Shown in pieces: positions 1-64,000 of a stretch of 64,000 nt of DNA. The position numbers and the translations under genes are program-made. Below the pieces are notes generated by a model that worked only from the letters and a program-made list of their open reading frames with translations, was not told the origin of the DNA and did no database searches. The first letter of the stretch is position 1. The number at the start of each line of letters is the position of its first letter. Source of the DNA: Candidatus Avelusimicrobium luingense (GTDB lineage Bacteria > Elusimicrobiota > Elusimicrobia > Elusimicrobiales > Elusimicrobiaceae); the NCBI GenBank assembly GCA_900315845.1, contig OOHK01000002.1, positions 248,001 through 312,000 on the forward strand, read 5' to 3'.

Positions 1-792
1 ATTAAAAGTCCGCAAAAAGTATGCGCGATGATTGCCCCGTCTATCGTCGGGCAATTAGAAGGAACGCTGCCGCAAGTAGTGACCGCTTTAACCAAAGCCG
101 GTTTTGATAAAGTAACCGAAGTCGCATTAGGGGCAGATATTACCACCGCCGCGGAAGCACGCGAACTGGTGGAACGATTGGAAAAAGGGGCTCGGTTTAT
201 GACCACGTCATGCTGCGCCGCTTGGGTACAAGCCGTTAAAAAACATCTGCCCGCCTTAAAAGATTTTATCTCCGATGCCAAAACCCCTACCGGATATACC
301 GCGGAAATTGAAAAGGCCAACGGATTTATTACCGTATTTATCGGGCCGTGTGCCTCTAAACGCTTGGAAGGGCGCGAGGATCCGAACATTGATTATGTAC
401 TCACGTTTGAAGAAATCGATGCGTTGTTACGTGCGCGCAACATTGATCCGAAAGTCTGTGAAGAAACTCCCTTGCGTACGGATATTTCAGCCGACGGACG
501 TTATTACGGTGTAACGGGCGGTGTGGCGCAAGCGGTAGAAAATGCCCTCGCCGGAAAAATGACGATTAAAAAAATGACCTTAAACGGATTAGACAAAAAA
601 GCCATGCTGATGTTAAATGCGTATGCACAAGGCAAAGCGGGAGACTTTCAACTGCTGGAAGTGATGAGTTGCCAAGGCGGTTGTATCGGCGGGCCGTGTA
701 CGGTTAAAAAACAAGCGCAAGTGATTGGGGAAATCAAAAAGTTTGTAGAAACCAGCCCCAAATTTAATCCGCTATCCGATGAGAAAAAATAA
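1..792 (+). CDS. [FeFe]-hydrogenase H-cluster domain protein (5' end missing)
   Basis: The reading frame is open from the first base of the window, so the N-terminus lies outside it. The visible 263 residues form the H-cluster domain. The three cysteine motifs are TSCCAAW, GPCASKRLE and EVMSCQGGCIGGPC, which bind the [4Fe-4S]-2Fe active site. The first lacks the usual proline (TSCCPxW), the second has G for the usual M before PC, and the third ends GGP rather than GGG. Such changes occur in non-classical groups, so the protein could be a bifurcating-type, sensory or otherwise divergent hydrogenase. Upstream ferredoxin-like domains are expected but not visible. A strong terminator follows at 810. 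Confidence 0.85.
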   Translation: MKSPQKVCAMIAPSIVGQLEGTLPQVVTALTKAGFDKVTEVALGADITTAAEARELVERLEKGARFMTTSCCAAWVQAVKKHLPALKDFISDAKTPTGYTAEIEKANGFITVFIGPCASKRLEGREDPNIDYVLTFEEIDALLRARNIDPKVCEETPLRTDISADGRYYGVTGGVAQAVENALAGKMTIKKMTLNGLDKKAMLMLNAYAQGKAGDFQLLEVMSCQGGCIGGPCTVKKQAQVIGEIKKFVETSPKFNPLSDEKK

Positions 793-809
793 AAGTTTGT
801 GTAAAAAAA

Positions 810-843
810 CAGCCCTGTGATTATTTCACAGGGCTGTTTTTAT
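810..843. terminator. Bidirectional rho-independent terminator
   Basis: An 11-bp perfect stem (CAGCCCTGTGA with its complement at 826-836) and a 5-nt loop are flanked by A and T runs on both sides. It serves the hydrogenase gene on the plus strand and the convergent pilin on the minus strand. Confidence 0.9.
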
Positions 844-1353
844 TTATAACTTAATCTTATATTCGTCGCAATTGATGGACTGTCCGACCTCAATAGCACC
901 GCAAGTAGTATGCCGGGTAAATGTTCCGATTCCTTTACAAACCGAAATGGTAACCGGATCCGTCGGGTCAGCCAAACAATAAGGCCCCGGCTCGTGGTCG
1001 GTTTGATGATCCAACCACCACTCCAATTGCGTCCGACGGGCCGCTCCCCCCAGATACCGGCCGCGCAAGACAAAGCGCGCCCCGTTAGGTAAGGTATAAT
1101 AACTTTGCGAAGTCACCGATCCGCCAGCCGGAAAATCTACATCCAATTCCTCAACATCGGTAGTATAACTGCCGTTGGTTAAATAGTAGGCTTCCTCGGC
1201 ATCCGCGAGTGATTTAGCAACGGGCAACAACGTCATAAAACGGCTCTTTTCAACGGCCTTGTTATATTGCGGCAGAGCCACCGCCGCCAAAATACCGATA
1301 ATCAGTACAACTACTAATAATTCTATCAGTGTAAATGCTTGGTTATTTTTCAT
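844..1353 (-). CDS. Type IV pilin-like protein (pilin copy 1)
   Basis: 169 residues. It starts MKNNQAF and continues with the prepilin N-methylation motif FTLIELLVVVLIIGILA. The Phe after the short leader would be the mature N-terminus, and the Glu is conserved five residues in. One hydrophobic helix is followed by a soluble domain of about 130 residues with several cysteines, including one pair near the C-terminus. The family builds type IV pili or type II secretion pseudopili after prepilin peptidase cleavage. The gene is monocistronic, with GGGAG ahead of the ATG. Four more copies lie in this window at 9125, 30835, 47349 and 63760. Major pilin versus minor pseudopilin cannot be decided. 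Confidence 0.85.
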   Translation of the reverse strand: MKNNQAFTLIELLVVVLIIGILAAVALPQYNKAVEKSRFMTLLPVAKSLADAEEAYYLTNGSYTTDVEELDVDFPAGGSVTSQSYYTLPNGARFVLRGRYLGGAARRTQLEWWLDHQTDHEPGPYCLADPTDPVTISVCKGIGTFTRHTTCGAIEVGQSINCDEYKIKL

Positions 1354-1424
1354 CTGGCTTCTCCCTACGTGATATATTTATAAGTGTAGCAAAAAATAGT
1401 GTCAAATTTTCGCCGAAATAACAC

Positions 1425-1459
1425 ACATCCCCATTTGTCCAACCGACAAATGGGGATGT
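1425..1459 (-). terminator. Terminator after the TRL-like lipoprotein gene
   Basis: A 15-bp perfect inverted repeat (1425-1439 with 1445-1459) and a 5-nt loop lie 25 bp past the stop codon of the minus-strand gene. The T tract on the minus strand is weak (GTTATTT). Confidence 0.65.
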
Positions 1460-1484
1460 TTCAATTCGTTTTTAGACCGAACAT

Positions 1485-1787
1485 TTATCTGCCGGTAACA
1501 ACCGTGCAGACTTCGGAATAAATCGCATAACTCTTAATATCTCTATCGATAGACGCTACTTGGGTAATGCGGCCGTTCTTTTTCGCCGTTTCTACCGACA
1601 TATCGCCTTGAATTAAGAGGCCCAATACGTTGGTCGCACAAGCACGTCCCACACGCGTTCCGGTAGCGTTAGTAGCCAAAACCGGTTGTTGGGTTTGGGC
1701 GAACAAAGCCGTACCGACATAAGTAGGCGGGGTAGCACAAGCGGCCAGCATCAGTGCGGCAGCAGATAAAAACATTAATTTTTTCAT
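1485..1787 (-). CDS. TRL-like family lipoprotein
   Basis: 100 residues. The signal peptide MKKLMFLSAAALMLAAC ends in a lipobox (LAAC), so this is probably a lipid-anchored periplasmic protein. The rest fits the TRL-like family: Y-G-T-A near the start, then G-RVGRACATNVLGLLIQGD, AAK-type helix with NGRI, ASID and a C-terminal VCTVVTGR. The function of the family is unknown. AAGGAG precedes the start. The gene stands alone between a pilin and the ribosomal protein genes. Confidence 0.7.
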   Translation of the reverse strand: MKKLMFLSAAALMLAACATPPTYVGTALFAQTQQPVLATNATGTRVGRACATNVLGLLIQGDMSVETAKKNGRITQVASIDRDIKSYAIYSEVCTVVTGR

Positions 1788-1868
1788 TCAAAAACTCCTT
1801 CTTATAAAGTAATACGACACCATTACTATAACATATTTTGACCGTTTGAGCCAAAAAATCATCGTCAA

Positions 1869-1893
1869 AAAACCCCGCATAAAGCGGGGTTTT
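1869..1893 (-). terminator. Terminator of the rplM-rpsI operon
   Basis: A 10-bp stem (AAAACCCCGC with GCGGGGTTTT) and a 5-nt loop lie 24 bp after the rpsI stop. A run of T follows on the minus strand. Confidence 0.85.
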
Positions 1894-1916
1894 GCAAATA
1901 TCGTTCCTTTTCCAAA

Positions 1917-2312
1917 TTAACGTTTGGAGAATTGGAAGCGTTTGCGGGCACCGGGTTGACCGGGTTTCTTTCTTTCCACCATACGCGGATCGCGCGTAAG
2001 GTAGCCCGCTTTTTTAACGGCTTTTTTCACGTCTTCGCTGATTTGCGCTAACGAGCGAGCAATCGCATGGCGAAGTGCACCGGCTTGGGCGGAAACGCCG
2101 CCGCCGTTCACACGAGCGGTAACGTCATATTCTTTGTCCAAGTTGGTCACAACGAGCGGAGATTTTACCATCGCTTTGCAGCGGGTGTGATTGCCGAAAT
2201 AGGCATCCAACGTTTTGGCATTAACGGTGATTTCACCTTTCCCCTTGGCAAGCGCTACTTGCGCTACCGCGGTTTTTCTTCTGCCGGTTTTCAAGTCTTT
2301 CGTATTGTTCAT
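1917..2312 (-). CDS. rpsI: 30S ribosomal protein S9
   Basis: 131 residues, normal for bacterial S9. The chain begins with the family pattern GRRKTAVAQVALAKGKGEITVN. It has GGGVSAQAGALRHAIARSL in the middle, and the basic C-terminal tail ends KRFQFSKR, the part that reaches toward the P-site tRNA. It follows rplM by 11 bp, the standard bacterial order L13-S9. Confidence 0.97.
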   Translation of the reverse strand: MNNTKDLKTGRRKTAVAQVALAKGKGEITVNAKTLDAYFGNHTRCKAMVKSPLVVTNLDKEYDVTARVNGGGVSAQAGALRHAIARSLAQISEDVKKAVKKAGYLTRDPRMVERKKPGQPGARKRFQFSKR

Positions 2313-2323
2313 AAATGTCCCTC

Positions 2324-2749
2324 TTATTTACCCATGCGTTCGGTGAACGTGTGTTCTTCGCCGGCGAACAAGCGCAAGCGTTTCATGCGCGGCGCGCGGA
2401 GTTTGTTTTCATCCAACATCCGTTTGACCGCTAATTCCAACACGCGGGTCGGGTTGTTTTCCAATACCCGTTTAACCGGCGTTTCTTTAGCACCTTTGGC
2501 ATAACCGGAGTGAGAGAAATAAACTTTCTGCTCCATTTTTTTACCGGTTAATTTCACTTTGGCCGCATTGGTAACAACGACGAAGTCGCCGCAGTCCATG
2601 TGGGGCGTATATGTTTTTTTGTGTTTACCCATCAAAAGAACGGCGATTTTGGTCGCTAATCTTCCGAGGGTTTGACCCGTGGCATCAATGTGGTGCCAGT
2701 TGCGGGTGGTTTCTACTTCCTTGACGGAAGGTAAAAATGTTTTTGTCAT
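2324..2749 (-). CDS. rplM: 50S ribosomal protein L13
   Basis: 141 residues from the ATG at 2749. This start (MTKTFLPS) is preferred over an upstream in-frame GTG at 2782 because it matches family length and has an AAAGGTAG-like ribosome site. Family patterns include WHHIDATGQTLGRLATKIA, MGKHKKTYTPHMDCGDFVVV and a C-terminal RMKRLRLFAGEEH. It is the first gene of the rplM-rpsI pair. Confidence 0.96.
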   Translation of the reverse strand: MTKTFLPSVKEVETTRNWHHIDATGQTLGRLATKIAVLLMGKHKKTYTPHMDCGDFVVVTNAAKVKLTGKKMEQKVYFSHSGYAKGAKETPVKRVLENNPTRVLELAVKRMLDENKLRAPRMKRLRLFAGEEHTFTERMGK

Positions 2750-2855
2750 GTTTTGTTTTCTACCTTTTGTAATTATTCGCACGGAGTGGTGGCCGCGCGT
2801 GTAATGACTCGTGGTTTCCTATATATTATAACAAAATTTTTGGCGCGTGGGAAAT

Positions 2856-3833
2856 TTATCCGGCACATTGTATCGTTTTAGTAAGCAGCGAGCGTACCTC
2901 TTGCCACGTGTCCAAGCGCACAAATTCGCCGCGCACCGCCGCCGCGTTTGGAAAACCGCTTAACCAATACCCCGCCGTTTTGCGCGAGCGGTTTATGCCG
3001 ATACGTTCGCCGTAATAGGCCACATTTTCTTCAATGAGTTTTAAGTAAATTTCTATTCGTTTTTTGGGAGTGTGCGACTCCACTTTGCGGCCTTCAAATG
3101 TATCTATAATATCCTGAAAAATAAACGGGTTGCCTACGGCTCCGCGCCCAATCATTACGCCGGCGCACCCCGCTTCTAAAAATTCTTTAACCCGCTCCGC
3201 ATTGGTTACACCGCCGTTGCCGATAACGGGAATTTTAACTGCGGCGCACGCCTTGGCTAGCGCGTCCACATCCGGCTCGCCGCTGTGCATATCTACCGCC
3301 GCACGGGCGTGTAAAGTTACTGCCGCTGCGCCGCAATCTTCGGCTAATTTAGCCAGGCGCGCTCCTAAAAATTCTTTATGATTTAGGGCAATTCGCGTTT
3401 TTAACGTAACGGGAATTTTTACACTTTTGACCGCTGCCGATAACATCCGTGCCAGTTTTACCTCATCTTTCATCAGCACGCAACCCGCGCCGGCTTTATT
3501 GATTTTTTTTACGGGGCACCCGGCATTCAAATCTACGATATCCGCTCCGGCGGTCTGTGCTTGGCGGGCGGCTTGCGAAACGGTTTCTTCATCAGCCCCA
3601 AAAATCTGCATAGAAACAGGATGTTCTTTTGAGTTGACTTGCAACATGCGCCCGCTTTTGGCGTTACCATAATGCAACGCATGCGCAGATACCATTTCCG
3701 CACACACCAGCCCCGCGCCGCCTTGCAAACAAAGCACACGAAACGGCGAATCGGTAATACCTGCCATAGGCGCAAGCACCAAATTGTTGGCGAGTTGCAC
3801 CGTACCGATTTTTAACGGAGAAATCAAACTCAT
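2856..3833 (-). CDS. dus: tRNA-dihydrouridine synthase
   Basis: 325 residues from the ATG at 3833, which overlaps the upstream gene's stop as ATGA and matches the usual start just before the TIM barrel. The protein reduces uridines in the tRNA D-loop with FMN and NADPH. Visible family marks are LAPMAGITDSPFR (FMN site), NAGCPVKKINKAGAGCVLM with the catalytic Cys, GNGGV, and GVMIGRGAVGNPFIF near the end. It is the third gene of an operon behind two UshA-like proteins. Subclass (DusA/B/C) cannot be set from sequence reading alone, although the core resembles DusB. Confidence 0.93.
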   Translation of the reverse strand: MSLISPLKIGTVQLANNLVLAPMAGITDSPFRVLCLQGGAGLVCAEMVSAHALHYGNAKSGRMLQVNSKEHPVSMQIFGADEETVSQAARQAQTAGADIVDLNAGCPVKKINKAGAGCVLMKDEVKLARMLSAAVKSVKIPVTLKTRIALNHKEFLGARLAKLAEDCGAAAVTLHARAAVDMHSGEPDVDALAKACAAVKIPVIGNGGVTNAERVKEFLEAGCAGVMIGRGAVGNPFIFQDIIDTFEGRKVESHTPKKRIEIYLKLIEENVAYYGERIGINRSRKTAGYWLSGFPNAAAVRGEFVRLDTWQEVRSLLTKTIQCAG

Positions 3834-5323
3834 AATACGGATTTCCAACGGCCTAACGAAGGGAGCGAAATTTTCTTTTGGCGCACCAAACACGCACGCA
3901 TCATTTGCCGTGCTTCCACAAACGTATTTTTGAATTCCAGCGAATCAATAAAATAGTCATGCCCGAATCCGCCCGCCAGTACGTGATCGGTTACCGCAAA
4001 GCGGTAAGTGTCTTGCGGACGCACAATTCGTCCGTTTGCAAGTGTAACTTTTTTGATTTTATTGCCCGGGCGGCCTTGCGGATTATATTCCACGGTGAAC
4101 CCGGCAATTTGCGGGAAATTATCTTTAGACTCCAAGGATGCTTCCATGGCTTTTAGAAAGGCAGATCCTTTCATGGTTAAAAAGGTAATATTATCGCGGT
4201 ACGGATACATTTTATACAGGTGGTATTCGGTAATTTCTCCCTGTGGCAGCGTACTGCGTATGGAATCGGAATTTAAAATTACGCCATCTAATTTGGCCCA
4301 TTTATGTAAACAATCGGCCAGTAAATCACCCAGCACCGATTCATGCGTGAGCGAAGATGTTACGGTTTCATCAGCGGACGATACCCGTGCGGCTAATTTT
4401 TTTTGCGTTTCCTGCTGTATTTGTTGAGCAAGCGTTGCCAGTTCTTCGTTTTCCCCGATTTTATTTTGCAACAGCGGGACATCTTCAAACGAAAAATCCC
4501 GTGCGTGATTGCTTTTATCAAAATCCACCCGGATATGTCCTAAATTATCTAATTTGGAACCGGGATAAACAATATAAGTTTGATGCACACGTTCCGTTTC
4601 CGATAATTCACGGTCTTTATTGGCACTTAAAATCAAATCAATACCGGGCACATCTTCCGCCAAGAGCACATCGGCGGGAATATCGGCTGTATTATCGCCT
4701 AACGAACTGAGCAGAATAATAAAATCTACACCTTTACTTTGTAACAGCGTTACCATTTCCATAGCCGTTTGGACAGGATCCTGTACGGTGAACCCTGTTA
4801 AACGGGTGCGATTCAAACGTATCGTATCGGGGCCGACCAACCCAAACACACCGATTTTAATACCTTTATGAGTAATAATTTTATAATCGTGCAACGGCCA
4901 TGGAATTTGATTTTCTAATTTCAAATTGGATACAAGTATGGGATAATCCAACTCCCGCACAACAGCGCGAAGAGCCGGCCAGCCGAAAGCAAAATCTTTA
5001 TCGCTCACCGAAGCCGCATTAAAAGGAATGGCTTTCAAAAAGGGTTGGATAAACATCCCTTGCGAAATAGTGGCTTCCGGCGAACCGCCGAACCAGTTTC
5101 CCCCATCAAACAACAGATAAGGGGCTTCCCGCTTTTCCAAAAAGGCTTTTAAAATACCATAGCCGCCGGCCGGTTGGTTAAACAAACGCGGCTCCAGGCG
5201 GCTATGATAAAAACCTTGCACATCTGCTGTATAGAAAATATCCACTTGTGTACGCTGTTCTTGCGAACACGCACAAAAAACCATACATACACAAACAGAT
5301 AAAATCCAACGGCTTATTCTCAT
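3830..5323 (-). CDS. UshA-family lipoprotein with degenerate metal site (probable pseudoenzyme)
   Basis: 497 residues. A signal peptide ends in the lipobox VFCAC, predicting a lipid anchor. The fold is that of the 5'-nucleotidase family, but each metal-binding motif kept in the upstream paralogue is altered here: TADVQG in place of TSDTHG, DGGNWF for DSGDFS, SDKDFAFG for GNHEFDFK, and SANKD where the paralogue has GGHAH. The C-terminal substrate-binding domain looks intact (NSDSIRSTLPQGEIT, YPYRDNI). It probably binds a nucleotide-like ligand without hydrolysing it, though this is inference. It sits 3 bp after the active-looking paralogue and overlaps dus by 4 bp. Confidence 0.8.
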   Translation of the reverse strand: MRISRWILSVCVCMVFCACSQEQRTQVDIFYTADVQGFYHSRLEPRLFNQPAGGYGILKAFLEKREAPYLLFDGGNWFGGSPEATISQGMFIQPFLKAIPFNAASVSDKDFAFGWPALRAVVRELDYPILVSNLKLENQIPWPLHDYKIITHKGIKIGVFGLVGPDTIRLNRTRLTGFTVQDPVQTAMEMVTLLQSKGVDFIILLSSLGDNTADIPADVLLAEDVPGIDLILSANKDRELSETERVHQTYIVYPGSKLDNLGHIRVDFDKSNHARDFSFEDVPLLQNKIGENEELATLAQQIQQETQKKLAARVSSADETVTSSLTHESVLGDLLADCLHKWAKLDGVILNSDSIRSTLPQGEITEYHLYKMYPYRDNITFLTMKGSAFLKAMEASLESKDNFPQIAGFTVEYNPQGRPGNKIKKVTLANGRIVRPQDTYRFAVTDHVLAGGFGHDYFIDSLEFKNTFVEARQMMRACLVRQKKISLPSLGRWKSVL

Positions 5324-5326
5324 AAC

Positions 5327-6808
5327 TTATCGTTCGGCTACGCGTCCTTCCGGGCCGGGTTTAATGGGTTCTTTTTTAGAACTTTTACGCAAGGCATCTT
5401 CCATGAGCCCGCGAATTGTTTTTGTGCCCACTTGCGTTTTTTGGTCGGCCGGAATAGATTTAAAAACAAATCCTTCGCTGCGGCCTTCGGCAATAAACGA
5501 GTTGGTGGCAATGGTATATTTTTTACGATTTTCAAGCGGTTTATTATGGACCCAAATATGTAAATCTTTCACTTTACCTTTTTTGTTATAGACAAAGTTG
5601 ACCGCCAAACCGGAAAATGTAAAACGTGTACGTCCTTTGGATAAACCGCTCTTAACAATCCGTTTTAACATGCGTCCGTCCACCGTCATTTTGGTAATGT
5701 TATTTTCAAACGGGTGGATATCAATAATATCGCGTTTGGTAATTTCGCCTTTGGGCATATCCACACGCGTACCGCCTATATTGGTAATAAACACATCTAC
5801 TCCGGCGTAAGCGCGGCCCAAATCGGCCACCCAGTTATCTAACGAGTTATCTAAAAATTTCGGGTTAGATGCTTTTTTAGGCATGGGTTCTTCGGTATAA
5901 CCGAGCACCACGTCCACCCCCGGCACGCGCAACGACTCGGCCAAATTCAAAATGGCTTTATCTTGACCTGTTTTATTTACGTAAAGCGGGATAAGTTCGG
6001 ACTTGGCCGATACAAATTTACCGGTTTTATCATCGGTCGTTACGGTTACCTTGCTGACATTTTTTAAGTAGCGCCCGCTTTCAACAAATAACGTACCGTT
6101 AAGGTATTGATTTTGGAAAACCTTATGGGCGTGACCGCCAAGTACAATATGTACGCGGCCCGGGAATTGGCGTACAATATCCGCCACGTATTGCCCCTGC
6201 ATGCCGTGCTTATCATCCGCAAACGAATCATGTACGATAATAACTACTACATCCGGATGTTGTTTTTCTACTTCAGGTAAGATATTCCCTAATTCACGCA
6301 GTTGCGGGGTAAAGGTATATTGCTGCGTGGCTTGAGTCGGGTTGCTGTTGGCAAGCCCGATTACGGCAAATTTCACGCCGTTACGGTTGAAAATTTTATA
6401 AGGCAATACGTGCGCCGGACGTTTTAACGTATCCGCTTCAAAAAAGTTCGCCGCCAAGATAGCAAATTTTGCATTAGCCAATATCGGGGCCACCCCGGGA
6501 TCTTTGAAATCAAATTCATGATTACCAATAGTGGCCGCATCATATTTTAATGCATTCATGAGTTCTACACTTTTCAACCCTTTGGAATCTTTGGCTTCTA
6601 TGGTACCGTTGGAAAAATCGCCACTGTCCAATAGCAAATACGGTTGCGGGCCGTTTTTAAGTACAGCCGCCAATGCAGCAAAACCGCCCATTCCTTTTTG
6701 GGCATAATAAAAACCATGCGTATCACTGGTGTGATAGATAACGGTATCTTTCGCACTTAATGCAAACGGCAACGCCAGTGCGGTCAACAAAAGAACTAGT
6801 TTTTTCAT
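5327..6808 (-). CDS. Periplasmic 5'-nucleotidase / metallophosphatase (UshA family)
   Basis: 493 residues from the ATG at 6808, chosen over a GTG at 6814 because AAGGAG lies 5 nt ahead of it. The signal peptide is MKKLVLLLTALALPFALSA. The dinuclear metal motifs are all present: SDTHGF, DSGDFSNGT, GNHEFDF, VIIVHD and GGHAHKVF. The C-terminal nucleotidase domain follows (NIGGTRVDMPKGEITKRD, HPFENNI). Enzymes of this family hydrolyse nucleotides or UDP-sugars in the periplasm to allow nucleoside uptake. It is first of an operon with its degenerate paralogue and dus. Confidence 0.9.
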   Translation of the reverse strand: MKKLVLLLTALALPFALSAKDTVIYHTSDTHGFYYAQKGMGGFAALAAVLKNGPQPYLLLDSGDFSNGTIEAKDSKGLKSVELMNALKYDAATIGNHEFDFKDPGVAPILANAKFAILAANFFEADTLKRPAHVLPYKIFNRNGVKFAVIGLANSNPTQATQQYTFTPQLRELGNILPEVEKQHPDVVVIIVHDSFADDKHGMQGQYVADIVRQFPGRVHIVLGGHAHKVFQNQYLNGTLFVESGRYLKNVSKVTVTTDDKTGKFVSAKSELIPLYVNKTGQDKAILNLAESLRVPGVDVVLGYTEEPMPKKASNPKFLDNSLDNWVADLGRAYAGVDVFITNIGGTRVDMPKGEITKRDIIDIHPFENNITKMTVDGRMLKRIVKSGLSKGRTRFTFSGLAVNFVYNKKGKVKDLHIWVHNKPLENRKKYTIATNSFIAEGRSEGFVFKSIPADQKTQVGTKTIRGLMEDALRKSSKKEPIKPGPEGRVAER

Positions 6809-6865
6809 GAGCACTCCTTAGGGTTTTATAAACGCCGTCCCGTCCAAAAACGAGGCGGCGGGTTA

Positions 6866-8035
6866 TTACGCGTTTTCTTTGGAAAACGGCGAAATTTTAC
6901 GTAACCGCTCTATAATCGGCGGCAATTCTTTGAGTACCAAATCTATTTCGGCCTCAGTATTTTCATCAGATAATGAAAACCGGATGGAACCGTGCGCAAA
7001 TTGGAAGGGTACTTTCATCGCGCGCAAAACGTGCGAAGGTTCCAGCGAACCGGAGGTACACGCCGAACCCGATGAGGCACAAATGCCAAAATCATTTAAG
7101 TACATCAAAATAGATTCGCCTTCAATATACCCAAAACTGATGTTGGTGGTATTGGGCACGCGGTTGTGAATATCCCCATTGATTTTAACGTCGGGGATGT
7201 TAGCCGTAATACCTTGCTCTAATTTATCGCGCAACGCGGCAATTTTTTGGGTAGTGCCGTCTGCCAAACGTTTTTGGGCCAATTCCGCGGCTTTGCCGAT
7301 ACCGACAATATACGGTACGTTTTCCGTTCCGGCGCGGCGGCGTTTTTCCTGGTGTCCGCCTACCAAATACGGCACAAAGCGCGTTCCGCGGCGTACGTAT
7401 AAGGCGCCAATGCCTTTCGGGCCATGAAATTTATGCGCGCTGACAGACAGAAAATCTACGTCCGCGTCTTGCACATCTATCGCAATTTTTCCGGCGGCCT
7501 GTACCGCATCCGTATGAAAAAGCGCGCCATGTGCGTGGGCAATTTTGGCAATTTCTTTGATAGGGAAAATCGTTCCCGTTTCGTTGTTGGCCCACATCAC
7601 AGAAACAAGGGCCGTATCGCCGTCAATCAGGCTTTTGAGTTCATCCAAATCAAAACGTCCGTTCTCATCTACACGAATATAATCTACGCGCCAACCGCGG
7701 CTTTCCAGCACGTGGCAAGGCTCTAATACGGCAGGATGTTCCACCATGGACGTAATGATATGTTTTTTCTGCGGGAAACTTTCCGCCACGGAAAATAAGA
7801 CAGAATCGTTACTTTCGGTAGCACAAGAAGTAAAAATGATTTCGTCGTCGTGCGCGGCGTTAATGAGCGCAGCCATTTGCTTGCGCGCGGCATTAATTGC
7901 GTGACGGTTTTCACCACCGAACGTATGCATACTGGATGCATTGCCATACTTTTCGCTAAAGTACGGAAGCATGGCCTCAACTACTTGCGGATAACAACGG
8001 GTGGTGGCATTATTGTCTAAATAAATTTCCTTCAT
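6866..8035 (-). CDS. nifS: Cysteine desulfurase (NifS/IscS type)
   Basis: 389 residues. This PLP enzyme takes sulfur from cysteine and hands it to the scaffold encoded just upstream. The start MKEIYLDNNATTRCYPQV is typical, the PLP lysine lies in SVSAHKFHGPKGIGALYVR, and the active cysteine loop is ASSGSACTSGSLEPSHVL. It is 2 bp downstream of nifU. The pair is probably the cell's iron-sulfur assembly system and would serve the hydrogenase at the left edge. Confidence 0.95.
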   Translation of the reverse strand: MKEIYLDNNATTRCYPQVVEAMLPYFSEKYGNASSMHTFGGENRHAINAARKQMAALINAAHDDEIIFTSCATESNDSVLFSVAESFPQKKHIITSMVEHPAVLEPCHVLESRGWRVDYIRVDENGRFDLDELKSLIDGDTALVSVMWANNETGTIFPIKEIAKIAHAHGALFHTDAVQAAGKIAIDVQDADVDFLSVSAHKFHGPKGIGALYVRRGTRFVPYLVGGHQEKRRRAGTENVPYIVGIGKAAELAQKRLADGTTQKIAALRDKLEQGITANIPDVKINGDIHNRVPNTTNISFGYIEGESILMYLNDFGICASSGSACTSGSLEPSHVLRAMKVPFQFAHGSIRFSLSDENTEAEIDLVLKELPPIIERLRKISPFSKENA

Positions 8036-8037
8036 AA

Positions 8038-8886
8038 TTAGGCCTGCTCCACCGTAATAGACGAATCTATTTTTTCTTGCAACGTCTTTTCAATAAAATT
8101 TTTAATCGTGGCTTGTGCATTCATGCAACCGCTGCACATACCGACTAAACGAATTTTAACCGTACTGCCCGATAAATCTACCAGTTCGGCAGATCCGCCG
8201 TCCATATTAAGTTTGGGGCGAATTTCTTCTTCCAATACTTGTTCTACGGCTTTGATTTTTTCCACTACGGTCATCTCGCCAAACGGTTTTTGCGCGGGGG
8301 AAGCGGCTTGTTGGGCACCGTTGACCTTATCTAAAATCTTTTGGATATCGCCTTTGCACCGGCCGCACGCACCGCCGGCCTTGGTAAAGTGGGTTACGTC
8401 TTCTACCGTCGTCAAATGATTCAGACGAATGGCCTTGATAATGGCTTCTTCGGATACATTAAAACAACGGCAAACGAGTTTTTCTTCCTGTTGTTCAAAC
8501 ACAACGGGTTTGCCACCTTGGCGGTAACTTTTAATAGCCGCCTCCAGTGCTTCCATGCCCATCACCGAACAATGCATTTTTTCAGCCGGCAAACTGCCGA
8601 GTTGATCCGCAATATCTTGGTTGGTAATTTTAGCGGCTTCGTCCAACGTTTTACCTTTTGCCATTTCCGTCAGCATAGATGACGAGGCAATCGCGCTTGC
8701 ACAACCGAACGTTTCAAATTTAGCATCTTCAATAACTTCGGTTTCTTTATTGACTTTGATAGTTAAACGTAGCGCGTCTCCGCACACCAAACTACCTACT
8801 TGGCCGGTACCGTCCGCATTGGGGACTGTGCCCACATTGCGCGGATTTTTGAAATGGTCCATTACTTTATCGGTATAATCCCACAT
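8038..8886 (-). CDS. nifU: Three-domain Fe-S scaffold protein NifU
   Basis: 282 residues with the full NifU architecture. The IscU-like domain (about 1-125) has the scaffold cysteines in SLVCGDA, FGCASAIASSS and MHCSVMG. A BFD-like [2Fe-2S] domain (about 135-185) has CRCFNVSEE and GACGRCK. The C-terminal Nfu domain (about 205-282) has GMCSGCMNAQATIK. Full-length NifU outside nitrogen fixers serves as a general scaffold in several anaerobes. An extended -10 box (TGG before TATAAT, 8914-8919) and GGGGG precede the gene. nifS follows at once. Confidence 0.95.
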   Translation of the reverse strand: MWDYTDKVMDHFKNPRNVGTVPNADGTGQVGSLVCGDALRLTIKVNKETEVIEDAKFETFGCASAIASSSMLTEMAKGKTLDEAAKITNQDIADQLGSLPAEKMHCSVMGMEALEAAIKSYRQGGKPVVFEQQEEKLVCRCFNVSEEAIIKAIRLNHLTTVEDVTHFTKAGGACGRCKGDIQKILDKVNGAQQAASPAQKPFGEMTVVEKIKAVEQVLEEEIRPKLNMDGGSAELVDLSGSTVKIRLVGMCSGCMNAQATIKNFIEKTLQEKIDSSITVEQA

Positions 8887-8932
8887 AATTTCCCCCTACA
8901 ACTGGTTTAAGATATTATACCATTTTACATAC

Positions 8933-8962
8933 TGGACAAACCTACCCCCAAACCTATATAAT
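8933..8962 (+). promoter_or_regulatory. Putative promoter of the candidate sRNA
   Basis: TGGACA (8933-8938), an 18-bp spacer and TATAAT (8957-8962) point to the right. Transcription would start near 8969, just before the first hairpin of the candidate sRNA. Confidence 0.5.
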
Positions 8963-8968
8963 AAAAGT

Positions 8969-9066
8969 GTTTACCGCTTTTGTTTAACCTCCTTTATGAA
9001 GCGGTAAAATACGGTTGTTGCATTCGGGTTTTTTCGATCCGGCCCATATACAACAGCCGTTTTTAT
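8969..9066 (+). ncRNA. Candidate small RNA with an anti-Shine-Dalgarno loop
   Basis: The intergenic region between nifU and pilin copy 2 holds two hairpins in tandem. Hairpin 1 has a 10-bp perfect stem (8970-8979 with 8999-9008), and its 19-nt loop contains AACCTCCTTTATG. Hairpin 2 has a 9-bp stem with one G-T pair (9012-9020 with 9051-9059) and is followed by six T, giving a terminator shape. A promoter lies upstream. The CCTCCTTT in loop 1 is complementary to AAGGAGG ribosome sites. It could alternatively be the pilin leader, since the pilin start is only 59 bp past the T tract. Confidence 0.5.
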
Positions 9067-9124
9067 GCATATGTTGGTTCATAATAATAGTTATAATAGT
9101 AAAAGGCTCATAAAAGGATTTTCT

Positions 9125-9583
9125 ATGAAAAACACACAAGCATTTACACTAATTGAATTATTAGTTGTTGTTCTTATTATCGGCATTTTGGCAGCGGTGG
9201 CATTGCCGCAATATAATAAAGCCGTTTTAAAAGCACGGTTTACACAATTACAAACATCCATGGATGCAATTATCAAAGCACAACAAGCATATCACATGGC
9301 CAACGGCACCTATGCCACCGATCCGGAAGAATTAGCAGTAGATTTACCTACCGTCCGGGATATTTCATGTGAAATTTATACCATTTGGGGTACAGCAACT
9401 TGTCTCTTAGGGCCCGCCAATAAAAGAGTAACGGCTTTGAGTTATACTTATTCCTCTGCCCAGAGATATTGTTGGTCCTATGAAGACACCCATTTTCAAG
9501 CAGATAATATGTGTGCTACTTCCACCGGCAAAAAAACGTTTGAGGAAGGTTGTGGCGGAGGGTGTCACTCTTATTTATATTAA
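9125..9583 (+). CDS. Type IV pilin-like protein (pilin copy 2)
   Basis: 152 residues from the ATG at 9125. An upstream in-frame ATG at 9065 would add 20 residues before the leader and is rejected, because all copies start four to six residues before FTLIEL and AAAGGA lies just ahead of 9125. The leader plus FTLIELLVVVLIIGILA is followed by a soluble domain with the YHMANGTYATDPEEL segment shared by the other copies. The C-terminal half has seven cysteines and ends GGGCHSYLY. It is monocistronic. Confidence 0.85.
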   Translation: MKNTQAFTLIELLVVVLIIGILAAVALPQYNKAVLKARFTQLQTSMDAIIKAQQAYHMANGTYATDPEELAVDLPTVRDISCEIYTIWGTATCLLGPANKRVTALSYTYSSAQRYCWSYEDTHFQADNMCATSTGKKTFEEGCGGGCHSYLY

Positions 9584-9592
9584 CTTGTTCCT

Positions 9593-9622
9593 GCACAAGT
9601 TATTCTTATAAATTGCTACAAT
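9593..9622 (+). promoter_or_regulatory. Putative promoter of nadK-recN with a GCACAAGT element
   Basis: GCACAAGT (9593-9600) lies exactly 16 bp before TACAAT (9617-9622), and the start codon follows 5 nt later. The same element and spacing occur before mutS at 30082-30111. The left part of the site also forms a 7-bp inverted repeat with AACTTGT just past the pilin stop. Confidence 0.4.
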
Positions 9623-9627
9623 AAGGT

Positions 9628-10452
9628 ATGCAATTTAAGCGCGTACTCGTCTTTTACAACGAACAAAAACCGCAAAATAAGCCCTTGGCAGACAGCGTTG
9701 CCACGTGGCTAAATGCCCGTGGAAAAACGGCGTGCGTTACGACTTCGTTTGATGATTTATCCGCTACCGATTTACTGATTTGTATGGGCGGCGACGGAGC
9801 CATGTTGCGTTGCGCGCGCGAAACGGCCCCGCTGGATATTCCCTTATTAGGTATTAACTGCGGCACGCTCGGGTTTTTGGCGGCGTGCGAGAAAACCGAA
9901 TTTGAAGAAACGTTAACCGATTTATTTGCCGGAAAATTAACGGCACAAGCGCGCACATTATTGGAAGTGAATATTCAATTCCCGGGCGGGAAAACGCAGC
10001 AACTTTTAGCCCTAAACGATTGCGTCTTACGCGCCGAAAAACCGCGCGCTTTAACTATCAACGCCACTTTTAACACGCATGCGTTACCGCCCTATTTCGG
10101 GGACGGGGTATTGATTTCAACCCCCACCGGTTCTACCGCCTATGCACTGGCGGCGGGCGGACCGATTGTCGCCCCGGGTGTAGAAGGATTACTGGTTACG
10201 CCGATTTGCCCGCACACGCTAACCCAACGCCCGATTTTATTACCGCCCGACGGAAAATTGGAACTCGTCCCGGTCTTAAAAACACCGCTTGACGGAGCCG
10301 ATTTAACCATAGACGGACAGGAAAATGTAACGCTACCGCCGGACACGCGTGTGCAAATTACACAAAGCCCGTTACGCGCGCAACTTTTTTTCCGCCCGCA
10401 ACGTGATTTCTTCACTATGTTAAACCGCAAATTCAACTGGGGGTGCCGTTAA
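9628..10452 (+). CDS. nadK: NAD kinase
   Basis: 274 residues. The enzyme makes NADP from NAD. Visible motifs are the GGDG signature in CMGGDGAMLRCA, GINCGTLGFLA, and the NAD-binding GVLISTPTGSTAYALAAGGPI, followed by ICPHTLTQRPILLP. The ribosome site AAGGT sits only 3 nt before the ATG, and a -10 box ends 5 nt before it, so the message may be leaderless. recN follows after 1 bp, a common bacterial pairing. Confidence 0.95.
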   Translation: MQFKRVLVFYNEQKPQNKPLADSVATWLNARGKTACVTTSFDDLSATDLLICMGGDGAMLRCARETAPLDIPLLGINCGTLGFLAACEKTEFEETLTDLFAGKLTAQARTLLEVNIQFPGGKTQQLLALNDCVLRAEKPRALTINATFNTHALPPYFGDGVLISTPTGSTAYALAAGGPIVAPGVEGLLVTPICPHTLTQRPILLPPDGKLELVPVLKTPLDGADLTIDGQENVTLPPDTRVQITQSPLRAQLFFRPQRDFFTMLNRKFNWGCR

Positions 10453-10453
10453 C

Positions 10454-12109
10454 ATGCTCACCCGGTTGGAGATTCAAAACTTTGCCATCATTGATCATTT
10501 AACCCTTGATTTTGCACAAGGGCTAACAGTTTTTTCCGGCGAAACGGGTGCCGGCAAATCCATTGTAATTGAAGCACTAGGTTTTGTACTCGGCGCGCGC
10601 GGGGATGCTTCCGTTATAAAAGACGGCGCAGACAAAATGTGTGTCAAAGCCGAATTTGAAAGTAAGGATCTCCCCGAAACCGTCCGCACGCAATATCATT
10701 TATCCGCCGACCGTTTTACCTTGCGGCGCGAACTGGATAATAAAGGAAAAGGCAAAGCGCAATTGGACGGACGGCCCGTAACGGTGGCGACACTGGCGCA
10801 GATTGGTCGCTATTTAGTAGATTTTCATGGGCAACACGACCACCAAAGTTTATTGCACGCCAGCGTCCACTTACAACTGTTAGACCATTTTGCCAAACAC
10901 GACACTTTACTCAAACAAGTACAAGCGGCCTATCAAACCGAACAGGAAATTCGTGCCAAATTAGAGGCGTTACGGTTAAGTGCACAAGAAAAAGAACGTC
11001 TGTTAGACTTATATGCTTACCAATTAAAAGAGATTGAGGACGTCCGCCCTACGGCCGGAGAAGATGAACAGTTAGAGCAAAATCTACCCAAACTCAAACA
11101 CGCGGGCAAACTGCTGGAAATGGCTCAAGAAGCCTATGAAGAATTATATAACGACGAAAAATCAGCCACCTCGCGTGCAACACGGGCCGCCAAATTATTA
11201 GGCCAGATGGCAGATTTAGATGAAAATTTAGCCTCACTTTCCCAAGATGTAAATGCGGCCCTTGTCACATTAGAAGATGCCGCACAAACGCTCGGCTCTT
11301 ATAAAGAAGACATGGAAGTGGACCCCAATGCTTTGGACCGAATGCTCACGCGCCATGAAAAACTAAAACGCTTAAAAGCCAAATACGGCCCGGAACTTTC
11401 CGATGTCTTAACGACCGCGGACGATTTGCGCGCTAAAATCAAAAACTTACAACACGCCGAAGAACACGCCCAAGATTTAGAAAACGAATTAACAACCGCA
11501 CATACGGCCCTGTTAAAACTGGCGCGCTCGTTACACGATAAACGCTACACCGCCGCGGACAAATTGGCCAAACTGATTACGAATGAAATTAAACCGCTCG
11601 GATTTAATCAAGTAAAATTTGCCGTAGCCGTAGAAATGGACGAAGAAAGTATCGGGCCGACCGGAGCAGACCGCGTGGAATTTTTATTTTCACCCAATCC
11701 GGGGCAATCATTGCGCCCGCTTAAAAATATCGCTTCCGGCGGGGAAATTTCACGCGTCATGCTGGGGCTTAAAACCGTTCTTGCACCTACCGTTCCCGTT
11801 ATGGTATTTGACGAAATTGATGCGGGAATCGGCGGAGAGACCGGACATTTGGTCGGGCAGAAAATGCATCAAGCCGCTCAAGGCAAACAAGTGCTCTGCG
11901 TAACACATTTGGCGCAAGTAGCCGCCCAGGCCGATTGTAATTTCCACGTAGAAAAAATGGCTCTTAAAGACACCACCCGCGTCACCATCACCCCGTTATC
12001 GGATGAAAATTTAACTACCGAAATTGCCCGTATGCTCGGCGGAAACACTACTAAAAATTCTGCTGCGCTGGCCCACGCAAAAGAATTATTGGCTGCCCGG
12101 AAAAAATAA
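10454..12109 (+). CDS. recN: DNA repair protein RecN
   Basis: 551 residues, standard for this SMC-like ATPase of double-strand-break repair. The N-terminal head has Walker A in FSGETGAGKSIVIEALGFVLGA. A long coiled coil spans roughly residues 150-360. The C-terminal head has the signature ASGGEISRVMLGLK and Walker B VMVFDEIDAGIGGETG. It is co-transcribed with nadK and lies 1 bp behind it. Confidence 0.96.
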   Translation: MLTRLEIQNFAIIDHLTLDFAQGLTVFSGETGAGKSIVIEALGFVLGARGDASVIKDGADKMCVKAEFESKDLPETVRTQYHLSADRFTLRRELDNKGKGKAQLDGRPVTVATLAQIGRYLVDFHGQHDHQSLLHASVHLQLLDHFAKHDTLLKQVQAAYQTEQEIRAKLEALRLSAQEKERLLDLYAYQLKEIEDVRPTAGEDEQLEQNLPKLKHAGKLLEMAQEAYEELYNDEKSATSRATRAAKLLGQMADLDENLASLSQDVNAALVTLEDAAQTLGSYKEDMEVDPNALDRMLTRHEKLKRLKAKYGPELSDVLTTADDLRAKIKNLQHAEEHAQDLENELTTAHTALLKLARSLHDKRYTAADKLAKLITNEIKPLGFNQVKFAVAVEMDEESIGPTGADRVEFLFSPNPGQSLRPLKNIASGGEISRVMLGLKTVLAPTVPVMVFDEIDAGIGGETGHLVGQKMHQAAQGKQVLCVTHLAQVAAQADCNFHVEKMALKDTTRVTITPLSDENLTTEIARMLGGNTTKNSAALAHAKELLAARKK

Positions 12110-12202
12110 TCTATAAAAAAGTAACCGCACGCCCCTTTCTTTTGATACAATGTTAGCAGGGGGATATTTTCCCTGCGTTATCTTAACTTAAGGAGAATGA
12201 AT

Positions 12203-12526
12203 ATGTCTAAATGCTGCAAATGTGCAAAATGGTGGCCGCACAACTGGCTATGCCTAAAAGGTTTATCTATACTTTTCTTAGTATTATTTTACATAGCGAC
12301 TGTGTTTGCCATTTACCAAACTGTTGCTATTTTAATGTTACCCGGTATGACCGGAAAAGAAATCGTTGGCGCCTTATTTACCTATACGCTTAGTGATTTG
12401 GCCGCCGCGGTCATGTTCTTAACCATGCACAAAATCTTAAAAGCACTAGCCGCCATTAAACACGCAGTTGCACCTTGCTGCTGCGGGGCGCATAAAGAAG
12501 AACCTGCCGCCGAAGAAAACAAATAA
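12203..12526 (+). CDS. Small membrane protein with cysteine-rich ends
   Basis: 107 residues from the ATG at 12203, preferred to 12197 because AAGGAG (12190-12195) then stands 7 nt away. No family is recognised. The N-terminus has CCKCAKWW, two hydrophobic segments (about 20-45 and 55-80) are probable membrane helices, and the C-terminus has APCCCGAHKEE. The clusters could bind a metal, but nothing proves it. A rho-independent terminator follows directly, so the gene is its own unit. Confidence 0.65.
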   Translation: MSKCCKCAKWWPHNWLCLKGLSILFLVLFYIATVFAIYQTVAILMLPGMTGKEIVGALFTYTLSDLAAAVMFLTMHKILKALAAIKHAVAPCCCGAHKEEPAAEENK

Positions 12527-12532
12527 TCTACC

Positions 12533-12567
12533 AAAGGGCGCGGCACAAACGCGCCCTTTTTGTCTTT
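12533..12567 (+). terminator. Rho-independent terminator
   Basis: A 10-bp perfect stem (AAAGGGCGCG at 12533-12542 with 12550-12559) is followed by TTTTGTCTTTTT. Confidence 0.9.
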
Positions 12568-12579
12568 TTATTAAACCGT

Positions 12580-13899
12580 ATGAAAAAATCAATTTTATTT
12601 TTTATTTTTCTTTTTACCGTTTTAACCGCTCATGCCGAAACCTTAAAAATGAAAGACGGCACGCTGATTAGCGGCTCTATTTTATCACAAACCGAATATA
12701 CACTCAATCTGGCTACTTCATACGGCAACATTACCCTTAACCAACGCGATATTGAACAAATCTTGCCCGATAAACACCGCTTAATTCTTAAAGGTGGCAC
12801 CCAACTTATCGGCGTGATTTTAGATATGGATGAGTTTAATTTAAAACTCCAAACCGATGACGGCCTGACCGTTAATGTAGATATGCCGCAAATTGTTTCC
12901 ATTGAAGCGTATGATTACAACCGCGGACAAAACGCCCAACAGGAATTTGTGGAGAAACAAATCGCCCATGAACAACAAGCCCAAGCCGCCGCAGTTGCCG
13001 CGCAAGCCACCGCGGCCACCGGACAAGTAACCCAAGGCGGGCTGACGTTTGATGCAGATATTGACCAAGCATTCGCCGCCAAAAATGCCACCGTTGTCGG
13101 CGGGCAAGTAATTACCCCTTCGGCCCAAGTACAACAAGCCGCCCCCCGCCCGTTATCGGACGAAGAAGCCTTCTTGAAAAATGTAAAATCAGGTAACATT
13201 TCCCAACAGGAATATGCGGCTGCCGCTAAAGAAGAATTAACCGCAAAAAAAAACGTACCCCAGAAAGAAAAACCCGCCCCTACCAAACGCATAGAAAAAA
13301 ATTTTAATAAATATTTTGCCGTACAAATTGGTGGCAGCACGTTGGACTTACAAGCAGCCGAAACGCTCCCTGTCGGTTCAACCACGTTAGATATTAGCAA
13401 CCATCCGTTGGATATGGGTGGAACGGGCGTGGCGGTTTCCAGCAAATTTTTATGGAGAATTAAAGAAAGCAACTTGTGGCTTGGTCCGGTGCTCTCGTTT
13501 ACCAGCATCCCCAACAATGATTTTACCTTGCAAGACGGCACCGATATCTATGAAATACGCTCCAGCGGAAGCATGCTTTCTCTCGGGGCCGCCGCTAACT
13601 ATTACATCAATCCAAACAGCCGTTTTGCTTTTTATTTTACCGCGGCCGCACAATACGAAGCATTATCTCTTAATTATCACGGTATAAAAAACGACAACAC
13701 CCCCGGCGCCACGGCCTTTAGCAACAGCCTTTCTTCCAACGGGCCGTCCGGCTCGGTGGGCCTTGGTGTGGAAACGTGGGTGGACGATTTAATGCTGGGG
13801 GCCGAAGTGCGCCAAGTATTTGCCTCACGCAAAGACGAACTGAAAAAATCGGCTACGTCTAATACGGTATTTCAAGTCCAACTCTCTTGGAAATTTTAA
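12580..13899 (+). CDS. Putative outer-membrane beta-barrel protein with N-terminal repeat domain
   Basis: 439 residues with the signal peptide MKKSILFFIFLFTVLTAHA. Residues about 20-110 hold two copies of a short beta motif built on MKDGTLISGSI and LKGGTQLIGVI, resembling Sm-like or DUF-type 'kDGt' domains. A Gln/Ala-rich low-complexity linker (about 118-250) follows. The last 190 residues look like beta strands of an outer-membrane barrel, and the chain ends VQLSWKF with the C-terminal aromatic typical of BAM substrates. No named family is recognised. Its stop overlaps the next start as TAATG. Confidence 0.65.
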   Translation: MKKSILFFIFLFTVLTAHAETLKMKDGTLISGSILSQTEYTLNLATSYGNITLNQRDIEQILPDKHRLILKGGTQLIGVILDMDEFNLKLQTDDGLTVNVDMPQIVSIEAYDYNRGQNAQQEFVEKQIAHEQQAQAAAVAAQATAATGQVTQGGLTFDADIDQAFAAKNATVVGGQVITPSAQVQQAAPRPLSDEEAFLKNVKSGNISQQEYAAAAKEELTAKKNVPQKEKPAPTKRIEKNFNKYFAVQIGGSTLDLQAAETLPVGSTTLDISNHPLDMGGTGVAVSSKFLWRIKESNLWLGPVLSFTSIPNNDFTLQDGTDIYEIRSSGSMLSLGAAANYYINPNSRFAFYFTAAAQYEALSLNYHGIKNDNTPGATAFSNSLSSNGPSGSVGLGVETWVDDLMLGAEVRQVFASRKDELKKSATSNTVFQVQLSWKF

Positions 13900-14996
13900 T
13901 GAAAATTCTAGTGTTGCCTAATACATTAAAAGGCTCGCTTTGTGCCAAACAAGCCGGGCAAATTATCGCCCGTACGCTTGCTCCACATTACCATGTCAGA
14001 ATGTACCCTGTTTGCGATGGCGGAGACGGTCTTTTAGATTTTTTTAAGACACTGGATCCCCGCGCAAAAACTATACTAGTACCTGCTAAAAATGCCTTCT
14101 TAAAAAACAAACGCGCTCCGTTTCTATTGTTATCAGACGGCAAAACTGCCGTCGTGGAAACGGCTAAAATTTGCGGTCTTGGCACCGCCCAAAAAAGCGA
14201 ATTAGATCCGCTTGGGGCATCTTCTTACGGAGTAGGACAAGTCCTTTTATCCGCCGTAAAACATGGGGCTAAAACCATTTACGTAGGGCTGGGCGGTGTA
14301 GCCACTAACGACGGCGGAGCGGGCATGAGCGTGGCTTGTGGGGCGCGGTTATTAGATAAAACCGGACGCGTCATTTCGCCCGGTGCGCAAGCCTTATTAA
14401 AACTGGACAAGATAGATTTATCCTCTCTTAAAAAACAATTTAAGGGCGTAAAAATCATCGGAATTGCCGACGTAAAAAACCCCTTGTTAGGCCCCCTTGG
14501 TTCAGCGCGTGTTTTTGGCCCGCAAAAAGGGGCCACCCCCAAACAAGTAAAAATTTTAGAACACGCCTTAACCGTTTGGGCGCGTGCCTTACAACATGAA
14601 CTAAACAAAAACATTTCCCGCATTCCCAGTACCGGCGCGGCAGGTGCGATTGCCGCCGGACTATATGGTTGTTTCGGGGCGAAACTCTGTTTAGGCGCAG
14701 AAGAACTTTTCCGAAAAGCCCGTTTAGAGAAACAAATTAAATGGGCTGATTTGGTTATCACGGCCGAAGGAAAATTAGATAAACAAACTTTTTACGGCAA
14801 GGCACCGGGGGCTGTATTGGCCCTTGCCCAAAAATACCGAAAACCGGTTTTATTTATTTGCGGGCAAGCGGAAAATTTCCGACAGAAAAATTTACCCGAT
14901 TTGGCAGTTGCCGCTCTCATTGATTTTGCCAAAAACGAAAACGATGCCAAAAAACACGCGGCCAAATACATTCGCCGCGTATGCGAAAACATCTAG
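13899..14996 (+). CDS. glxK: Glycerate 2-kinase
   Basis: 365 residues from the ATG at 13899, which shares bases with the previous stop. It begins MKILVLPNTLKGSLCAKQAG, then CDGGDGLLD, VETAKICGL, GLGGVATNDGGAGM and near the end DLVITAEGKLDKQT and GKAPGAVLALA, all marks of the GarK/GlxK family. The enzyme phosphorylates glycerate so that it can enter glycolysis. Its tail overlaps the convergent HAD gene by 4 bp. Confidence 0.93.
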   Translation: MKILVLPNTLKGSLCAKQAGQIIARTLAPHYHVRMYPVCDGGDGLLDFFKTLDPRAKTILVPAKNAFLKNKRAPFLLLSDGKTAVVETAKICGLGTAQKSELDPLGASSYGVGQVLLSAVKHGAKTIYVGLGGVATNDGGAGMSVACGARLLDKTGRVISPGAQALLKLDKIDLSSLKKQFKGVKIIGIADVKNPLLGPLGSARVFGPQKGATPKQVKILEHALTVWARALQHELNKNISRIPSTGAAGAIAAGLYGCFGAKLCLGAEELFRKARLEKQIKWADLVITAEGKLDKQTFYGKAPGAVLALAQKYRKPVLFICGQAENFRQKNLPDLAVAALIDFAKNENDAKKHAAKYIRRVCENI

Positions 14997-15643
14997 GGAA
15001 TAACAGAGAGTAATTCGCGGGGAGTTTCAATCAGATATTCGGGATGATATTGTTGCAACACTTCGCGCGGGCGAAAGCCCCACAATGCTCCGCACGCATG
15101 CACACCCGCATTACGAGCCGTTTGCATATCCACATCAGAATCACCCACATACAAGGCATTTTCCGGTTTGACGTGTGCTTGCAACAAAACCGTATGCACC
15201 ATGGCCGGGTCGGGTTTTAGTGCTACTCCTTCCTGTTGGCCCAACACGGCCACAAAAGGGATATGTGCAAAAAAATGAGTCAGCAATTTTTCCGTTGCCG
15301 GAAAATATTTATTAGAGGCTACCGCCAACTGTATGCCACGCGTTTGTAATGCCGTAAGCACTTCCGTAATACCGTCATACGGATGGGTATGTTCCCAAAG
15401 ATGCGCGAAGTAATAATCTAAAAACGCACGTTTCATACGTGCCAAATTTTCCGGCGTTTTTTGTCCGTCAGGCAAGGTGCGAAAGAGCAATTTTTCCACC
15501 CCGTTTCCGATAAACGCTTGTACTTCCTGCAAAGAACGCGACGCAAATCCGCACGATGCCAACGCCGCATTAGCGGCATAAGCCAAATCGTCTAATGTAT
15601 TAAGTAGCGTTCCGTCCAAATCAAAAATAACAAGTTGTATCAT
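14993..15643 (-). CDS. HAD-superfamily phosphatase, phosphoglycolate phosphatase-like
   Basis: 216 residues from the ATG at 15643. HAD motif I is VIFDLDGTLLNT, the cap domain carries FIGNGVEKLL, motif II is VASNK, and motifs III/IV are LKPDPAM with YVGDSDVDMQTARNAG. This matches Gph-like enzymes that remove 2-phosphoglycolate, but substrates in this superfamily are hard to predict. The start codon follows the terminator hairpin of the upstream gene by only 5 nt, with no clear ribosome site outside the hairpin. Expression may depend on read-through or an internal promoter. Confidence 0.85.
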   Translation of the reverse strand: MIQLVIFDLDGTLLNTLDDLAYAANAALASCGFASRSLQEVQAFIGNGVEKLLFRTLPDGQKTPENLARMKRAFLDYYFAHLWEHTHPYDGITEVLTALQTRGIQLAVASNKYFPATEKLLTHFFAHIPFVAVLGQQEGVALKPDPAMVHTVLLQAHVKPENALYVGDSDVDMQTARNAGVHACGALWGFRPREVLQQYHPEYLIETPRELLSVIP

Positions 15644-15648
15644 AGCAA

Positions 15649-15668
15649 AAACCCGCCGAAGCGGGTTT
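15649..15668 (-). terminator. UUCG-loop terminator of the hpt-to-hydrolase operon
   Basis: On the minus strand, AAACCCGC and GCGGGTTT are closed by a TTCG tetraloop with a C-G closing pair, then TTTTTGC leads straight into the HAD start codon. This is a very stable terminator hairpin. Confidence 0.8.
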
Positions 15669-15671
15669 GTA

Positions 15672-16568
15672 TTATAAATATTTGCGGAAAAAATCGGCGA
15701 GTCGCTGTTTATATTCATAGCCCCCGATTTCGGCACATTGAGTATGTTTCGCACCGGGCACGAGCCAAATTTCTTTAGGCTCGCCCGCATGTTTGTAAAG
15801 TAGTTTTGCTTGCGCCGCGGGGACTAGATTATCGTAGCGTCCGTGAATTAACAATATCGGACGCGGCGAAATTTTAGAAATATTAAACTTGGGGCTAAAA
15901 CGTTCGGGATTAACACCTAATTGTTTGCGAACGTAGTGCAGCACAATCGCCATCAACGGGAAATACGGCACGCGCCGTTTGACCCACGCCCAACGCGATA
16001 CCACCCGCCTGAACGAATAATAAGACGCTTCCGCCACCACACATGAAATATCCGGGTTATGTGCGGTTTCGCAAATAGCCACCATGCCGCCCATAGATAA
16101 TCCGTATAAGCCTAATTTAGCACAAAATTGCGGACGTGTTTCTTTCAAAAACGAAATGGCCGCGGTAATATCTTTTAATTCTAAGTATCCGATAGAACTG
16201 GTTTTACCACCGCTTTCACCTAATGCGCGGAAATCAAAATAAAATAAGTTAAAACCTAAATCATGCAAGAAATAGGTATTTTTCAAAATATCGGCGCGGT
16301 TCATTCCCCAGCCATGCATTAAAATAATCGTTTTTTCCGATTCTTCCGGAGCAGGAATAAACCACCCTTTCAGTTGCACTTTATCTTCCGTACGAAACGT
16401 AACATTTTCGTAAGGCAGTTTGAATTGGTCGGGCCAAGCATCTAAAGGCTTGCGTTTGGAAATCGGGTGCAAGACTTTTTTAGCCGTATGGATACAAAAT
16501 AATACAGTTCCCAACACAAGTAGCGCAATAACACCTAAACTAATAAGCACAATATATAAGATCGTCAT
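15672..16568 (-). CDS. Membrane-anchored alpha/beta hydrolase (BEM46-like)
   Basis: 298 residues. An N-terminal membrane helix (about 4-27) is followed by an alpha/beta hydrolase domain. Oxyanion strand: LMHGWGMNRAD. Nucleophile elbow: YGLSMGGMVA (Ser). Acid: HGRYDNLVP (Asp). Base: GAKHTQC (His). The complete triad predicts an active serine hydrolase, but the substrate is unknown. It overlaps nnrD by 4 bp as ATGA and is the last gene of the long minus-strand operon. Confidence 0.85.
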   Translation of the reverse strand: MTILYIVLISLGVIALLVLGTVLFCIHTAKKVLHPISKRKPLDAWPDQFKLPYENVTFRTEDKVQLKGWFIPAPEESEKTIILMHGWGMNRADILKNTYFLHDLGFNLFYFDFRALGESGGKTSSIGYLELKDITAAISFLKETRPQFCAKLGLYGLSMGGMVAICETAHNPDISCVVAEASYYSFRRVVSRWAWVKRRVPYFPLMAIVLHYVRKQLGVNPERFSPKFNISKISPRPILLIHGRYDNLVPAAQAKLLYKHAGEPKEIWLVPGAKHTQCAEIGGYEYKQRLADFFRKYL

Positions 16569-17455
16569 TTTCTCTCCCGTAAAATTTGTTTAATCACCGG
16601 CCCTATTTGCGCCACAATATCCGACGCTAATACGCCATACACCGATTTATCACAGGCAACCGTTTCCCCAGCCGCCCCATGTATATATACACCACACACA
16701 GCGGCCACTATTGCCGTTTGTGAAAAGCCGCTTGCTGTACCCAATTGGGCCCATAGCCCGGCAATAATACCGGATAACACATCACCGCTTCCGCCTTTGG
16801 CTAAAGCGACATTGCCCGAGGTATTTTCCCAAATCTCAGGCGTTTTTTGCACCAGTGTACCGACCAAAGTGCGATGACCTTTTAATACGCACACTCCGCC
16901 ACGCGTTTGTAAAAATTGCATCAGTTGTGTCGGGCGTTCTGTCGGCGCACCCGTCCCCAATAAACGGGCCATTTCGCCGGGATGTGGCGTAAAAATAACC
17001 GGTTGTAAAAATTTTTTCGGCGTTAACGTAGCCAACTTATTTAAGCCGTCTGCATCTATCACAAGCGGCACATTTAATGCGCCGAATAACTGTCGTAAAA
17101 GCGGGCTGTTTCCCATTCCGGGCCCAATTACAATTACCGACGGGCGAACTTGTGCTATAAATGCTTTTAATGTGGGCCACGCCGACGCGGACAGTTCCCC
17201 GTTTTTCGTTTCCGCTAAAGGGAGCGTGATCACTTCGGGTAATGCGGCGGCAAATGTTGGCTGCATGGTTTGCGGCAACGCCCAATATACAAGCCCGGCT
17301 CCTGCGCTGAGTGCACTTTTAGCACATAAAAGCCCCGCCCCGCACATACTGCGCGATCCCGCCACTACCAATACGCGCCCGAAATTCCCTTTGTGTGCAT
17401 CTGACGCACGCACAGGCAACAAACGCGCAACAACAGAGCGGGTAATTTTTTTCAT
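16565..17455 (-). CDS. nnrD: ADP-dependent (S)-NAD(P)H-hydrate dehydratase
   Basis: 296 residues, the YjeF C-terminal domain alone. The enzyme repairs hydrated NAD(P)H using a nucleotide. Visible marks are GNFGRVLVVAGSRSMCGAG, VIGPGMGNSPLL, IDADGLN, FTPHPGEMARLLG and NVALAKGGSGDVLSGIIAGL. The N-terminal epimerase domain often fused to it (NnrE) is absent, so any epimerase must be encoded elsewhere. It starts 5 bp after the glmS stop. Confidence 0.92.
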   Translation of the reverse strand: MKKITRSVVARLLPVRASDAHKGNFGRVLVVAGSRSMCGAGLLCAKSALSAGAGLVYWALPQTMQPTFAAALPEVITLPLAETKNGELSASAWPTLKAFIAQVRPSVIVIGPGMGNSPLLRQLFGALNVPLVIDADGLNKLATLTPKKFLQPVIFTPHPGEMARLLGTGAPTERPTQLMQFLQTRGGVCVLKGHRTLVGTLVQKTPEIWENTSGNVALAKGGSGDVLSGIIAGLWAQLGTASGFSQTAIVAAVCGVYIHGAAGETVACDKSVYGVLASDIVAQIGPVIKQILRERK

Positions 17456-17460
17456 AAAAA

Positions 17461-19302
17461 TTATTCTACGGTTACACTTTTGGCTAAATTGCGCGGTTGG
17501 TCAATATCACACCCCAACCGTTTGGCTATCCAATACGCCAAAAATTGTAGCGGTACAACATTTAATATCGGTTGTAAAAATTCGCTGGTCTGCGGTACCA
17601 CAAAAACTTTATCACTCACGCTTTTGGCTTGTGCTTCACCGCCGGGCGTAGTAATGGCTACCACAAACGCTCCGCGTGCGCGACATTCTTGGCAAGCCGA
17701 GAGCATTTTTTCAAACAAACCGTCTTGCGGCATCAGCATAAATACCGGGGTACCTTTTTCAATAATCGAAATAGGACCGTGTTTAATTTCCCCCGCGGCA
17801 AATCCTTCTGCGGCCCGGTAAGAAACTTCTTTGAGTTTTAAGGCCCCTTCTAAAGCAATCGGAAAATTAACATGACGGCCTAAAAAGATAAACCGATCAG
17901 CCTTGTAGATTTTCCGCGTCAAATGGCGGACGGTATATTCCATTTTAACCGTTTCACCCATAGATTTGGACAATCGCAATAGTTCGCGATACAGTTTATC
18001 AAATGCGGTTTTGCTTAAATTGCCATTGGCCAGCCCCAATGTAATGGCCAGGGCATACATCGCCGTAATTTGGCTGGTAAATGCTTTGGTAGAGGCTACG
18101 CTAATTTCCGGCCCGCAATGCGTAAAGAAGGTGCTATCACAGGTGCGCGTAAGCGTAGAACCTAATACGTTACAAATGGCAAGTGTACGAAAACCAAACT
18201 CTTTGGCTTTTTTAATAGCACCGATCGTATCAGCCGTTTCACCCGACTGACTGATGGCAATAGCCAACGTTTTGGTTTGGTGCGGAATCGTGCGATACTT
18301 ATATTCGCTGGCCAAATCCACACTTACCGGAATTCCCGCAAATTGCTCAATGTAGTATTTACCTACAAGCCCGGCATGATACGCCGTTCCGCACGCAATA
18401 ATATGAACTTGTTTGAGCCCGCGCATTGCGGTAGTATCTAATCCTAAAATTTTGCCGAAATCGGCACGGGCCGTACGCAAGGTATCTTCCAACGCCTGCG
18501 GTTGGTCGTAAATCTCTTTGAGCATAAAGTGATCATAACCACCCTTTTGAGCGGTTTTTTGATCCCAGGAAATTTTAGTGGGTTTGGGTTTTTTCTCATC
18601 CCCGTTTTTATCCAAAACCGTTACTTGGCCGGCACGGAGTAAAACGATTTCCCCTTCCTCTAAAAAGAGAACCTTATTGGTATGTTGCAAAAAAGCAGGA
18701 ACGTCAGAGGCTAAAAAATTCTCGTCCTTTCCGATGCCCACCACCAGCGGGCTTTGGTTTTTTACACCGATTAGCAAGTCCGGTGTATGTGTCCAAATGA
18801 CGCCGTAAGCAAACGCACCGGAAATTTCTTTATTTGTTTTTTGAACGGCTTTTAATAACCGTTCTTCCTCTTTGCCGGAACGAACATGTTTCAAATTTTC
18901 TTCAATAAGATGGGCAATTACTTCGGTATCGGTTTCACTTTTAAAACGATGCCCCAGCGCAGTAAGTTGCTCGCGCAACACTAAATAGTTTTCAATAATA
19001 CCGTTATGTACAACAACGATTTCACCGGAACAATCGGTATGCGGGTGGGAATTTTCTTCGCTGGGTTTGCCGTGTGTGGCCCAACGGGTGTGCCCGATCC
19101 CGAGCGTACCCCTGGGGCTTACCTGTAAAGTTGCTTTTTCCAACTCGGCCACTTTTCCGACGGCACGCACGGTGACAAGTTTGCCGTCTTGTAAAATAGA
19201 AACCCCGGCCGAATCATATCCGCGGTACTCTAATTTTTTAAGTCCGTCAATGATATAGCCTACGCTATTTTTCTTACCGATATAGCCAATAATTCCGCAC
19301 AT
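17461..19302 (-). CDS. glmS: Glutamine-fructose-6-phosphate aminotransferase
   Basis: 613 residues. It makes glucosamine-6-phosphate, the first step to UDP-GlcNAc for peptidoglycan and LPS. The chain starts MCGIIGYIG, so Cys2 becomes the N-terminal nucleophile of the glutaminase domain (about 1-240; GHTRWATHG, HNGIIEN). Two SIS sugar-isomerase domains follow (SQSGETADT, STKAFTSQ), and the C-terminus DQPRNLAKSVTVE is the family tail. AAGGAG precedes it. It shares an operon with glmM, the next enzyme of the same pathway. Confidence 0.97.
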   Translation of the reverse strand: MCGIIGYIGKKNSVGYIIDGLKKLEYRGYDSAGVSILQDGKLVTVRAVGKVAELEKATLQVSPRGTLGIGHTRWATHGKPSEENSHPHTDCSGEIVVVHNGIIENYLVLREQLTALGHRFKSETDTEVIAHLIEENLKHVRSGKEEERLLKAVQKTNKEISGAFAYGVIWTHTPDLLIGVKNQSPLVVGIGKDENFLASDVPAFLQHTNKVLFLEEGEIVLLRAGQVTVLDKNGDEKKPKPTKISWDQKTAQKGGYDHFMLKEIYDQPQALEDTLRTARADFGKILGLDTTAMRGLKQVHIIACGTAYHAGLVGKYYIEQFAGIPVSVDLASEYKYRTIPHQTKTLAIAISQSGETADTIGAIKKAKEFGFRTLAICNVLGSTLTRTCDSTFFTHCGPEISVASTKAFTSQITAMYALAITLGLANGNLSKTAFDKLYRELLRLSKSMGETVKMEYTVRHLTRKIYKADRFIFLGRHVNFPIALEGALKLKEVSYRAAEGFAAGEIKHGPISIIEKGTPVFMLMPQDGLFEKMLSACQECRARGAFVVAITTPGGEAQAKSVSDKVFVVPQTSEFLQPILNVVPLQFLAYWIAKRLGCDIDQPRNLAKSVTVE

Positions 19303-19311
19303 AGCGACTCC

Positions 19312-20028
19312 TTATAAAAGATCTTTCATTTCGGTAACCGCGGTAGGCAAACCGGCAAATAAAGACCGCGTAATAATGGAAAAACCGATATTCATACAAG
19401 CAATGCCGCCCAAATCGGCTACGGCAAGCACATTGTGATAATCCAATCCGTGTCCGGCGTGAACTTCCAACCCCAACTCATTAGCGAGCAAGGTAGAAAG
19501 TGCCAAATCTTGCAGTAATTTGCGGGCTTTGGCGGCGGTGGTTGCTTCGGCATAATCGCGTGTGCAAAGTTCTACAATATCCGCGCCGAGTTTGGCAGCC
19601 GTACGAATATCGGCCGCGTCCGGGCTGACAAATAAACTGACTAAAATATGTTTTTTGTGCAAGTGTTCAATCATCTTGGCTAACTGCTTGCACACCGCGG
19701 GCGTAAATTTAAGCCCGCCGGTGGTAGTGACCTCACCGGGTTTTTCCGGCACGATGCAAACGGAGTAGGGTTTGTATTTTAACGCCACTTTTTCCATCTG
19801 CGGCGCGCACGAACATTCTAAATGAATTTTACCGGGAAAATTTTTGCACAAACGGGCCACATCTTTTTCGTTAATGTGACGTGCATCTTTACGCAAGTGA
19901 ACAACAATATAATCGGCACCGGTACTTAAACAAACGGCGGCAGCATCCACCGGATCGGGGAATGCTTCTTGACGCGCTTGGCGCAAAGTAGCGATATGGT
20001 CAATGTTGACTCCTAATTTCAAACTCAT
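19312..20028 (-). CDS. pdxJ: Pyridoxine 5'-phosphate synthase
   Basis: 238 residues, normal length. It closes the pyridine ring of vitamin B6 from 1-deoxyxylulose 5-phosphate and aminoacetone phosphate. Family patterns: LGVNIDHIATLRQAR at the start, HLRKDARHINEKDV, VSLFVSPD, ELCTRDYA and GLEVHAGHGLDYHNV. Its start overlaps the glmM stop as TAATG. PLP would serve NifS and other enzymes. Confidence 0.96.
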   Translation of the reverse strand: MSLKLGVNIDHIATLRQARQEAFPDPVDAAAVCLSTGADYIVVHLRKDARHINEKDVARLCKNFPGKIHLECSCAPQMEKVALKYKPYSVCIVPEKPGEVTTTGGLKFTPAVCKQLAKMIEHLHKKHILVSLFVSPDAADIRTAAKLGADIVELCTRDYAEATTAAKARKLLQDLALSTLLANELGLEVHAGHGLDYHNVLAVADLGGIACMNIGFSIITRSLFAGLPTAVTEMKDLL

Positions 20029-21377
20029 TAGAGCACCTCCGTTTTGGCTTTGTAGATTTTCTCTACTTCATCGATGACATGGTTCACTAAATTTTCTTGT
20101 TCGCCTTCTACTAAAATACGTAGTTTCGGCTCAGTCCCGCTATAACGTACCACGATACGGCCCTTACCGTTCATCGTATTTTCCAATTCTTTTACAGCAG
20201 GCCAAAACCCGGGCAAACTGTCCAGCGGCGGCTTTTGGCTGACAACTACCGCGCGCAATTTGCTGGGATAGCGTTTCCATTGGTCGGTAAAGAAACTGGC
20301 CGGTTTGCCGGAGCGTTTAACAAATTGTAAGAATTGCAACGCCGATAAAATACCGTCGCCGGTATTGGCAAATTGTCTAAAGATAATATGGCCCGATGTT
20401 TCCCCGCCGATAGACAGATTTTCTTTTTCCAACGCTTCGGAAACATACTTATCGCCCACGGTCGTAAGGGTAACATCTACTCCGTTTTCTTTGAGATAAT
20501 TGATACATCCCAAATTAGCCATAATCGTTAAAACGGCTTTATTGGCGTTCAAAAGGCCTTGCTCTTTCATACATAATGCCGAAGATGCAATGATATTATC
20601 GCCATCTAATTGGCGGCCTTTTTCGTCGGAAGCAATCACGCGGTCCGCATCCCCGTCAAAACTAAAGCCCATAAACGCATGTTCTTTTACGGTCAATTCT
20701 TGCATGAACTGCGTATGAAGTGCCCCTACATTTTTATTGATATTGGTACCGTCGGGTTTAGCGGCGGTAACGGTTACGTTCATACCTAGCCCCGTAAACA
20801 CATTTACCGCTACTTTATAACTGGCTCCGTTGGCGCAATCTAACACAATTTTCGTACCTTTTAACAAACCGGCATCCACGGTAGACATCAAAAATTGTTC
20901 GTAGAGTTTGACTAATGTTTCATCTTGCGTAAAAGTGCCTTTCGGCAAAGGGACGGAAGATAAGGTTTCAATTTCTTGCTCAATCGCGTTTTCTAATTCT
21001 TCGGGGAGTTTTGTGCCGCTATTGGTAAAAAACTTAATGCCGTTAAATTCGGCCGGGTTGTGGCTGGCCGAAATAACAACACCACATAAACTGCCTGTCT
21101 TTTTGACCAAATACGCCACACAAGGCGTCGGGGCAATACCCACACTAATCACATTTGCGCCGCTGGCACGAATTCCTTTTTGCAAGGATTCCAAAATAGC
21201 AGGGCCGGACGCGCGTGAATCTTGTGCGATAATTACTTGCGGTTTTAATTGGCTGTTTGGGCAAAAGGCTTGCAATTGGCGCAAAGCAACATAGCCGAGT
21301 TTTTCAATAAAATCATCTACGAGCGGAAATTGGCCGGCCACTGCCCGCACTCCGTCGGTTCCAAAATACTTTCCCAT
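20028..21377 (-). CDS. glmM: Phosphoglucosamine mutase
   Basis: 449 residues from the ATG at 21377, which has AGGAAGGA ahead and gives the family start MGKYFGTDGVRAVAG. A longer frame from 21443 would run back into ftsH and is rejected. The enzyme interconverts glucosamine 6- and 1-phosphate. The phosphoserine loop is GVVISASHNPAEFNGIKFF, the metal loop SFDGDADRVI, the sugar loop GGETSGHII and the phosphate site VRYSGTEPKLRI. Confidence 0.95.
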   Translation of the reverse strand: MGKYFGTDGVRAVAGQFPLVDDFIEKLGYVALRQLQAFCPNSQLKPQVIIAQDSRASGPAILESLQKGIRASGANVISVGIAPTPCVAYLVKKTGSLCGVVISASHNPAEFNGIKFFTNSGTKLPEELENAIEQEIETLSSVPLPKGTFTQDETLVKLYEQFLMSTVDAGLLKGTKIVLDCANGASYKVAVNVFTGLGMNVTVTAAKPDGTNINKNVGALHTQFMQELTVKEHAFMGFSFDGDADRVIASDEKGRQLDGDNIIASSALCMKEQGLLNANKAVLTIMANLGCINYLKENGVDVTLTTVGDKYVSEALEKENLSIGGETSGHIIFRQFANTGDGILSALQFLQFVKRSGKPASFFTDQWKRYPSKLRAVVVSQKPPLDSLPGFWPAVKELENTMNGKGRIVVRYSGTEPKLRILVEGEQENLVNHVIDEVEKIYKAKTEVL

Positions 21378-21435
21378 AGGATTCCTTCCTTCGCTTGCAC
21401 CTGTTTTACGCAAGCTTAATTTTATCCCGTCTGTA

Positions 21436-23370
21436 TTATTCAAACAAGTCCGCTTGTTGAGCCTGGGGCCTGACGGCCTTTGACGCCTTCGGTGCCGGTT
21501 TGACTGGTTCAGACGGTTCTGGTTGCGACGGTTGTACTTCGGGAGCCGCCGCAGGTACTAAACCTAAAATTTCATCAATTTCATTGGCTTCTACCACTTC
21601 TTTTTCTAAAAGCGTAGCCACCAATTTATCAAAGCCCTCGCGATGTTGCGTAATAATTTCTTTAGCGCGGGCATACGATTGATTAATCAAACTTAAAATT
21701 TCTTCGTCAATAGTGCGTGCAAGTTCATCCGAGAAAGTAGTATGACGCGACAAATCACGCCCTAAAAACACTTCTCCGTCTTCCCCGTTGGGCAGCGCAA
21801 TCGGACCGAGTTTTTCACTCATGCCGAGTTCCATTACCATTTTGCGCGCATAAGACATGGTTTTGTTTAAGTCGTCACTGGCGCCGGAAGTAATCTCGCC
21901 GAAAACGATTTCTTCCGCGGCACGTCCGGCGAGCAAAATGCACAATTTGTCTAACAATTCCGATTTGCTGGTTAAGAATTTATCTTCCAGCGGGAGTTGT
22001 AACGTATAACCGAGTGCTTGTCCGCGCGGAATAATCGTTACTTTGTGTACCGGGTCGGAGTGATTGGTTAAGCGCGCCACAATAGTATGCCCCGATTCGT
22101 GCGCGGCAATAACGTGTTGCTCGTGTTTGGAAATAATGCGGCTTTTCTTTTGCGGTCCGGCAATCACGCGTTCAATGGCTTCTTCCACATCGGGTTGTCC
22201 TACGGCCTCTTTATCATTGCGCGCGGCTAAAATAGCGGCTTCATTAATGACGTTGGCCAAATCAGCCCCCACAAAACCGGGCGTTCCTTTAGCCACTTGT
22301 TTTAAGTCCACATCATCGCCGAGTTTCACTTTTTTAGCGTGTACTTTTAAAATTTCTTCGCGGCCTTTCAAATCCGGAGCCGGAACGGAAATATGGCGGT
22401 CAAAACGTCCGGGGCGGATAAGCGCCGGGTCTAATACGTCGGGACGGTTGGTAGAGGCCATTAAAATAATACCTTGTTTGCTTTCAAACCCGTCCAACTC
22501 AATTAAAAGTTGGTTAAGCGTTTGTTCGCGTTCGTCATGTCCGCCACCGATTCCGGCAAAACGACGGCGCCCAACGGCATCTAATTCATCAATAAAAATA
22601 ATAGCGGGTGAATTTTTCTTGGCTTGGTCAAACAAATCGCGCACGCGCGCCGCACCGACACCCACAAACATTTCCACAAATTCAGAGGCAGACGCAGAAA
22701 AGAAAGATACGCCGGCTTCCCCCGCTACGGCTTTGGCAAGTAACGTTTTTCCGGTACCCGGCGCCCCGTATAACAAAACCCCTTTAGGCAATTTGCCGCC
22801 TAATTTTTGGAACTTTTTGGGATTTTTCAAAAACTTAATAACGTCTTCCAATTCTTCTTTGGCTTCGTCACACCCGGCTACGTCCTTAAACGTGACGGTT
22901 TGCTGGGACGGGTCTTGCATTTTGGCTTTGGAACGGGCAAAATTAAGCGCGCTTTTACCGTCGTTTCGTTGCGGACGAATGAAAATAAACCACCAGACCG
23001 CCACGAGTAAAATAATCCACCCGATATTAAACAGGATATTTCCTACCCAACTGCGATCGGGTTGGGCTTTGTATTTTACTTTTGCTGCCGAAAGTTCTTG
23101 CACCAAATTAGGGTCTTCCATACGAACCGTCGTGAACGGAACAAATTTCCCTTCGGCATTTTTATATAAACCGGCAATATCCCCTTGCCCCACCGTCAAA
23201 TCCGACACTTCCGCCGCTGCTACTTTTTGCTTAAATTCGGAATAATCTAATACGGCTTGTTTTTCACCCGATTTATTGAAAATCAGCACCATCAACAAAA
23301 AGACGGCTAACCAACCGAAAATTTGTTTATAGGAAATTAAACTGCGGACGTTCGGATTTTTCTTTTTCAT
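21436..23370 (-). CDS. ftsH: ATP-dependent zinc metalloprotease FtsH
   Basis: 644 residues. Two membrane helices (about 14-32 and 110-130) flank a periplasmic part. The AAA domain has Walker [13 protein letters not shown], Walker [12 protein letters not shown] and the second region of homology ending RPGRFDRH. The zinc protease has HESGH and a downstream Asp-containing GASDDLN segment. The Pro/Ala/Gln-rich tail after about residue 605 is typical. It overlaps hpt by 4 bp, an order (hpt-ftsH) also seen in many other bacteria. Confidence 0.97.
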
Positions 23371-23897
23371 TGTTTTTTAAATACTCCAATATAAGGTAAA
23401 TTACGGTAGAGTTCGTTATAATCTAATCCGTAACCGATGACAAATTCATCTTTAATCGTAAACCCGACATATTTGGGATGAACTTCTACTTTGCGGTTGG
23501 CGGGTTTATCTAACAAACAGCAAATCTCTATACTGGCGGCGCCACGGTCTTTTAAGTGATTTTGCAAATATTCCAAGGTAAGTCCGGTATCTACAATATC
23601 TTCCACAATAATCACATGACGGTCTTGGATACTTTCGCGCAAGTCCAGCATCGTGCGCACATGCCCGGTGCTGCTGGTGCCGGAATAAGAGGACAAACAC
23701 ATAAAATCAAGCGTGCAATCCACACTTACGTTCTTAATTAAATCGGAATAAAATAAAATGCACCCACGCAAAATACCGACGAACAACGGTTTCTTGCCCC
23801 GGTAATCGGCCGAAATTTGCCGGCCGAGTTCTTGCACCCGCGTAGCAAGTTGTTCTTCCGAAATTAAAATACGTTCCAAAAAGGGTTGTTGAGCCAT
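23367..23897 (-). CDS. hpt: Hypoxanthine phosphoribosyltransferase
   Basis: 176 residues. It salvages hypoxanthine and guanine to nucleotides with PRPP. The PRPP loop is HVIIVEDIVDTGLTLEYL, the flexible loop has SSYSGTSS, and the C-terminal purine site is KYVGFTIKDEFVIGYGLDYNE. AGGAG precedes the ATG. It is the first gene of the seven-gene operon that ends at 15672. Confidence 0.95.
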   Translation of the reverse strand: MAQQPFLERILISEEQLATRVQELGRQISADYRGKKPLFVGILRGCILFYSDLIKNVSVDCTLDFMCLSSYSGTSSTGHVRTMLDLRESIQDRHVIIVEDIVDTGLTLEYLQNHLKDRGAASIEICCLLDKPANRKVEVHPKYVGFTIKDEFVIGYGLDYNELYRNLPYIGVFKKQ

Positions 23898-23963
23898 AAA
23901 ATCTCCTATAAGAAAATATACATATAGGATACCTTTTTTGAGCCCTAAAATAAAGTAGTACAG

Positions 23964-23983
23964 GACCTATTTTCAAATAGGTC
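23964..23983. promoter_or_regulatory. Inverted repeat between divergent genes (possible operator)
   Basis: GACCTATTT and AAATAGGTC form a 9-bp perfect inverted repeat with a 2-bp gap. It lies 9 bp upstream of the -35 box of the rightward promoter and within the upstream region of hpt. A dimeric regulator could bind here; the regulator is unknown. Confidence 0.4.
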
Positions 23984-23992
23984 TAAAGTCCC

Positions 23993-24021
23993 TGGACAAT
24001 CTTGTTTGTTGTTCTTATACT
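23993..24021 (+). promoter_or_regulatory. Promoter of the secreted-protein gene, probably leaderless
   Basis: TGGACA (23993-23998), a 17-bp spacer and TATACT (24016-24021) are followed by only 6 nt before the ATG at 24028. No ribosome site is present, so transcription likely starts at or next to the start codon. Confidence 0.55.
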
Positions 24022-24027
24022 GTAAGT

Positions 24028-25557
24028 ATGAAAAAACTATTTTTATTAACTTTTTTATGTTTCGTCTTATCCCCGGCAAATGCCCAATCCATCAACATAG
24101 TTAGGGGGAATAAACATCCCCAACTGTCAGATGTCTTATCGGAAGAACTGGCCCGCCAAAGTGCTACGGCCCCCACACGTGAAGAACAGATCCGCAAGGC
24201 CTTGGCCGATGAAGTGTTTATTTCCCCGAAACAAAAAGATTGGTCTTACTTTTTAGCCCAAAATCAAAAAGTCCAACAAGCCGAACAAGCAGACATGGAA
24301 AATTCTCTTAATCTGTTATACCACCAATATGATACCGACTGTCTGCAATTCACAAAGAATCTGGGCAGAACTCTATGGGGAAAATTCCGTCTTGATTATG
24401 TAAAAGAAGCCAAGGGCGTCAAATACATTTATGTATCAGACGCGTCCGACCACCAAACAAAAGATATCCCGACCGAAGTTGCCTATTTGCTTCAACAAGT
24501 ACGCAAGGCCAACCCCGATGCCCGTATTTTATTGGCTACGGAATTTGCCGTACATACGGACTCCGCAAAAACTCCTATCCGATTTGCACACGATAAAAAT
24601 CGTCCCTTTCAAACAATAGAGCAGTACGCACAACTTGTAACGGCAAGTGACAAAAACAATATAGATATCTTGGGGCTTGATGATTCTTTATATTCCGCAG
24701 AAGAAGCCATCAAAGTCGGTGATATAATTATTAAAACTCCGTTTGATAACTCGCAAATACAACATATTTTAACCCAATATAATCCCGATATTTTACCTTC
24801 TTATCAAAATCTTCAAACAATGATTTCGGAATATACACAATCCTTGCAATACTGCTGGAACTTTCCGGAAGACGCGGCGAAACAACTAAATATTTCATTA
24901 GATAAATTACCGGAAGTGGAACAACAATATAGCACTTTTTTAGATGCATGCATGATAAGTAGATCCGAACATATTACTTATCTTCAAGAATGCATGCGTG
25001 ATTTCCTATTTCGCTCAGATTGGGGCGTCTTGCAACGTAACCGCCAGTGGGCTCGTTATATTAAGGCGCTCAGCCCGTTTTATGACATCATCATTACTTA
25101 TGCAGGCAGTGCCCATTTAGGGGAAAAAGGCGATACGCGTAACGTACCCGATTTAATCGGGGAAGAGTATGTTTTATTTAATTTTTACACTACCGAACAA
25201 TTGCCGGAAGAATTACAAGCGCGTTCCGAACTGGTAAACAAAATCCAAGCGCAAGAAAACACATTTGTCATTCCGTGGGAAAATGAAACTCTTCGGGAAG
25301 ATGTACTCAATAAAAACGACCAAGTATATGATTTTTGGCGCTATGCCGGCCACCGCACCCCGCCCAATGGCAAAGAATCTAACCAGTATTTTTTTATTCA
25401 ATGGAAACCCATGAATTTTTCTGCGGAAGAACAACAGGAAATAGCAACACAATGTAACCAATTCTCTGTGCCGCCTTCCTCTATGCAAATGAAATTTGAT
25501 GTGTTTTTGGCCACTAATGAAACGCTGCTAAATGACATTATAATTCTTAATCCGTAA
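24028..25557 (+). CDS. Uncharacterised secreted protein
   Basis: 509 residues with a clear signal peptide (MKKLFLLTFLCFVLSPANA). No family is recognised with confidence. The segment RNRQWARYIKALSPFYDIII followed by TYAGSAHLGEKGD resembles the 'RN...aGsgH' pattern of ChaN/TraB/EreA-type proteins, in which such a His belongs to the active or heme site. ILLATEFAVH earlier may be the matching Glu/His strand. The mature protein is mixed alpha/beta without further membrane segments. It is monocistronic, with a promoter placing the transcript start at the ATG. Confidence 0.6.
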   Translation: MKKLFLLTFLCFVLSPANAQSINIVRGNKHPQLSDVLSEELARQSATAPTREEQIRKALADEVFISPKQKDWSYFLAQNQKVQQAEQADMENSLNLLYHQYDTDCLQFTKNLGRTLWGKFRLDYVKEAKGVKYIYVSDASDHQTKDIPTEVAYLLQQVRKANPDARILLATEFAVHTDSAKTPIRFAHDKNRPFQTIEQYAQLVTASDKNNIDILGLDDSLYSAEEAIKVGDIIIKTPFDNSQIQHILTQYNPDILPSYQNLQTMISEYTQSLQYCWNFPEDAAKQLNISLDKLPEVEQQYSTFLDACMISRSEHITYLQECMRDFLFRSDWGVLQRNRQWARYIKALSPFYDIIITYAGSAHLGEKGDTRNVPDLIGEEYVLFNFYTTEQLPEELQARSELVNKIQAQENTFVIPWENETLREDVLNKNDQVYDFWRYAGHRTPPNGKESNQYFFIQWKPMNFSAEEQQEIATQCNQFSVPPSSMQMKFDVFLATNETLLNDIIILNP

Positions 25558-25564
25558 CAAGCAA

Positions 25565-25595
25565 CGAAACCTAAAACAAAATGTTTTAGGTTTCG
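25565..25595 (+). terminator. Hairpin between convergent genes
   Basis: A 13-bp perfect stem (CGAAACCTAAAAC at 25565-25577 with 25583-25595) and a 5-nt loop lie between the secreted-protein gene and mutL. No long T run follows, so terminator activity is likely but not certain. Confidence 0.55.
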
Positions 25596-25625
25596 TGCAT
25601 CAAGCGACCTATAACAAAGCCGTTA

Positions 25626-27524
25626 TTACCGGCCAAATAACTTGCCGATATCTTTAAGCGCCACTTGCGCTACGCAAGGCCGCCCGTGAGGACAATGCAT
25701 CCCGTCTTTACACTTCTTCATATTTTCTATAAGGGCCTCGGCTTCGGCTGCGGAAATTTGGTCGTGCGCTTTGATGGCTTTTTTACACGCAAGCATCGCC
25801 ACCATTTTGCGTTTTAATGTTTCGGTAGATTTAGTCGGGTCGCCCACCAATTGGGCCAGTGATACGATAAACTCTTTCAAATCGTTTTCATGGAAACGAA
25901 TAACATGCGGGCGTGTATGTACGGCTACCGTACGCACCGAAAACGGAGAAATCTCAAATCCGGCACTTTTAAGCCACTCCCCCCAAGAGAGTAATGTTTC
26001 CACATTGGACGGCGGCAAATCTACATGCAAAGGGAATAATAATTTCTGCACCGCCACTTGATGTTGTTCAAATGCCTCTAAATAATGCTCAAAGAGCACC
26101 CGCTCTTGTGCGGCATGTTGGTCAATCAAAATAAGCCCTTCGGGGTTTTCAAACAATAGATAGGTTCTGTGTAATTGCCCTAAGTAATGATACGGCCCAA
26201 CAAACCACTGCGGAGCCTTCTCTTGCGGCAACGCGGCGGAAGTATTTTGCACAACCGGAGTTTGTTCTTGCCGCTGCGCGGAAATCGGTTTTTCAATGGG
26301 TTGCGGCGAAAACGGCTCTGCCCTATATTCTTCCGGCGTTTCCGTTTCGTGCAAACCATCTACCGGTTTTTCCGTCCACAAATTATATCCGGTGGTATCG
26401 CGCTTTGGCAACCGAACTTCGGCAGAAACCGGCTCTTGCGATGACGTAGGCGTTAGCAACACTCCCGCTGCGGGTTGGGCTTGCTGTGGCAACGTAACCG
26501 ATGGTGCCGGTGTTACTTCCACCGGACGGCTATGGCTGAAAATTGTTTCGCCCGCCGAGTGCATCAGAAACCCAAAGACTTGATTTTCGTTTATAAACCG
26601 GATATCGCGTTTTTGCGGGTGGATATTTACATCAAACTCATCCGGATTTAACGTCATATACACGATGAATGCCGGGTGGCGGTCTTTGGGGCGGGCATTT
26701 TGATACGCCTTATAAATGGCTTGCGAAACGGTTTTTGAATCAATCGGGCGGCGGTTCACAAATACATACTGCATATCACGCACATTGACCAGTTTTTCTA
26801 CCGGAGTTACAAATAGGTGCAGCCCCATCTTATCAAATGATTTATACACTAAACTCGCGGCGACTTCTTCGCCTAAAATAGCTGCGGCACGCGCGATGAC
26901 GGCTTGCTCTGTCGGGCCGTTTTGTGCGGGCAAATTATACACTTCCCGCCCGTTAATATACACGCGGTATGCAACAGACAAATTGGCCAGCGCGCTTTCT
27001 TCTATTACTTTTAATAAACAAGCGCGTTCATACGAATCGCTTTTCAAAAATTTAAGCCGCGCGGGGGTATTATAAAACAAATCTCGTATCTGCACCGTGG
27101 TGCCTTTTATAGCCGGAGCCGGACGTTGGGAAACTACTTCTCCGGCATGAATTTCAAGCGTATGCCCGCCGCTTTCCCCGGTACAACTTGTTAACGTCAT
27201 GCGCGAAACGGCCGCCACCGAATATAAGGCCTCGCCGCGAAAACCGAACGTCTGTAATTTTTCCAAATCGGTAAATGCCTGAATTTTGCTTGTGGCGTGG
27301 CGCAAGGCGCACGCAGCCAAATCGTCCGCGTCCATACCACACCCGTTATCGTTAATGCGGATGAGTTCCTTACCGGAACCGTCAATATCTATACGCACGG
27401 CTGTTGCGCCAGCATCTACGGCGTTTTCCAACAGTTCCTTAAGCACACCGGCCGGGCGTTCTATTACTTCGCCCGCGGCAATTTTTGCCGCGGTGGCTGA
27501 ATCTAATACGTGAATTTTACTCAT
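25626..27524 (-). CDS. mutL: DNA mismatch repair protein MutL (endonuclease type)
   Basis: 632 residues. The N-terminal GHKL ATPase has ELLENAVDAGA, RINDNGCGM and TFGFRGEALYS. A Pro/Gln-rich linker spans about 340-430. The C-terminal domain has DQHAAQERVLFE, the DQHA(x2)E(x4)E metal motif of nicking MutL proteins, and a later CPHGRP. The protein should therefore cut DNA itself, as in bacteria without MutH. It overlaps mutS by 8 bp. Confidence 0.96.
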   Translation of the reverse strand: MSKIHVLDSATAAKIAAGEVIERPAGVLKELLENAVDAGATAVRIDIDGSGKELIRINDNGCGMDADDLAACALRHATSKIQAFTDLEKLQTFGFRGEALYSVAAVSRMTLTSCTGESGGHTLEIHAGEVVSQRPAPAIKGTTVQIRDLFYNTPARLKFLKSDSYERACLLKVIEESALANLSVAYRVYINGREVYNLPAQNGPTEQAVIARAAAILGEEVAASLVYKSFDKMGLHLFVTPVEKLVNVRDMQYVFVNRRPIDSKTVSQAIYKAYQNARPKDRHPAFIVYMTLNPDEFDVNIHPQKRDIRFINENQVFGFLMHSAGETIFSHSRPVEVTPAPSVTLPQQAQPAAGVLLTPTSSQEPVSAEVRLPKRDTTGYNLWTEKPVDGLHETETPEEYRAEPFSPQPIEKPISAQRQEQTPVVQNTSAALPQEKAPQWFVGPYHYLGQLHRTYLLFENPEGLILIDQHAAQERVLFEHYLEAFEQHQVAVQKLLFPLHVDLPPSNVETLLSWGEWLKSAGFEISPFSVRTVAVHTRPHVIRFHENDLKEFIVSLAQLVGDPTKSTETLKRKMVAMLACKKAIKAHDQISAAEAEALIENMKKCKDGMHCPHGRPCVAQVALKDIGKLFGR

Positions 27525-30075
27525 TGATACGTTTCTTCCATTCGCAAATTAACTGCAACGCCGCCATCGGTGAAAGTTTATCCGGATCGGTGAGTTTAAT
27601 TTCTTCCACAATCGGCGAAGAAAATAAGTCTTTCACCATATCTTTTTCTTTAGCGGAAATTTTGGTGGCTTTTTTGGCTTCCAAATCTTTTAATACTTTG
27701 CGCGCACGCACCGTACACGCCGCCGGAAGACCGGCCAGTTCGGCTACGTGAATCCCGTACGAACGGTCTGCTGCTCCGGGTAAAATTTGATATAAAAACG
27801 CCAACTTGCTTTTGCCGTCCGCATCCTTATATTCTTTGGCATCCACGTGGAAATTGCGTACGCCTTCGTATTTATTTTCCAAATCGGTCAGTTCAAAATA
27901 GTGCGTGGCAAAAAGCACTTTGGGGCCGCCGTGGGGTTTATAGACATACTCTACAATCGCCCACGCAATGGATATGCCGTCAAAGGTAGAAGTACCGCGC
28001 CCGACTTCGTCCAATAAAATCAAACTGCGCGGCGTCATAGATGTTAAAATATGTGCGGTTTCGTTCATTTCTACCATAAAGGTAGAATTTCCGCGGTTGA
28101 GGGCATCGTGTGCACCGATGCGCGTCATAATTTTATCCACCAGTCCGATATGCGCTTCCTGCGCCGGGACGAAACTGCCCATTTGCGCTAAAATGACAAT
28201 AATAGCCGTTTGTTTCAAAAATACACTTTTACCGCCCATGTTCGGCCCGGTAATCAGCATCACTTGCGTGGCGGGTGCGCCGAGTTCCAACGAATTAGGC
28301 ACAAAGTCCCCCGCCGCAAGGGTGGCTTCCACCAAGGGGTGGCGCCCGTTTTGATACCGAATTTGCGTGCCGGTATCCACGCTCGGCTTAACGTAATTTT
28401 CTTTTAAAGCAACCAGGGCCAGCGAGCGGTACACGTCAACTTCCGCGACAATTTGCGCAAACGCTTTGACGTGGCCGATTTGCCCCGCCAGCGTTTTACG
28501 TACTTCATCAAACAACCCACTTTCCAAACGTAAAATGCGTTGTTCGGCGTTCAAAATTTTATCTTCCAATTGTTTGAGTTCTTCGGTAATAAAGCGTTCC
28601 GCATTGACGAGCGTTTGCTTGCGAACAAACGAATAAGGCACTTTGGATAAATTAGATTTGGATACTTCAAAATAATATCCGTAAACGGAATTGAAACCGA
28701 CTTTCATATTAGAAATGCCGGTATTTTCGCGCTCACGGGCGCAAATTTCTTCCATGCGTACGTTGCCGTTTTGTTTAAGCGAACGCAATTCATCTAATTC
28801 CGCATTATATCCCGCGCGGATCACAAACCCATCCGCCAAACGCAACGGAGGATGTTCTTCAATGGCTTCGTACAACAACCGCGCCATATCGCGAAGCACC
28901 GGTTCATGCGAGCGGAATTGCGCACACAAATGCGGTACCACTTCGCCGTACGATTCAAACCAACGCGACAATGCATCCACGTTAAGCAACGATAAACGAA
29001 GTCCCGCCAAATCACGCGGAGAAGCGGTGCCGGTAGCGGTGCGCGTCATAATGCGCTCCACATCGGAGATGTTTTCCAACAAGGCACCCAAATCGGCTAA
29101 CGCACTTTGATTATTGATAAAATTTTCTACACAGTTTTGACGTTGGATAATTTCCGTTACGTCCATTAACGGATGCAACAACCACTCTTTGAGTTTGCGG
29201 CTACCCAACGCGGTGCGGGTGTGATCTAACTGCGCCCACAAACTACCGCGCCTTCCCCCGTCTTGGCTTTTAACAAGTTCCAACGCAAGTACCGCATTTT
29301 CATCAATTTGCAAGCAATCATTCAGTTCGCGGTAGGATGGGACAAGCACCTTATTAAAACTCGGCTCGGTTAAATTCAAATACTTGGCTACTTGCAACGC
29401 ACAGGCAAGCGCGTTACGTTTATTTTCCCACGCTTGGGCATTGGACCACGATTCGGGCACATCATACGAATCGTCAAATTCCTGTTCGGTCAGCGTAAGC
29501 GTGCCGGGCAACATAATTTTTTGTTTGAGTGCGGCGAGCGAGTTTTTATCGCCCACGATTTCCGCCGGATTGATAGCGGCAAGCGCGGCGGCTAAATTAG
29601 TTAAAGAGGAATCTTTGTCGTTTTGGTGGGCCCAAAATTCACCGGTAGAAACTTCCACGCAGGCCATTGCCCATCCCGTAGGATATACGCCAACGCTGAC
29701 TAAATAATTGGCTTGGTTGGCATCTAATAAAGAATCTTCCATGACCGTCCCGGGGGTGATGATACGCGTGACCCGACGTTCAAAAAGTTTTGTATTTTTA
29801 TCGGTGCCGGAACCGGTCTGTTCGCAAATACCGATTTTTTTGCCGGCCGCCAACAACCGGACAATATAATTGTTAGCCGCGTGATACGGGATACCGCACA
29901 TAGGGATACCGTTGCGCGCGGTAAGAGTAAGCCCTAAAAGTGCGCTGACTTCTTTAGCCTGTTCGTCAAACATTTCATAAAAATCACCCAACCGGAAAAA
30001 TAAAATAATTCCGGGGTATTTGGAACGGACATCATAGTATTGCGACATTAAAGGGGTTAACTCTTTCTTAGCCAT
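27517..30075 (-). CDS. mutS: DNA mismatch repair protein MutS
   Basis: 852 residues. The mismatch-reading motif is in FFRLGDFYEMF near the N-terminus. The ATPase has Walker A TGPNMGGKSVFLKQ, Walker B SLILLDEVGRGTSTFDG and ATHYFELT. The lever and clamp domains occupy the middle. No Shine-Dalgarno site precedes the ATG. A possible -10 (TAGAAT) ends 6 nt before it, so the message may be leaderless. mutL follows in the same transcript. Confidence 0.96.
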   Translation of the reverse strand: MAKKELTPLMSQYYDVRSKYPGIILFFRLGDFYEMFDEQAKEVSALLGLTLTARNGIPMCGIPYHAANNYIVRLLAAGKKIGICEQTGSGTDKNTKLFERRVTRIITPGTVMEDSLLDANQANYLVSVGVYPTGWAMACVEVSTGEFWAHQNDKDSSLTNLAAALAAINPAEIVGDKNSLAALKQKIMLPGTLTLTEQEFDDSYDVPESWSNAQAWENKRNALACALQVAKYLNLTEPSFNKVLVPSYRELNDCLQIDENAVLALELVKSQDGGRRGSLWAQLDHTRTALGSRKLKEWLLHPLMDVTEIIQRQNCVENFINNQSALADLGALLENISDVERIMTRTATGTASPRDLAGLRLSLLNVDALSRWFESYGEVVPHLCAQFRSHEPVLRDMARLLYEAIEEHPPLRLADGFVIRAGYNAELDELRSLKQNGNVRMEEICARERENTGISNMKVGFNSVYGYYFEVSKSNLSKVPYSFVRKQTLVNAERFITEELKQLEDKILNAEQRILRLESGLFDEVRKTLAGQIGHVKAFAQIVAEVDVYRSLALVALKENYVKPSVDTGTQIRYQNGRHPLVEATLAAGDFVPNSLELGAPATQVMLITGPNMGGKSVFLKQTAIIVILAQMGSFVPAQEAHIGLVDKIMTRIGAHDALNRGNSTFMVEMNETAHILTSMTPRSLILLDEVGRGTSTFDGISIAWAIVEYVYKPHGGPKVLFATHYFELTDLENKYEGVRNFHVDAKEYKDADGKSKLAFLYQILPGAADRSYGIHVAELAGLPAACTVRARKVLKDLEAKKATKISAKEKDMVKDLFSSPIVEEIKLTDPDKLSPMAALQLICEWKKRINE

Positions 30076-30081
30076 ATGAAT

Positions 30082-30112
30082 ATTCTAGCAATTTTTTTCA
30101 GGCACTTGTGCC
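30082..30112 (-). promoter_or_regulatory. Putative mutS promoter with a GGCACAAGTGCC palindrome
   Basis: On the minus strand GCACAAGT lies 16 bp before TAGAAT (30082-30087), which ends 6 nt from the start codon. The element is the core of a palindrome (GGCAC-AA-GTGCC, 30101-30112). The same element, spacing and AAATTGCTA context precede nadK-recN. Confidence 0.4.
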
Positions 30113-30146
30113 GACGATAAAAAAAGGGAAAAATTAAAAAATGGAA

Positions 30147-30175
30147 ATGACAGCGCGCTTATTTTTTGTTATAAT
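30147..30175 (+). promoter_or_regulatory. Promoter of tRNA-Tyr
   Basis: ATGACA (30147-30152), a 17-bp spacer and TATAAT (30170-30175) lie about 68 bp before the mature tRNA, implying a leader that is processed away. Confidence 0.6.
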
Positions 30176-30243
30176 AAATATACCTAGTTGTTTAAGTAAC
30201 ATTAAACCGGGGCGCAAGTTCCGGTGTTTTTAATGAACAGATC

Positions 30244-30327
30244 GGTAGGGTGGCTGAGTGGTCAAAAGCAACGGTCTGTAAAACCGTCGGGCTACGCCCT
30301 ACATAGGTTCGAATCCTATCCCTACCA
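30244..30327 (+). tRNA. tRNA-Tyr(GTA)
   Basis: The 7-bp acceptor stem GGTAGGG/CCCTACC, the anticodon stem ACGGT/ACCGT with loop CTGTAAA (anticodon GTA), a long variable arm and the T loop GGTTCGAATCC are all present. The long variable arm agrees with bacterial tRNA-Tyr (class II). CCA is not encoded. Its 3' end is copied twice more downstream. Confidence 0.95.
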
Positions 30328-30770
30328 AAAATTTAAGGCTCCGCGAAAGCGGGGCCGTAATTTTTGTAGAGAAACAACACCAACTGCTTGGTGTTGTGTT
30401 AGGATTCGAAGCTCGGAGCGATGTTTTTGTTTGAGCGTGCGTAAGCCGCGAAAGGCAAAAACCGCTAGAGCCGGCCTGTAGGCATTTTGCGTCAGCAAAA
30501 TGACCGGAAGGCGAATCCTATCCCTACCAAAAATTTAACCTGCCAAACGGTAGGTTTTATTTTTGTAGAGAAGCGACATAAACTGCTTTATGTCGCATTA
30601 GAATTCGAAAGGCGCAGCGATGTGCGAGTTTTGCCGAAGACAAAGGCGAGTACCGCGAGCCGGGGCCGCGAGCGGCGAAGGTTAATGAGCCGACTTGTGG
30701 CCGAATCCTATCCCTACCAAAAATTTAAGGCTCCGCGAAAGCGGGGCCGTAATTTTTGTAGAGAAGCGAA
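30310..30770 (+). repeat. Array of three tRNA-Tyr-tail repeat units with covarying hairpins
   Basis: A 27-bp segment that begins in the tRNA T-loop and runs past its 3' end is repeated exactly at 30310, 30512 and 30702. Each copy is followed by a short hairpin and a T-rich stretch, then GTAGAGAA. Units 1 and 2 then carry a second hairpin with a 10-bp perfect stem (30374-30397 and 30573-30596). The two stems differ in most bases, yet both loops are CTGC. Both units continue with a similar ATTCGAA and AGCGATG block. Unit 1's middle segment is bounded by TAGGATTCG and its complement CGAATCCTA. Unit 3 stops after GTAGAGAAGCG. Confidence 0.85.
30337..30366 (+). terminator. Terminator of tRNA-Tyr (array unit 1)
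   Basis: GGCTCCGC and GCGGGGCC pair around a GAAA tetraloop, followed by TAATTTTTG. Unit 2 has a hairpin of different sequence in the same place (30537-30556), and unit 3 repeats the unit 1 hairpin. Confidence 0.75.
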
Positions 30771-30834
30771 TATAAAATATTTCTTAACACACTTATTTTT
30801 GATAAACTGAATATATTGAGCCAAGGAATATACC

Positions 30835-31326
30835 ATGAATAATCATCAAGCCTTTACATTAATTGAACTGTTAGTAGTCGTGTTAATTATCGGCATTTTA
30901 GCCGCTGTGGCGTTGCCGCAATACGATAAAGCCGTAGAAAAAGCCCGGGCGGCGGAAGCGTTATCACTCATGAAAACTATTGCCGATGCTAATCAAGCCT
31001 ACTATATGGCCAACGGAACACACGCTATTCATATGGATGAATTGGATATAGAAATACCCGGAACAAGTATCACTAACTTTGATGCGCACCGCGTGCAAAC
31101 CAAATGGTTTGAATACGGCGTTGCTTGGAACAATGACCCCCATTTATTGGCGATTGCCAACCGCCTACCGTTAAGCACCTTTTATGTATTTAATCTTTTT
31201 GATGATAATGTAACTTGTTGTTATTCATACAGCACAAAAGGTACTGATTTTTGTAAATCTTTAAGCAAAGGGAAAACAAATTCAGCCCATACGAGTGGTG
31301 GTACAACCTGTTACCAACTTCAATAA
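30835..31326 (+). CDS. Type IV pilin-like protein (pilin copy 3)
   Basis: 163 residues. MNNHQAFTLIELL opens the usual leader and methylation motif, then the helix to VALPQYDKAVEKAR. The soluble part has YYMANGTHAIHMDELDIEIPG and a cysteine-bearing C-terminal region (VTCCYSYSTKGTDFC, TTCYQLQ). AAGGA lies ahead of the ATG. It stands immediately after the tRNA-tail array. Confidence 0.85.
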   Translation: MNNHQAFTLIELLVVVLIIGILAAVALPQYDKAVEKARAAEALSLMKTIADANQAYYMANGTHAIHMDELDIEIPGTSITNFDAHRVQTKWFEYGVAWNNDPHLLAIANRLPLSTFYVFNLFDDNVTCCYSYSTKGTDFCKSLSKGKTNSAHTSGGTTCYQLQ

Positions 31327-31344
31327 ACCAATTATACTTGCAAA

Positions 31345-31374
31345 AAAACGGCAGACTTGAATCTGCCGTTTTTC
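31345..31374. terminator. Bidirectional terminator between pilin copy 3 and alaS
   Basis: An 11-bp perfect stem (AAAACGGCAGA with 31362-31372) is flanked by A and T runs, serving two convergent genes. Confidence 0.9.
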
Positions 31375-31392
31375 GTTTATTAGAAATACTTG

Positions 31393-33993
31393 TTATTGCA
31401 AAATAGCCAATAATTTTTCCATCGGTTCTTTGGCTTCGCCGCCGCCTTGGGCAAAATCAGCACGTCCACCGGCGCGGCCATTTAAGTTTTCAGCCAATTT
31501 TTTGGCCACGGTTACGGCGTCCGTGTTGGGCAACTTGCCCGCCGTTTTAACAACAAACGCACGTTTGCCGTCTTTATCACACGTCACAATTACGAGAGCC
31601 TGTTTATGTTTCTGGGCAATCGTATCGGCAATATTACGCAGTTCCTTGGGTTGAGCATCATCAGCGTGACGCAAAACCACGGTGGTACCGTTTTTAAGCG
31701 CAAACGTCATTTCGTTGACACCGCCCGCGGCTAACGCTTTTTGACGGAAATCTTCGTATTGTTTTTTGACGTCTTTGAGTTCGTCCATAATCGCATGGAC
31801 ACGCACAAATACGTCTTTAGCCGGAACAACCAACCGTGCCGCCAACGTTTCGGCTTGGCGATTGACTTCTTTTAGGTAATCAAGGGCCGCCGGGCCGGCA
31901 ATACCTTCAATGCGCCGCACACCCGCCGACACAGAGCCTTCTTTAAGAACTAAAACGGTAATTACTTCAGAAGTATTTTTTACATGCGTTCCGCCGCACA
32001 GTTCCAAACTGTACTTTTGGTCGGTATGTTCAAAATCGCCCCCCATCAACACGAAGCGGGCCGGATCGGCATATTTTTCACCCAAAAGGGTAACTGCGCC
32101 CAATTTTTCCGCATCGGAAAGCGGACGTGTTTGGCAGGTAACGGGCAACGCATCAGCCGCCGCCTTATTGGCAATTTGCCATACGCGGTTTAGTTCTTCG
32201 GCTTTGGGGGCTTTGGAAAGCGTATAGTCAAACCGGAAACGTTCCGGTGACACAAACGAACCGCTTTGATGCACCGTCGTGCCGAACACTTGCCGCAAGG
32301 CCGCATTGACCAAGTGAATGGCGCTGTGGTTAGCACGCAAACGGGCGCGGCGTGAAGCATCCACCGACAAGGTTACACTATCGCCTTTGTGAAGTGTTCC
32401 CGTAAATTTATGTAAGAAAATTTTACCAATCGGTTTTTGCACATCGGTAATTTGTGCCACTTCTTCGCCGTTAGAAATAATCACACCCGTATCGGCTACT
32501 TGTCCGCCGGATTCGGCATAAAAAGGCGTGGTGTCAAAAACGGCAAAACCGTCGGTTACGGTATCGGCTTGTTCAAATTGGCTGTTAAGCAATACCAACA
32601 CTTTGCCGGAAGCCGTCAACCTATCATAACCCACAAAATTCGTAGCGGGGAAGGCTTGCTCTAATTTTTGCATCACAATTACTTTGCCTTTTGTAAATTC
32701 ATCCGCGTATGAGCGGCTTTTTTCTTGCGCGGCTTCTTTGGCTTCTTCATAGCCTTTCTCGTCCACACTTACACCGCGCGCAGCGGCAATTTCGCGCGTA
32801 AGTTCCAACGGGAAACCATACGTTTCGTGCAAGTGGAAAGCATCCGCTCCGGAAATGGTTTTTTTACCGTTGGCTAAAATTTCGGCTAATTTTTCTTCGC
32901 CTGTAACAAGCGTTTTTAAGAAAGTGGTTTCTTCTTGTTTTAATACGTCTTGGATGTGTGATAAATTTTTATCAATTTCCGGGTATAAGCCCGCAAAGAT
33001 TTTCTGTACAACGGGCACAAGCGTATAAAGATACGGCTTGTCGTTACCCATCAGTTTGGCATACCGTGCCGCGCGGCGAATCAAACGGCGCAAAATATAA
33101 CCGCGCCCTTCGTTAGACGGCAAAATACCTTCGGCAATTAAGAAACTGGAACTGCGCGCGTGATCGGCAATAATGCGCAAAGCGGAATCTTCTTCTTTGG
33201 TATTACCGGAAATGTGTAAATCTTTTTTGGCTTGGTTAATAAGCGGTGTAAATAAGTCCGTGCCGAACACGTTTTTCGCATTTTGTAACGCCATACACAA
33301 CCGTTCCAACCCCATGCCCGTATCAATGTTATTATGCGGTAACGGTTTTAAGGAGCCGTCCTGTTGGCGGTTATAACTTTCAAACACGATGTTCCAAATT
33401 TCCACAAAACGCCCGCAATCACACGTGATATCACAATGCGGATTTTTGCATCCTTTCTCACCGAAATCATAATAGATTTCGCTGCACGGACCACAAGGGC
33501 CGGTAGGGCCCATGGTCCAAAAGTTATCGGCTTCGCCGAGTTCAAAAATACGCTCGGCGGGGACGTATTTTTTCCACGCTTCGTAGGCTTCGGCGTCGCG
33601 CGGAGCAATACCGCCTTTATAGATACTGACGTATAATCGGTCAGCGGGCAAACCGAGCACCTGTGTTAAATATTCCCACGCCCACGCAATCGCTTCGTTT
33701 TTGAAATAATCGCCGAACGAAAAATTACCCAACATTTCAAAGAAGGTCAAGTGTCTTTCCGTAAAACCGACGCTGTCAATATCCGTCGTGCGTACGCATT
33801 TTTGGCAAGAAATGGCGTTTTTAAGCGAGTTATCAATGCCTAAAAAATTGGCCTTAAACTGCACCATCCCCGCCGAGGTAAATAAAAGTGTCGGGTCGGA
33901 GTGCGGAATAAGCGAACTGGACGGAATAGTCGGAAGTCCCTTTTGATTAAAAAACTGAAAAAAACTGTTTCTGATTTCGGTACTTGTTTTCAT
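31393..33993 (-). CDS. alaS: Alanyl-tRNA synthetase
   Basis: 866 residues. The class II aminoacylation domain begins RNSFFQFFNQKGLPTIPSSSLIPH and has TSAGMVQFK and RHLTFFEMLGNFSFGDYFK. The editing domain has the zinc ligands HSAIH and CGGTH. A C-terminal oligomerisation region ends AGGRADFAQGGGEAKE. AAGGA precedes the ATG. The gene is monocistronic. A CDCDIT-type cysteine insertion near 180-195 (CKNPHCDITCDCG) may bind zinc. Confidence 0.97.
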   Translation of the reverse strand: MKTSTEIRNSFFQFFNQKGLPTIPSSSLIPHSDPTLLFTSAGMVQFKANFLGIDNSLKNAISCQKCVRTTDIDSVGFTERHLTFFEMLGNFSFGDYFKNEAIAWAWEYLTQVLGLPADRLYVSIYKGGIAPRDAEAYEAWKKYVPAERIFELGEADNFWTMGPTGPCGPCSEIYYDFGEKGCKNPHCDITCDCGRFVEIWNIVFESYNRQQDGSLKPLPHNNIDTGMGLERLCMALQNAKNVFGTDLFTPLINQAKKDLHISGNTKEEDSALRIIADHARSSSFLIAEGILPSNEGRGYILRRLIRRAARYAKLMGNDKPYLYTLVPVVQKIFAGLYPEIDKNLSHIQDVLKQEETTFLKTLVTGEEKLAEILANGKKTISGADAFHLHETYGFPLELTREIAAARGVSVDEKGYEEAKEAAQEKSRSYADEFTKGKVIVMQKLEQAFPATNFVGYDRLTASGKVLVLLNSQFEQADTVTDGFAVFDTTPFYAESGGQVADTGVIISNGEEVAQITDVQKPIGKIFLHKFTGTLHKGDSVTLSVDASRRARLRANHSAIHLVNAALRQVFGTTVHQSGSFVSPERFRFDYTLSKAPKAEELNRVWQIANKAAADALPVTCQTRPLSDAEKLGAVTLLGEKYADPARFVLMGGDFEHTDQKYSLELCGGTHVKNTSEVITVLVLKEGSVSAGVRRIEGIAGPAALDYLKEVNRQAETLAARLVVPAKDVFVRVHAIMDELKDVKKQYEDFRQKALAAGGVNEMTFALKNGTTVVLRHADDAQPKELRNIADTIAQKHKQALVIVTCDKDGKRAFVVKTAGKLPNTDAVTVAKKLAENLNGRAGGRADFAQGGGEAKEPMEKLLAILQ

Positions 33994-34089
33994 ATATCCT
34001 TCTTTTTGGGTAAATTAACTATATATAAAGTATATCAAATAGCCGGGCTGTCCCGCCGATTTTGTTATAATAAACGGTAAGGAGAATAT

Positions 34090-34443
34090 ATGCATAAAAT
34101 TTTAGGTTACTTATTTATTTGTATCGGGGTACTGGGTATTTTCTTTGCGGCAATCAGTATGTATAAGGTGTTTGTGGACCGTCAACCGGTGGCCCCGGTC
34201 GTGCAACTGACCGACATGAACGTCAACACACAATACGGCGCTCTTTCCATGCCGATGCAAAACATCAACACATTAGCCAATTTAGGGTTATTTGCACTTT
34301 TTATGATGTTTGTACTTTCCGCCGGAAGCAAACTATCTCTTATCGGCGTCAATTTGGTAAAAACGGAACGGTTGCGCGAAGCATTATTAGAGCGTGGCGA
34401 AACCGTTTCCCCGCAATTAGAACAAACCTTAAAAAAATTATGA
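34090..34443 (+). CDS. Small two-helix membrane protein
   Basis: 117 residues. Two hydrophobic helices (about 5-27 and 63-85) are separated by a polar loop of about 35 residues, with a charged C-terminal tail that looks helical. No family is recognised. AAGGAG precedes the ATG, and an extended -10 (TG, then TATAAT at 34066-34071) is present. Its stop overlaps the start of the lipid kinase as ATGA, so the two are co-translated and may act together at the membrane. Confidence 0.65.
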   Translation: MHKILGYLFICIGVLGIFFAAISMYKVFVDRQPVAPVVQLTDMNVNTQYGALSMPMQNINTLANLGLFALFMMFVLSAGSKLSLIGVNLVKTERLREALLERGETVSPQLEQTLKKL

Positions 34444-35318
34444 AAATACTTTTTATCTTAAACCCGGTTAGCGGCAACCGCCCCGCCGACACCGAACATT
34501 TTGCCCGGTGCATCCAACTTAATTTCCCGGGGGCGGACATGCGTTTAACAAAATCTGCCGGGCACGCTACCGAACTCGCGCGCGAGGCCGCGGCGGCGGG
34601 TACAGATGTGGTGGTAGCCATCGGCGGAGACGGCACGATTAACGAAACCGCCCGCGGACTCGTCGGTACTAAAACGGCGCTGGCCGTTGTACCGCGAGGA
34701 TCGGGCAACGGGTTTGCGCGCGAATTAGGTATGCCGCTTGAATTTGAAGAAGCCGTAATGCGCTTGCAACGCGGAACGATTTCGCCCTGCGATATCGGGC
34801 GCGCCAACGGCGAATTATTTTTGAACGTAGCCGGAGTCGGGCTGGAAGCGCAAATTGCGTGGGAATTTATGGAGCATGGTAAAAACGGCGCGCGCGGAAA
34901 ATGGCCGTATTTCAAACTCGGCGCGAAAACCGTGTTTTCCTACAAACCGCCCGTATTTGATATGATTGTTGACGGCAAAAAGACGTCTGCGGCTCCGCTT
35001 ACGCTGGTGTTTGCCAACGGGCGGCAATACGGCAGTAATTTCAAAATCGCCCCGCGTGCTAATTTAGGGGACGGATTATTAGATATGGTAGCCGTTAAAA
35101 ATGCGCCGAAGTGGAAATTGGCACTTGCTTTGCCCGGTTTTTTTACAGACGGGTGGAGACCGTTTGGCATAACGGCTACACATCCCGTTAAAAACGTCAT
35201 ACTTACGCGCGAAGGGAATTTCCCGTATCATATTGACGGCGAGCCACGCCAAGCATCGGGCAAATTGGAAATTACCGTAGAAACACATGCCCTAAACGTA
35301 CTATATCCGGAGAAATAA
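34440..35318 (+). CDS. Diacylglycerol kinase-family lipid kinase
   Basis: 292 residues, the usual length for the DgkB/YegS family. The nucleotide site is ILNPVSGNRPAD and VVAIGGDGTINETARGL, then VPRGSGNGFARELG, followed by the all-beta domain with GEPRQASGKLEI near the end. These proteins phosphorylate diacylglycerol, sphingoid bases or related lipids. The substrate here is not resolved. It overlaps the membrane protein gene by 4 bp and is followed after 1 bp by the nuclease gene. Confidence 0.9.
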   Translation: MKILFILNPVSGNRPADTEHFARCIQLNFPGADMRLTKSAGHATELAREAAAAGTDVVVAIGGDGTINETARGLVGTKTALAVVPRGSGNGFARELGMPLEFEEAVMRLQRGTISPCDIGRANGELFLNVAGVGLEAQIAWEFMEHGKNGARGKWPYFKLGAKTVFSYKPPVFDMIVDGKKTSAAPLTLVFANGRQYGSNFKIAPRANLGDGLLDMVAVKNAPKWKLALALPGFFTDGWRPFGITATHPVKNVILTREGNFPYHIDGEPRQASGKLEITVETHALNVLYPEK

Positions 35319-35319
35319 T

Positions 35320-35826
35320 ATGGCCAGACGTAAAACTTCTTCCCGCCGTAGTTCGTCCACCCAAAAGCAAGTGAAATTTTGGGCTTCGGTCATTATTGCA
35401 GTCATTTTATTTTTTATGCAACAACAAGGAAAACCGCTCACTAAAACCGGCCCGGTTACCAGCGATGAAACCTTTGAAGATGTTTCCGTAGCCTCTATTT
35501 ACGACGGGGATACCTTCAAAATCAATTTGAACTGTTCGTTAGCCGTGTATTGCGAAAAAGTACCGGTGCGTGTGCGCGGAGTAGATACTCCCGAGGTAAA
35601 AGGGAAAACAGAGCGCGAGAAAAAACTTGCCCAAAAAGCCAAAGAATTTACGCAAGATTTTTTAAGTGTACGCCCCATTTCGCTTTCTAATTGCGGACGC
35701 GATAAATATTTCCGTTTATTGTGCGATGTGCAAAACGGCGAAGGGAAAGATTTAGCACGCGAACTTATCAAGCGCGACTACGGATATTCCTACCAAGGCG
35801 GCACAAAAAGTAAAAAGTATCAGTAA
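35320..35826 (+). CDS. Membrane-anchored thermonuclease (SNase) family protein
   Basis: 168 residues. A basic N-terminus and one hydrophobic segment (about 22-37) form a signal anchor. The nuclease domain has the calcium site IYDGDTFKI, catalytic RVRGVDTPEVK (Arg, Asp and Glu) and DKYFRLLCDV (second Arg), so all key residues are present. The family cuts DNA and RNA. It is the last gene of a three-gene unit. A second member lies in the mobile element (53581) and shares CGRDKYFRLLCDV and the GGTK ending. Confidence 0.88.
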   Translation: MARRKTSSRRSSSTQKQVKFWASVIIAVILFFMQQQGKPLTKTGPVTSDETFEDVSVASIYDGDTFKINLNCSLAVYCEKVPVRVRGVDTPEVKGKTEREKKLAQKAKEFTQDFLSVRPISLSNCGRDKYFRLLCDVQNGEGKDLARELIKRDYGYSYQGGTKSKKYQ

Positions 35827-35856
35827 AAATAATAATTTGACTGTAATGAATTCAAA

Positions 35857-35886
35857 AAAAATCCCCGGCAATACCGGGGATTTTTA
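35857..35886. terminator. Bidirectional terminator
   Basis: A 12-bp stem (AAAAATCCCCGG with CCGGGGATTTTT) and a 5-nt loop separate the nuclease gene from the convergent RND permease. Confidence 0.92.
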
Positions 35887-35905
35887 TTCAGAACAAACAA
35901 TCTGT

Positions 35906-38900
35906 TTATTTCTGCTCGGCAGCGGCAGCAGCGGCCTTTCGGGCGGCGACCCGTTCTTTATGGTGGGCAAACTTTTCTACGTATGTTTGCACCAACAGGT
36001 AAAATAACGGAATCAAGCACAACCCGACAAGCGTACCAATCAGCATTCCGTAAAATACCGGCACGCCTAACGCGCGGCGGCTGGCGGCACCCGCACCGGT
36101 AGCAATTACCATGGGGAGCATACCTAAAATAAAGGTAAATGCCGTCATCAGCACCGGGCGGAACCGTTGGGTTAAACCGTCCATCGCGGATAAGAAGATA
36201 GAAGTGCCGTGTTCGTGTTCGTCTTTGGCGAACTCCACAATTAAAATAGCGTTTTTGGCGGCAAGACCGACCAGCAACACCAACCCCAATTGTGCATAAA
36301 TACTCATGGGAAGTCCGCTAATCCACAAGCCGAACAATCCGCCCCCTACGGCCGCTACTACTGACATGAGCACCGGTATCGGGATGGTCCAACTTTCATA
36401 TTGCGCCACCAAGAATAAATACGCAAACAGAACCGCTAATATAATAAGCGTATTGATTTGTCCTTTGTTCTGTTTTTCCTGATAACTCATCCCCGTCCAT
36501 TCATACGCATAGCCGGGCGGTAAGTTTTTCATAATGCGTTCGGTGGCTTCCATAGCCTCTCCGGTACTCGTTGTAACGGCGGGTACCATAATGGTAGCAG
36601 CCGGATATTGGTTATAGCGCGAAATTTGACGCGGCGACAAAATGTTTTTCATATCCACCAGCGCCATTAACGGCACGAGTTCACCCGTGGCACTGGTAAC
36701 ATACATTTTGTTAATATCTTCGGGCGTCATACGATATTTACTGTCCGACTGCATAATTACTTTATTGATTTGCGTTCCGAAGTTCACATCGCCTACATAA
36801 GACGAACCCAAGTAGTTTTCCAAAATACCGAAGATACTGGAAACAGGCACTTTCATGGCTTCGGCCTTCGTACGGTTGACTTCCAAATACAAGTTGGGCG
36901 TATCTGCGCGGAACGTAGGATAGGCAATTTGCATAGACGGATCCGCCATCATTTGCCCGCTCATCATATAAGATACATTGGCAAGTTTTTGATAGTCAAA
37001 GTCATTCAATGTTTGCAAACGCAAATCCAATCCGCCCGAGGTGCCTAGCCCCGGAATAGACGGCAATTCAATGGCACGTACCGTAGCATCGGCAATAGCA
37101 CTAAACCGTTGGGTAAATTGTTGGGCAATACTGCTTTGCAACAAATCTTTTGATTTGCGGGTATTCCACGGTTTTAACGCCACGAAAGCCACACCGACGT
37201 TCTCCCCCGCTCCGCCCATCAAACTGAACCCGAGCACGTTTGTAACGTGTTTAACACCGGGCGTTTTTTTGATATCTTCCACGATTTGTTTCATGACATT
37301 TTGCGTACGTGCAAAGGTGGCCCCTTCCGGCAGTTGCACGTCCACCAGCACGATACCTTGGTCTTCTATCGGAATAAAAGACGTTTGTGCAAAGTTCAAA
37401 AACGCAAAATCTAACAACACAAACCCGACAAATAAGGCCAAAATAACTATTTTGCGGGCCAGGCGGCGCACCAATTTACGGTATCCGCGGGCCCCTTGAA
37501 GTACAATTACGTTAAACCAACGGAGTACGAAAATTTTAGTTTCCGCAATCGGTCGCAACATGGTAGAACAAATGGCCGGCGAAAGCGATAAGGCGTTTAA
37601 GGTAGAAAAACATACCGCCACCGAAATCGTTACCGCAAACTGCGTATAGATTTTCCCGGTGATACCGCCCATAAATGTAATCGGTACGAAAATGGCTAGC
37701 AACACCAACGTAGTGGCAATTAACGCGCCGGATAATTCTTCCATGGCTTGTGTAGTGGCTTGTGCCGGGGTTTTATTTTCCCGGTTCATTAACACAATCA
37801 CACGTTCTACCACACAAATAGCATCGTCCACCACGAGCCCGATAGCAAGTACCAAGGCAAACAACGTGAACATGTTGATAGAGTAGCCCAAGCCCATCAT
37901 CACTGCAAATGTGCCGAGTAACGAAACGGGAATCGTGGCCGCAGGAACAAGCGTAGCGCGCCAGTCCTGCAAAAACACGTAACACACGATAACCACGAGA
38001 ATAAACGTAATCAGCAGCGTGAACAACACTTCTTCTACGGAAGCGTTAATAAAGTCCGTTGTATCCACCGAAAATTCATACGTAAGCCCGGGCGGGAAAA
38101 ACGCTTCCAAACGTTTTAATTCGGCGCGAACTTCTTTAACGGTTTGTAAGGCGTTAGCACCGGAAGACAAGTTAAGCATAATCGGCACAGACGGGTTACC
38201 GTCAAAGGAAGCCGCAAAACTATAACTTTCCTGTCCTTCTTCCACTTTGGCAATTTCATTCAAATGGACCAGCCCGCCTTGTTCATCGGTGCGGACAATA
38301 ATGTTGCCAAATTCTTCGGCCGAGTTTAAGCGCCCCTGCGTTTGCAACGCATACACCGTTAGCACCGAACCGTCGTTTGGACGTGCCCCGATTTTACCCA
38401 AAGACGGCTGATAGTTTTGGCTGGCGATAGCCGATTTAACGTTTGCCGCCGAAATGTTCATAGCGGCCATTTTGTCGGAATCTAACCACACGCGCATACT
38501 TTTGGCAGCACCGAATACGCGCGCTTCACCTACCCCGGTAATACGGCTTAAGTTCTTTTGAACGTTGTTATTTAAGTAATCACTAATATCCAACGTGCTC
38601 ATTTTGCCGCTGGGATCACTAAACGACACGAGCCCTAAAATATTAGACGAACGGCGGAATACGCTCAACCCTTGCGCCGTCACCGCGGGCGGCAAAAGCG
38701 GCGTGGCTTGCGAAACGCGGTTCTGTACTTTTACTTGCGCGATATCGGGATCTACCCCGGTTTTGAACGTAACCGTAAGCATATACGAACCGTCGGCAGA
38801 GTCAGAGGACATGTAGAGCATGTCTTCCACCCCGTTTACGCTAGACTCCAGCGGAATACCTACCGTCTTAGCAATAACTTCGGCGCTGGCCCCGGGATAC

Positions 38901-39046
38901 ACGGCACGCACCACCACTTCGGGCGGTGTAATTTCCGGATACAACGCCACCGGTAACGATTTAAGTGCGATAATACCGGCTAAACACAAAATGAGCGAAA
39001 TGACGATAGCAAAACGCGGACGTTTAATAAAAAATTTAGCAAACAT
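35906..39046 (-). CDS. RND multidrug efflux permease (HAE1/AcrB type)
   Basis: 1046 residues, typical of the family. It begins MFAKFFIKRPRFAIVISLI, with the first helix, two large periplasmic loops and twelve membrane helices. The proton relay helix has VLAIGLVVDDAICVVE (paired Asp). GLAAKNAILIVEFA lies in the second half. The protein exports amphiphilic compounds by proton exchange. It abuts the MFP gene without a gap and is the last gene of the tetR-led operon. Confidence 0.95.
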   Translation of the reverse strand: MFAKFFIKRPRFAIVISLILCLAGIIALKSLPVALYPEITPPEVVVRAVYPGASAEVIAKTVGIPLESSVNGVEDMLYMSSDSADGSYMLTVTFKTGVDPDIAQVKVQNRVSQATPLLPPAVTAQGLSVFRRSSNILGLVSFSDPSGKMSTLDISDYLNNNVQKNLSRITGVGEARVFGAAKSMRVWLDSDKMAAMNISAANVKSAIASQNYQPSLGKIGARPNDGSVLTVYALQTQGRLNSAEEFGNIIVRTDEQGGLVHLNEIAKVEEGQESYSFAASFDGNPSVPIMLNLSSGANALQTVKEVRAELKRLEAFFPPGLTYEFSVDTTDFINASVEEVLFTLLITFILVVIVCYVFLQDWRATLVPAATIPVSLLGTFAVMMGLGYSINMFTLFALVLAIGLVVDDAICVVERVIVLMNRENKTPAQATTQAMEELSGALIATTLVLLAIFVPITFMGGITGKIYTQFAVTISVAVCFSTLNALSLSPAICSTMLRPIAETKIFVLRWFNVIVLQGARGYRKLVRRLARKIVILALFVGFVLLDFAFLNFAQTSFIPIEDQGIVLVDVQLPEGATFARTQNVMKQIVEDIKKTPGVKHVTNVLGFSLMGGAGENVGVAFVALKPWNTRKSKDLLQSSIAQQFTQRFSAIADATVRAIELPSIPGLGTSGGLDLRLQTLNDFDYQKLANVSYMMSGQMMADPSMQIAYPTFRADTPNLYLEVNRTKAEAMKVPVSSIFGILENYLGSSYVGDVNFGTQINKVIMQSDSKYRMTPEDINKMYVTSATGELVPLMALVDMKNILSPRQISRYNQYPAATIMVPAVTTSTGEAMEATERIMKNLPPGYAYEWTGMSYQEKQNKGQINTLIILAVLFAYLFLVAQYESWTIPIPVLMSVVAAVGGGLFGLWISGLPMSIYAQLGLVLLVGLAAKNAILIVEFAKDEHEHGTSIFLSAMDGLTQRFRPVLMTAFTFILGMLPMVIATGAGAASRRALGVPVFYGMLIGTLVGLCLIPLFYLLVQTYVEKFAHHKERVAARKAAAAAAEQK

Positions 39047-40225
39047 CTATTTCTCCTCAGCGTCTTGAACGGATTGTGTTTCCGGTTGCGGGACTTCCCC
39101 TACCGTACTCACGTTGACTTTCAACCCGTTTTGTAATTTTTGCTGGCCCACCGGAACCACACGGTCGCCATCTTCCAAACCGGATACCACAATATATTGT
39201 CCGTTCACCACGTCACCCAAGGTAATATACTTTTGAACCACTACATTGTCATTATTGACCGTCATAACAAATTGACCGCTGGCATCTTGGGAAACCGCCG
39301 TTTGCGGAATTAAAATGACAGGACGTAATTTATCCATACTGACCGTAGCATTAACGTAGTTGCCGGGAATCAACTTATTATCTTTATTATCCGTTTCGGC
39401 ATACACAGCCACCGTAGCGGTTTGCGCATTGATTTCGTTATCGGCAAATATTTTGGCTTGCGGCATTTCAATCGTTTGACCGTTAGGCAAGGCAATTTGA
39501 ATATCGGGGCGTTGGTGTGCAAGTTGATCCATACCCGACAAGCGTTCCTTATCCGTAATGGAAAACACCACACGGATCGGATCCATCTGAATGACACGGG
39601 CCAATTTATCTACTCCGGCAGTTGCCAAATTCCCTTTTGTTTTTAAGGCTTTACCGATATAACCGCTAATCGGAGAGCGCACTTCGGTATATTGCAAATC
39701 TAATTTAGCCAAATCCAAACTGGCTTGTGCCGCTTTGACGTTGGCTTTAGCCGTAGAGAGATTACTTTCGGCCACTTCCAAATCGGCCTTAGAAAGCATT
39801 TCATCGTCAAAGAGCGATTTTTCACGATTGTAGTTACTTTGAATTTGTTTCAAACTGGCTTTGGCTTTTTCTAACGTGGCTTCCGCAGCCGATACGGCGG
39901 CTTGGTAGCGCGATTGATCAATCACAAAAAGCACGTCGCCTTCTTGCACAAACGAACCGTCTTCAAAAAGAACTTTATCAATATAGCCCGACACTTGCGG
40001 CGTTACATCGGATGCGTTAATGGCTTCTACGCGGGCAATAAAAGTTTTTCCCAAGGCAACGGGCTGTTTGTTGACCGTTTTTACAATCACACTGGCCGCG
40101 CCACCCGCTCCGTGCATACCTGCCGGCGCGCTAAAAAACCGCGCTTTTACAAAAAACCCAATCATTGCCCCTGCGAGCAAGACGAGTACATATTTTCCAT
40201 ATCGTTTTACTTGTTGTTTATTCAT
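39047..40225 (-). CDS. RND efflux membrane fusion protein (AcrA type)
   Basis: 392 residues. An N-terminal membrane segment (about 12-28, no lipobox) anchors it. The lipoyl halves are INASDVTPQVSGYIDKVLFE and VRSPISGYIGKA, separated by a coiled-coil hairpin (about 105-170). The beta-barrel and membrane-proximal domains follow. It links the permease to the outer-membrane channel. It starts 5 bp after the channel gene. Confidence 0.93.
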   Translation of the reverse strand: MNKQQVKRYGKYVLVLLAGAMIGFFVKARFFSAPAGMHGAGGAASVIVKTVNKQPVALGKTFIARVEAINASDVTPQVSGYIDKVLFEDGSFVQEGDVLFVIDQSRYQAAVSAAEATLEKAKASLKQIQSNYNREKSLFDDEMLSKADLEVAESNLSTAKANVKAAQASLDLAKLDLQYTEVRSPISGYIGKALKTKGNLATAGVDKLARVIQMDPIRVVFSITDKERLSGMDQLAHQRPDIQIALPNGQTIEMPQAKIFADNEINAQTATVAVYAETDNKDNKLIPGNYVNATVSMDKLRPVILIPQTAVSQDASGQFVMTVNNDNVVVQKYITLGDVVNGQYIVVSGLEDGDRVVPVGQQKLQNGLKVNVSTVGEVPQPETQSVQDAEEK

Positions 40226-40230
40226 AATTA

Positions 40231-41562
40231 TTATTCCCCAATACTTCTATATAAATTGGCCTTGCTTAAGAGCAGGCTGTAAAAAGCCGTAATTTTATTT
40301 TGGCGGGCATCGGCCAGTTGCGCAACCGCGGAAAGCAAATTCAAAATATCCGTCTTGCCCACTTCGTAATAACGAAAAGCAACGCGATGGTTTTCTTCGG
40401 CACTTTCCAATACCGTTTTACTGATTTCGTAAGAGCGTTCGGCTGTCTTGTAATTTTGATACGCGCTCCACACTTCGTTTTCCACTTGGCGTTTGACATT
40501 TTCCGTTTGGTTTTGGGACTGCTTATATAAGTAAGACGCTTGTTCGGCAGCGTACATGTTGGCAAATCCGGAGAAAATCGGCCATTGAAGCACTAATCCG
40601 GCCGCATTATTAGTAGCATAAAGCGAATGATGTTTCCAGTTATCGCCCAGAGCGGCACTGGCGGCCACTCTTAAGGAAGGAAGCATATGCGCGCGGGCCG
40701 CCGTCAAATTGGCCTTGGCGGCTTCCTGCGTATTTTGCTGGGCTAAGAGTTCGGGACGTTTTTCAAGGGCTTGCGTCATGAGTTCTTGCACGTTATCGTT
40801 TGCGATTTCAGTATCTTGATCGTTAAAAGTAGGTTGCACCAAACTGATCGGCGTATCCGGATGCAAGTTAATAAGCACGGCTAACTCACCACTATATTGT
40901 TTGACGCGGTTTTCCTGTTGTACTACCGCCAATAGCGATTGTTCGTAACGGGTTTTGGCTTGCAATTTATCACTTAGCGACACCATGCCCAATTTGTAGC
41001 GTTTTTGGGCTTCTTCATACGATTGTTTATAGGTATCTAAACTGGCTTTGGCACTTACCAAAGATTCTTGCGCGGCCAATAAATTCAAATACGCTGTCTG
41101 CACCGACAAAAGCAAATTATGCACCGCGGCGTTATATTGCGCTTCGGCAGCGCGGGTATATAAACGGATACTGCGCGTATTGGCTTCGCGCCCGCCGAAA
41201 TTAAAAAGCAACCACGAGGCTTCCACCTTGCCTTGTATCGGCTCGTCCTGCATATAATTTCCGCCTTCTATTTTATCGCCGGTAATTTGCCCGACACCCG
41301 TTAATGTAACCGCCGGCAAATACTCCGCACGCGACGTACCGAGTGAGGCTTCTTGCGCTTTCACATTCATATATTGTGAAGCCAACGCCGGATTTGTACA
41401 AAGACTGATTTGAATCAGGTCTTCCAAATTCAAACTCTGCGTAGTAATATCTTTATCCACGCACCCTTGCGGCGGACGTACTTGATACGCGCCCATGGGA
41501 TCAAATGCCCACGCCGGTAGCATCAGCGCTCCGAACGCAACTAATAATACATATTTTTTCAT
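40231..41562 (-). CDS. TolC-family outer-membrane efflux protein
   Basis: 443 residues from the ATG at 41562, which overlaps the tetR stop as ATGA and yields the signal peptide MKKYVLLVAFGALMLPAWA. Two repeated outer-membrane efflux domains with long helices follow (NPALASQYMNVKAQEASLG; RPELLAQQNTQEAAKANL). It forms the exit duct of the tripartite pump encoded downstream. Confidence 0.92.
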   Translation of the reverse strand: MKKYVLLVAFGALMLPAWAFDPMGAYQVRPPQGCVDKDITTQSLNLEDLIQISLCTNPALASQYMNVKAQEASLGTSRAEYLPAVTLTGVGQITGDKIEGGNYMQDEPIQGKVEASWLLFNFGGREANTRSIRLYTRAAEAQYNAAVHNLLLSVQTAYLNLLAAQESLVSAKASLDTYKQSYEEAQKRYKLGMVSLSDKLQAKTRYEQSLLAVVQQENRVKQYSGELAVLINLHPDTPISLVQPTFNDQDTEIANDNVQELMTQALEKRPELLAQQNTQEAAKANLTAARAHMLPSLRVAASAALGDNWKHHSLYATNNAAGLVLQWPIFSGFANMYAAEQASYLYKQSQNQTENVKRQVENEVWSAYQNYKTAERSYEISKTVLESAEENHRVAFRYYEVGKTDILNLLSAVAQLADARQNKITAFYSLLLSKANLYRSIGE

Positions 41563-42209
41563 TTCTTTTTTATTCCTTTTTGATACGAACTTAAAATAGC
41601 TTCTGTATGACGCCATACAATATCTTTAATTTGCTCACGCAGTTGCGGGGAAATGTGTTTCACCCCCAACCGGTATAAAATACCCAAGCGGTGACATTCC
41701 GATAACATCACTTGCCCGAAAATACTGTGGGCCACCACCATTAACTCCGGTGATTTGGCGGGCAGACCGGTTAATTTTTCAAGCAACTGATAAGGGAGTT
41801 CCTGATACGGTGCCAAATACGACAAAAGCATTTTGCGCATCGGGGCCGACTCCAATTCCACCCGCGTAAAAATACGCTCCAACGGTAAATTATGGTTACT
41901 TAGGCCACACTCCAACAAATAATCTAACATGTGCCGCAACAGTTGCAACGCTTGTTCGTGCGAATAGGCCGCAATATCTCCGGCGGTGGGCAACGGTTTT
42001 TTTGTCCCCCACGATTGGCGGCGGTGTTCTTCCGCCAAAAACTGTAAAGTTTCTTTATACAGTTTGCGTTTGTCGCCGAAATAATAATGGATGGCCGACA
42101 CGTTGACCCGTGCCGCGTGCACAATATCACGCACCGACGTGCCGGAAAACCCCTTTTGGGCAAACAGACGCGTAGCGGTGCGTAGAATTTTTTGGCGTGT
42201 ATCCTTCAT
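41559..42209 (-). CDS. TetR-family regulator of the efflux operon
   Basis: 216 residues from the ATG at 42209 (MKDTRQKILRTATRLFAQKG). The N-terminal HTH is FSGTSVRDIVHAARVNVSAIHYYFGDKRKLY, split here only for description. The C-terminal domain (LLRHMLDYLLECG, HSIFGQVMLSECHRLG) resembles CecR/DUF1956 regulators. A perfect 18-bp inverted repeat overlaps the -35 of its promoter, so it probably represses itself and the pump until a ligand binds. The -10 lies 7 nt from the ATG and no ribosome site is seen. Confidence 0.9.
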   Translation of the reverse strand: MKDTRQKILRTATRLFAQKGFSGTSVRDIVHAARVNVSAIHYYFGDKRKLYKETLQFLAEEHRRQSWGTKKPLPTAGDIAAYSHEQALQLLRHMLDYLLECGLSNHNLPLERIFTRVELESAPMRKMLLSYLAPYQELPYQLLEKLTGLPAKSPELMVVAHSIFGQVMLSECHRLGILYRLGVKHISPQLREQIKDIVWRHTEAILSSYQKGIKKK

Positions 42210-42216
42210 TACATAA

Positions 42217-42245
42217 ATTATATAAAAATAAAGGTATAAATTCAA
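42217..42245 (-). promoter_or_regulatory. Promoter of the tetR-efflux operon
   Basis: TTGAAT (42240-42245), a 17-bp spacer and TATAAT (42217-42222) are read on the minus strand. The -35 hexamer is inside the left arm of the large palindrome. Confidence 0.7.
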
Positions 42246-42269
42246 ACAAACGTTTGAATTTATACCTTT
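42230..42269. promoter_or_regulatory. Perfect 18+18 bp palindrome, probable TetR operator
   Basis: AAAGGTATAAATTCAAAC is followed by 4 bp and its exact reverse complement (42252-42269). The inner part, TTCAAAC-N4-GTTTGAA, has the size of a normal TetR-family operator, while the outer half-sites could take a second dimer. The same sequence may also act as the transcription stop for dnaE, which ends at 42314 on the minus strand. Confidence 0.7.
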
Positions 42270-42313
42270 ATGTGGTCATTGTAAAGCAAGAACCCCGAAG
42301 AATCAAATCCCGC

Positions 42314-45300
42314 TTATTTGAACGTCCACGCATTGCCCCACGCGTTTTCTATATACTCAAGGAGTCCCTTGTGCAATTGAATCCGCTTATTGGTGCGTAT
42401 ACGGTGAATTTTGGCCGGATCCTCTTTGGAAGGAACTTCCAAAAACACTTCCGTCGCGCCGCGTGTCATATCTAAATATGCTTTGAGTTTTTGCAGTTGC
42501 TCTTTGGTGTAATTCGCGGGCAAACGAACGGTAAATTCTTTGGCGATATTACTGATTAAATCGGTAACTTGCCCGACATTTTGCAAATTTAATTCTACGC
42601 GCGCGCTGTCTTCTTCCACGTCAATATCACCCAGAAAACTGAAAATTGCGTTAGGAGACAACAACGCCCCGATTTGCTCATACTTGCGCGGGAACACATT
42701 AACAGCCAGCGACCCGGTGCAATCTTCTATGACCAGTTGTGCCCAATCTTTTTTCGTCTTTTTATTCTGCCGCCGTTTATATAGCGTAATAATACCCAAT
42801 ACAGTCAACCGCCCCGAGGCGCGCCCTTCCAAAATATCAATAATCGGCGTAGCATGCAGTTGGGCTAAATGTTCTTGGTATTTTTCCAACGGATGGCCGC
42901 TGAAGAACAACCCCAATACTTCTTTTTCATATCCTAAAAGTTCCCCACGCGTAAGCGGCGCAAACTTTATTTCGTCTTTTTTTACACTAACAATTGCATC
43001 CAACTCGTCACCGAACAAACTAGCCGTTTCCTGTTGGCGTTCGCGTGCCATGCGGTGAGCGGTATCAACAATTTGTTCCAGATTGGCTAGGCCGTATGCA
43101 CGGGTAATACGCGGGTCCTGCCCCGGTGCGGTAGAATCTACCACGCCCGCTTTAATAAAACTTTCCAACGTTTTCTTATTGACGCAGTCAGCCAGTTTCG
43201 GACGTTTGAAAATATCTTCTATGGAAGTGAACGGCCCGTTGGTTTTGCGCTCTTTCACAATTTCCGCGCACGCTTCTTCTCCGGCGTTTTTAATAGCATT
43301 AAGCGCATAACGGATGCACTCCTTACCGTCTTTTTCTTCTACGGAAAAATCGGGCTCGGACGCATTCACATCCGGCGGCAAAATTTCAAACCCTAATTTG
43401 CGCGCCTCGGCTAAATAAGTAACGATTTTATTTTCTTTATCATCCGCCCCGATAGCGTTGTGGCCGATTTCGTTGGTCAGCGCGGCACACATAAATTCAA
43501 TCGGATAATTGGCTTTTAGATAGGCCGTTTGATACGATACGAGCGCATACGCAAACGAGTGTGATTTGTTAAACCCATATCCTGCAAAGGCTTTCATCTG
43601 TTCGTAAATATGCGAAGCGGTTTTTTCGGGGATTTTATGCGCTTTGCACCCTTCCACAAATTTATGGCCGAACTTTTCCATTACATCTAATTTCTTTTTC
43701 CCCATGGCTTTGCGCAGCGTATCGGCTTCGCCGGGGGTAAAACCGCCCAACCGTTTGGAAATTTCCATAATCTGCTCTTGATAAAGCATGCAGCCGTAGG
43801 TATCTTTAAGCGGTTCTTCCAAAAGCGGTGTTTCATAGACGATTTTTTCCTGTTTGTTACGCCGGCGTACAAACATATCCATCATACCCGATTCCATGGG
43901 CCCGGGGCGGTATAACGCCACCAACGCGGATAAATCGCTAAATTGCGCGGGTTGCATCTTTTTGATTAAATCGCGCATGCCGCCGCCTTCTAACTGGAAG
44001 ATACCCAACGTCTGACAAGCACAGAGCATATCGTACGTTTTTTTATCGTCCAACGGGATCTTGTTAATGTCAAAATCGGGATTATGGCGGGCACGAATCA
44101 TTTTTTCGGCATGATCAATTACCGTCAAGGTGCGAAGACCCAAAAAGTCCATTTTAAGTAGCCCTAAATTAGAGCAGGGTTCCCCTTCAAATTGAGTGGT
44201 AATTACATCTTTGGCTCCGCGTGCCAAAGGTACATATTCCGACACGGCATCTTTCGTAATCAACACCCCGGCCGCGTGAATACCCGTATGGCGTTTTAAC
44301 CCTTCAATTTTGCGGGCCATATCAAACAGTTTTTTGCTTTGCGGGTTTTTGTCCAATTCGGTGCGAAGTTCGTTAATTTCCAACGCTTTTTCCAACGTCA
44401 TTTTCGGGTCGTTGGGAATCATTTTAGCAATACGGTTGGCATCGGCAAGCGGTACTTCCATCACGCGGGCCACATCTTTGATAGCCAATTTGGCTTTCAT
44501 CGTTCCGAACGTAATAATTTGCGACACTTTGTCATGCCCGTATTTTTCGCGTACATAATCTATCACGCGCTCGCGCCCGGCGTCGGACATATCAATATCC
44601 AAATCGGGCATGCTGACACGATCCGGATTCAAAAAGCGTTCAAAAAGCAGTTTGTTTTTGATAGGATCAATACGCGTAATATCCATACTGTACGCCACCA
44701 ACGAGCCCGCACCCGAACCGCGGCCCGGGCCTATCGGGATGTCATGCGCGCGCGCCCAGTTGATAAAGTCTTGCACAATCAGAAAATAACAGTCAAACCC
44801 CATTTTGATAATGACATCAAATTCAAATTCCAACTGTTTCCAATACGCTTCGGGCACATGACCGTCCATTTTTTTAGTTAAACCCTTGCGACATAAATCT
44901 TTGAAATACTCTTGCGAGTTCGGGTACTGCGGCGGAATATCAAATTTCGGCAAAATAAACCCGTGTTTGGGAAATTCCAAATTGCATTTTTCCGCAATAA
45001 CCAACGTATTTTTACAGGCTTCGGGCGTGTGGGAAAATAAGGTACACATTTCATCGGGCGACTTGAAATATAACTCGTGCGACATTTTCATGCGGGTTTC
45101 GTCTTTGAGCGTTTTGCCGGTAGCAATACAGACATGAATATCGTGGGCTTCCCAATCTTCTTTTTTCTCGTAGTGGCAATCATTCGTGGCTACCAGCGGA
45201 ATACCGGTGCGTTTGGCTACGTCTTTAAGCAGCGGCAAGGCTTCAATTTCCTCGCGGATACCGTGGTCCATCAGTTCAATGTAATAATTGCCTTTACCGA

Positions 45301-45805
45301 AAATGCTTTCATATTGTGTGGCTAATGCACAGGCTTTTTCAAAGCCGCCTTCCTGACGGACATATTGCGACAAATACCCTTTCAAACAGCCCGACATACA
45401 TAATAACCCTTTACTATGTTGGGCCAAAATTTCACTATCAATACGCGGATGATAATAAAACCCGTCCACCCAAGCCATGGAATTAAGTTTCATTAAATTC
45501 AGGTAGCCGTCGTAATCGCGTGCGAGCAGAGTTAAATGTCCGACAGATTTATTTTTCTCTTTGTAATTTCCATCCGTAATGTAAAATTCGCACCCGATAA
45601 TAGGTTTAATGCCGGCGGCTTTGGCCGATGAATAGAAATCAAGCACCCCGTACAGGTTGCCATGGTCGGTAATAGCCATGGCGGGAATGCCCTGCCGGGC
45701 TAAACCTTGTAAAAATTTAGAGGGTTTATGATCTTCCGATACGCGCAGCATACCGTCCAACAGCGAATATTCGGTGTGGTTGTGAAGTTGAACAAATTCA
45801 GCCAT
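42314..45805 (-). CDS. dnaE: DNA polymerase III alpha subunit
   Basis: 1163 residues from the ATG at 45805, which has AGGAG ahead and gives the family start MAEFVQLHNHTEYSLLDGM. The PHP domain, catalytic palm (GPGRGSGAGSLVAY, PDLDIDMSD), fingers, helix-hairpin-helix and OB fold (LTVLGIITLYKRRQNK) follow in order. It is the replicative polymerase. The longer frame from 45901 would run into the divergent Nudix gene. Confidence 0.97.
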   Translation of the reverse strand: MAEFVQLHNHTEYSLLDGMLRVSEDHKPSKFLQGLARQGIPAMAITDHGNLYGVLDFYSSAKAAGIKPIIGCEFYITDGNYKEKNKSVGHLTLLARDYDGYLNLMKLNSMAWVDGFYYHPRIDSEILAQHSKGLLCMSGCLKGYLSQYVRQEGGFEKACALATQYESIFGKGNYYIELMDHGIREEIEALPLLKDVAKRTGIPLVATNDCHYEKKEDWEAHDIHVCIATGKTLKDETRMKMSHELYFKSPDEMCTLFSHTPEACKNTLVIAEKCNLEFPKHGFILPKFDIPPQYPNSQEYFKDLCRKGLTKKMDGHVPEAYWKQLEFEFDVIIKMGFDCYFLIVQDFINWARAHDIPIGPGRGSGAGSLVAYSMDITRIDPIKNKLLFERFLNPDRVSMPDLDIDMSDAGRERVIDYVREKYGHDKVSQIITFGTMKAKLAIKDVARVMEVPLADANRIAKMIPNDPKMTLEKALEINELRTELDKNPQSKKLFDMARKIEGLKRHTGIHAAGVLITKDAVSEYVPLARGAKDVITTQFEGEPCSNLGLLKMDFLGLRTLTVIDHAEKMIRARHNPDFDINKIPLDDKKTYDMLCACQTLGIFQLEGGGMRDLIKKMQPAQFSDLSALVALYRPGPMESGMMDMFVRRRNKQEKIVYETPLLEEPLKDTYGCMLYQEQIMEISKRLGGFTPGEADTLRKAMGKKKLDVMEKFGHKFVEGCKAHKIPEKTASHIYEQMKAFAGYGFNKSHSFAYALVSYQTAYLKANYPIEFMCAALTNEIGHNAIGADDKENKIVTYLAEARKLGFEILPPDVNASEPDFSVEEKDGKECIRYALNAIKNAGEEACAEIVKERKTNGPFTSIEDIFKRPKLADCVNKKTLESFIKAGVVDSTAPGQDPRITRAYGLANLEQIVDTAHRMARERQQETASLFGDELDAIVSVKKDEIKFAPLTRGELLGYEKEVLGLFFSGHPLEKYQEHLAQLHATPIIDILEGRASGRLTVLGIITLYKRRQNKKTKKDWAQLVIEDCTGSLAVNVFPRKYEQIGALLSPNAIFSFLGDIDVEEDSARVELNLQNVGQVTDLISNIAKEFTVRLPANYTKEQLQKLKAYLDMTRGATEVFLEVPSKEDPAKIHRIRTNKRIQLHKGLLEYIENAWGNAWTFK

Positions 45806-45870
45806 ATAATCTCCTACAGTTACGGGCCCGACTTTAGACGGGAGAGAACAAAAAAAGGTAAAATGTATGT

Positions 45871-46413
45871 ATGAAACATTATAGCAGATTAAAAGAAACA
45901 AAGATTTCTTCCCAAACGCTCTATAAAGGCGTATTGGATGTTAAGTTAGATGAGATTAAATTGCCTAATGGCAAAACCGGCACCCGCATTTATCTAAAGC
46001 ACCGCGGGGCAAGCGGTATTTTACCGGTGCAAGACGGGTGTGTGTATTTAGTGGAACAATTCCGCTACCCTATTGGGCAATCCACCTTGGAAATTCCCGC
46101 CGGCAAACGCGAACCGGGCCAAACTTTTCTCACTTGCGCCCGTGCCGAGTTAAAGCAAGAAACCGGACTTTCGGCCCGCTCCTTGAAAGAGATTCTGACA
46201 TTTCACCCTTGCAACGCTTTTTCCGATGAAGTGCAACATTTGTACGTAGCCACCGGGCTTTCGCGCGGGAAAACCGATTTGGACGAAGATGAATTTATCA
46301 ACGTCAAAAAAATCCCACTTAAAAAGGCTTATACCATGATTAAAAGCGGAAAAATTACAGACGCTAAAACGATTCTGTCTTTGCAGTGGTATAAGATGAA
46401 TCATAAAGAGTAA
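45871..46413 (+). CDS. Nudix-fold protein, ADP-ribose pyrophosphatase-like, with altered Nudix box
   Basis: 180 residues. The overall layout (RGASGILPVQDGCVYLVEQFRYP, then LEIPAGKREPGQ) is that of ADP-ribose pyrophosphatases of the NudF group. The Nudix box reads GKREPGQTFLTCARAELKQETGL when broken at CAR/AEL. Compared with G-x5-E-x7-R-E-U-x-E-E, the first Glu is Gln, the Arg is Ala and one Glu is Gln. Only two of the acidic residues remain. Activity may be weak, altered or lost. It is divergent from dnaE and 3 bp before the epimerase gene. Confidence 0.82.
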   Translation: MKHYSRLKETKISSQTLYKGVLDVKLDEIKLPNGKTGTRIYLKHRGASGILPVQDGCVYLVEQFRYPIGQSTLEIPAGKREPGQTFLTCARAELKQETGLSARSLKEILTFHPCNAFSDEVQHLYVATGLSRGKTDLDEDEFINVKKIPLKKAYTMIKSGKITDAKTILSLQWYKMNHKE

Positions 46414-46416
46414 AAT

Positions 46417-47364
46417 ATGCCGCAAGCAAAATCACACTGGTTAATTACGGGCGGAGCCGGTTTTATCGGTTCCCATTTGGCACAGGCCTTGGTTGCTCAA
46501 GGCCAACAAGTGACCATCGTGGATAATTTAACCAGCGGGAATTTGCATAATTTAGAACCGTTTCGGGATAAAATTTCTTTTATACAAGCAGATATCTGCG
46601 ATTTATCCGCGTTAGTCAAAGCCTTTGCCACAGTAGATTACGTACTTCATCATGCCGCATTTATTTCGGTAGCCGAATCTATGGCCAAACCGCAAGAGAC
46701 CGCCCGCATTAACGTTTTGGGCACGCAAACCGTATTGGAAGCCGCCCGCCAATGCGGGGTAAAACGGGTTGTATTTGCTTCATCCGCCGCGGTCTATGGC
46801 ACCCTGCCGGGATTTCCGTATAAGGAAACTTCCCCCACCGATTATCAATCGCCCTATGCTTGGAGCAAACAAGCGGGCACGGAACTTTGCCAACTTTATA
46901 CAAAATCGTTCGGATTGGAAACGGTCATCTTGCGCTATTTTAATGTGTACGGCCCGCGGCAAAACCCCAATGCCGTATATGCTGCTGTCGTTGCCAAATT
47001 TATGCAACTGGCCGCCGCCAATCAACCGCTCGGTATAGATTGGGACGGAAAACAAAGCCGCGATTTTATCAACGTGGCCGATATTGTACAGGCCAATTTG
47101 TTGGCCGTTCAGAAAGGCGTGCCGGGAGAAATTTATAACGTAGCATCCGGCCAAACCTATACGCTGTTGGAACTTGCCGATACGATAGAAAAAATTTCCG
47201 GACGTAAATTAGCCCGCGTATCACGCCCTAAACGCCCCGGAGACGTCCATGAATCTTCCGCCAATATTGATAAGATCCGCGCGTTAGGCTTCAACCCGAA
47301 AATCACCTTGGAAACGGGCCTGCGCGAAATGTGGCAAACCGAAAAAAGTTACTCTACAAAATAA
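46417..47364 (+). CDS. NAD-dependent sugar-nucleotide epimerase (GalE/WbpP-like)
   Basis: 315 residues of the extended short-chain dehydrogenase family. The NAD fold has LITGGAGFIGSHLAQAL. The catalytic Ser, Tyr and Lys are in FASSAAVYG and YAWSKQAGTEL, and the substrate region has YFNVYGPRQNP and KQSRDFINVADIVQA. The closest type is UDP-glucose or UDP-GlcNAc 4-epimerase, acting in surface polysaccharide supply. The exact sugar is not determined. Its end overlaps the convergent pilin by 16 bp. Confidence 0.88.
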   Translation: MPQAKSHWLITGGAGFIGSHLAQALVAQGQQVTIVDNLTSGNLHNLEPFRDKISFIQADICDLSALVKAFATVDYVLHHAAFISVAESMAKPQETARINVLGTQTVLEAARQCGVKRVVFASSAAVYGTLPGFPYKETSPTDYQSPYAWSKQAGTELCQLYTKSFGLETVILRYFNVYGPRQNPNAVYAAVVAKFMQLAAANQPLGIDWDGKQSRDFINVADIVQANLLAVQKGVPGEIYNVASGQTYTLLELADTIEKISGRKLARVSRPKRPGDVHESSANIDKIRALGFNPKITLETGLREMWQTEKSYSTK

Positions 47365-47879
47365 CAATTATAATGGACATTAGGGTTAAACCAATCGCGT
47401 GTGGTTTTATGCGCCAACGAACGGCACACCTCATCCGCAATTGCATCTTGCTTACCGCAACAACTGATTGTACCGAGGCCATACTCGGAACTGACCGCAT
47501 GATTTAATGTTTTTTGTACGTAAAAATCATCCGCAAATTTTCCGCAAGCCACATAATGGGAACCGATAATAATACACTCCATTCCGTCGGGATAAAAGGC
47601 CGCCGGAATAGCCGAAGTGGTAAAATTGACACTGTTTTTGATTTCGGCTCCGCTTGTAATATCTATATCTATATCACGCAAATCATTCGGGTAGGTGCCA
47701 TTGGCCATGTAATATATTTCCGCACCGTCATGCAAGGCCTTAACATGTACCAGCATCTGTACGATCCGGCTTTTCGTCACCGCTTTTCGGTACTGCGGCA
47801 AGGCCACCGCCGCCAAAATGCCGATAATAAGTACAACCACTAATAGTTCAATAAGCGTAAATGCGTGATTGTTTTTCAT
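47349..47879 (-). CDS. Type IV pilin-like protein (pilin copy 4)
   Basis: 176 residues. MKNNHAFTLIELL begins the usual leader and motif, and the helix runs to VALPQYRKAVTKSR. The soluble domain has YYMANGTYPNDLRDIDIDI and cysteines at MECIIIG, VACGKF, ISCCGK and EVCRS, with the end NVHYNCYFVE. AAGGAGA precedes the ATG. Its 3' end runs into the tail of the epimerase gene on the other strand. Confidence 0.85.
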   Translation of the reverse strand: MKNNHAFTLIELLVVVLIIGILAAVALPQYRKAVTKSRIVQMLVHVKALHDGAEIYYMANGTYPNDLRDIDIDITSGAEIKNSVNFTTSAIPAAFYPDGMECIIIGSHYVACGKFADDFYVQKTLNHAVSSEYGLGTISCCGKQDAIADEVCRSLAHKTTRDWFNPNVHYNCYFVE

Positions 47880-48094
47880 AAAAATTCTCCTTAAATTGCA
47901 TTATTTAATAAAAGTTTAACAAAAAAAAAAACAAAGTCAAGTAAAATAATTCTACCCATCAGATTTTTGTGCAATAGATAAGAAGTAATTCAAAAACATA
48001 TTGATGTGCGATACATATTAAATAACCCTTTTTACGGGGGTTGTTTTGGCGTGAAATATAGTCTAATGGAAGTATCTTAATTAGGAGAATGCAC

Positions 48095-49195
48095 ATGAAA
48101 AAAATAAGTTATAAAATACTGCTTGCCGTACTTACGGCAGGACTTTTCCATACACCGGCGGCTAACGCTTGTACCGGTATTGCCATCCACGCGCAAGACG
48201 GCACGCAGTTGTTTGCGCGCACCATTGAGTGGAAAGGCGGCAACTTAAACAGCAAACTCATCATCATGCCGCGCGGCCATAAAAATACCGCTTTAACTCC
48301 GGCAGGGGAAAACGGCAAAACATGGCACAACAAATATGGGGCTGTCGGTGCGAGTACGGTTGAACCGCGCTTTGTAACCGAAGGCGTGAACGAAAAAGGA
48401 CTTAATGTGGGTATTTTTTACTTCTCGCATTACGGCAGTTTAACACCTTACAAACCTTCGCATGCCAAAAAATCAGTCAGCGACGGGGAACTGACACGTT
48501 ACCTACTCACCAATTTTGCTACGGTAGATGAAGTGTTAGCCGGTCTGCCCAAAATTGAAATTATCCCCATCGGCAAAGCCGATGCCGAAGGGCACTACGC
48601 CACCGGGCATTGGCGCATCAGCGACGCTTCCGGGCGCAGTATTGTATTGGAAATCACCGACCGCGGCGAACGCCATTTCTATGAAAATAATTTGGGGGTA
48701 TTTACCAACTCGCCCGATTTCCCGTGGCACCAATCTAACTTAAACAATTACATTCATCTTTCCGGCGGCGAAACACCGGATAAAGTGATGGGTAACGTGC
48801 GTTTGTTTTCGCTTGGCGGCGGCACGAATTTAACGGGGCTCCCCGGCGATTTAACACCGCCTTCGCGTTTGGTGCGGGCATTTTTCTTCTTGCACAGTGC
48901 TCCCAAACCAAAAGACACTTATGCTGCCGTCACACAGGCTTTTCATATCTTGAATAATTTTGACTTGCCTATCGGCGCGGAATATGCCCCGGGGCAAACG
49001 ATTCCCGATATGCCCAGTGCTACCCAATGGACGGCTGTATCCGACGTTACACACCCGGCCTTTTATTACCGCACGATGTATAATTGTGCCATACGCAAAG
49101 TGGACTTAACGAAAATTGATTTTGATAAAGTTCCTTATACGGTAGCGGATATGGACGAAGTGCCGCAAGAAACATTTCACGAGCGGACGTTCTAG
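48095..49195 (+). CDS. Secreted choloylglycine hydrolase / penicillin V acylase family enzyme
   Basis: 366 residues from the ATG at 48095, with AGGAG 7 nt ahead (48089 is too close). The signal peptide ends AANA, and the next residue, Cys26, followed by TGIAI, becomes the N-terminal nucleophile after export. FARTIEWKG supplies the conserved Arg, and YATGHWRISDASGRSIVLEI, LGVFTNSPDF and PGDLTPPSRLVRA carry further family residues. The family hydrolyses conjugated bile salts, penicillin V or acyl-homoserine lactones. Gram-negative secreted members vary in substrate. A bile-salt role would suit a gut host, by inference. Confidence 0.9.
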   Translation: MKKISYKILLAVLTAGLFHTPAANACTGIAIHAQDGTQLFARTIEWKGGNLNSKLIIMPRGHKNTALTPAGENGKTWHNKYGAVGASTVEPRFVTEGVNEKGLNVGIFYFSHYGSLTPYKPSHAKKSVSDGELTRYLLTNFATVDEVLAGLPKIEIIPIGKADAEGHYATGHWRISDASGRSIVLEITDRGERHFYENNLGVFTNSPDFPWHQSNLNNYIHLSGGETPDKVMGNVRLFSLGGGTNLTGLPGDLTPPSRLVRAFFFLHSAPKPKDTYAAVTQAFHILNNFDLPIGAEYAPGQTIPDMPSATQWTAVSDVTHPAFYYRTMYNCAIRKVDLTKIDFDKVPYTVADMDEVPQETFHERTF

Positions 49196-49199
49196 AGAT

Positions 49200-49228
49200 A
49201 TCCCCGGGCCAACCCCGGGGATTTTTTA
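49200..49228 (+). terminator. Terminator of the acylase gene
   Basis: A 9-bp stem (ATCCCCGGG with CCCGGGGAT) is followed by six T. Confidence 0.88.
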
Positions 49229-49291
49229 CAGACACCCAATAAGGGATAACTTTTCTTATTAAGTTAGATTTTGTATAATAAGAATAGATTT

Positions 49292-49353
49292 AAGCCCAGT
49301 TGGCGCAGCGCTTGTAACATAAAGTTCGTTCCCGTTTTCGGGAACGCGCCAAC
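49292..49353 (+). repeat. Truncated 5' copy of tRNA-Val within a hairpin leader
   Basis: Nineteen bases (AAGCCCAGTTGGCGCAGCG) are identical to the start of tRNA-Val and lie 95 bp upstream of it. Its GTTGGCGC (49299-49306) pairs with GCGCCAAC (49346-49353), enclosing a second stem CGTTCCCG/CGGGAACG with a TTTT loop. A TATAAT at 49273-49278 lies just upstream, so the copy is probably within the tRNA-Val leader transcript. Confidence 0.7.
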
Positions 49354-49388
49354 GAGAAAAATAATTTGAGTAGTAGAAACTATTTCAA

Positions 49389-49460
49389 GCCCAGTTGGCG
49401 CAGCGGTAGCGCGTTCCCTTGACATGGGAAAGGTCACAGGTTCAATCCCTGTACTGGGCA
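49389..49460 (+). tRNA. tRNA-Val(GAC)
   Basis: The acceptor stem GCCCAGT/ACTGGGC, the D arm with GGCGCAGCGGTAGCGC, the anticodon stem TTCCC/GGGAA with loop TTGACAT (anticodon GAC) and the T arm ACAGGTTCAATCCCTGT are all present. Length is 72 nt with A73, and CCA is not encoded. Its last 45 bases (49416-49460) are repeated at the far end of the mobile element. Confidence 0.95.
49416..49460 (+). repeat. attL core of the tRNA-Val element
   Basis: A segment of about 45 bp from the anticodon loop to the 3' end of tRNA-Val recurs at about 62147-62192. Tyrosine integrases commonly use this part of tRNA genes, and the left copy keeps the tRNA intact. Confidence 0.9.
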
Positions 49461-49468
49461 TTTTTTAT

Positions 49469-49503
49469 AATCCTCGTTTCCCGACGAGGATTTCTTATTT
49501 TAT
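49469..49503 (+). terminator. Element-borne terminator after tRNA-Val
   Basis: A 9-bp stem (AATCCTCGT with ACGAGGATT) precedes a T-rich stretch. The original host terminator now seems to be the one at 62200, after the right repeat. Confidence 0.7.
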
Positions 49504-49579
49504 ACCCATTTAACCACTTTTCCGATCAGCAGCCCAAAAGGGCCGCTTTTTGCAGTTTTTTGCGCGTTTTTGCAGCTTT

Positions 49580-49600
49580 ATTGTCAATATTCTGGCAATG
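49580..49600. repeat. Left copy of a 21-bp near-terminal repeat
   Basis: ATTGTCAATATTCTGGCAATG matches 62062-62082 at 20 of 21 positions in the same orientation. Each copy is also an imperfect inverted repeat. They flank the element just inside its ends and could be integrase arm sites or excisionase sites. Confidence 0.55.
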
Positions 49601-49737
49601 CGTCGTACAATACAAATGTAGCTTTTTAGCTATCCTGGTTTGGCAATTTGTAAAAATCATCTCGTCTAAGCTGGCAAGTCCGCGCGGGAAAGGTGAAGAA
49701 ACAATCCTATAAAAATAATTAAATAAAAACTTGAAAA

Positions 49738-49800
49738 CCTAGCGGCATATATGCTACAAAATGATTATCGGGATGCTATTTTGTAGATAAAACCGCTAGG
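49738..49800. other. Nested inverted repeat, possible structured RNA
   Basis: CCTAGCGG (49738-49745) pairs with CCGCTAGG (49793-49800), and inside it CTACAAAAT (49754-49762) pairs with ATTTTGTAG (49778-49786). Both stems are perfect. On the plus strand a terminator-like hairpin follows at 49844-49885. The rest of 49504-49862 shows no gene. Confidence 0.45.
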
Positions 49801-49843
49801 CTTCTAGCAAAACTATTTGTAAAATAGCTTTGCCGTTTTAAGG

Positions 49844-49885
49844 GCTTAAATTATCCGTTAATTTAAGCTCTTTTTGTTTTTACCC
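49844..49885 (+). terminator. Plus-strand terminator-like hairpin
   Basis: GCTTAAATTA and TAATTTAAGC form a 10-bp stem followed by TCTTTTTGTTTTT. It overlaps the stop codon of the small minus-strand gene. It could end a transcript carrying the nested inverted repeat at 49738. Confidence 0.6.
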
Positions 49886-49979
49886 AGAAATGAAAAATTT
49901 GTGATCTTTTGGGAAAAATCGTTTTTCCATTTCGGATAATGTGGCGACAGAATACTTCTGTCATTTGGCTTGTATCCAT
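49863..49979 (-). CDS. 38-residue small protein
   Basis: A very strong ribosome site (AAGGAGG, 7 nt before the ATG at 49979) heads a 38-codon frame: MDTSQMTEVFCRHIIRNG, then KTIFPKRSQIFHFWVKTKRA. It is basic and aromatic. I do not recognise a family, though the NGK-IFPK-FHFW pattern suggests a conserved small protein. It lies about 75 bp beyond the protease gene on the same strand. Confidence 0.55.
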   Translation of the reverse strand: MDTSQMTEVFCRHIIRNGKTIFPKRSQIFHFWVKTKRA

Positions 49980-50054
49980 TTTCTCACCTCCTTCTTAAGT
50001 TGTACTACCTTAAATCTTTGAGAAAGATGGATACTCTTATGTATTAGACACTAA

Positions 50055-52286
50055 TTAGTCGTCAAATACCACCTCCTGTTCTGCACGATTATAAATTTCA
50101 ACTTGATTATTAACATCTATATGATTCACAAGCCAACCTTTCAACTGACAGTTTTGAATAAAGTCTTCTATCTTATTTTCTCCCTTAATATGTTTTAGGG
50201 AAATGATTATACCGAAATGAAGATCCCATTCGTATCCATTATCCAAGCGTTCGTTTCTTTTTAAACTAAGGCCCCAAAGGCCTGTTTGATAGGCTTTTTT
50301 ACCTTGGTTCCTTCCGGTAGCGATTTCTCGAATATGTTTTATATTATTCCATTTACGAAAGTATTTCCTAGCATCAGCTTCTAACACATGGTGGCCTGGT
50401 ACGGTTTGATAATTATTATCAATTGGTTTAATTCCCCCATCTATTCGTCCGAATTGAATATCCAATTCTGTATTAGTATAATCTACCCCCTGATTACGCG
50501 AACATGAAGGAAAGTAACACAAGGTAGCTTTTGTAATAAATGGATGCTTCCCTTGGTAAGAAGGTACCGGGATATTATATGTATACGTATTATATTTTTT
50601 CGAATTCCCCGCTAACATAAAACGAATTTCATCATCACTGCTATGGATGATCTGATTGATATCAATAGGGACGATTCCATAACCAATAAAATTTGATATA
50701 TCCATCGGCTGAGCATCCCAATTAGTTGCTGAATGTATAAGTAGAGCCTTGGCCAATTCACGGTTTAGTCCTACCACATCTATTAAATAACATAGTTTCC
50801 TAGCAATCCAAGGAGCCGCAAAAGATGTCCCACAAACAACCGATTCCCCTGTTGGTGTACACACTCTAATCAATCGATCCCCTTCTCCTCCATAATAGCT
50901 AATATCGGGTTTTTTAAAAAAAGATAATACTGGACCTTGGCGACTATACGAAGCTGGATGGTTTTGAAAATCAACAGAATTGACTACAAGTGAATTTATC
51001 GAATCAGCGGGAGCTCCCAACCTAGATACGTTGGGCTCATCGTCCGTTTTATTGGTGCCGGCAACAACAAAAATAACATTATTCTTATACTGAATCTCAT
51101 CCAGAATAGCTGCTTCGGGCGAAATAGAATTCGGGCTGACTTCCATTTTAGAGCCCAGTGACAAATTCCATACTTTTATATCTCTGTTTTTTGTTACGAT
51201 CTCTTGAATTGCACGTAAAATAGAAAAAGAACTAAATCGTTTGCCAGTAGCTACCCCAAAATGTCTAACTCTAAATCTTCCACAATTATCATTTAGTTGA
51301 GGATTAAAAGCAGGGCCATCCACAATAATAGAAGATACGGCAGTTCCATGGCTAAAATCTTCCGGATTTCTAGAAATATTTGGATTTACCATATCGTAAT
51401 ATTCAACCCACTCGGAAAAATAAACTCTTTTATCGAACAAAGTGTCAATTACCCCAATAGTTGGTTCTTTATCAGGTGAAGGGATGGTGATAGATGAAGA
51501 TTTTTGAGATAAAAAAGTCTCCTTTGTGATGTCATTTAAATCACTTACTGCCATGGAAATTAAAAAAGGCGCTTTCTGATGTAAAATAGATAATTCATCA
51601 GGTGTTAGCAAAATGGTGGTCTCATTCAGAATACGATCTTCCAAAATTGGAATCCCAATCCTATTTAATAAGTCCTTTGTATTTACATTTGTATTATACA
51701 GCGTGATAATTGATCTGTGTTGAAAAGAAGACGTATCGGTCAAAACATCAAATTTTTCTACATAATAACAATCCGCTATGGCCTTTACAAAACAACTTTT
51801 TGAAATGTTTGCTTGTTTAAAAGGTAAGAGTAAGTTGTTGTTATTGATAGCATCAATTTGAGCATTTGTAATACTGCCATTACTAAAGCAGGGAAGCGTT
51901 AATAAAGTAATACACTTTTGCAATGTAGTAATTGAATGTTCAAGCACATTTAGAGTTACTCGATGTGTAATGATATGTTTTTTTTGAGAATCACCATAAA
52001 ATCGCGCCCCTACTATTGACAGATTCGGAGATTTTGACGACTCTGAAAGCAACTGATGGACACGGTTACTCTTAGCAGCAAGTTTAATGTAATATACGCT
52101 AATTAATGCCCCTTGAATTATATGTTGTCTCTGTATCCAATACGAGCGCAAACGCTGTAAATCAGCCAACAATTGCCGGACTTTACTCACTTCTACTATT
52201 TGATTGGCGGGAATATTGGTAGGACCAACCGCTTGAGTGCGCGAAGATTGATTAAATGTTCCTTTTAAATATAATACGTTATTCAC
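50055..52286 (-). CDS. Subtilisin-like serine protease (IetS-like)
   Basis: 743 residues, starting at a GTG after AAAGGGGA. There is no signal peptide, so it acts in the cytoplasm. Residues 1-270 are a family-specific region. The S8 peptidase domain (about 275-500) has the full triad: Asp281 in IGVIDTLF, His313 in SHGTAVSSI and Ser488 in CGTSFAAP, with Asn412 in AGTNK as oxyanion residue. The C-terminal 240 residues are not assigned. It is 2 bp after an AAA ATPase. This pairing matches the IetAS anti-phage/plasmid-exclusion module, where the protease is toxic and the ATPase controls it. By analogy only. Confidence 0.85.
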   Translation of the reverse strand: MNNVLYLKGTFNQSSRTQAVGPTNIPANQIVEVSKVRQLLADLQRLRSYWIQRQHIIQGALISVYYIKLAAKSNRVHQLLSESSKSPNLSIVGARFYGDSQKKHIITHRVTLNVLEHSITTLQKCITLLTLPCFSNGSITNAQIDAINNNNLLLPFKQANISKSCFVKAIADCYYVEKFDVLTDTSSFQHRSIITLYNTNVNTKDLLNRIGIPILEDRILNETTILLTPDELSILHQKAPFLISMAVSDLNDITKETFLSQKSSSITIPSPDKEPTIGVIDTLFDKRVYFSEWVEYYDMVNPNISRNPEDFSHGTAVSSIIVDGPAFNPQLNDNCGRFRVRHFGVATGKRFSSFSILRAIQEIVTKNRDIKVWNLSLGSKMEVSPNSISPEAAILDEIQYKNNVIFVVAGTNKTDDEPNVSRLGAPADSINSLVVNSVDFQNHPASYSRQGPVLSFFKKPDISYYGGEGDRLIRVCTPTGESVVCGTSFAAPWIARKLCYLIDVVGLNRELAKALLIHSATNWDAQPMDISNFIGYGIVPIDINQIIHSSDDEIRFMLAGNSKKYNTYTYNIPVPSYQGKHPFITKATLCYFPSCSRNQGVDYTNTELDIQFGRIDGGIKPIDNNYQTVPGHHVLEADARKYFRKWNNIKHIREIATGRNQGKKAYQTGLWGLSLKRNERLDNGYEWDLHFGIIISLKHIKGENKIEDFIQNCQLKGWLVNHIDVNNQVEIYNRAEQEVVFDD

Positions 52287-52288
52287 AA

Positions 52289-53320
52289 CTATATCCCCTT
52301 TAATTCCCGAGAAACAGAGCTTTTCGAAACGCCTGTTAATATTTCTATTTCTCGCAGCGTAAAACCTTGAGCTTGCAAATCCTTTAAGGATGTTTGTTTA
52401 TTTATTGAAAAGTACAATTTTCTTAAATAATCAAATTCATCTTCAGGGGAACTGAAGGCTAAAGATGTGCGAATTAAATTCCGTAATTCTCCGGGATATG
52501 GAATCGGTTTCATACTTTTGATTATTTTCCTAAATAAATGGATATTGCGACCCGCAAATTTAAATTTTGCGAGAAATTTGTTTAAAATAGAATCAGCTAT
52601 TAACGAAAGATCCTCTTGCGAATAATTACTAAAATCAATAACGGAATCAAATCTTCTAATCAAAGCCTTATCAAATGATTTATATAGATTGGTAGTTGCA
52701 ATAAGAACCAATTTATCATTAAGCTCATCCAATCCTTTAAAAACGGCAGATGTTGCTCTGCCCATTTCTCTTAGATCATTTTGGTTGACTCGATCCATAG
52801 CAATAGAATCTATTTCGTCCATTAAAATAATAGCTTCTTCCGGTTGAGGAATATTAGCTAATTCATCAAACATTAAGGCAATATTCTTAGCAGTTTGCCC
52901 AAGTCTACTATCTATAATGATGTCAAAATTAACAACAAATAATTTACGATTTAAAATGCGAGCAATCTGTTTGGCAGTTTCCGTTTTGCCTGTTCCCGGA
53001 GCTCCCACAAATAAAAATTTATTGACTCCTACATTGTGCTCTATAGCATTCAATACCCCAATAATTTGGTCTTTGATTGCATCAGGCAAAGGCAATGAAT
53101 CTGTTTGAACATTTACCGACTTAATGAATTTAAAATTTGTTACATTAATCTGTGGAGAAAAAGTATTTACATCAGCAAGTAATGCCATAATATATTCTGA
53201 TAACTGGGCATCATTATTTTGATCGAAATATCGAGCTATTTCATAAGCTTCATTTCGAAATGCAGAATCGTTTTTTTCCACATGGTATTTAATGAGATTC
53301 AATATGTTTTTCTTTTTCAT
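52289..53320 (-). CDS. AAA ATPase with C-terminal HTH (IetA-like)
   Basis: 343 residues. Residues 1-75 are helical. The AAA domain has Walker A GAPGTGKT (106-113), Walker B IILMDEID (Asp168-Glu169), sensor 1 IATTN and an arginine-rich ALIRRFD. The last 25 residues (GFTLREIEILTGVSKSSVSR) form a helix-turn-helix like those of resolvases or sigma factors, so the protein may bind its own promoter. A consensus promoter with direct repeats lies upstream. It is co-transcribed with the protease and is probably its partner or antitoxin. Confidence 0.85.
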   Translation of the reverse strand: MKKKNILNLIKYHVEKNDSAFRNEAYEIARYFDQNNDAQLSEYIMALLADVNTFSPQINVTNFKFIKSVNVQTDSLPLPDAIKDQIIGVLNAIEHNVGVNKFLFVGAPGTGKTETAKQIARILNRKLFVVNFDIIIDSRLGQTAKNIALMFDELANIPQPEEAIILMDEIDSIAMDRVNQNDLREMGRATSAVFKGLDELNDKLVLIATTNLYKSFDKALIRRFDSVIDFSNYSQEDLSLIADSILNKFLAKFKFAGRNIHLFRKIIKSMKPIPYPGELRNLIRTSLAFSSPEDEFDYLRKLYFSINKQTSLKDLQAQGFTLREIEILTGVSKSSVSRELKGI

Positions 53321-53338
53321 AATCCAGTCCTTTTTGAT

Positions 53339-53381
53339 AGTATAACTAATTGGGACAAAAAAGTCAAGTAATGGACAAAAA
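53339..53381 (-). promoter_or_regulatory. Promoter of the ATPase-protease operon with direct repeats
   Basis: TTGACT (53362-53367), a 17-bp spacer and TATACT (53339-53344) are near consensus. TTTTTGTCC occurs twice, at 53353-53361 and 53373-53381, exactly 20 bp apart and on either side of the -35 box. This spacing suits a regulator bound to one face of the helix. AAGGA precedes the ATG. Confidence 0.7.
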
Positions 53382-53516
53382 TTATATAAAACTTATAAGC
53401 GGCTCTTCGTTGCAGTTGATGAGATGACCTATATAGTAGAGATGCACGCGGCGAAGGTATACTGCAAAAATATAGGACTTTTCCGCTGGTTTGGAGGTAG
53501 ATATTAAAACTTGGAC

Positions 53517-53552
53517 ATATAAAAACCACACCAGATCGCCCAGTATGGTTTT
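53517..53552 (-). terminator. Terminator of the SNase operon
   Basis: AAAACCATAC and GTGTGGTTTT pair with one G-T pair on the minus strand, followed by TTTTATAT, 28 bp past the SNase stop. The remaining 53382-53516 stretch shows no gene. Confidence 0.65.
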
Positions 53553-53580
53553 ATATAGTGGAGATGAAAAATTCTTTTTC

Positions 53581-54012
53581 CTATTCTTTTGTGCCACCAT
53601 CATACGGGATGGCATGGCCCGCTTTAATCAGTTCTTCACCTAAACTTTGGCCGTTGACTTTGACATCACATAACAAACGGAAGTATTTATCACGACCGCA
53701 GTTTCGCAGCAGTATTTTACCGCTTTTGAGAAAGGTTTTAGTAAATGTTTTAGCTTGCTTGGCTAGTGCTTTTGTTTCTGCAGAACCGCCTTTGATTTCC
53801 GGACAATCCACTCCGCGTACACGAATAGGAATAGTTTTGCAAAATACCCCATATTTGCACGCTAAATGTACGCGGAAGGTGTCGCCATCATATACAGATG
53901 CCAATTCTACTCTGTTAAAGTTTTGATTAAGATCGCTCCCTTGAGCCAAAACATCAACCGAATAAAACAAAATAGCAATATATAAAACATACAGTATTAT
54001 TCTTTTACTCAT
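53581..54012 (-). CDS. Secreted thermonuclease (SNase) family protein
   Basis: 143 residues with an N-terminal signal peptide ending near VLAQG. The nuclease core has VYDGDTFRVHL, RVRGVDCPEIKGG (Arg, Asp and Glu) and CGRDKYFRLLCDVKVNG (second Arg), so it should be active. It is a paralogue of the chromosomal protein at 35320 but has a cleavable signal rather than a long anchor. It is last of a three-gene operon with a lipoprotein and a zinc-ribbon membrane protein. Release or entry of DNA is a possible role, but this is a guess. Confidence 0.85.
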   Translation of the reverse strand: MSKRIILYVLYIAILFYSVDVLAQGSDLNQNFNRVELASVYDGDTFRVHLACKYGVFCKTIPIRVRGVDCPEIKGGSAETKALAKQAKTFTKTFLKSGKILLRNCGRDKYFRLLCDVKVNGQSLGEELIKAGHAIPYDGGTKE

Positions 54013-54014
54013 GA

Positions 54015-55046
54015 CTATTTTACAACTGTAAATAGTTGCTGCATGTTCTTTTCAAGTGTCTTTTCATCTATAGTTGAAGTGTCTTTAACTGTTGGATAAA
54101 AATAAAAATTTTGAACAATTTTCCTATACGGAGAAGTGTCTACTATTTTAAAAGCATAGATGGTTTTGTTAACTTTCAGGACCGTACTATATGTCTTTGT
54201 ACCAGTTAACAATACTGGGATATTATCCAAAAGAGCCGAATCTACGAATTGACGGCTTGTAGATACAAAAATTAATTTATCGCTATATCCATTCCGCAGT
54301 CGGGCCAAAACACCCCCAGGAATAGTCTGAAACACTTCCAATCCGTTTAAGTAATATAAATAGTGCTGAACAGGGTCTTCGGCGACTCCGCTCATATAGG
54401 GAATTAACAGATTATCCCCATCTATATAGAACCCGGCCTTTCTATAAAATTCCTTCTTTTCCAAGCCGTAAGCATAATCGTAAATATTATCTGCCAAAGC
54501 ATCAACCAATTTATAGTTTTTTACTAACTTTTTATACTCTTCCTGCTCGACGAAACTATCACATATGTCAGAATCTTTGGGCCATCCGGTCAAGCCATAG
54601 TCTGGCTTCTTTTCGCCGACTCTCATTTCTTGATAATTTCCACGTTTTTGTATAGCCTCCACAAAAGTTTTCATAGTATCAGCATATGTGCTGACGTCAT
54701 TAAATAATAGCGCAAGTAAAACAGGATTACTTTTCTGCACATTGCTCTTCAAAATCATCTTTGAGCTACCCTCTGTTTTTAATCTGTTAATAAAAGAGTC
54801 GTAGCTGCTATTTTCCAATGTTTTGTATATATCTTCAAATGCCGCCCCCGCTTCACTAAAATAAGCTTCTTTAAACTGATGAAAAGATTTCGGACATTCT
54901 TTAACTTTATACTCTTGTATTCTTTTTTCGTTATACCCGTTGGGATCTATCATAGCATGCCCTAGTCTTTTTCCACCTTCCGCAATTTTAGACATTGTAT
55001 TGCATCCGACTAATAATAATGGTAATAATAAAATCAATGTTCTCAT
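54015..55046 (-). CDS. Uncharacterised lipoprotein of the mobile element
   Basis: 343 residues. The signal peptide MRTLILLLPLLLVGC ends in a lipobox, so the protein is lipid-anchored. The mature part is largely helical up to about 230 and then beta-rich. No family is recognised. It is 2 bp before the SNase gene and 10 bp after the zinc-ribbon gene, so the three are one operon. AGGAGA stands ahead of its ATG. Confidence 0.75.
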   Translation of the reverse strand: MRTLILLLPLLLVGCNTMSKIAEGGKRLGHAMIDPNGYNEKRIQEYKVKECPKSFHQFKEAYFSEAGAAFEDIYKTLENSSYDSFINRLKTEGSSKMILKSNVQKSNPVLLALLFNDVSTYADTMKTFVEAIQKRGNYQEMRVGEKKPDYGLTGWPKDSDICDSFVEQEEYKKLVKNYKLVDALADNIYDYAYGLEKKEFYRKAGFYIDGDNLLIPYMSGVAEDPVQHYLYYLNGLEVFQTIPGGVLARLRNGYSDKLIFVSTSRQFVDSALLDNIPVLLTGTKTYSTVLKVNKTIYAFKIVDTSPYRKIVQNFYFYPTVKDTSTIDEKTLEKNMQQLFTVVK

Positions 55047-55056
55047 TTTTCATCTC

Positions 55057-55926
55057 CTAAAATAATTCAGCTTGATTTGCGATTTCGATACTAACATCCT
55101 TACAAGTTTTTTCTACACTTCGGGAACCCATACACCATACAGCAAGATAATCTTTAGATCTGTAAATAAAAATATCAACAGAAATTCCTCCGTCCTCCGT
55201 CTTTTTGGGTTTTCCAATCACCATCTCAGTAGCACCTACTTTTAAGATCTCTTTCGAATTCTTTTTAGCTAGGTTGCGACTTTGTTCCGACATATAAAAT
55301 GCCATTGTATCTTCATCTCCACTACAAGAATTTTTGCGTAGCATTATAGAATCATTTTTTAAGCTATAAAACAGCGTATCTTCTTTGCATTTTACAAGTG
55401 ATTTCAGGGTTGCATTAGTGGGTTTGAGCTCCCAACCTTGAAGAGTGGTTAGAATCGGCTCTTTTTTAGTGACAGAAGCAGAACCCTTCTTTTCAATATC
55501 TTCCCTCCCTAAAATTGCATGAGAAATTAAACCTATAACAAATACACATAAAATAATCTTACCGGGACCCCATTTTTTTGAGTTTTGTGCTACTGGATTG
55601 GCATCTTGGCAATCCTTTTTTTGTTCCTCTGATACGGAAGCAGATTGAGATGGTTTATTCTCTTCTGCCCGGTTAGCGTGAAATTCTGATAACAACTTCT
55701 TTCCTATAGCCGTATCTGTAGGGATCATTGTGTTTTGTTGTTTGCATTTGGGGCAGCAATTGCCTACCGCCGCAAATACCCTCCAAATACTATATATAAT
55801 CGCTACAGGTAATAAAAAACCAGTACCTATACCCAATAGCCATAGGCCTATTTCCAGTCCCCCACTACCTGGCTTAATTTTGACTGGTGTGGCAACTTCA
55901 CCACAGTTTTTACAAATTTGCTGCAT
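55057..55926 (-). CDS. Zinc-ribbon membrane protein of the mobile element
   Basis: 289 residues. A zinc ribbon is formed by CKNCG (5-9) and CPKC (59-62), with a hydrophobic hairpin between them (about 26-52). A polar linker rich in Ser, Glu and Gln leads to a second membrane helix (about 125-145). The C-terminal domain (about 165-289) has four or more cysteines and probably lies outside the cytoplasm. No family is recognised. AGGAGGG precedes the ATG. It is first of the lipoprotein-SNase operon. Confidence 0.72.
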   Translation of the reverse strand: MQQICKNCGEVATPVKIKPGSGGLEIGLWLLGIGTGFLLPVAIIYSIWRVFAAVGNCCPKCKQQNTMIPTDTAIGKKLLSEFHANRAEENKPSQSASVSEEQKKDCQDANPVAQNSKKWGPGKIILCVFVIGLISHAILGREDIEKKGSASVTKKEPILTTLQGWELKPTNATLKSLVKCKEDTLFYSLKNDSIMLRKNSCSGDEDTMAFYMSEQSRNLAKKNSKEILKVGATEMVIGKPKKTEDGGISVDIFIYRSKDYLAVWCMGSRSVEKTCKDVSIEIANQAELF

Positions 55927-55959
55927 ATTTCCCTCCTAATTCCTGTTACTCCAACAAAA

Positions 55960-56150
55960 AAGCGGCGATATCGGTTAAGAGCGATTTCAGGTAACCCTTA
56001 ACAAATAATCGCCGCCTGACCCAATCTCTGTAAAGAGGGATGGGTAAGACAGGGCGACTATCTGTTGACCTGAAATCTGCTCGGAAAGAATATGGAATCC
56101 TTCCTCTGCTCGGTGTGGTCTTCCTCCACACTTCAACAAATAATCTTCAC
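55960..56150. other. Leader region with long inverted repeats
   Basis: Upstream of the zinc-ribbon gene, GCGGCGAT and ATCGCCGC (about 55971-56015) enclose a second stem GTTAAG/CTTAAC, and GATTTCAGGT (about 55983) can pair with ACCTGAAATC (about 56078). A GTG-started 61-codon frame (55946-56131, minus) crosses this stretch but has no ribosome site. A structured 5' leader is more likely. Confidence 0.4.
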
Positions 56151-56256
56151 AAATTGTATGTACTAGCTATTTTAATTCGCTTCTAACTCCTTTGATCTGG
56201 ATACACTGCCTATTTTCATTGTACTACATTATGTGAAGTTCATTACAGGCTTTATG

Positions 56257-56349
56257 CTTGTGGCAGCCCCCGCCCGCGCATGCTTACGCATGCTTGGCGG
56301 GACGTCCTCCGTTCGTACTTACGCACTCACTCAGCCTTGCTGCCACAAG
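56257..56349. other. Branched hairpin, candidate replication origin or structured RNA
   Basis: CTTGTGGCAGC (56257-56267) is the exact complement of 56339-56349. Inside, CCCGC plus GCATGC pairs with GCATGC plus GCGGG around a TTAC loop (56273-56301). A single-stranded region with two GTACTTACG-like words follows. It stands about 630 bp before the replication initiator gene and may be its double- or single-strand origin. Confidence 0.45.
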
Positions 56350-56360
56350 GGGGCAACGTA

Positions 56361-56549
56361 TTATATAGTTCTTATACTGGGAAGTACATACTTACGGATT
56401 GCATACAGCTCTAATTCACTTAATAGATGATTACCTACAATTGCCCGACGTTCCTGAGCAGAATGGGCACAAAGCAAGTTTAGTACAGCTACCCCACGGT
56501 GTATATTGCCTACTAAGTTAAACGCGTAGACCACTTCTTTATACTGCAT
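56361..56549 (-). CDS. 62-residue helical protein
   Basis: MQYKEVVYAFNLVGNIHRG begins a mostly helical protein with NLLCAHSAQERRAIVGNHLL in the middle. No family is recognised. Support for reality comes from a strong ribosome site (AAGGAG, 6 nt from the ATG) and from a consensus promoter on the same strand at 56628-56656, which gives a leader of about 70 nt. It may be a replication or copy-number control protein of the element, judged only by position. Confidence 0.65.
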   Translation of the reverse strand: MQYKEVVYAFNLVGNIHRGVAVLNLLCAHSAQERRAIVGNHLLSELELYAIRKYVLPSIRTI

Positions 56550-56627
56550 TTTTGTCTCCTTATAATCTAATTACTTACCCCTTATCTAACGCCACAAACA
56601 GCACGTTAATCGGCCTGGGGGGTATAT

Positions 56628-56656
56628 AGTATATCACGTCTTAGCAACCCTGTCAA
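56628..56656 (-). promoter_or_regulatory. Consensus promoter of the 62-residue gene
   Basis: TTGACA (56651-56656), a 17-bp spacer and TATACT (56628-56633) are read on the minus strand. Between here and the initiator gene (56657-56976) I see only the hairpin at 56936. Confidence 0.8.
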
Positions 56657-56935
56657 CTTGATCAAATATACGTCGGAAATTAACGGGGATTAATCCTACT
56701 GTAATTTAGGCTCTAAAATCCCCTGGAAATTAGAAGTTTTGGCGTACTTTCTCCATGCAGAAGACACCTATTTTGTTAATTGTGCTGAAAGGGGTCAATG
56801 TGGTTTTTAAAATCAAAATTGGCGAAAGTTAGCGTTCCCGGACTGTGTTTCCCTGCAAATACCGCATGCCGGATGTACTGTTTCAGACGGTGTTAAACTT
56901 AGCTGTAGCAAAATTGAACACATAGGTTGTTAGTA

Positions 56936-56961
56936 GGAGGATTAAGAGCAGTTAAACCTCC
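56936..56961 (+). promoter_or_regulatory. Hairpin holding a GGAGG ahead of the initiator gene
   Basis: GGAGG-A-TTAA and TTAA-A-CCTCC form a stem with a GAGCAG loop, 15 bp before the start codon. It hides the only good Shine-Dalgarno-like sequence here and could limit translation of the initiator. Confidence 0.45.
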
Positions 56962-56976
56962 ACAAGTGAGCAAGTT

Positions 56977-58092
56977 ATGATTAACACAGTCGGTTTGCTA
57001 CTGCGACCATATACAGAGTTTGAGCTAAGTCCAAAAGTGTGCGTAGACGATATTGTACAGCACTGGAGGTATTTACGCGGGAACGGACCGTACTTCCCGT
57101 ATTTAGAGCTATTGCCGGATGAGAAGTTAAAGGTGGAGTTCTGTCCGGCACGGATTTTGTACCCTAATAATTTATACGAAACCAGCCCAAACGACCTGTT
57201 CAAGGTTATGACCGATCTGACCGCGTATCTAAAGAAAGCCTTTATTCGTACCTGCCCGGCAATCTTGTTATATGCCCATGTATATCGTATTGATTATGCC
57301 AAGGTCTGCTATCTTCCGTTTGACGGGCATATACTGTTACCTTACTTGCAGGAAATACATCAAGGCGGTTATTACAAGCAAGCATTTACGTTTTACGCGG
57401 ATGACGGACACATGGCTGCCAGTGCTTTAAAACGTCGCAAGGTGGCGTTCTACAACAAATCAGCTGAAATCCTGCAGAATAAACGTACCACAACCGATGT
57501 AGCGGATATACTGAACAATCTTCCGGGCACGTTTTACAGGTTTGAGTGTTCGCTCAAAACAGCTAAAGAAATCAAGCGTGAACTGGAACAGTGTGATATT
57601 GACCTGTCGCAATGTTGCCTCAATGAACTTGCTACCAAAGATGTTGTTTACGCGGTACTACACAAGAATTTAACACGAACTATACAGCACTGGCATGTGC
57701 CGGATAAATGGAAGACACTGGATAAGGTGCGGATTTGGCTCTGCAAGTACAAATACGAGAATGTCCGGTCTTTACTGCTGGACATGCTCTGTGCCTGTGT
57801 CTGTGTGCGGATAGGAGTGGAAAACATGCGACGAATCGTGGAGAAACATTTAGATAAACGGCATGCCCGGGATTTTATGAAACGATTTGAAAGGTTACAG
57901 CTAGAGGATGTTAATTGCCTGGCTGTCTTCAAAAAGAAGATGACGGAAGAAGTAGAGGCATTAAACCCAATCAGCAAACACTATGTGTACGGTTTAGGAC
58001 GTAAAGAGAGGGTTAAAGATTTAGGTAATCGTCTTTTTGCCTCAGTACTACTAGCACTGATTGAGTTGTTAATTGCGATGCCATTGTGGTGA
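56977..58092 (+). CDS. Replication initiator, filamentous-phage gpII/CRI-like
   Basis: 371 residues. RKVAFYNKSAEILQNKRT matches the 'YnK..El' motif, and FYRFECSLKTAKEIKREL matches the following 'R-E' helix of rolling-circle initiators of the inovirus gene II/X (Phage_CRI) family. AHVYRIDYAKVCYLP upstream has the family's RxD strand. The catalytic tyrosine cannot be fixed by eye. The C-terminal third is helical, with RIWLCKYKYENVRSLLLD. It stands with HTH, CopG and integrase genes and suggests that the excised element replicates. Confidence 0.6.
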   Translation: MINTVGLLLRPYTEFELSPKVCVDDIVQHWRYLRGNGPYFPYLELLPDEKLKVEFCPARILYPNNLYETSPNDLFKVMTDLTAYLKKAFIRTCPAILLYAHVYRIDYAKVCYLPFDGHILLPYLQEIHQGGYYKQAFTFYADDGHMAASALKRRKVAFYNKSAEILQNKRTTTDVADILNNLPGTFYRFECSLKTAKEIKRELEQCDIDLSQCCLNELATKDVVYAVLHKNLTRTIQHWHVPDKWKTLDKVRIWLCKYKYENVRSLLLDMLCACVCVRIGVENMRRIVEKHLDKRHARDFMKRFERLQLEDVNCLAVFKKKMTEEVEALNPISKHYVYGLGRKERVKDLGNRLFASVLLALIELLIAMPLW

Positions 58093-58109
58093 TTGATAAG
58101 GAGAACAAC

Positions 58110-58280
58110 ATGAACAGTAAATTAATGACCGTAGAGGAGTTAGCAGAATATCTGCGTACGACCCCTGGCACGGTCTATACCTGGAAAAGCATGGGTATTA
58201 TCCCTGCCAAGTGTGTAAAGAAGATTGGGCGAAAGCTGTTGTTTGTCGCCTCACAAATAGATGAGTGGCTGAACATGTAA
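58110..58280 (+). CDS. Excisionase-like HTH protein 1
   Basis: 56 residues from the ATG at 58110, with AAGGAG ahead. LMTVEELAEYLRTTPGTVYT and a C-terminal GRKLLFVASQIDEWL are the MerR-like winged HTH of the excisionase (HTH_17) family. It starts 17 bp after the initiator gene and may act as recombination directionality factor or regulator. Confidence 0.82.
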   Translation: MNSKLMTVEELAEYLRTTPGTVYTWKSMGIIPAKCVKKIGRKLLFVASQIDEWLNM

Positions 58281-58292
58281 AGATAAGCAGAA

Positions 58293-58349
58293 CTGCACAG
58301 AGGCGTTGTTTTGGCCCGCTAATTACGTGTTAAAACACCCTTTGTGCAG
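58293..58349. repeat. Imperfect inverted repeat between the two HTH genes
   Basis: CTGCACA (58293-58299) pairs with TGTGCAG (58343-58349), extended inside by AGG/CCT and GTTTT/AAAAC. It may be an operator, an attenuator or a processing site. Confidence 0.45.
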
Positions 58350-58369
58350 ACAGTTACCAGAGATTTCAT

Positions 58370-58606
58370 ATGCCAGAGAAGGAACAAAAAGCAGTAGGCT
58401 CAAACATTAAGAGTCCGTTAATGACACCGGATGAGGTGGCGGCTTATTTGCGTATTTCCAAGGCGACTGTATATTCCAAAAGATGCCGCGGAGAGTTCCC
58501 GGAAGGCAGCGTTGTTAAACCCTTCGGCAAGCTGATGTTCCTACGGGAAAAGATAGACCAACTGATTGCTGACTCAATAGAGCCGCCATTAGGACGTTCT
58601 AAGTAA
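58370..58606 (+). CDS. Excisionase-like HTH protein 2
   Basis: 78 residues. After a polar N-terminal tail, LMTPDEVAAYLRISKATVYS and FGKLMFLREKIDQLI repeat the HTH_17 pattern of protein 1, so the two are paralogues. One may control excision and the other replication. That division is a guess. It converges on the CopG-type gene. Confidence 0.8.
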   Translation: MPEKEQKAVGSNIKSPLMTPDEVAAYLRISKATVYSKRCRGEFPEGSVVKPFGKLMFLREKIDQLIADSIEPPLGRSK

Positions 58607-58613
58607 AATGCTG

Positions 58614-58778
58614 TTATTTGGCTTGCTCAGATTCCAAAAAGCGTTTCAGAGCCAACCGGATAACCGATGACAAGTTGCGGTCTTCCCGCTGCGCATAAGC
58701 TTTGGCTTGGTTCAGCAGGTCTTCCGGTAGCGTAAAACTGATGGTTTTGATCTTTTGCTCATTATTTTGTTCGGACAT
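58614..58778 (-). CDS. CopG-type ribbon-helix-helix protein
   Basis: 54 residues, MSEQNNEQKIKTISFTLPED then LLNQAKAYAQREDRNLSSVI and RLALKRFLESEQAK. The beta strand KTISFTLP and two helices are the RHH DNA-binding fold. Such proteins repress plasmid copy number, toxin or integrase genes. No toxin gene is next to it. It is divergent from the integrase, and the 101 bp between them holds AT-rich palindromic words around the integrase promoter, a plausible operator. Confidence 0.78.
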   Translation of the reverse strand: MSEQNNEQKIKTISFTLPEDLLNQAKAYAQREDRNLSSVIRLALKRFLESEQAK

Positions 58779-58821
58779 ACAGATATAATAGCAAATTTTG
58801 TTGGATATGAAAAGATAATAC

Positions 58822-58849
58822 TTGACAATATAATATATTATTATGTAAT
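58822..58849 (+). promoter_or_regulatory. Integrase promoter
   Basis: TTGACA (58822-58827), a 16-bp spacer and TGTAAT (58844-58849) lie in a tract of overlapping AT palindromes (about 58828-58866) shared with the divergent CopG-type gene. Confidence 0.55.
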
Positions 58850-58879
58850 ATGATATTATAATATTGGAGAATATTTAAT

Positions 58880-59878
58880 ATGAAAGTATATAAGAATGCA
58901 AAGGGGTTGTACGGAATTGATTATATAGACGAGAATGGGAAAAGACATCGTTGTATCGTGGCTACGAACGAATCGGCAGCCAAGCAAGAGTTAGCCAAAC
59001 GGACTACCGCTTTTTACAAAGCCAAAAATGACCCGTACTTGAGGCAGGAAAGCCAGTTATTCAAAGACATGGCTCCGCTATTTATTAAACATCATATCAA
59101 TACGCTGCCTTCCAAAGACACCTATTTGGCCATGTTCGAAAAGATCGCGGCCTATTTCGGTAATTATCGCTTAAAAGACGTGACTCCGTTACTGGTGCAA
59201 AGCTTTTACTATGAAAAAGCCCAGCTAACTTCCTACTCCAATGCCAACCGATATTTTGGCATCATTAGCAAGTTCTTTAATTGCCTAAACGATTGGGATC
59301 AATACAGCGGACCCAATCCATGCCGGAAAGTTAAAAAGCAACCGGAGGAACCGTTCCAACCGCATCCAATCAACGAACAGGAAATTCAGCAAATACTTCC
59401 CTTTATCAGTGATGCGGTACGACCTTGTGTAGCAATCGGCTTTTATACTGGATTAAGGCGGCAAGAACTATTGGGATTACGTTGGGAAAACATTGATTTT
59501 ACCCGTAAGACGCTCTATATCCCAAAAACCAAAACAGAACAACCACGTACACTGGGATTAACGGCAGATATTGAGCAAATTCTATGTGGACTGAATCCTC
59601 AAAAAAGTGGCTATGTATTTAACGTTAAAGAGAACCAGCTCAAATATCAACTCAACAAGGCAACCGCAAAAGCTGGGATTGAGCATCTAAGACCGCACGA
59701 TATGAGACATTCGTTTGCCGTTAATTTCCTCAATCGTGGCGGCAGTTTGGAACACTTGCAACGGTTGCTTGGACACAGTAAAATAACCACCACCCAACGC
59801 TATTTACGGTTTAAAACGGGCGAAATTGCCAGTAAAATGATGGTAATGGATGGAATGATTCCGCTTAATATTGTATAG
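58880..59878 (+). CDS. Tyrosine integrase
   Basis: 332 residues. An N-terminal arm-binding beta domain (about 1-45) and a core-binding helical domain (about 55-150) precede the catalytic domain. Catalytic residues: Arg193 in GLRRQELLGLRW, Lys216 or Lys218 in PKTKTEQPR, His273 and Arg276 in HDMRH, His299 in LLGHS and Tyr308 in TTTQRYLRF. All are present, so the enzyme should be active and is the likely agent of insertion into tRNA-Val. GGAG lies ahead of the ATG. Confidence 0.93.
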   Translation: MKVYKNAKGLYGIDYIDENGKRHRCIVATNESAAKQELAKRTTAFYKAKNDPYLRQESQLFKDMAPLFIKHHINTLPSKDTYLAMFEKIAAYFGNYRLKDVTPLLVQSFYYEKAQLTSYSNANRYFGIISKFFNCLNDWDQYSGPNPCRKVKKQPEEPFQPHPINEQEIQQILPFISDAVRPCVAIGFYTGLRRQELLGLRWENIDFTRKTLYIPKTKTEQPRTLGLTADIEQILCGLNPQKSGYVFNVKENQLKYQLNKATAKAGIEHLRPHDMRHSFAVNFLNRGGSLEHLQRLLGHSKITTTQRYLRFKTGEIASKMMVMDGMIPLNIV

Positions 59879-59896
59879 TAGAAAGCCGTAATCTAC

Positions 59897-59940
59897 GCAT
59901 AAACTACGCATTTTTTGCGTACTTTATGCGTAGTTTATGC
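59897..59940. promoter_or_regulatory. Inverted-repeat operator over the fic promoter
   Basis: GCATAAACTACGCA (59897-59910) and TGCGTAGTTTATGC (59927-59940) are exact complements. A shorter inner pair, TACGCA and TGCGTA, lies between them. The right arm abuts the -10 box TATAAT (59941-59946), so a bound regulator would block transcription of fic and the following gene. Confidence 0.65.
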
Positions 59941-59965
59941 TATAATAGGTATACAGGAGCGATTT

Positions 59966-61054
59966 ATGTATATCTATCAAAATGAAAATTGGCCGCATTT
60001 TACGTGGGATGAAACAAAGATTTTGGCACTGCTTGCACAGGTAAAACTGTCGCAAGGGTTGTTATTGGGTAAAATGCAGAATATAGGTTTTGCCATGCAA
60101 GATAACGCCTTGCTTCAAACGCTAACTGAAGAAATTTTGAAATCCAACCAAATTGAAGGTCAACTGTTAGATATAGCACAGGTTCGCTCCTCTATTGCAC
60201 GACGTTTGGGGTTGCCTAATGAGGATATTCCCGTGGCTCGCAATGTAGATGGCACGGTAGAAATGATGTTAGATGCTATTCAACACTATGATGCCCCTAT
60301 CAATAAAGCCCGCTTATATGCGTGGCATCAGCATATGTTCCCGGATGGTAAGAGCGGATTTTATACCATTAAAACGGGGGATTATCGGGATGATAAATTA
60401 GGCCCTATGCAGGTTGTTTCGGGACCAATGGGAAACGAAAAGGTTCATTATGAAGCCCCTGCCGCAACTGTACTGGACGGCGAAATGGAGAAATTGTTTG
60501 AATTTATCAATACGGACGAAACTGACAACGTTCTCAAAGCCGCTATTACGCACTTATGGTTTGTTATTTTGCACCCGTTTGACGATGGAAACGGACGTAT
60601 TGCCCGTGCTTTGACGGAATTATTACTGGCACGGAGCGAATCTTCTGCTAATCGGTTCTATTCTATGTCCTCTCAGATTGCCAAAGAACGTAAAGAGTAT
60701 TATAAGCAACTGGAAATTACGCAACAAGGCGATTTGGATATTACCGATTGGCTTGAGTGGTTCTTGCGGACATTAGAGAAGGCCATCAATGATTCCGAAG
60801 AACTGTTAAAAACTGTTCTAGCCAAGGCAACCTTTTGGAAACAACATTCTGGCCAAACCTTTAATGACCGCCAAAGCAAGATGCTCAATATGCTTTTTGA
60901 CGGCTTTACAGGTAATCTAACCAGTACTAAATGGGCTAAAATCTGCAAATGTTCCCACGATACTGCTTCCCGCGATATAGCCGACCTGCAACAACGCGGC
61001 ATTTTAGAGCAACTAGGTGCAGGCAGAACGACGCATTATAAACTAAATAAATAG
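59966..61054 (+). CDS. Class II Fic protein with N-terminal inhibitory motif
   Basis: 362 residues from the ATG at 59966, with AGGAG ahead. The N-terminal region (YIYQNENWPHFTWD) is of the DUF4172 type. Ser60-to-Gly65 (SNQIEG) is the SxxxEG inhibitory helix, which blocks ATP binding in class II Fic proteins. The Fic motif HPFDDGNGR (203-211) is complete, so the enzyme should transfer AMP to a hydroxyl group once released. The C-terminal 60 residues form a winged helix (LTSTKWAKICKCSHDTASRD) that may bind the operator upstream. The next gene starts 8 bp later. Confidence 0.9.
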   Translation: MYIYQNENWPHFTWDETKILALLAQVKLSQGLLLGKMQNIGFAMQDNALLQTLTEEILKSNQIEGQLLDIAQVRSSIARRLGLPNEDIPVARNVDGTVEMMLDAIQHYDAPINKARLYAWHQHMFPDGKSGFYTIKTGDYRDDKLGPMQVVSGPMGNEKVHYEAPAATVLDGEMEKLFEFINTDETDNVLKAAITHLWFVILHPFDDGNGRIARALTELLLARSESSANRFYSMSSQIAKERKEYYKQLEITQQGDLDITDWLEWFLRTLEKAINDSEELLKTVLAKATFWKQHSGQTFNDRQSKMLNMLFDGFTGNLTSTKWAKICKCSHDTASRDIADLQQRGILEQLGAGRTTHYKLNK

Positions 61055-61062
61055 AGGTTTTT

Positions 61063-62040
61063 ATGGATAAGACTTTTGAATGTCCTTTTTGTCACAAAGA
61101 ACACCCAATTAATGGAGAAAATGTTTGGTTCCCTTGTCTTGGAGGGTTTTTTCTAAATTGGCAAAAATGTAATGACTACATTCAACATCATTCAGAAGGA
61201 AATAAAGATAGAAAACGATACTACTGGTCCGTACTTGCCTATCATATTGCTCATAAATTTGGACTCAAGCCATATCAGCATGACCTGAGCGGCAATAAAT
61301 ATCGAATAATTGATTTTGAAAAAGTATTAGAAGAAAATATTTTACCAACTCCAATGGAACAAGTTGATAATATGATTTTATTTATAGGAAGTCACTCTCC
61401 GTGCTTAGGGCATAAACTGCTTCTTGTTCCTCCTCTATCTTATCAATTAGAAGCTTGGATTGGAGTAATTACTGATGAAAATTTTTGTGCTATAACAGAA
61501 ACTTTACAATCTTTAGGATTTATTAAAGCCTTGATTGCAGATAGCGGTGTCGTTATCCAGATAGAATTACTAATCGACGGATGGCAACATTTTAGAGCAT
61601 TGCAAGAACGCAACCCTGAAAGCAAACAAATATTCATGGCCATGGAGTTTAATGAAGAAGCCGAAAACTTCATGAATACACATCTGAAACCATTAACCAA
61701 AGAAATGGGATTTGAACTTAAATTATTGAACGAAATCATTAACGAGAAAAGTTTAATTGATGATAAATTACGCGTAGAAATTAAAAGAAGTCGCATCCTC
61801 ATTTGTGATTTAACACACGGCAACCGAGGGGCATATTGGGAAGCAGGTTATGCCGAAGGTTTAGGCATTCCTGTATTATATATTTGTCGTGAGGATGTAT
61901 TAAAATCCACATCAAAAGAAGAAAGGCCCCATTTTGACGTGAATCATCAGGAAATTTTTACTTGGGAAAAGGACAACGACAATAGCATCGTGAAATTCAA
62001 GCATCAAGTAGAAGCAAAAATCGCTTTCCTGACTCAGTAA
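61063..62040 (+). CDS. Deoxyribosyltransferase/TIR-fold protein with N-terminal zinc finger
   Basis: 325 residues. The N-terminus has CPFCHKEH, half of a possible zinc ribbon. The middle (about 40-180) is unassigned. The C-terminal domain (about 188-300) begins KQIFMAMEFNEE and has RILICDLTHGNRGAYWEAGY followed by AEGLGIPVLYICRE. This is the pattern of nucleoside 2-deoxyribosyltransferase-like and related TIR-fold domains, where the Glu (here 260) is catalytic. Such domains cleave nucleosides or NAD and are common effectors in anti-phage systems. It is in an operon with fic. Confidence 0.7.
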   Translation: MDKTFECPFCHKEHPINGENVWFPCLGGFFLNWQKCNDYIQHHSEGNKDRKRYYWSVLAYHIAHKFGLKPYQHDLSGNKYRIIDFEKVLEENILPTPMEQVDNMILFIGSHSPCLGHKLLLVPPLSYQLEAWIGVITDENFCAITETLQSLGFIKALIADSGVVIQIELLIDGWQHFRALQERNPESKQIFMAMEFNEEAENFMNTHLKPLTKEMGFELKLLNEIINEKSLIDDKLRVEIKRSRILICDLTHGNRGAYWEAGYAEGLGIPVLYICREDVLKSTSKEERPHFDVNHQEIFTWEKDNDNSIVKFKHQVEAKIAFLTQ

Positions 62041-62061
62041 CTAACCTGCTAATTATTGACC

Positions 62062-62082
62062 ATTGTCAATATTTTGGCAATG
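62062..62082. repeat. Right copy of the 21-bp near-terminal repeat
   Basis: ATTGTCAATATTTTGGCAATG matches the left copy at 49580 except for one base. It lies about 65 bp inside the right boundary. Confidence 0.55.
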
Positions 62083-62146
62083 GCAACAAGAAGCAAACGC
62101 AAACCCCATTTCCTCGTCGGAGAATTAGCAAGCAAAAACCCTGTAC

Positions 62147-62192
62147 GCCCTTGACATGGGAAAGGTCACAGGTTCAATCCCTGTACTGGGCA
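62147..62192 (+). repeat. attR core (3' fragment of tRNA-Val)
   Basis: The anticodon loop to 3' end of tRNA-Val is repeated here without the 5' half, so it is not a functional tRNA. It marks the right end of the element. Confidence 0.88.
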
Positions 62193-62199
62193 AATTTGA

Positions 62200-62225
62200 A
62201 AACCCACCTTTTTGGTGGGTTTTTC
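62200..62225. terminator. Terminator after attR
   Basis: A 9-bp stem (AAACCCACC with GGTGGGTTT) with T and A runs probably terminated tRNA-Val before the insertion, and now also serves rmuC on the minus strand. Confidence 0.75.
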
Positions 62226-62251
62226 AGTTATTATATATAACCAAACCGAAC

Positions 62252-63514
62252 TTAATTATTTTCGGCGGAAGAAGAAAGCGGCAATTCGGCTGTATTTTCT
62301 TCTAACAGATCCGGCAACTTTCGGGCTGATTTTACCTGCAATTGCTCTAATTTTTTAGCCGATGCCACAATGCCTTTGCTACCGCGCAATGTTTTGTCTG
62401 CTTTATCGTAGGTATCTGTCAACTGGGTAATTCTGGTGTGGATATCGCCCATGCGCTCGGTAAATAACCCCACCCGATCCAACATCTCTTGCGCCGTCTT
62501 AAAAATTTGTTCTATCAGCTGGCTGGCACGTTCCTGCCGCCATAAATTTTCGGCCACTTGTAACACGGAAAACAAGTTGGAAGCCGTTACAATGGCTACG
62601 CGGTGTTTGCGGGCGATTTCGTTCAATTCCGGTTTGGCCTGTACGGCTAAAAAGTAGGCAAACTCTATTGGAATAAACATAAATACAAAGTCCATTTTTT
62701 CATGCGGAAGTAACGCAGAATAATCTTTTTCAGATAATTCTTTAATATGTTTTTCTACTGACAGGACATGCTCTTTTAAGGCAACGGCTTTTTCTTCTTC
62801 CGTCGCGGCGGCTTGCCATTTCATATAGGCGGTTAATGACATTTTGGAATCAATCACAAAATCGCGGTTGCCCGGTAAGTGCAAAACAAAATCGGGCTGG
62901 ACGCGGTCGTTATCTTGCGTCGTTATAGATACTTGTGTATCAAATTCTATCCCCTTGCGAAAACCGGATGTCGTTAATACATCTTCCAAAATAATTTCCC
63001 CCCACGATCCTTGCTTTTTAGGGCTTTTGAGTGCCTCGGTCAAATTTTGGGCTTCTTGGGATAAATTTTTATTTAACTCTAACGTGCGGTTGATAGCATC
63101 TTGCAGCCGCGTATGGTGTGTACTGCTTTCGGTGCGCAGATCGCCGACTTGTTTGGTAAATTTATCCATAGATTCTTTTAAGGGAGAAACCATTTCATCA
63201 TTTTTGGCGGTAAGTTCGGCACGCTGTTCTTTTAACGTATCGGCAGCGAGTTGCTTAAATTCGGCCTTGGCGGTAGCCTGCAACGCAGCAAATTTTTTAT
63301 CTTGTTGGGCAAGTAACTGATTGGCAAAATTTTCCGCACCGGCCTGTGCGTTGCCTAATGACACAATACGCTCGTTTAGACGAGCATTTTCCAATTCTGC
63401 TTGTGTACGCGCTTGGGCAGTTTGCTCCAACCGCGACGATAAATTTTTGATTTTTAGATACGCCGCCACGCCGCACAAAACGGCTCCGGCAATAAAGGCT
63501 AGTATAATTTCCAT
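62252..63514 (-). CDS. rmuC: DNA recombination protein RmuC
   Basis: 420 residues. An N-terminal membrane helix (about 3-22) is followed by a coiled coil (about 23-135) and the RmuC nuclease-like domain: KKQGSWGEIILEDVLTTSGF, QPDFVLHLPG, FVIDSKMSLTAYM and FVFMFIPIEFAY. RmuC limits inversions at short inverted repeats. GGAGAA precedes the ATG. The gene is the first host gene right of the element. Confidence 0.93.
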   Translation of the reverse strand: MEIILAFIAGAVLCGVAAYLKIKNLSSRLEQTAQARTQAELENARLNERIVSLGNAQAGAENFANQLLAQQDKKFAALQATAKAEFKQLAADTLKEQRAELTAKNDEMVSPLKESMDKFTKQVGDLRTESSTHHTRLQDAINRTLELNKNLSQEAQNLTEALKSPKKQGSWGEIILEDVLTTSGFRKGIEFDTQVSITTQDNDRVQPDFVLHLPGNRDFVIDSKMSLTAYMKWQAAATEEEKAVALKEHVLSVEKHIKELSEKDYSALLPHEKMDFVFMFIPIEFAYFLAVQAKPELNEIARKHRVAIVTASNLFSVLQVAENLWRQERASQLIEQIFKTAQEMLDRVGLFTERMGDIHTRITQLTDTYDKADKTLRGSKGIVASAKKLEQLQVKSARKLPDLLEENTAELPLSSSAENN

Positions 63515-63697
63515 AATTTTCTCCTGTTTTTATTTTAATTTATTTTGGCGTTCGGTTTCAAAAACCGATGTCTATATAATATAGATTAAACGCGCGACGA
63601 CCCATTGTCGTTCTATCTTTGCCCGCAACCCTTTCGCTTTTTCCCCCCGTTTTGGTCTGCTGAAAAGAAGCCAAGTCCGCCGATTCAAAATTTTCTC

Positions 63698-63726
63698 TTG
63701 ACAAATCAAAAAAAAAACGATAATAA
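63698..63726 (+). promoter_or_regulatory. Promoter of pilin copy 5
   Basis: TTGACA (63698-63703), a 17-bp A-rich spacer and TAATAA (63721-63726) lie 34 bp before the start codon. Confidence 0.7.
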
Positions 63727-63759
63727 AGGGACAGAAAAATATATTAAGGAGCAAACAAT

Positions 63760-64000
63760 ATGAAAAACAAACAGGCATTTACACTTATTGAATTATTAGT
63801 GGTGGTGTTAATTATCGGTATTTTGGCAAGCGTGGCCTTGCCGCAATACACATTAGCCGTCTATAAAAGTAGATTTGCCAATCTGCGCACAACGGCCTAT
63901 TCCTATAAACAAGCCATGGAAGTTTATCACATGGCTAACGGCACATGGCCCACTTCGTTTGATGAATTAAGTTTAGATACTCCCAGCGGGCTTACCCCTA
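63760..64000 (+). CDS. Type IV pilin-like protein (pilin copy 5, 3' end missing)
   Basis: The first 80 residues are visible. MKNKQAFTLIELL starts the leader and motif. The helix has ILASVALPQY where most copies have ILAAVALPQY. The shared YHMANGTWPTSFDELSLD segment follows. AAGGAG stands before the ATG. The window ends inside the soluble domain. Confidence 0.85.
   Translation, partial: MKNKQAFTLIELLVVVLIIGILASVALPQYTLAVYKSRFANLRTTAYSYKQAMEVYHMANGTWPTSFDELSLDTPSGLTP

Follow-up and report, generated by a model that had tools for sequence, protein, structure and literature searches.

The tRNA-Tyr gene of Candidatus Avelusimicrobium luingense is followed by a tandem array of short repeats, and the question is what kind of genetic element is repeated there. 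In the window, which is the whole 64-kb stretch of DNA that was analysed, a 27-bp segment (CGAATCCTATCCCTACCAAAAATTTAA) is present three times without any mismatch, at 30310, 30512 and 30702, and the spacing of 202 and 190 given in the initial annotation is confirmed. The segment starts at C56 in the T loop of tRNA-Tyr (GTA; 30244-30327, on the plus strand like all parts of the array) and comprises 18 bp of the tRNA and 9 bp of its flank. The array as a whole consists of two full copies and a partial third copy of a non-coding unit of about 200 bp. Unit 3 stops at about 30769, within the second of its hairpins, and units 1 and 3 have 64 nt that are identical.

Two hairpins per unit had been proposed to covary, and both sequence versions are real and do so. 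The first hairpin reads GGCTCCGC-GAAA-GCGGGGCC in units 1 and 3 (30337-30356 and 30729-30748) and AACCTGCC-AAAC-GGTAGGTT in unit 2 (30537-30556), with the amendment that each version contains one G.T wobble. The second hairpin, termed HP1 in the following, is perfectly paired in unit 1 (ACAACACCAA-CTGC-TTGGTGTTGT, 30374-30397) as well as in unit 2 (GCGACATAAA-CTGC-TTTATGTCGC, 30573-30596). In shape and position the first hairpin corresponds to an intrinsic terminator, and it seems to be that of tRNA-Tyr. The earlier proposal of a structured element at the tRNA end is upheld by covariation in homologous loci, by arrays of this kind behind further tRNAs and by the variable occurrence at an orthologous site, except that the first hairpin is an ordinary terminator-like hairpin. 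Missed in that proposal were an antisense T-arm segment and two further covarying hairpins in each full unit.

Read from the tRNA onwards, the order is tRNA, a trailer with the terminator-like hairpin, a partial antisense of the tRNA acceptor 3' strand (acc'), HP1 with its CTGC loop, an antisense of T54-64 of the upstream tRNA (T'), the hairpins P2 and P3, the latter with a GTCA loop, and a repeat of the tRNA sequence starting at C56. The element proper has about 138 nt and opens with HP1, followed by the 11-nt T', P2, P3 and the tRNA 3'-end copy. In the window the segment that is mirrored and copied is the T arm and acceptor 3' strand of tRNA-Tyr (30308-30327). Unit 1 contains the trailer with the terminator-like hairpin (30328-30367, stem-loop 30337-30356), acc' (30365-30372), HP1 (30374-30397), T' (30400-30410), which is an exact 11-nt antisense of the T arm at 30308-30318, the covarying P2 (30413-30469) and P3 (30474-30512, loop GTCA) of the core, and the first tRNA 3'-end copy from C56 to the tRNA end (30512-30529), an exact repeat. 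The same succession is found in unit 2, with trailer and terminator-like hairpin (30530-30566, stem-loop 30537-30556), acc' (30564-30571), HP1 (30573-30596), T' (30599-30609, 10 of 11 positions antisense to the tRNA), P2 (30612-30660) and P3 (30664-30702), both covarying, and the second, again exact, tRNA 3'-end copy (30702-30719). The partial third unit (30720-30769) comprises the terminator-like hairpin (30729-30748), acc' and the start of HP1. From its sequence, T' can be predicted to pair with the tRNA-end copy and would then enclose P2 and P3.

With the 461-bp array stretch as query, 14 further places with E values of 1.1e-6 or better were found in the 1.46-Mb genome (G000), 13 of them behind tRNA genes and one at a contig end with no tRNA in view. 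The element stands behind 13 of the 47 tRNAs of this genome, namely Tyr, Arg-CCT, Arg-TCT, Arg-CCG, Ser-GGA, Ser-TGA, Ser-CGA, Ser-GCT (a locus cut by a contig end), Thr-CGT, Gln-TTG, Cys, Asp and Leu-GAG; the tRNA at C3:7710 carries a remnant of it. It is scarcely credible that the array represents duplicated terminators only, or an assembly artefact at one tRNA. A terminator-like hairpin is indeed present in each unit, and N runs (gaps or masking) occur in two tail arrays of the genome (L016 and L055), where copy numbers may be underestimated, but the same element behind 13 tRNAs of one genome, and units at many tRNAs in many other genomes, cannot be accounted for by an assembly-level duplication. 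Other repeats which copy a tRNA 3' end were seen behind two more tRNAs, at L055 (C3:114385) and L023 (C7:319096); by eye they are without HP1 and the usual core, and they possibly form a second class.

A pilin-like gene directly follows the array in the window (30835-31326), and 125 type IV pilin N-terminal motifs are scattered over the 1.46-Mb genome. A special link of the element to pilin genes was considered and rejected: six of 12 elements have a pilin gene within 350 bp, two of them sharing one gene, and 12% of random points have one within 500 bp, in a comparison for which gene lengths were assumed and which is confounded by intergenic clustering.

The search of related genomes with a covariance model (R1, built from the 13 own-genome units) revealed the element in 70 of 81 genomes, the own genome included, and with model R2 matches were obtained in 121 of 294 genomes of the window's phylum, 11 of these outside the order. 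A pattern scan of named genomes returned 60 stretches, comprising 49 Elusimicrobiota of some kind, ten entries named 'uncultured bacterium' and one Parcubacterium contig (L213). On the latter the element is located behind tRNA-Glu with a matching T', and the genome to which this contig belongs shows four matches at E 0.001. At the same threshold 41 of 379 sampled genomes from the phylum of the Parcubacterium match, that of L213 included, and for 26 of the 41 matches among the loci examined in this second phylum a tRNA is present within 120 nt upstream. Phage and plasmid records gave no match to one query, and no viral contig was matched by one pattern. No paper was recognised in a literature search as dealing with this element family, which does not prove its absence from print.

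At a single orthologous site, the tRNA-Tyr beside mutS, the element is often absent. Among 30 such loci, 22 have tRNA-Tyr in the expected direction and 21 are long enough to be read; the eight others are six with tRNA-Tyr on the other strand and two without tRNA-Tyr. A full unit is present in four of the 21 readable loci (G000, G023, G017 and G006), and the remaining ones are bare or carry an HP1-like remnant, as in G020. In G029, where tRNA-Tyr lies on the other strand beside mutS, an HP1 motif was found within 200 nt.

For the alignment 100 loci were taken (L184 and L185 were left out), and 114 of 123 matches are full units, nine having been dropped as shorter than 125 nt. A recognised tRNA stands upstream of 103 of the 114, in some cases across other units of an array, and 23 kinds of tRNA are represented (ARAGORN, linear mode). 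The tRNA end lies within 80 nt of the element in 90 of these 103 units, and in 83 of the 90 it lies 36-62 nt before the element. Of the eleven units lacking a recognised tRNA, ten are preceded by a tRNA 3' portion or by a T copy; these cases are contig starts, 3' halves and, at L079, two units that follow phage-like genes, and only L145 shows neither. Phage-like genes, as read from open reading frames, are also present at L285 (5125-6342 and 8760-9240), accompanied by a reverse transcriptase and an RT-18 RNA; they directly precede a tail array that begins with the 3' end of a tRNA-Ser but lacks a complete tRNA, apparently as the result of integration at the same site.

The segment T' follows the local tRNA. 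Over the 83 units with a tRNA within 80 nt, a T loop that was found and no gap in T', it differs from the own tRNA at 1.28 and from others at 3.78 of 12 positions on average, a difference reached in 0 of 2000 permutations; positions 1-11 match the tRNA and the twelfth does not. In the second phylum the values are 1.0 for the own and 3.05 for other tRNAs, out of 11 positions (25 loci, 0 of 2000 permutations), counted over those 25 of the 41 matches for which the T loop was found. The signal of acc' is weaker than that of T', with 2.13 mismatches of 7 to the own and 3.28 to other tRNAs (no permutation).

Covariation is strong in homologous loci, the opposite of what would have spoken against a structured element. 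RNAalifold on a structure-free alignment of the 13 own units yields 36 pairs, 23 of them with two-sided compensation. For a 41-pair structure, 95.1% of the cells are paired, compared with 77.1% after shuffling and 35-43% after sliding. The corresponding values for 123 units, whose alignment was made to the model and is thereby biased toward the structure, are 96.2, 75.3 and 32-44%; 31 of the 41 pairs show two-sided changes, and the cells sum up to 963 two-sided versus 53 one-sided ones. The loops are also conserved, CTGC of HP1 in 114 of 114 units and GTCA of P3 in 100 of 114, and P2 contains two conserved T.G pairs.

The right-hand boundary varies. Of 90 units, 37 end with the tRNA-end copy, 32 in the trailer and 13 within acc', HP1 or T', and eight continue into another unit; over 90 loci the tRNA-end copy ranges from 4 nt to beyond the tRNA end. 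Direct repeats of the tRNA 3' end, as read from the sequence, surround single units in G556 (18 bp) and G541 (22 bp). A short form, in which the T copy is directly followed by HP1 and T' without the centre of acceptor, trailer and terminator, was observed in L148, L133, L076 and L073, and in L148 two such units abut.

Ragged ends and a short form are what one would find if the arrays were a neutral by-product without function, generated by tandem duplication at short repeats and by palindrome correction through template switching or ectopic conversion, and the large excess of two-sided over one-sided cells also fits this explanation. It is nevertheless improbable, since the asymmetric features that such correction would erase (the CTGC and GTCA loops and the T.G pairs of P2) are conserved and the same plan is found in two phyla. 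Moreover, of the changes between loci whose cores differ by at most 6%, 24 are two-sided, 11 are one-sided and 3 are of another type; intermediates thus exist, as under selection, and a pure template-switch origin of the covariation was rejected on account of these one-sided changes.

Such close pairs also bear on the modularity of the element. In 25 locus pairs with a core difference of at most 6% but a different tRNA kind and T 11-mer, among which loci are reused, T' has 24 mismatches to the own tRNAs and 148 when swapped; the own T' is the better one in 23 pairs and equal in two. The same pairs show HP1 differences of 9-58%, and their trailers have no more than the usual similarity. Distances of HP1 and core are uncorrelated (0.014), and HP1 goes with the tRNA kind (0 of 500 shuffles). 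The tRNA kind is tracked more weakly also by the core (2 of 500) and by P3 (0 of 500), and the modular reading is limited because the core, and especially P3, partly follow it. When the nearest core is sought for each of 104 units, it belongs to a different genome and a different tRNA in 71.7 cases (expected 93.1); neighbours at the same tRNA of another genome (20.8 versus 5.3 expected) and neighbours within the same genome (11.5 versus 5.6 expected) are enriched.

Whether the folded form is DNA or RNA was approached by means of wobble pairs. With the two conserved T.G pairs of P2 left out, G.U accounts for 50 of 4093 element pairs and for 22 of 378 pairs in the acceptor stems of 55 tRNAs and is about five times rarer in the element (Fisher p 4.7e-8, with cells that are not independent). 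Of the pair-change measures only this standing level leans to DNA, and the conserved T.G pairs of P2 argue against a strict ban of wobbles. Acceptor stems analysed with the same script show 9 two-sided and 2 one-sided changes; as this ratio is similar to that of the element, the measure does not separate DNA from RNA.

Among known systems the element most resembles the tRNA-linked repeats (TLRs), a descriptive class, and it is taken to be of their type. The repeats at E. coli tyrT were reportedly described in 1978. E. coli TLRs (RtT RNA, RF00391, and RrA/B/F) are likewise non-coding, often tandem, contain several hairpins and end in a copy of the gene's 3' end. TLRs are located right behind a tRNA or rRNA gene, as is the element (tRNA upstream in 103 of 114 units, within 80 nt in 90). 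PMC8144298 gives 22 tRNA-linked units at ten K-12 loci, with 18-19 bp of the upstream gene repeated at the unit end; an exact 18-bp copy is found in the window and a comparable one in only part of the 90 loci. In that paper, TLRs are said to have been without known function before its own report on three rRNA-linked ones which bind Hfq and CsrA. The E. coli tyrV units, as read from the sequence, open with the T'-like GGGGAAGGATGAGAA, which is antisense to the tRNA end except at 2 of 15 positions, and close with a tRNA-end copy. The variant GAGAA is likewise found in several loci of the present family. The GA beside GCG in P2 resembles, by eye only, the tandem GA motif of RtT noted in PMC7657543.

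Membership in the RtT family was rejected because the R2 and RtT models do not join the two families. The RtT model, which found four matches at E. coli tyrT/tyrV as a positive control, has no match in 18 element loci up to E 5, and R2 reaches 5.4 bits on E. coli tyrT (E 0.55), which is no match. At gathering scores Rfam detects nothing but tRNA in the window, with that of RtT (RF00391) not reached, and at E 10 it finds the tRNA and weak matches far under the gathering score in 30240-30830. No HP1 with a CTGC loop was seen in the E. coli tyrT/tyrV units. The T' rule appears to hold only partly in E. coli TLRs: in 12 TLR-like spacers, picked out among 40 RNA genes of chosen K-12 regions by a script that missed the rrnB repeat of PMC8144298, the own tRNA fits no better on the whole than others (3.58 and 3.87 mismatches of 11, respectively), with 2 mismatches at tyrV, proK, lysV and lysQ and 3-6 at the other eight.

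These relatives give weight to an RNA element, whose tail would be co-transcribed with the tRNA and processed out, either to act as a small RNA of the RtT or RrA/B/F kind or to assist folding, and whose T' would pair with the T arm of the tRNA or with the T copy. In E. coli, RrA/B/F give rise to processed transcripts, and CsrA is bound by RrB in vitro (PMC8144298); in Actinobacillus, Northern signals were obtained for RtT RNAs (PMC4986893). Such transcription of relatives also counts against a DNA form. The single fixed orientation behind tRNAs speaks for RNA too; RNA is equally compatible with the invariant loops and with the conserved T.G pairs, and the two-sided share in close pairs resembles that of tRNA acceptor stems. 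On the other hand, G.U is rare, a terminator-like hairpin with a T run stands ahead of HP1 and core in 66 of 91 loci (loose script), and the element is often absent at the orthologous site. We regard an RNA element as possible but rather unlikely, and the rarity of wobble pairs together with the upstream terminator-like hairpins leans to DNA.

Our preferred reading, held tentatively and a little short of an even chance, is that the array is a modular, non-autonomous tRNA-tail element which passes from one tRNA 3' end to another and is amplified in tandem, its folded form being somewhat likelier single-stranded or cruciform DNA than RNA. In the folded strand T and T' would pair and thereby present a duplex that is equivalent to the end of the tRNA; the tRNA end would serve as the recombination site, the upstream tRNA gene would stay whole, and the recombining enzyme may be one of the host. 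Spread from one tRNA end to the next is consistent with the direct repeats, with the patchy presence, with the re-addressed cores and with the tandem arrays, and the arrays also fit the growth by unit addition suggested initially. Against spread it counts that no insertion or excision event was caught and that the ragged right-hand ends fit plain tandem duplication and decay.

No mobilising enzyme emerged. Y1 transposases number 0 in the own genome, were not found in 40 of the 49 genomes that represent the genus and are present in 36 of the 81 genomes; RVT_1 is missing from the own genome, which encodes four tyrosine recombinases (PF00589), two of them probably XerC and XerD. All three enzyme families were rejected as mobiliser for want of a consistent link. 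A shared downstream gene was rejected as well, since no recurrent mobility family is among the 25 listed of 123 Pfam families from 102 downstream proteins. One Y1 transposase match (G069:C109:8073-8895) lies about 0.4 kb from an element, possibly by chance.

Some other systems share traits with the element. In integron attC sites a single strand folds, two inverted segments form the recombination site, and structure is kept more than sequence; the element shares this folding logic but is bound to tRNA ends and mirrors its target, and neither gene cassettes nor an integron integrase are in evidence, integrases having been covered by the general count of PF00589 matches. Like the element, REP elements and further miniature repeats that are mobilised in trans are short, hairpin-rich, non-coding and multi-copy; the element has in addition a strict tRNA-end address, and the cognate Y1 transposase of REP/RAYT systems is missing from the own genome. 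Genomic islands and phages at tRNA 3' ends likewise repeat the tRNA end on the far side of the insert, whereas the element is without genes, far smaller, tandem and contains an antisense T arm.

Taken further, the findings might define a class of mobile DNA elements that contain no genes, extend across phyla and perhaps rank with the smallest mobile elements. A single strand, folded so as to mirror its target, would direct them to tRNA ends; their core would be exchangeable, their address would be rewritten for each tRNA, and the E. coli TLRs would be worn members of the class. This broader proposal is speculative, and we consider it doubtful. A large, divergent and covarying family in two further phyla, whose address arm follows the tRNA, provides a structure model and a location rule and gives testable predictions on its action as DNA or RNA and on its spread.
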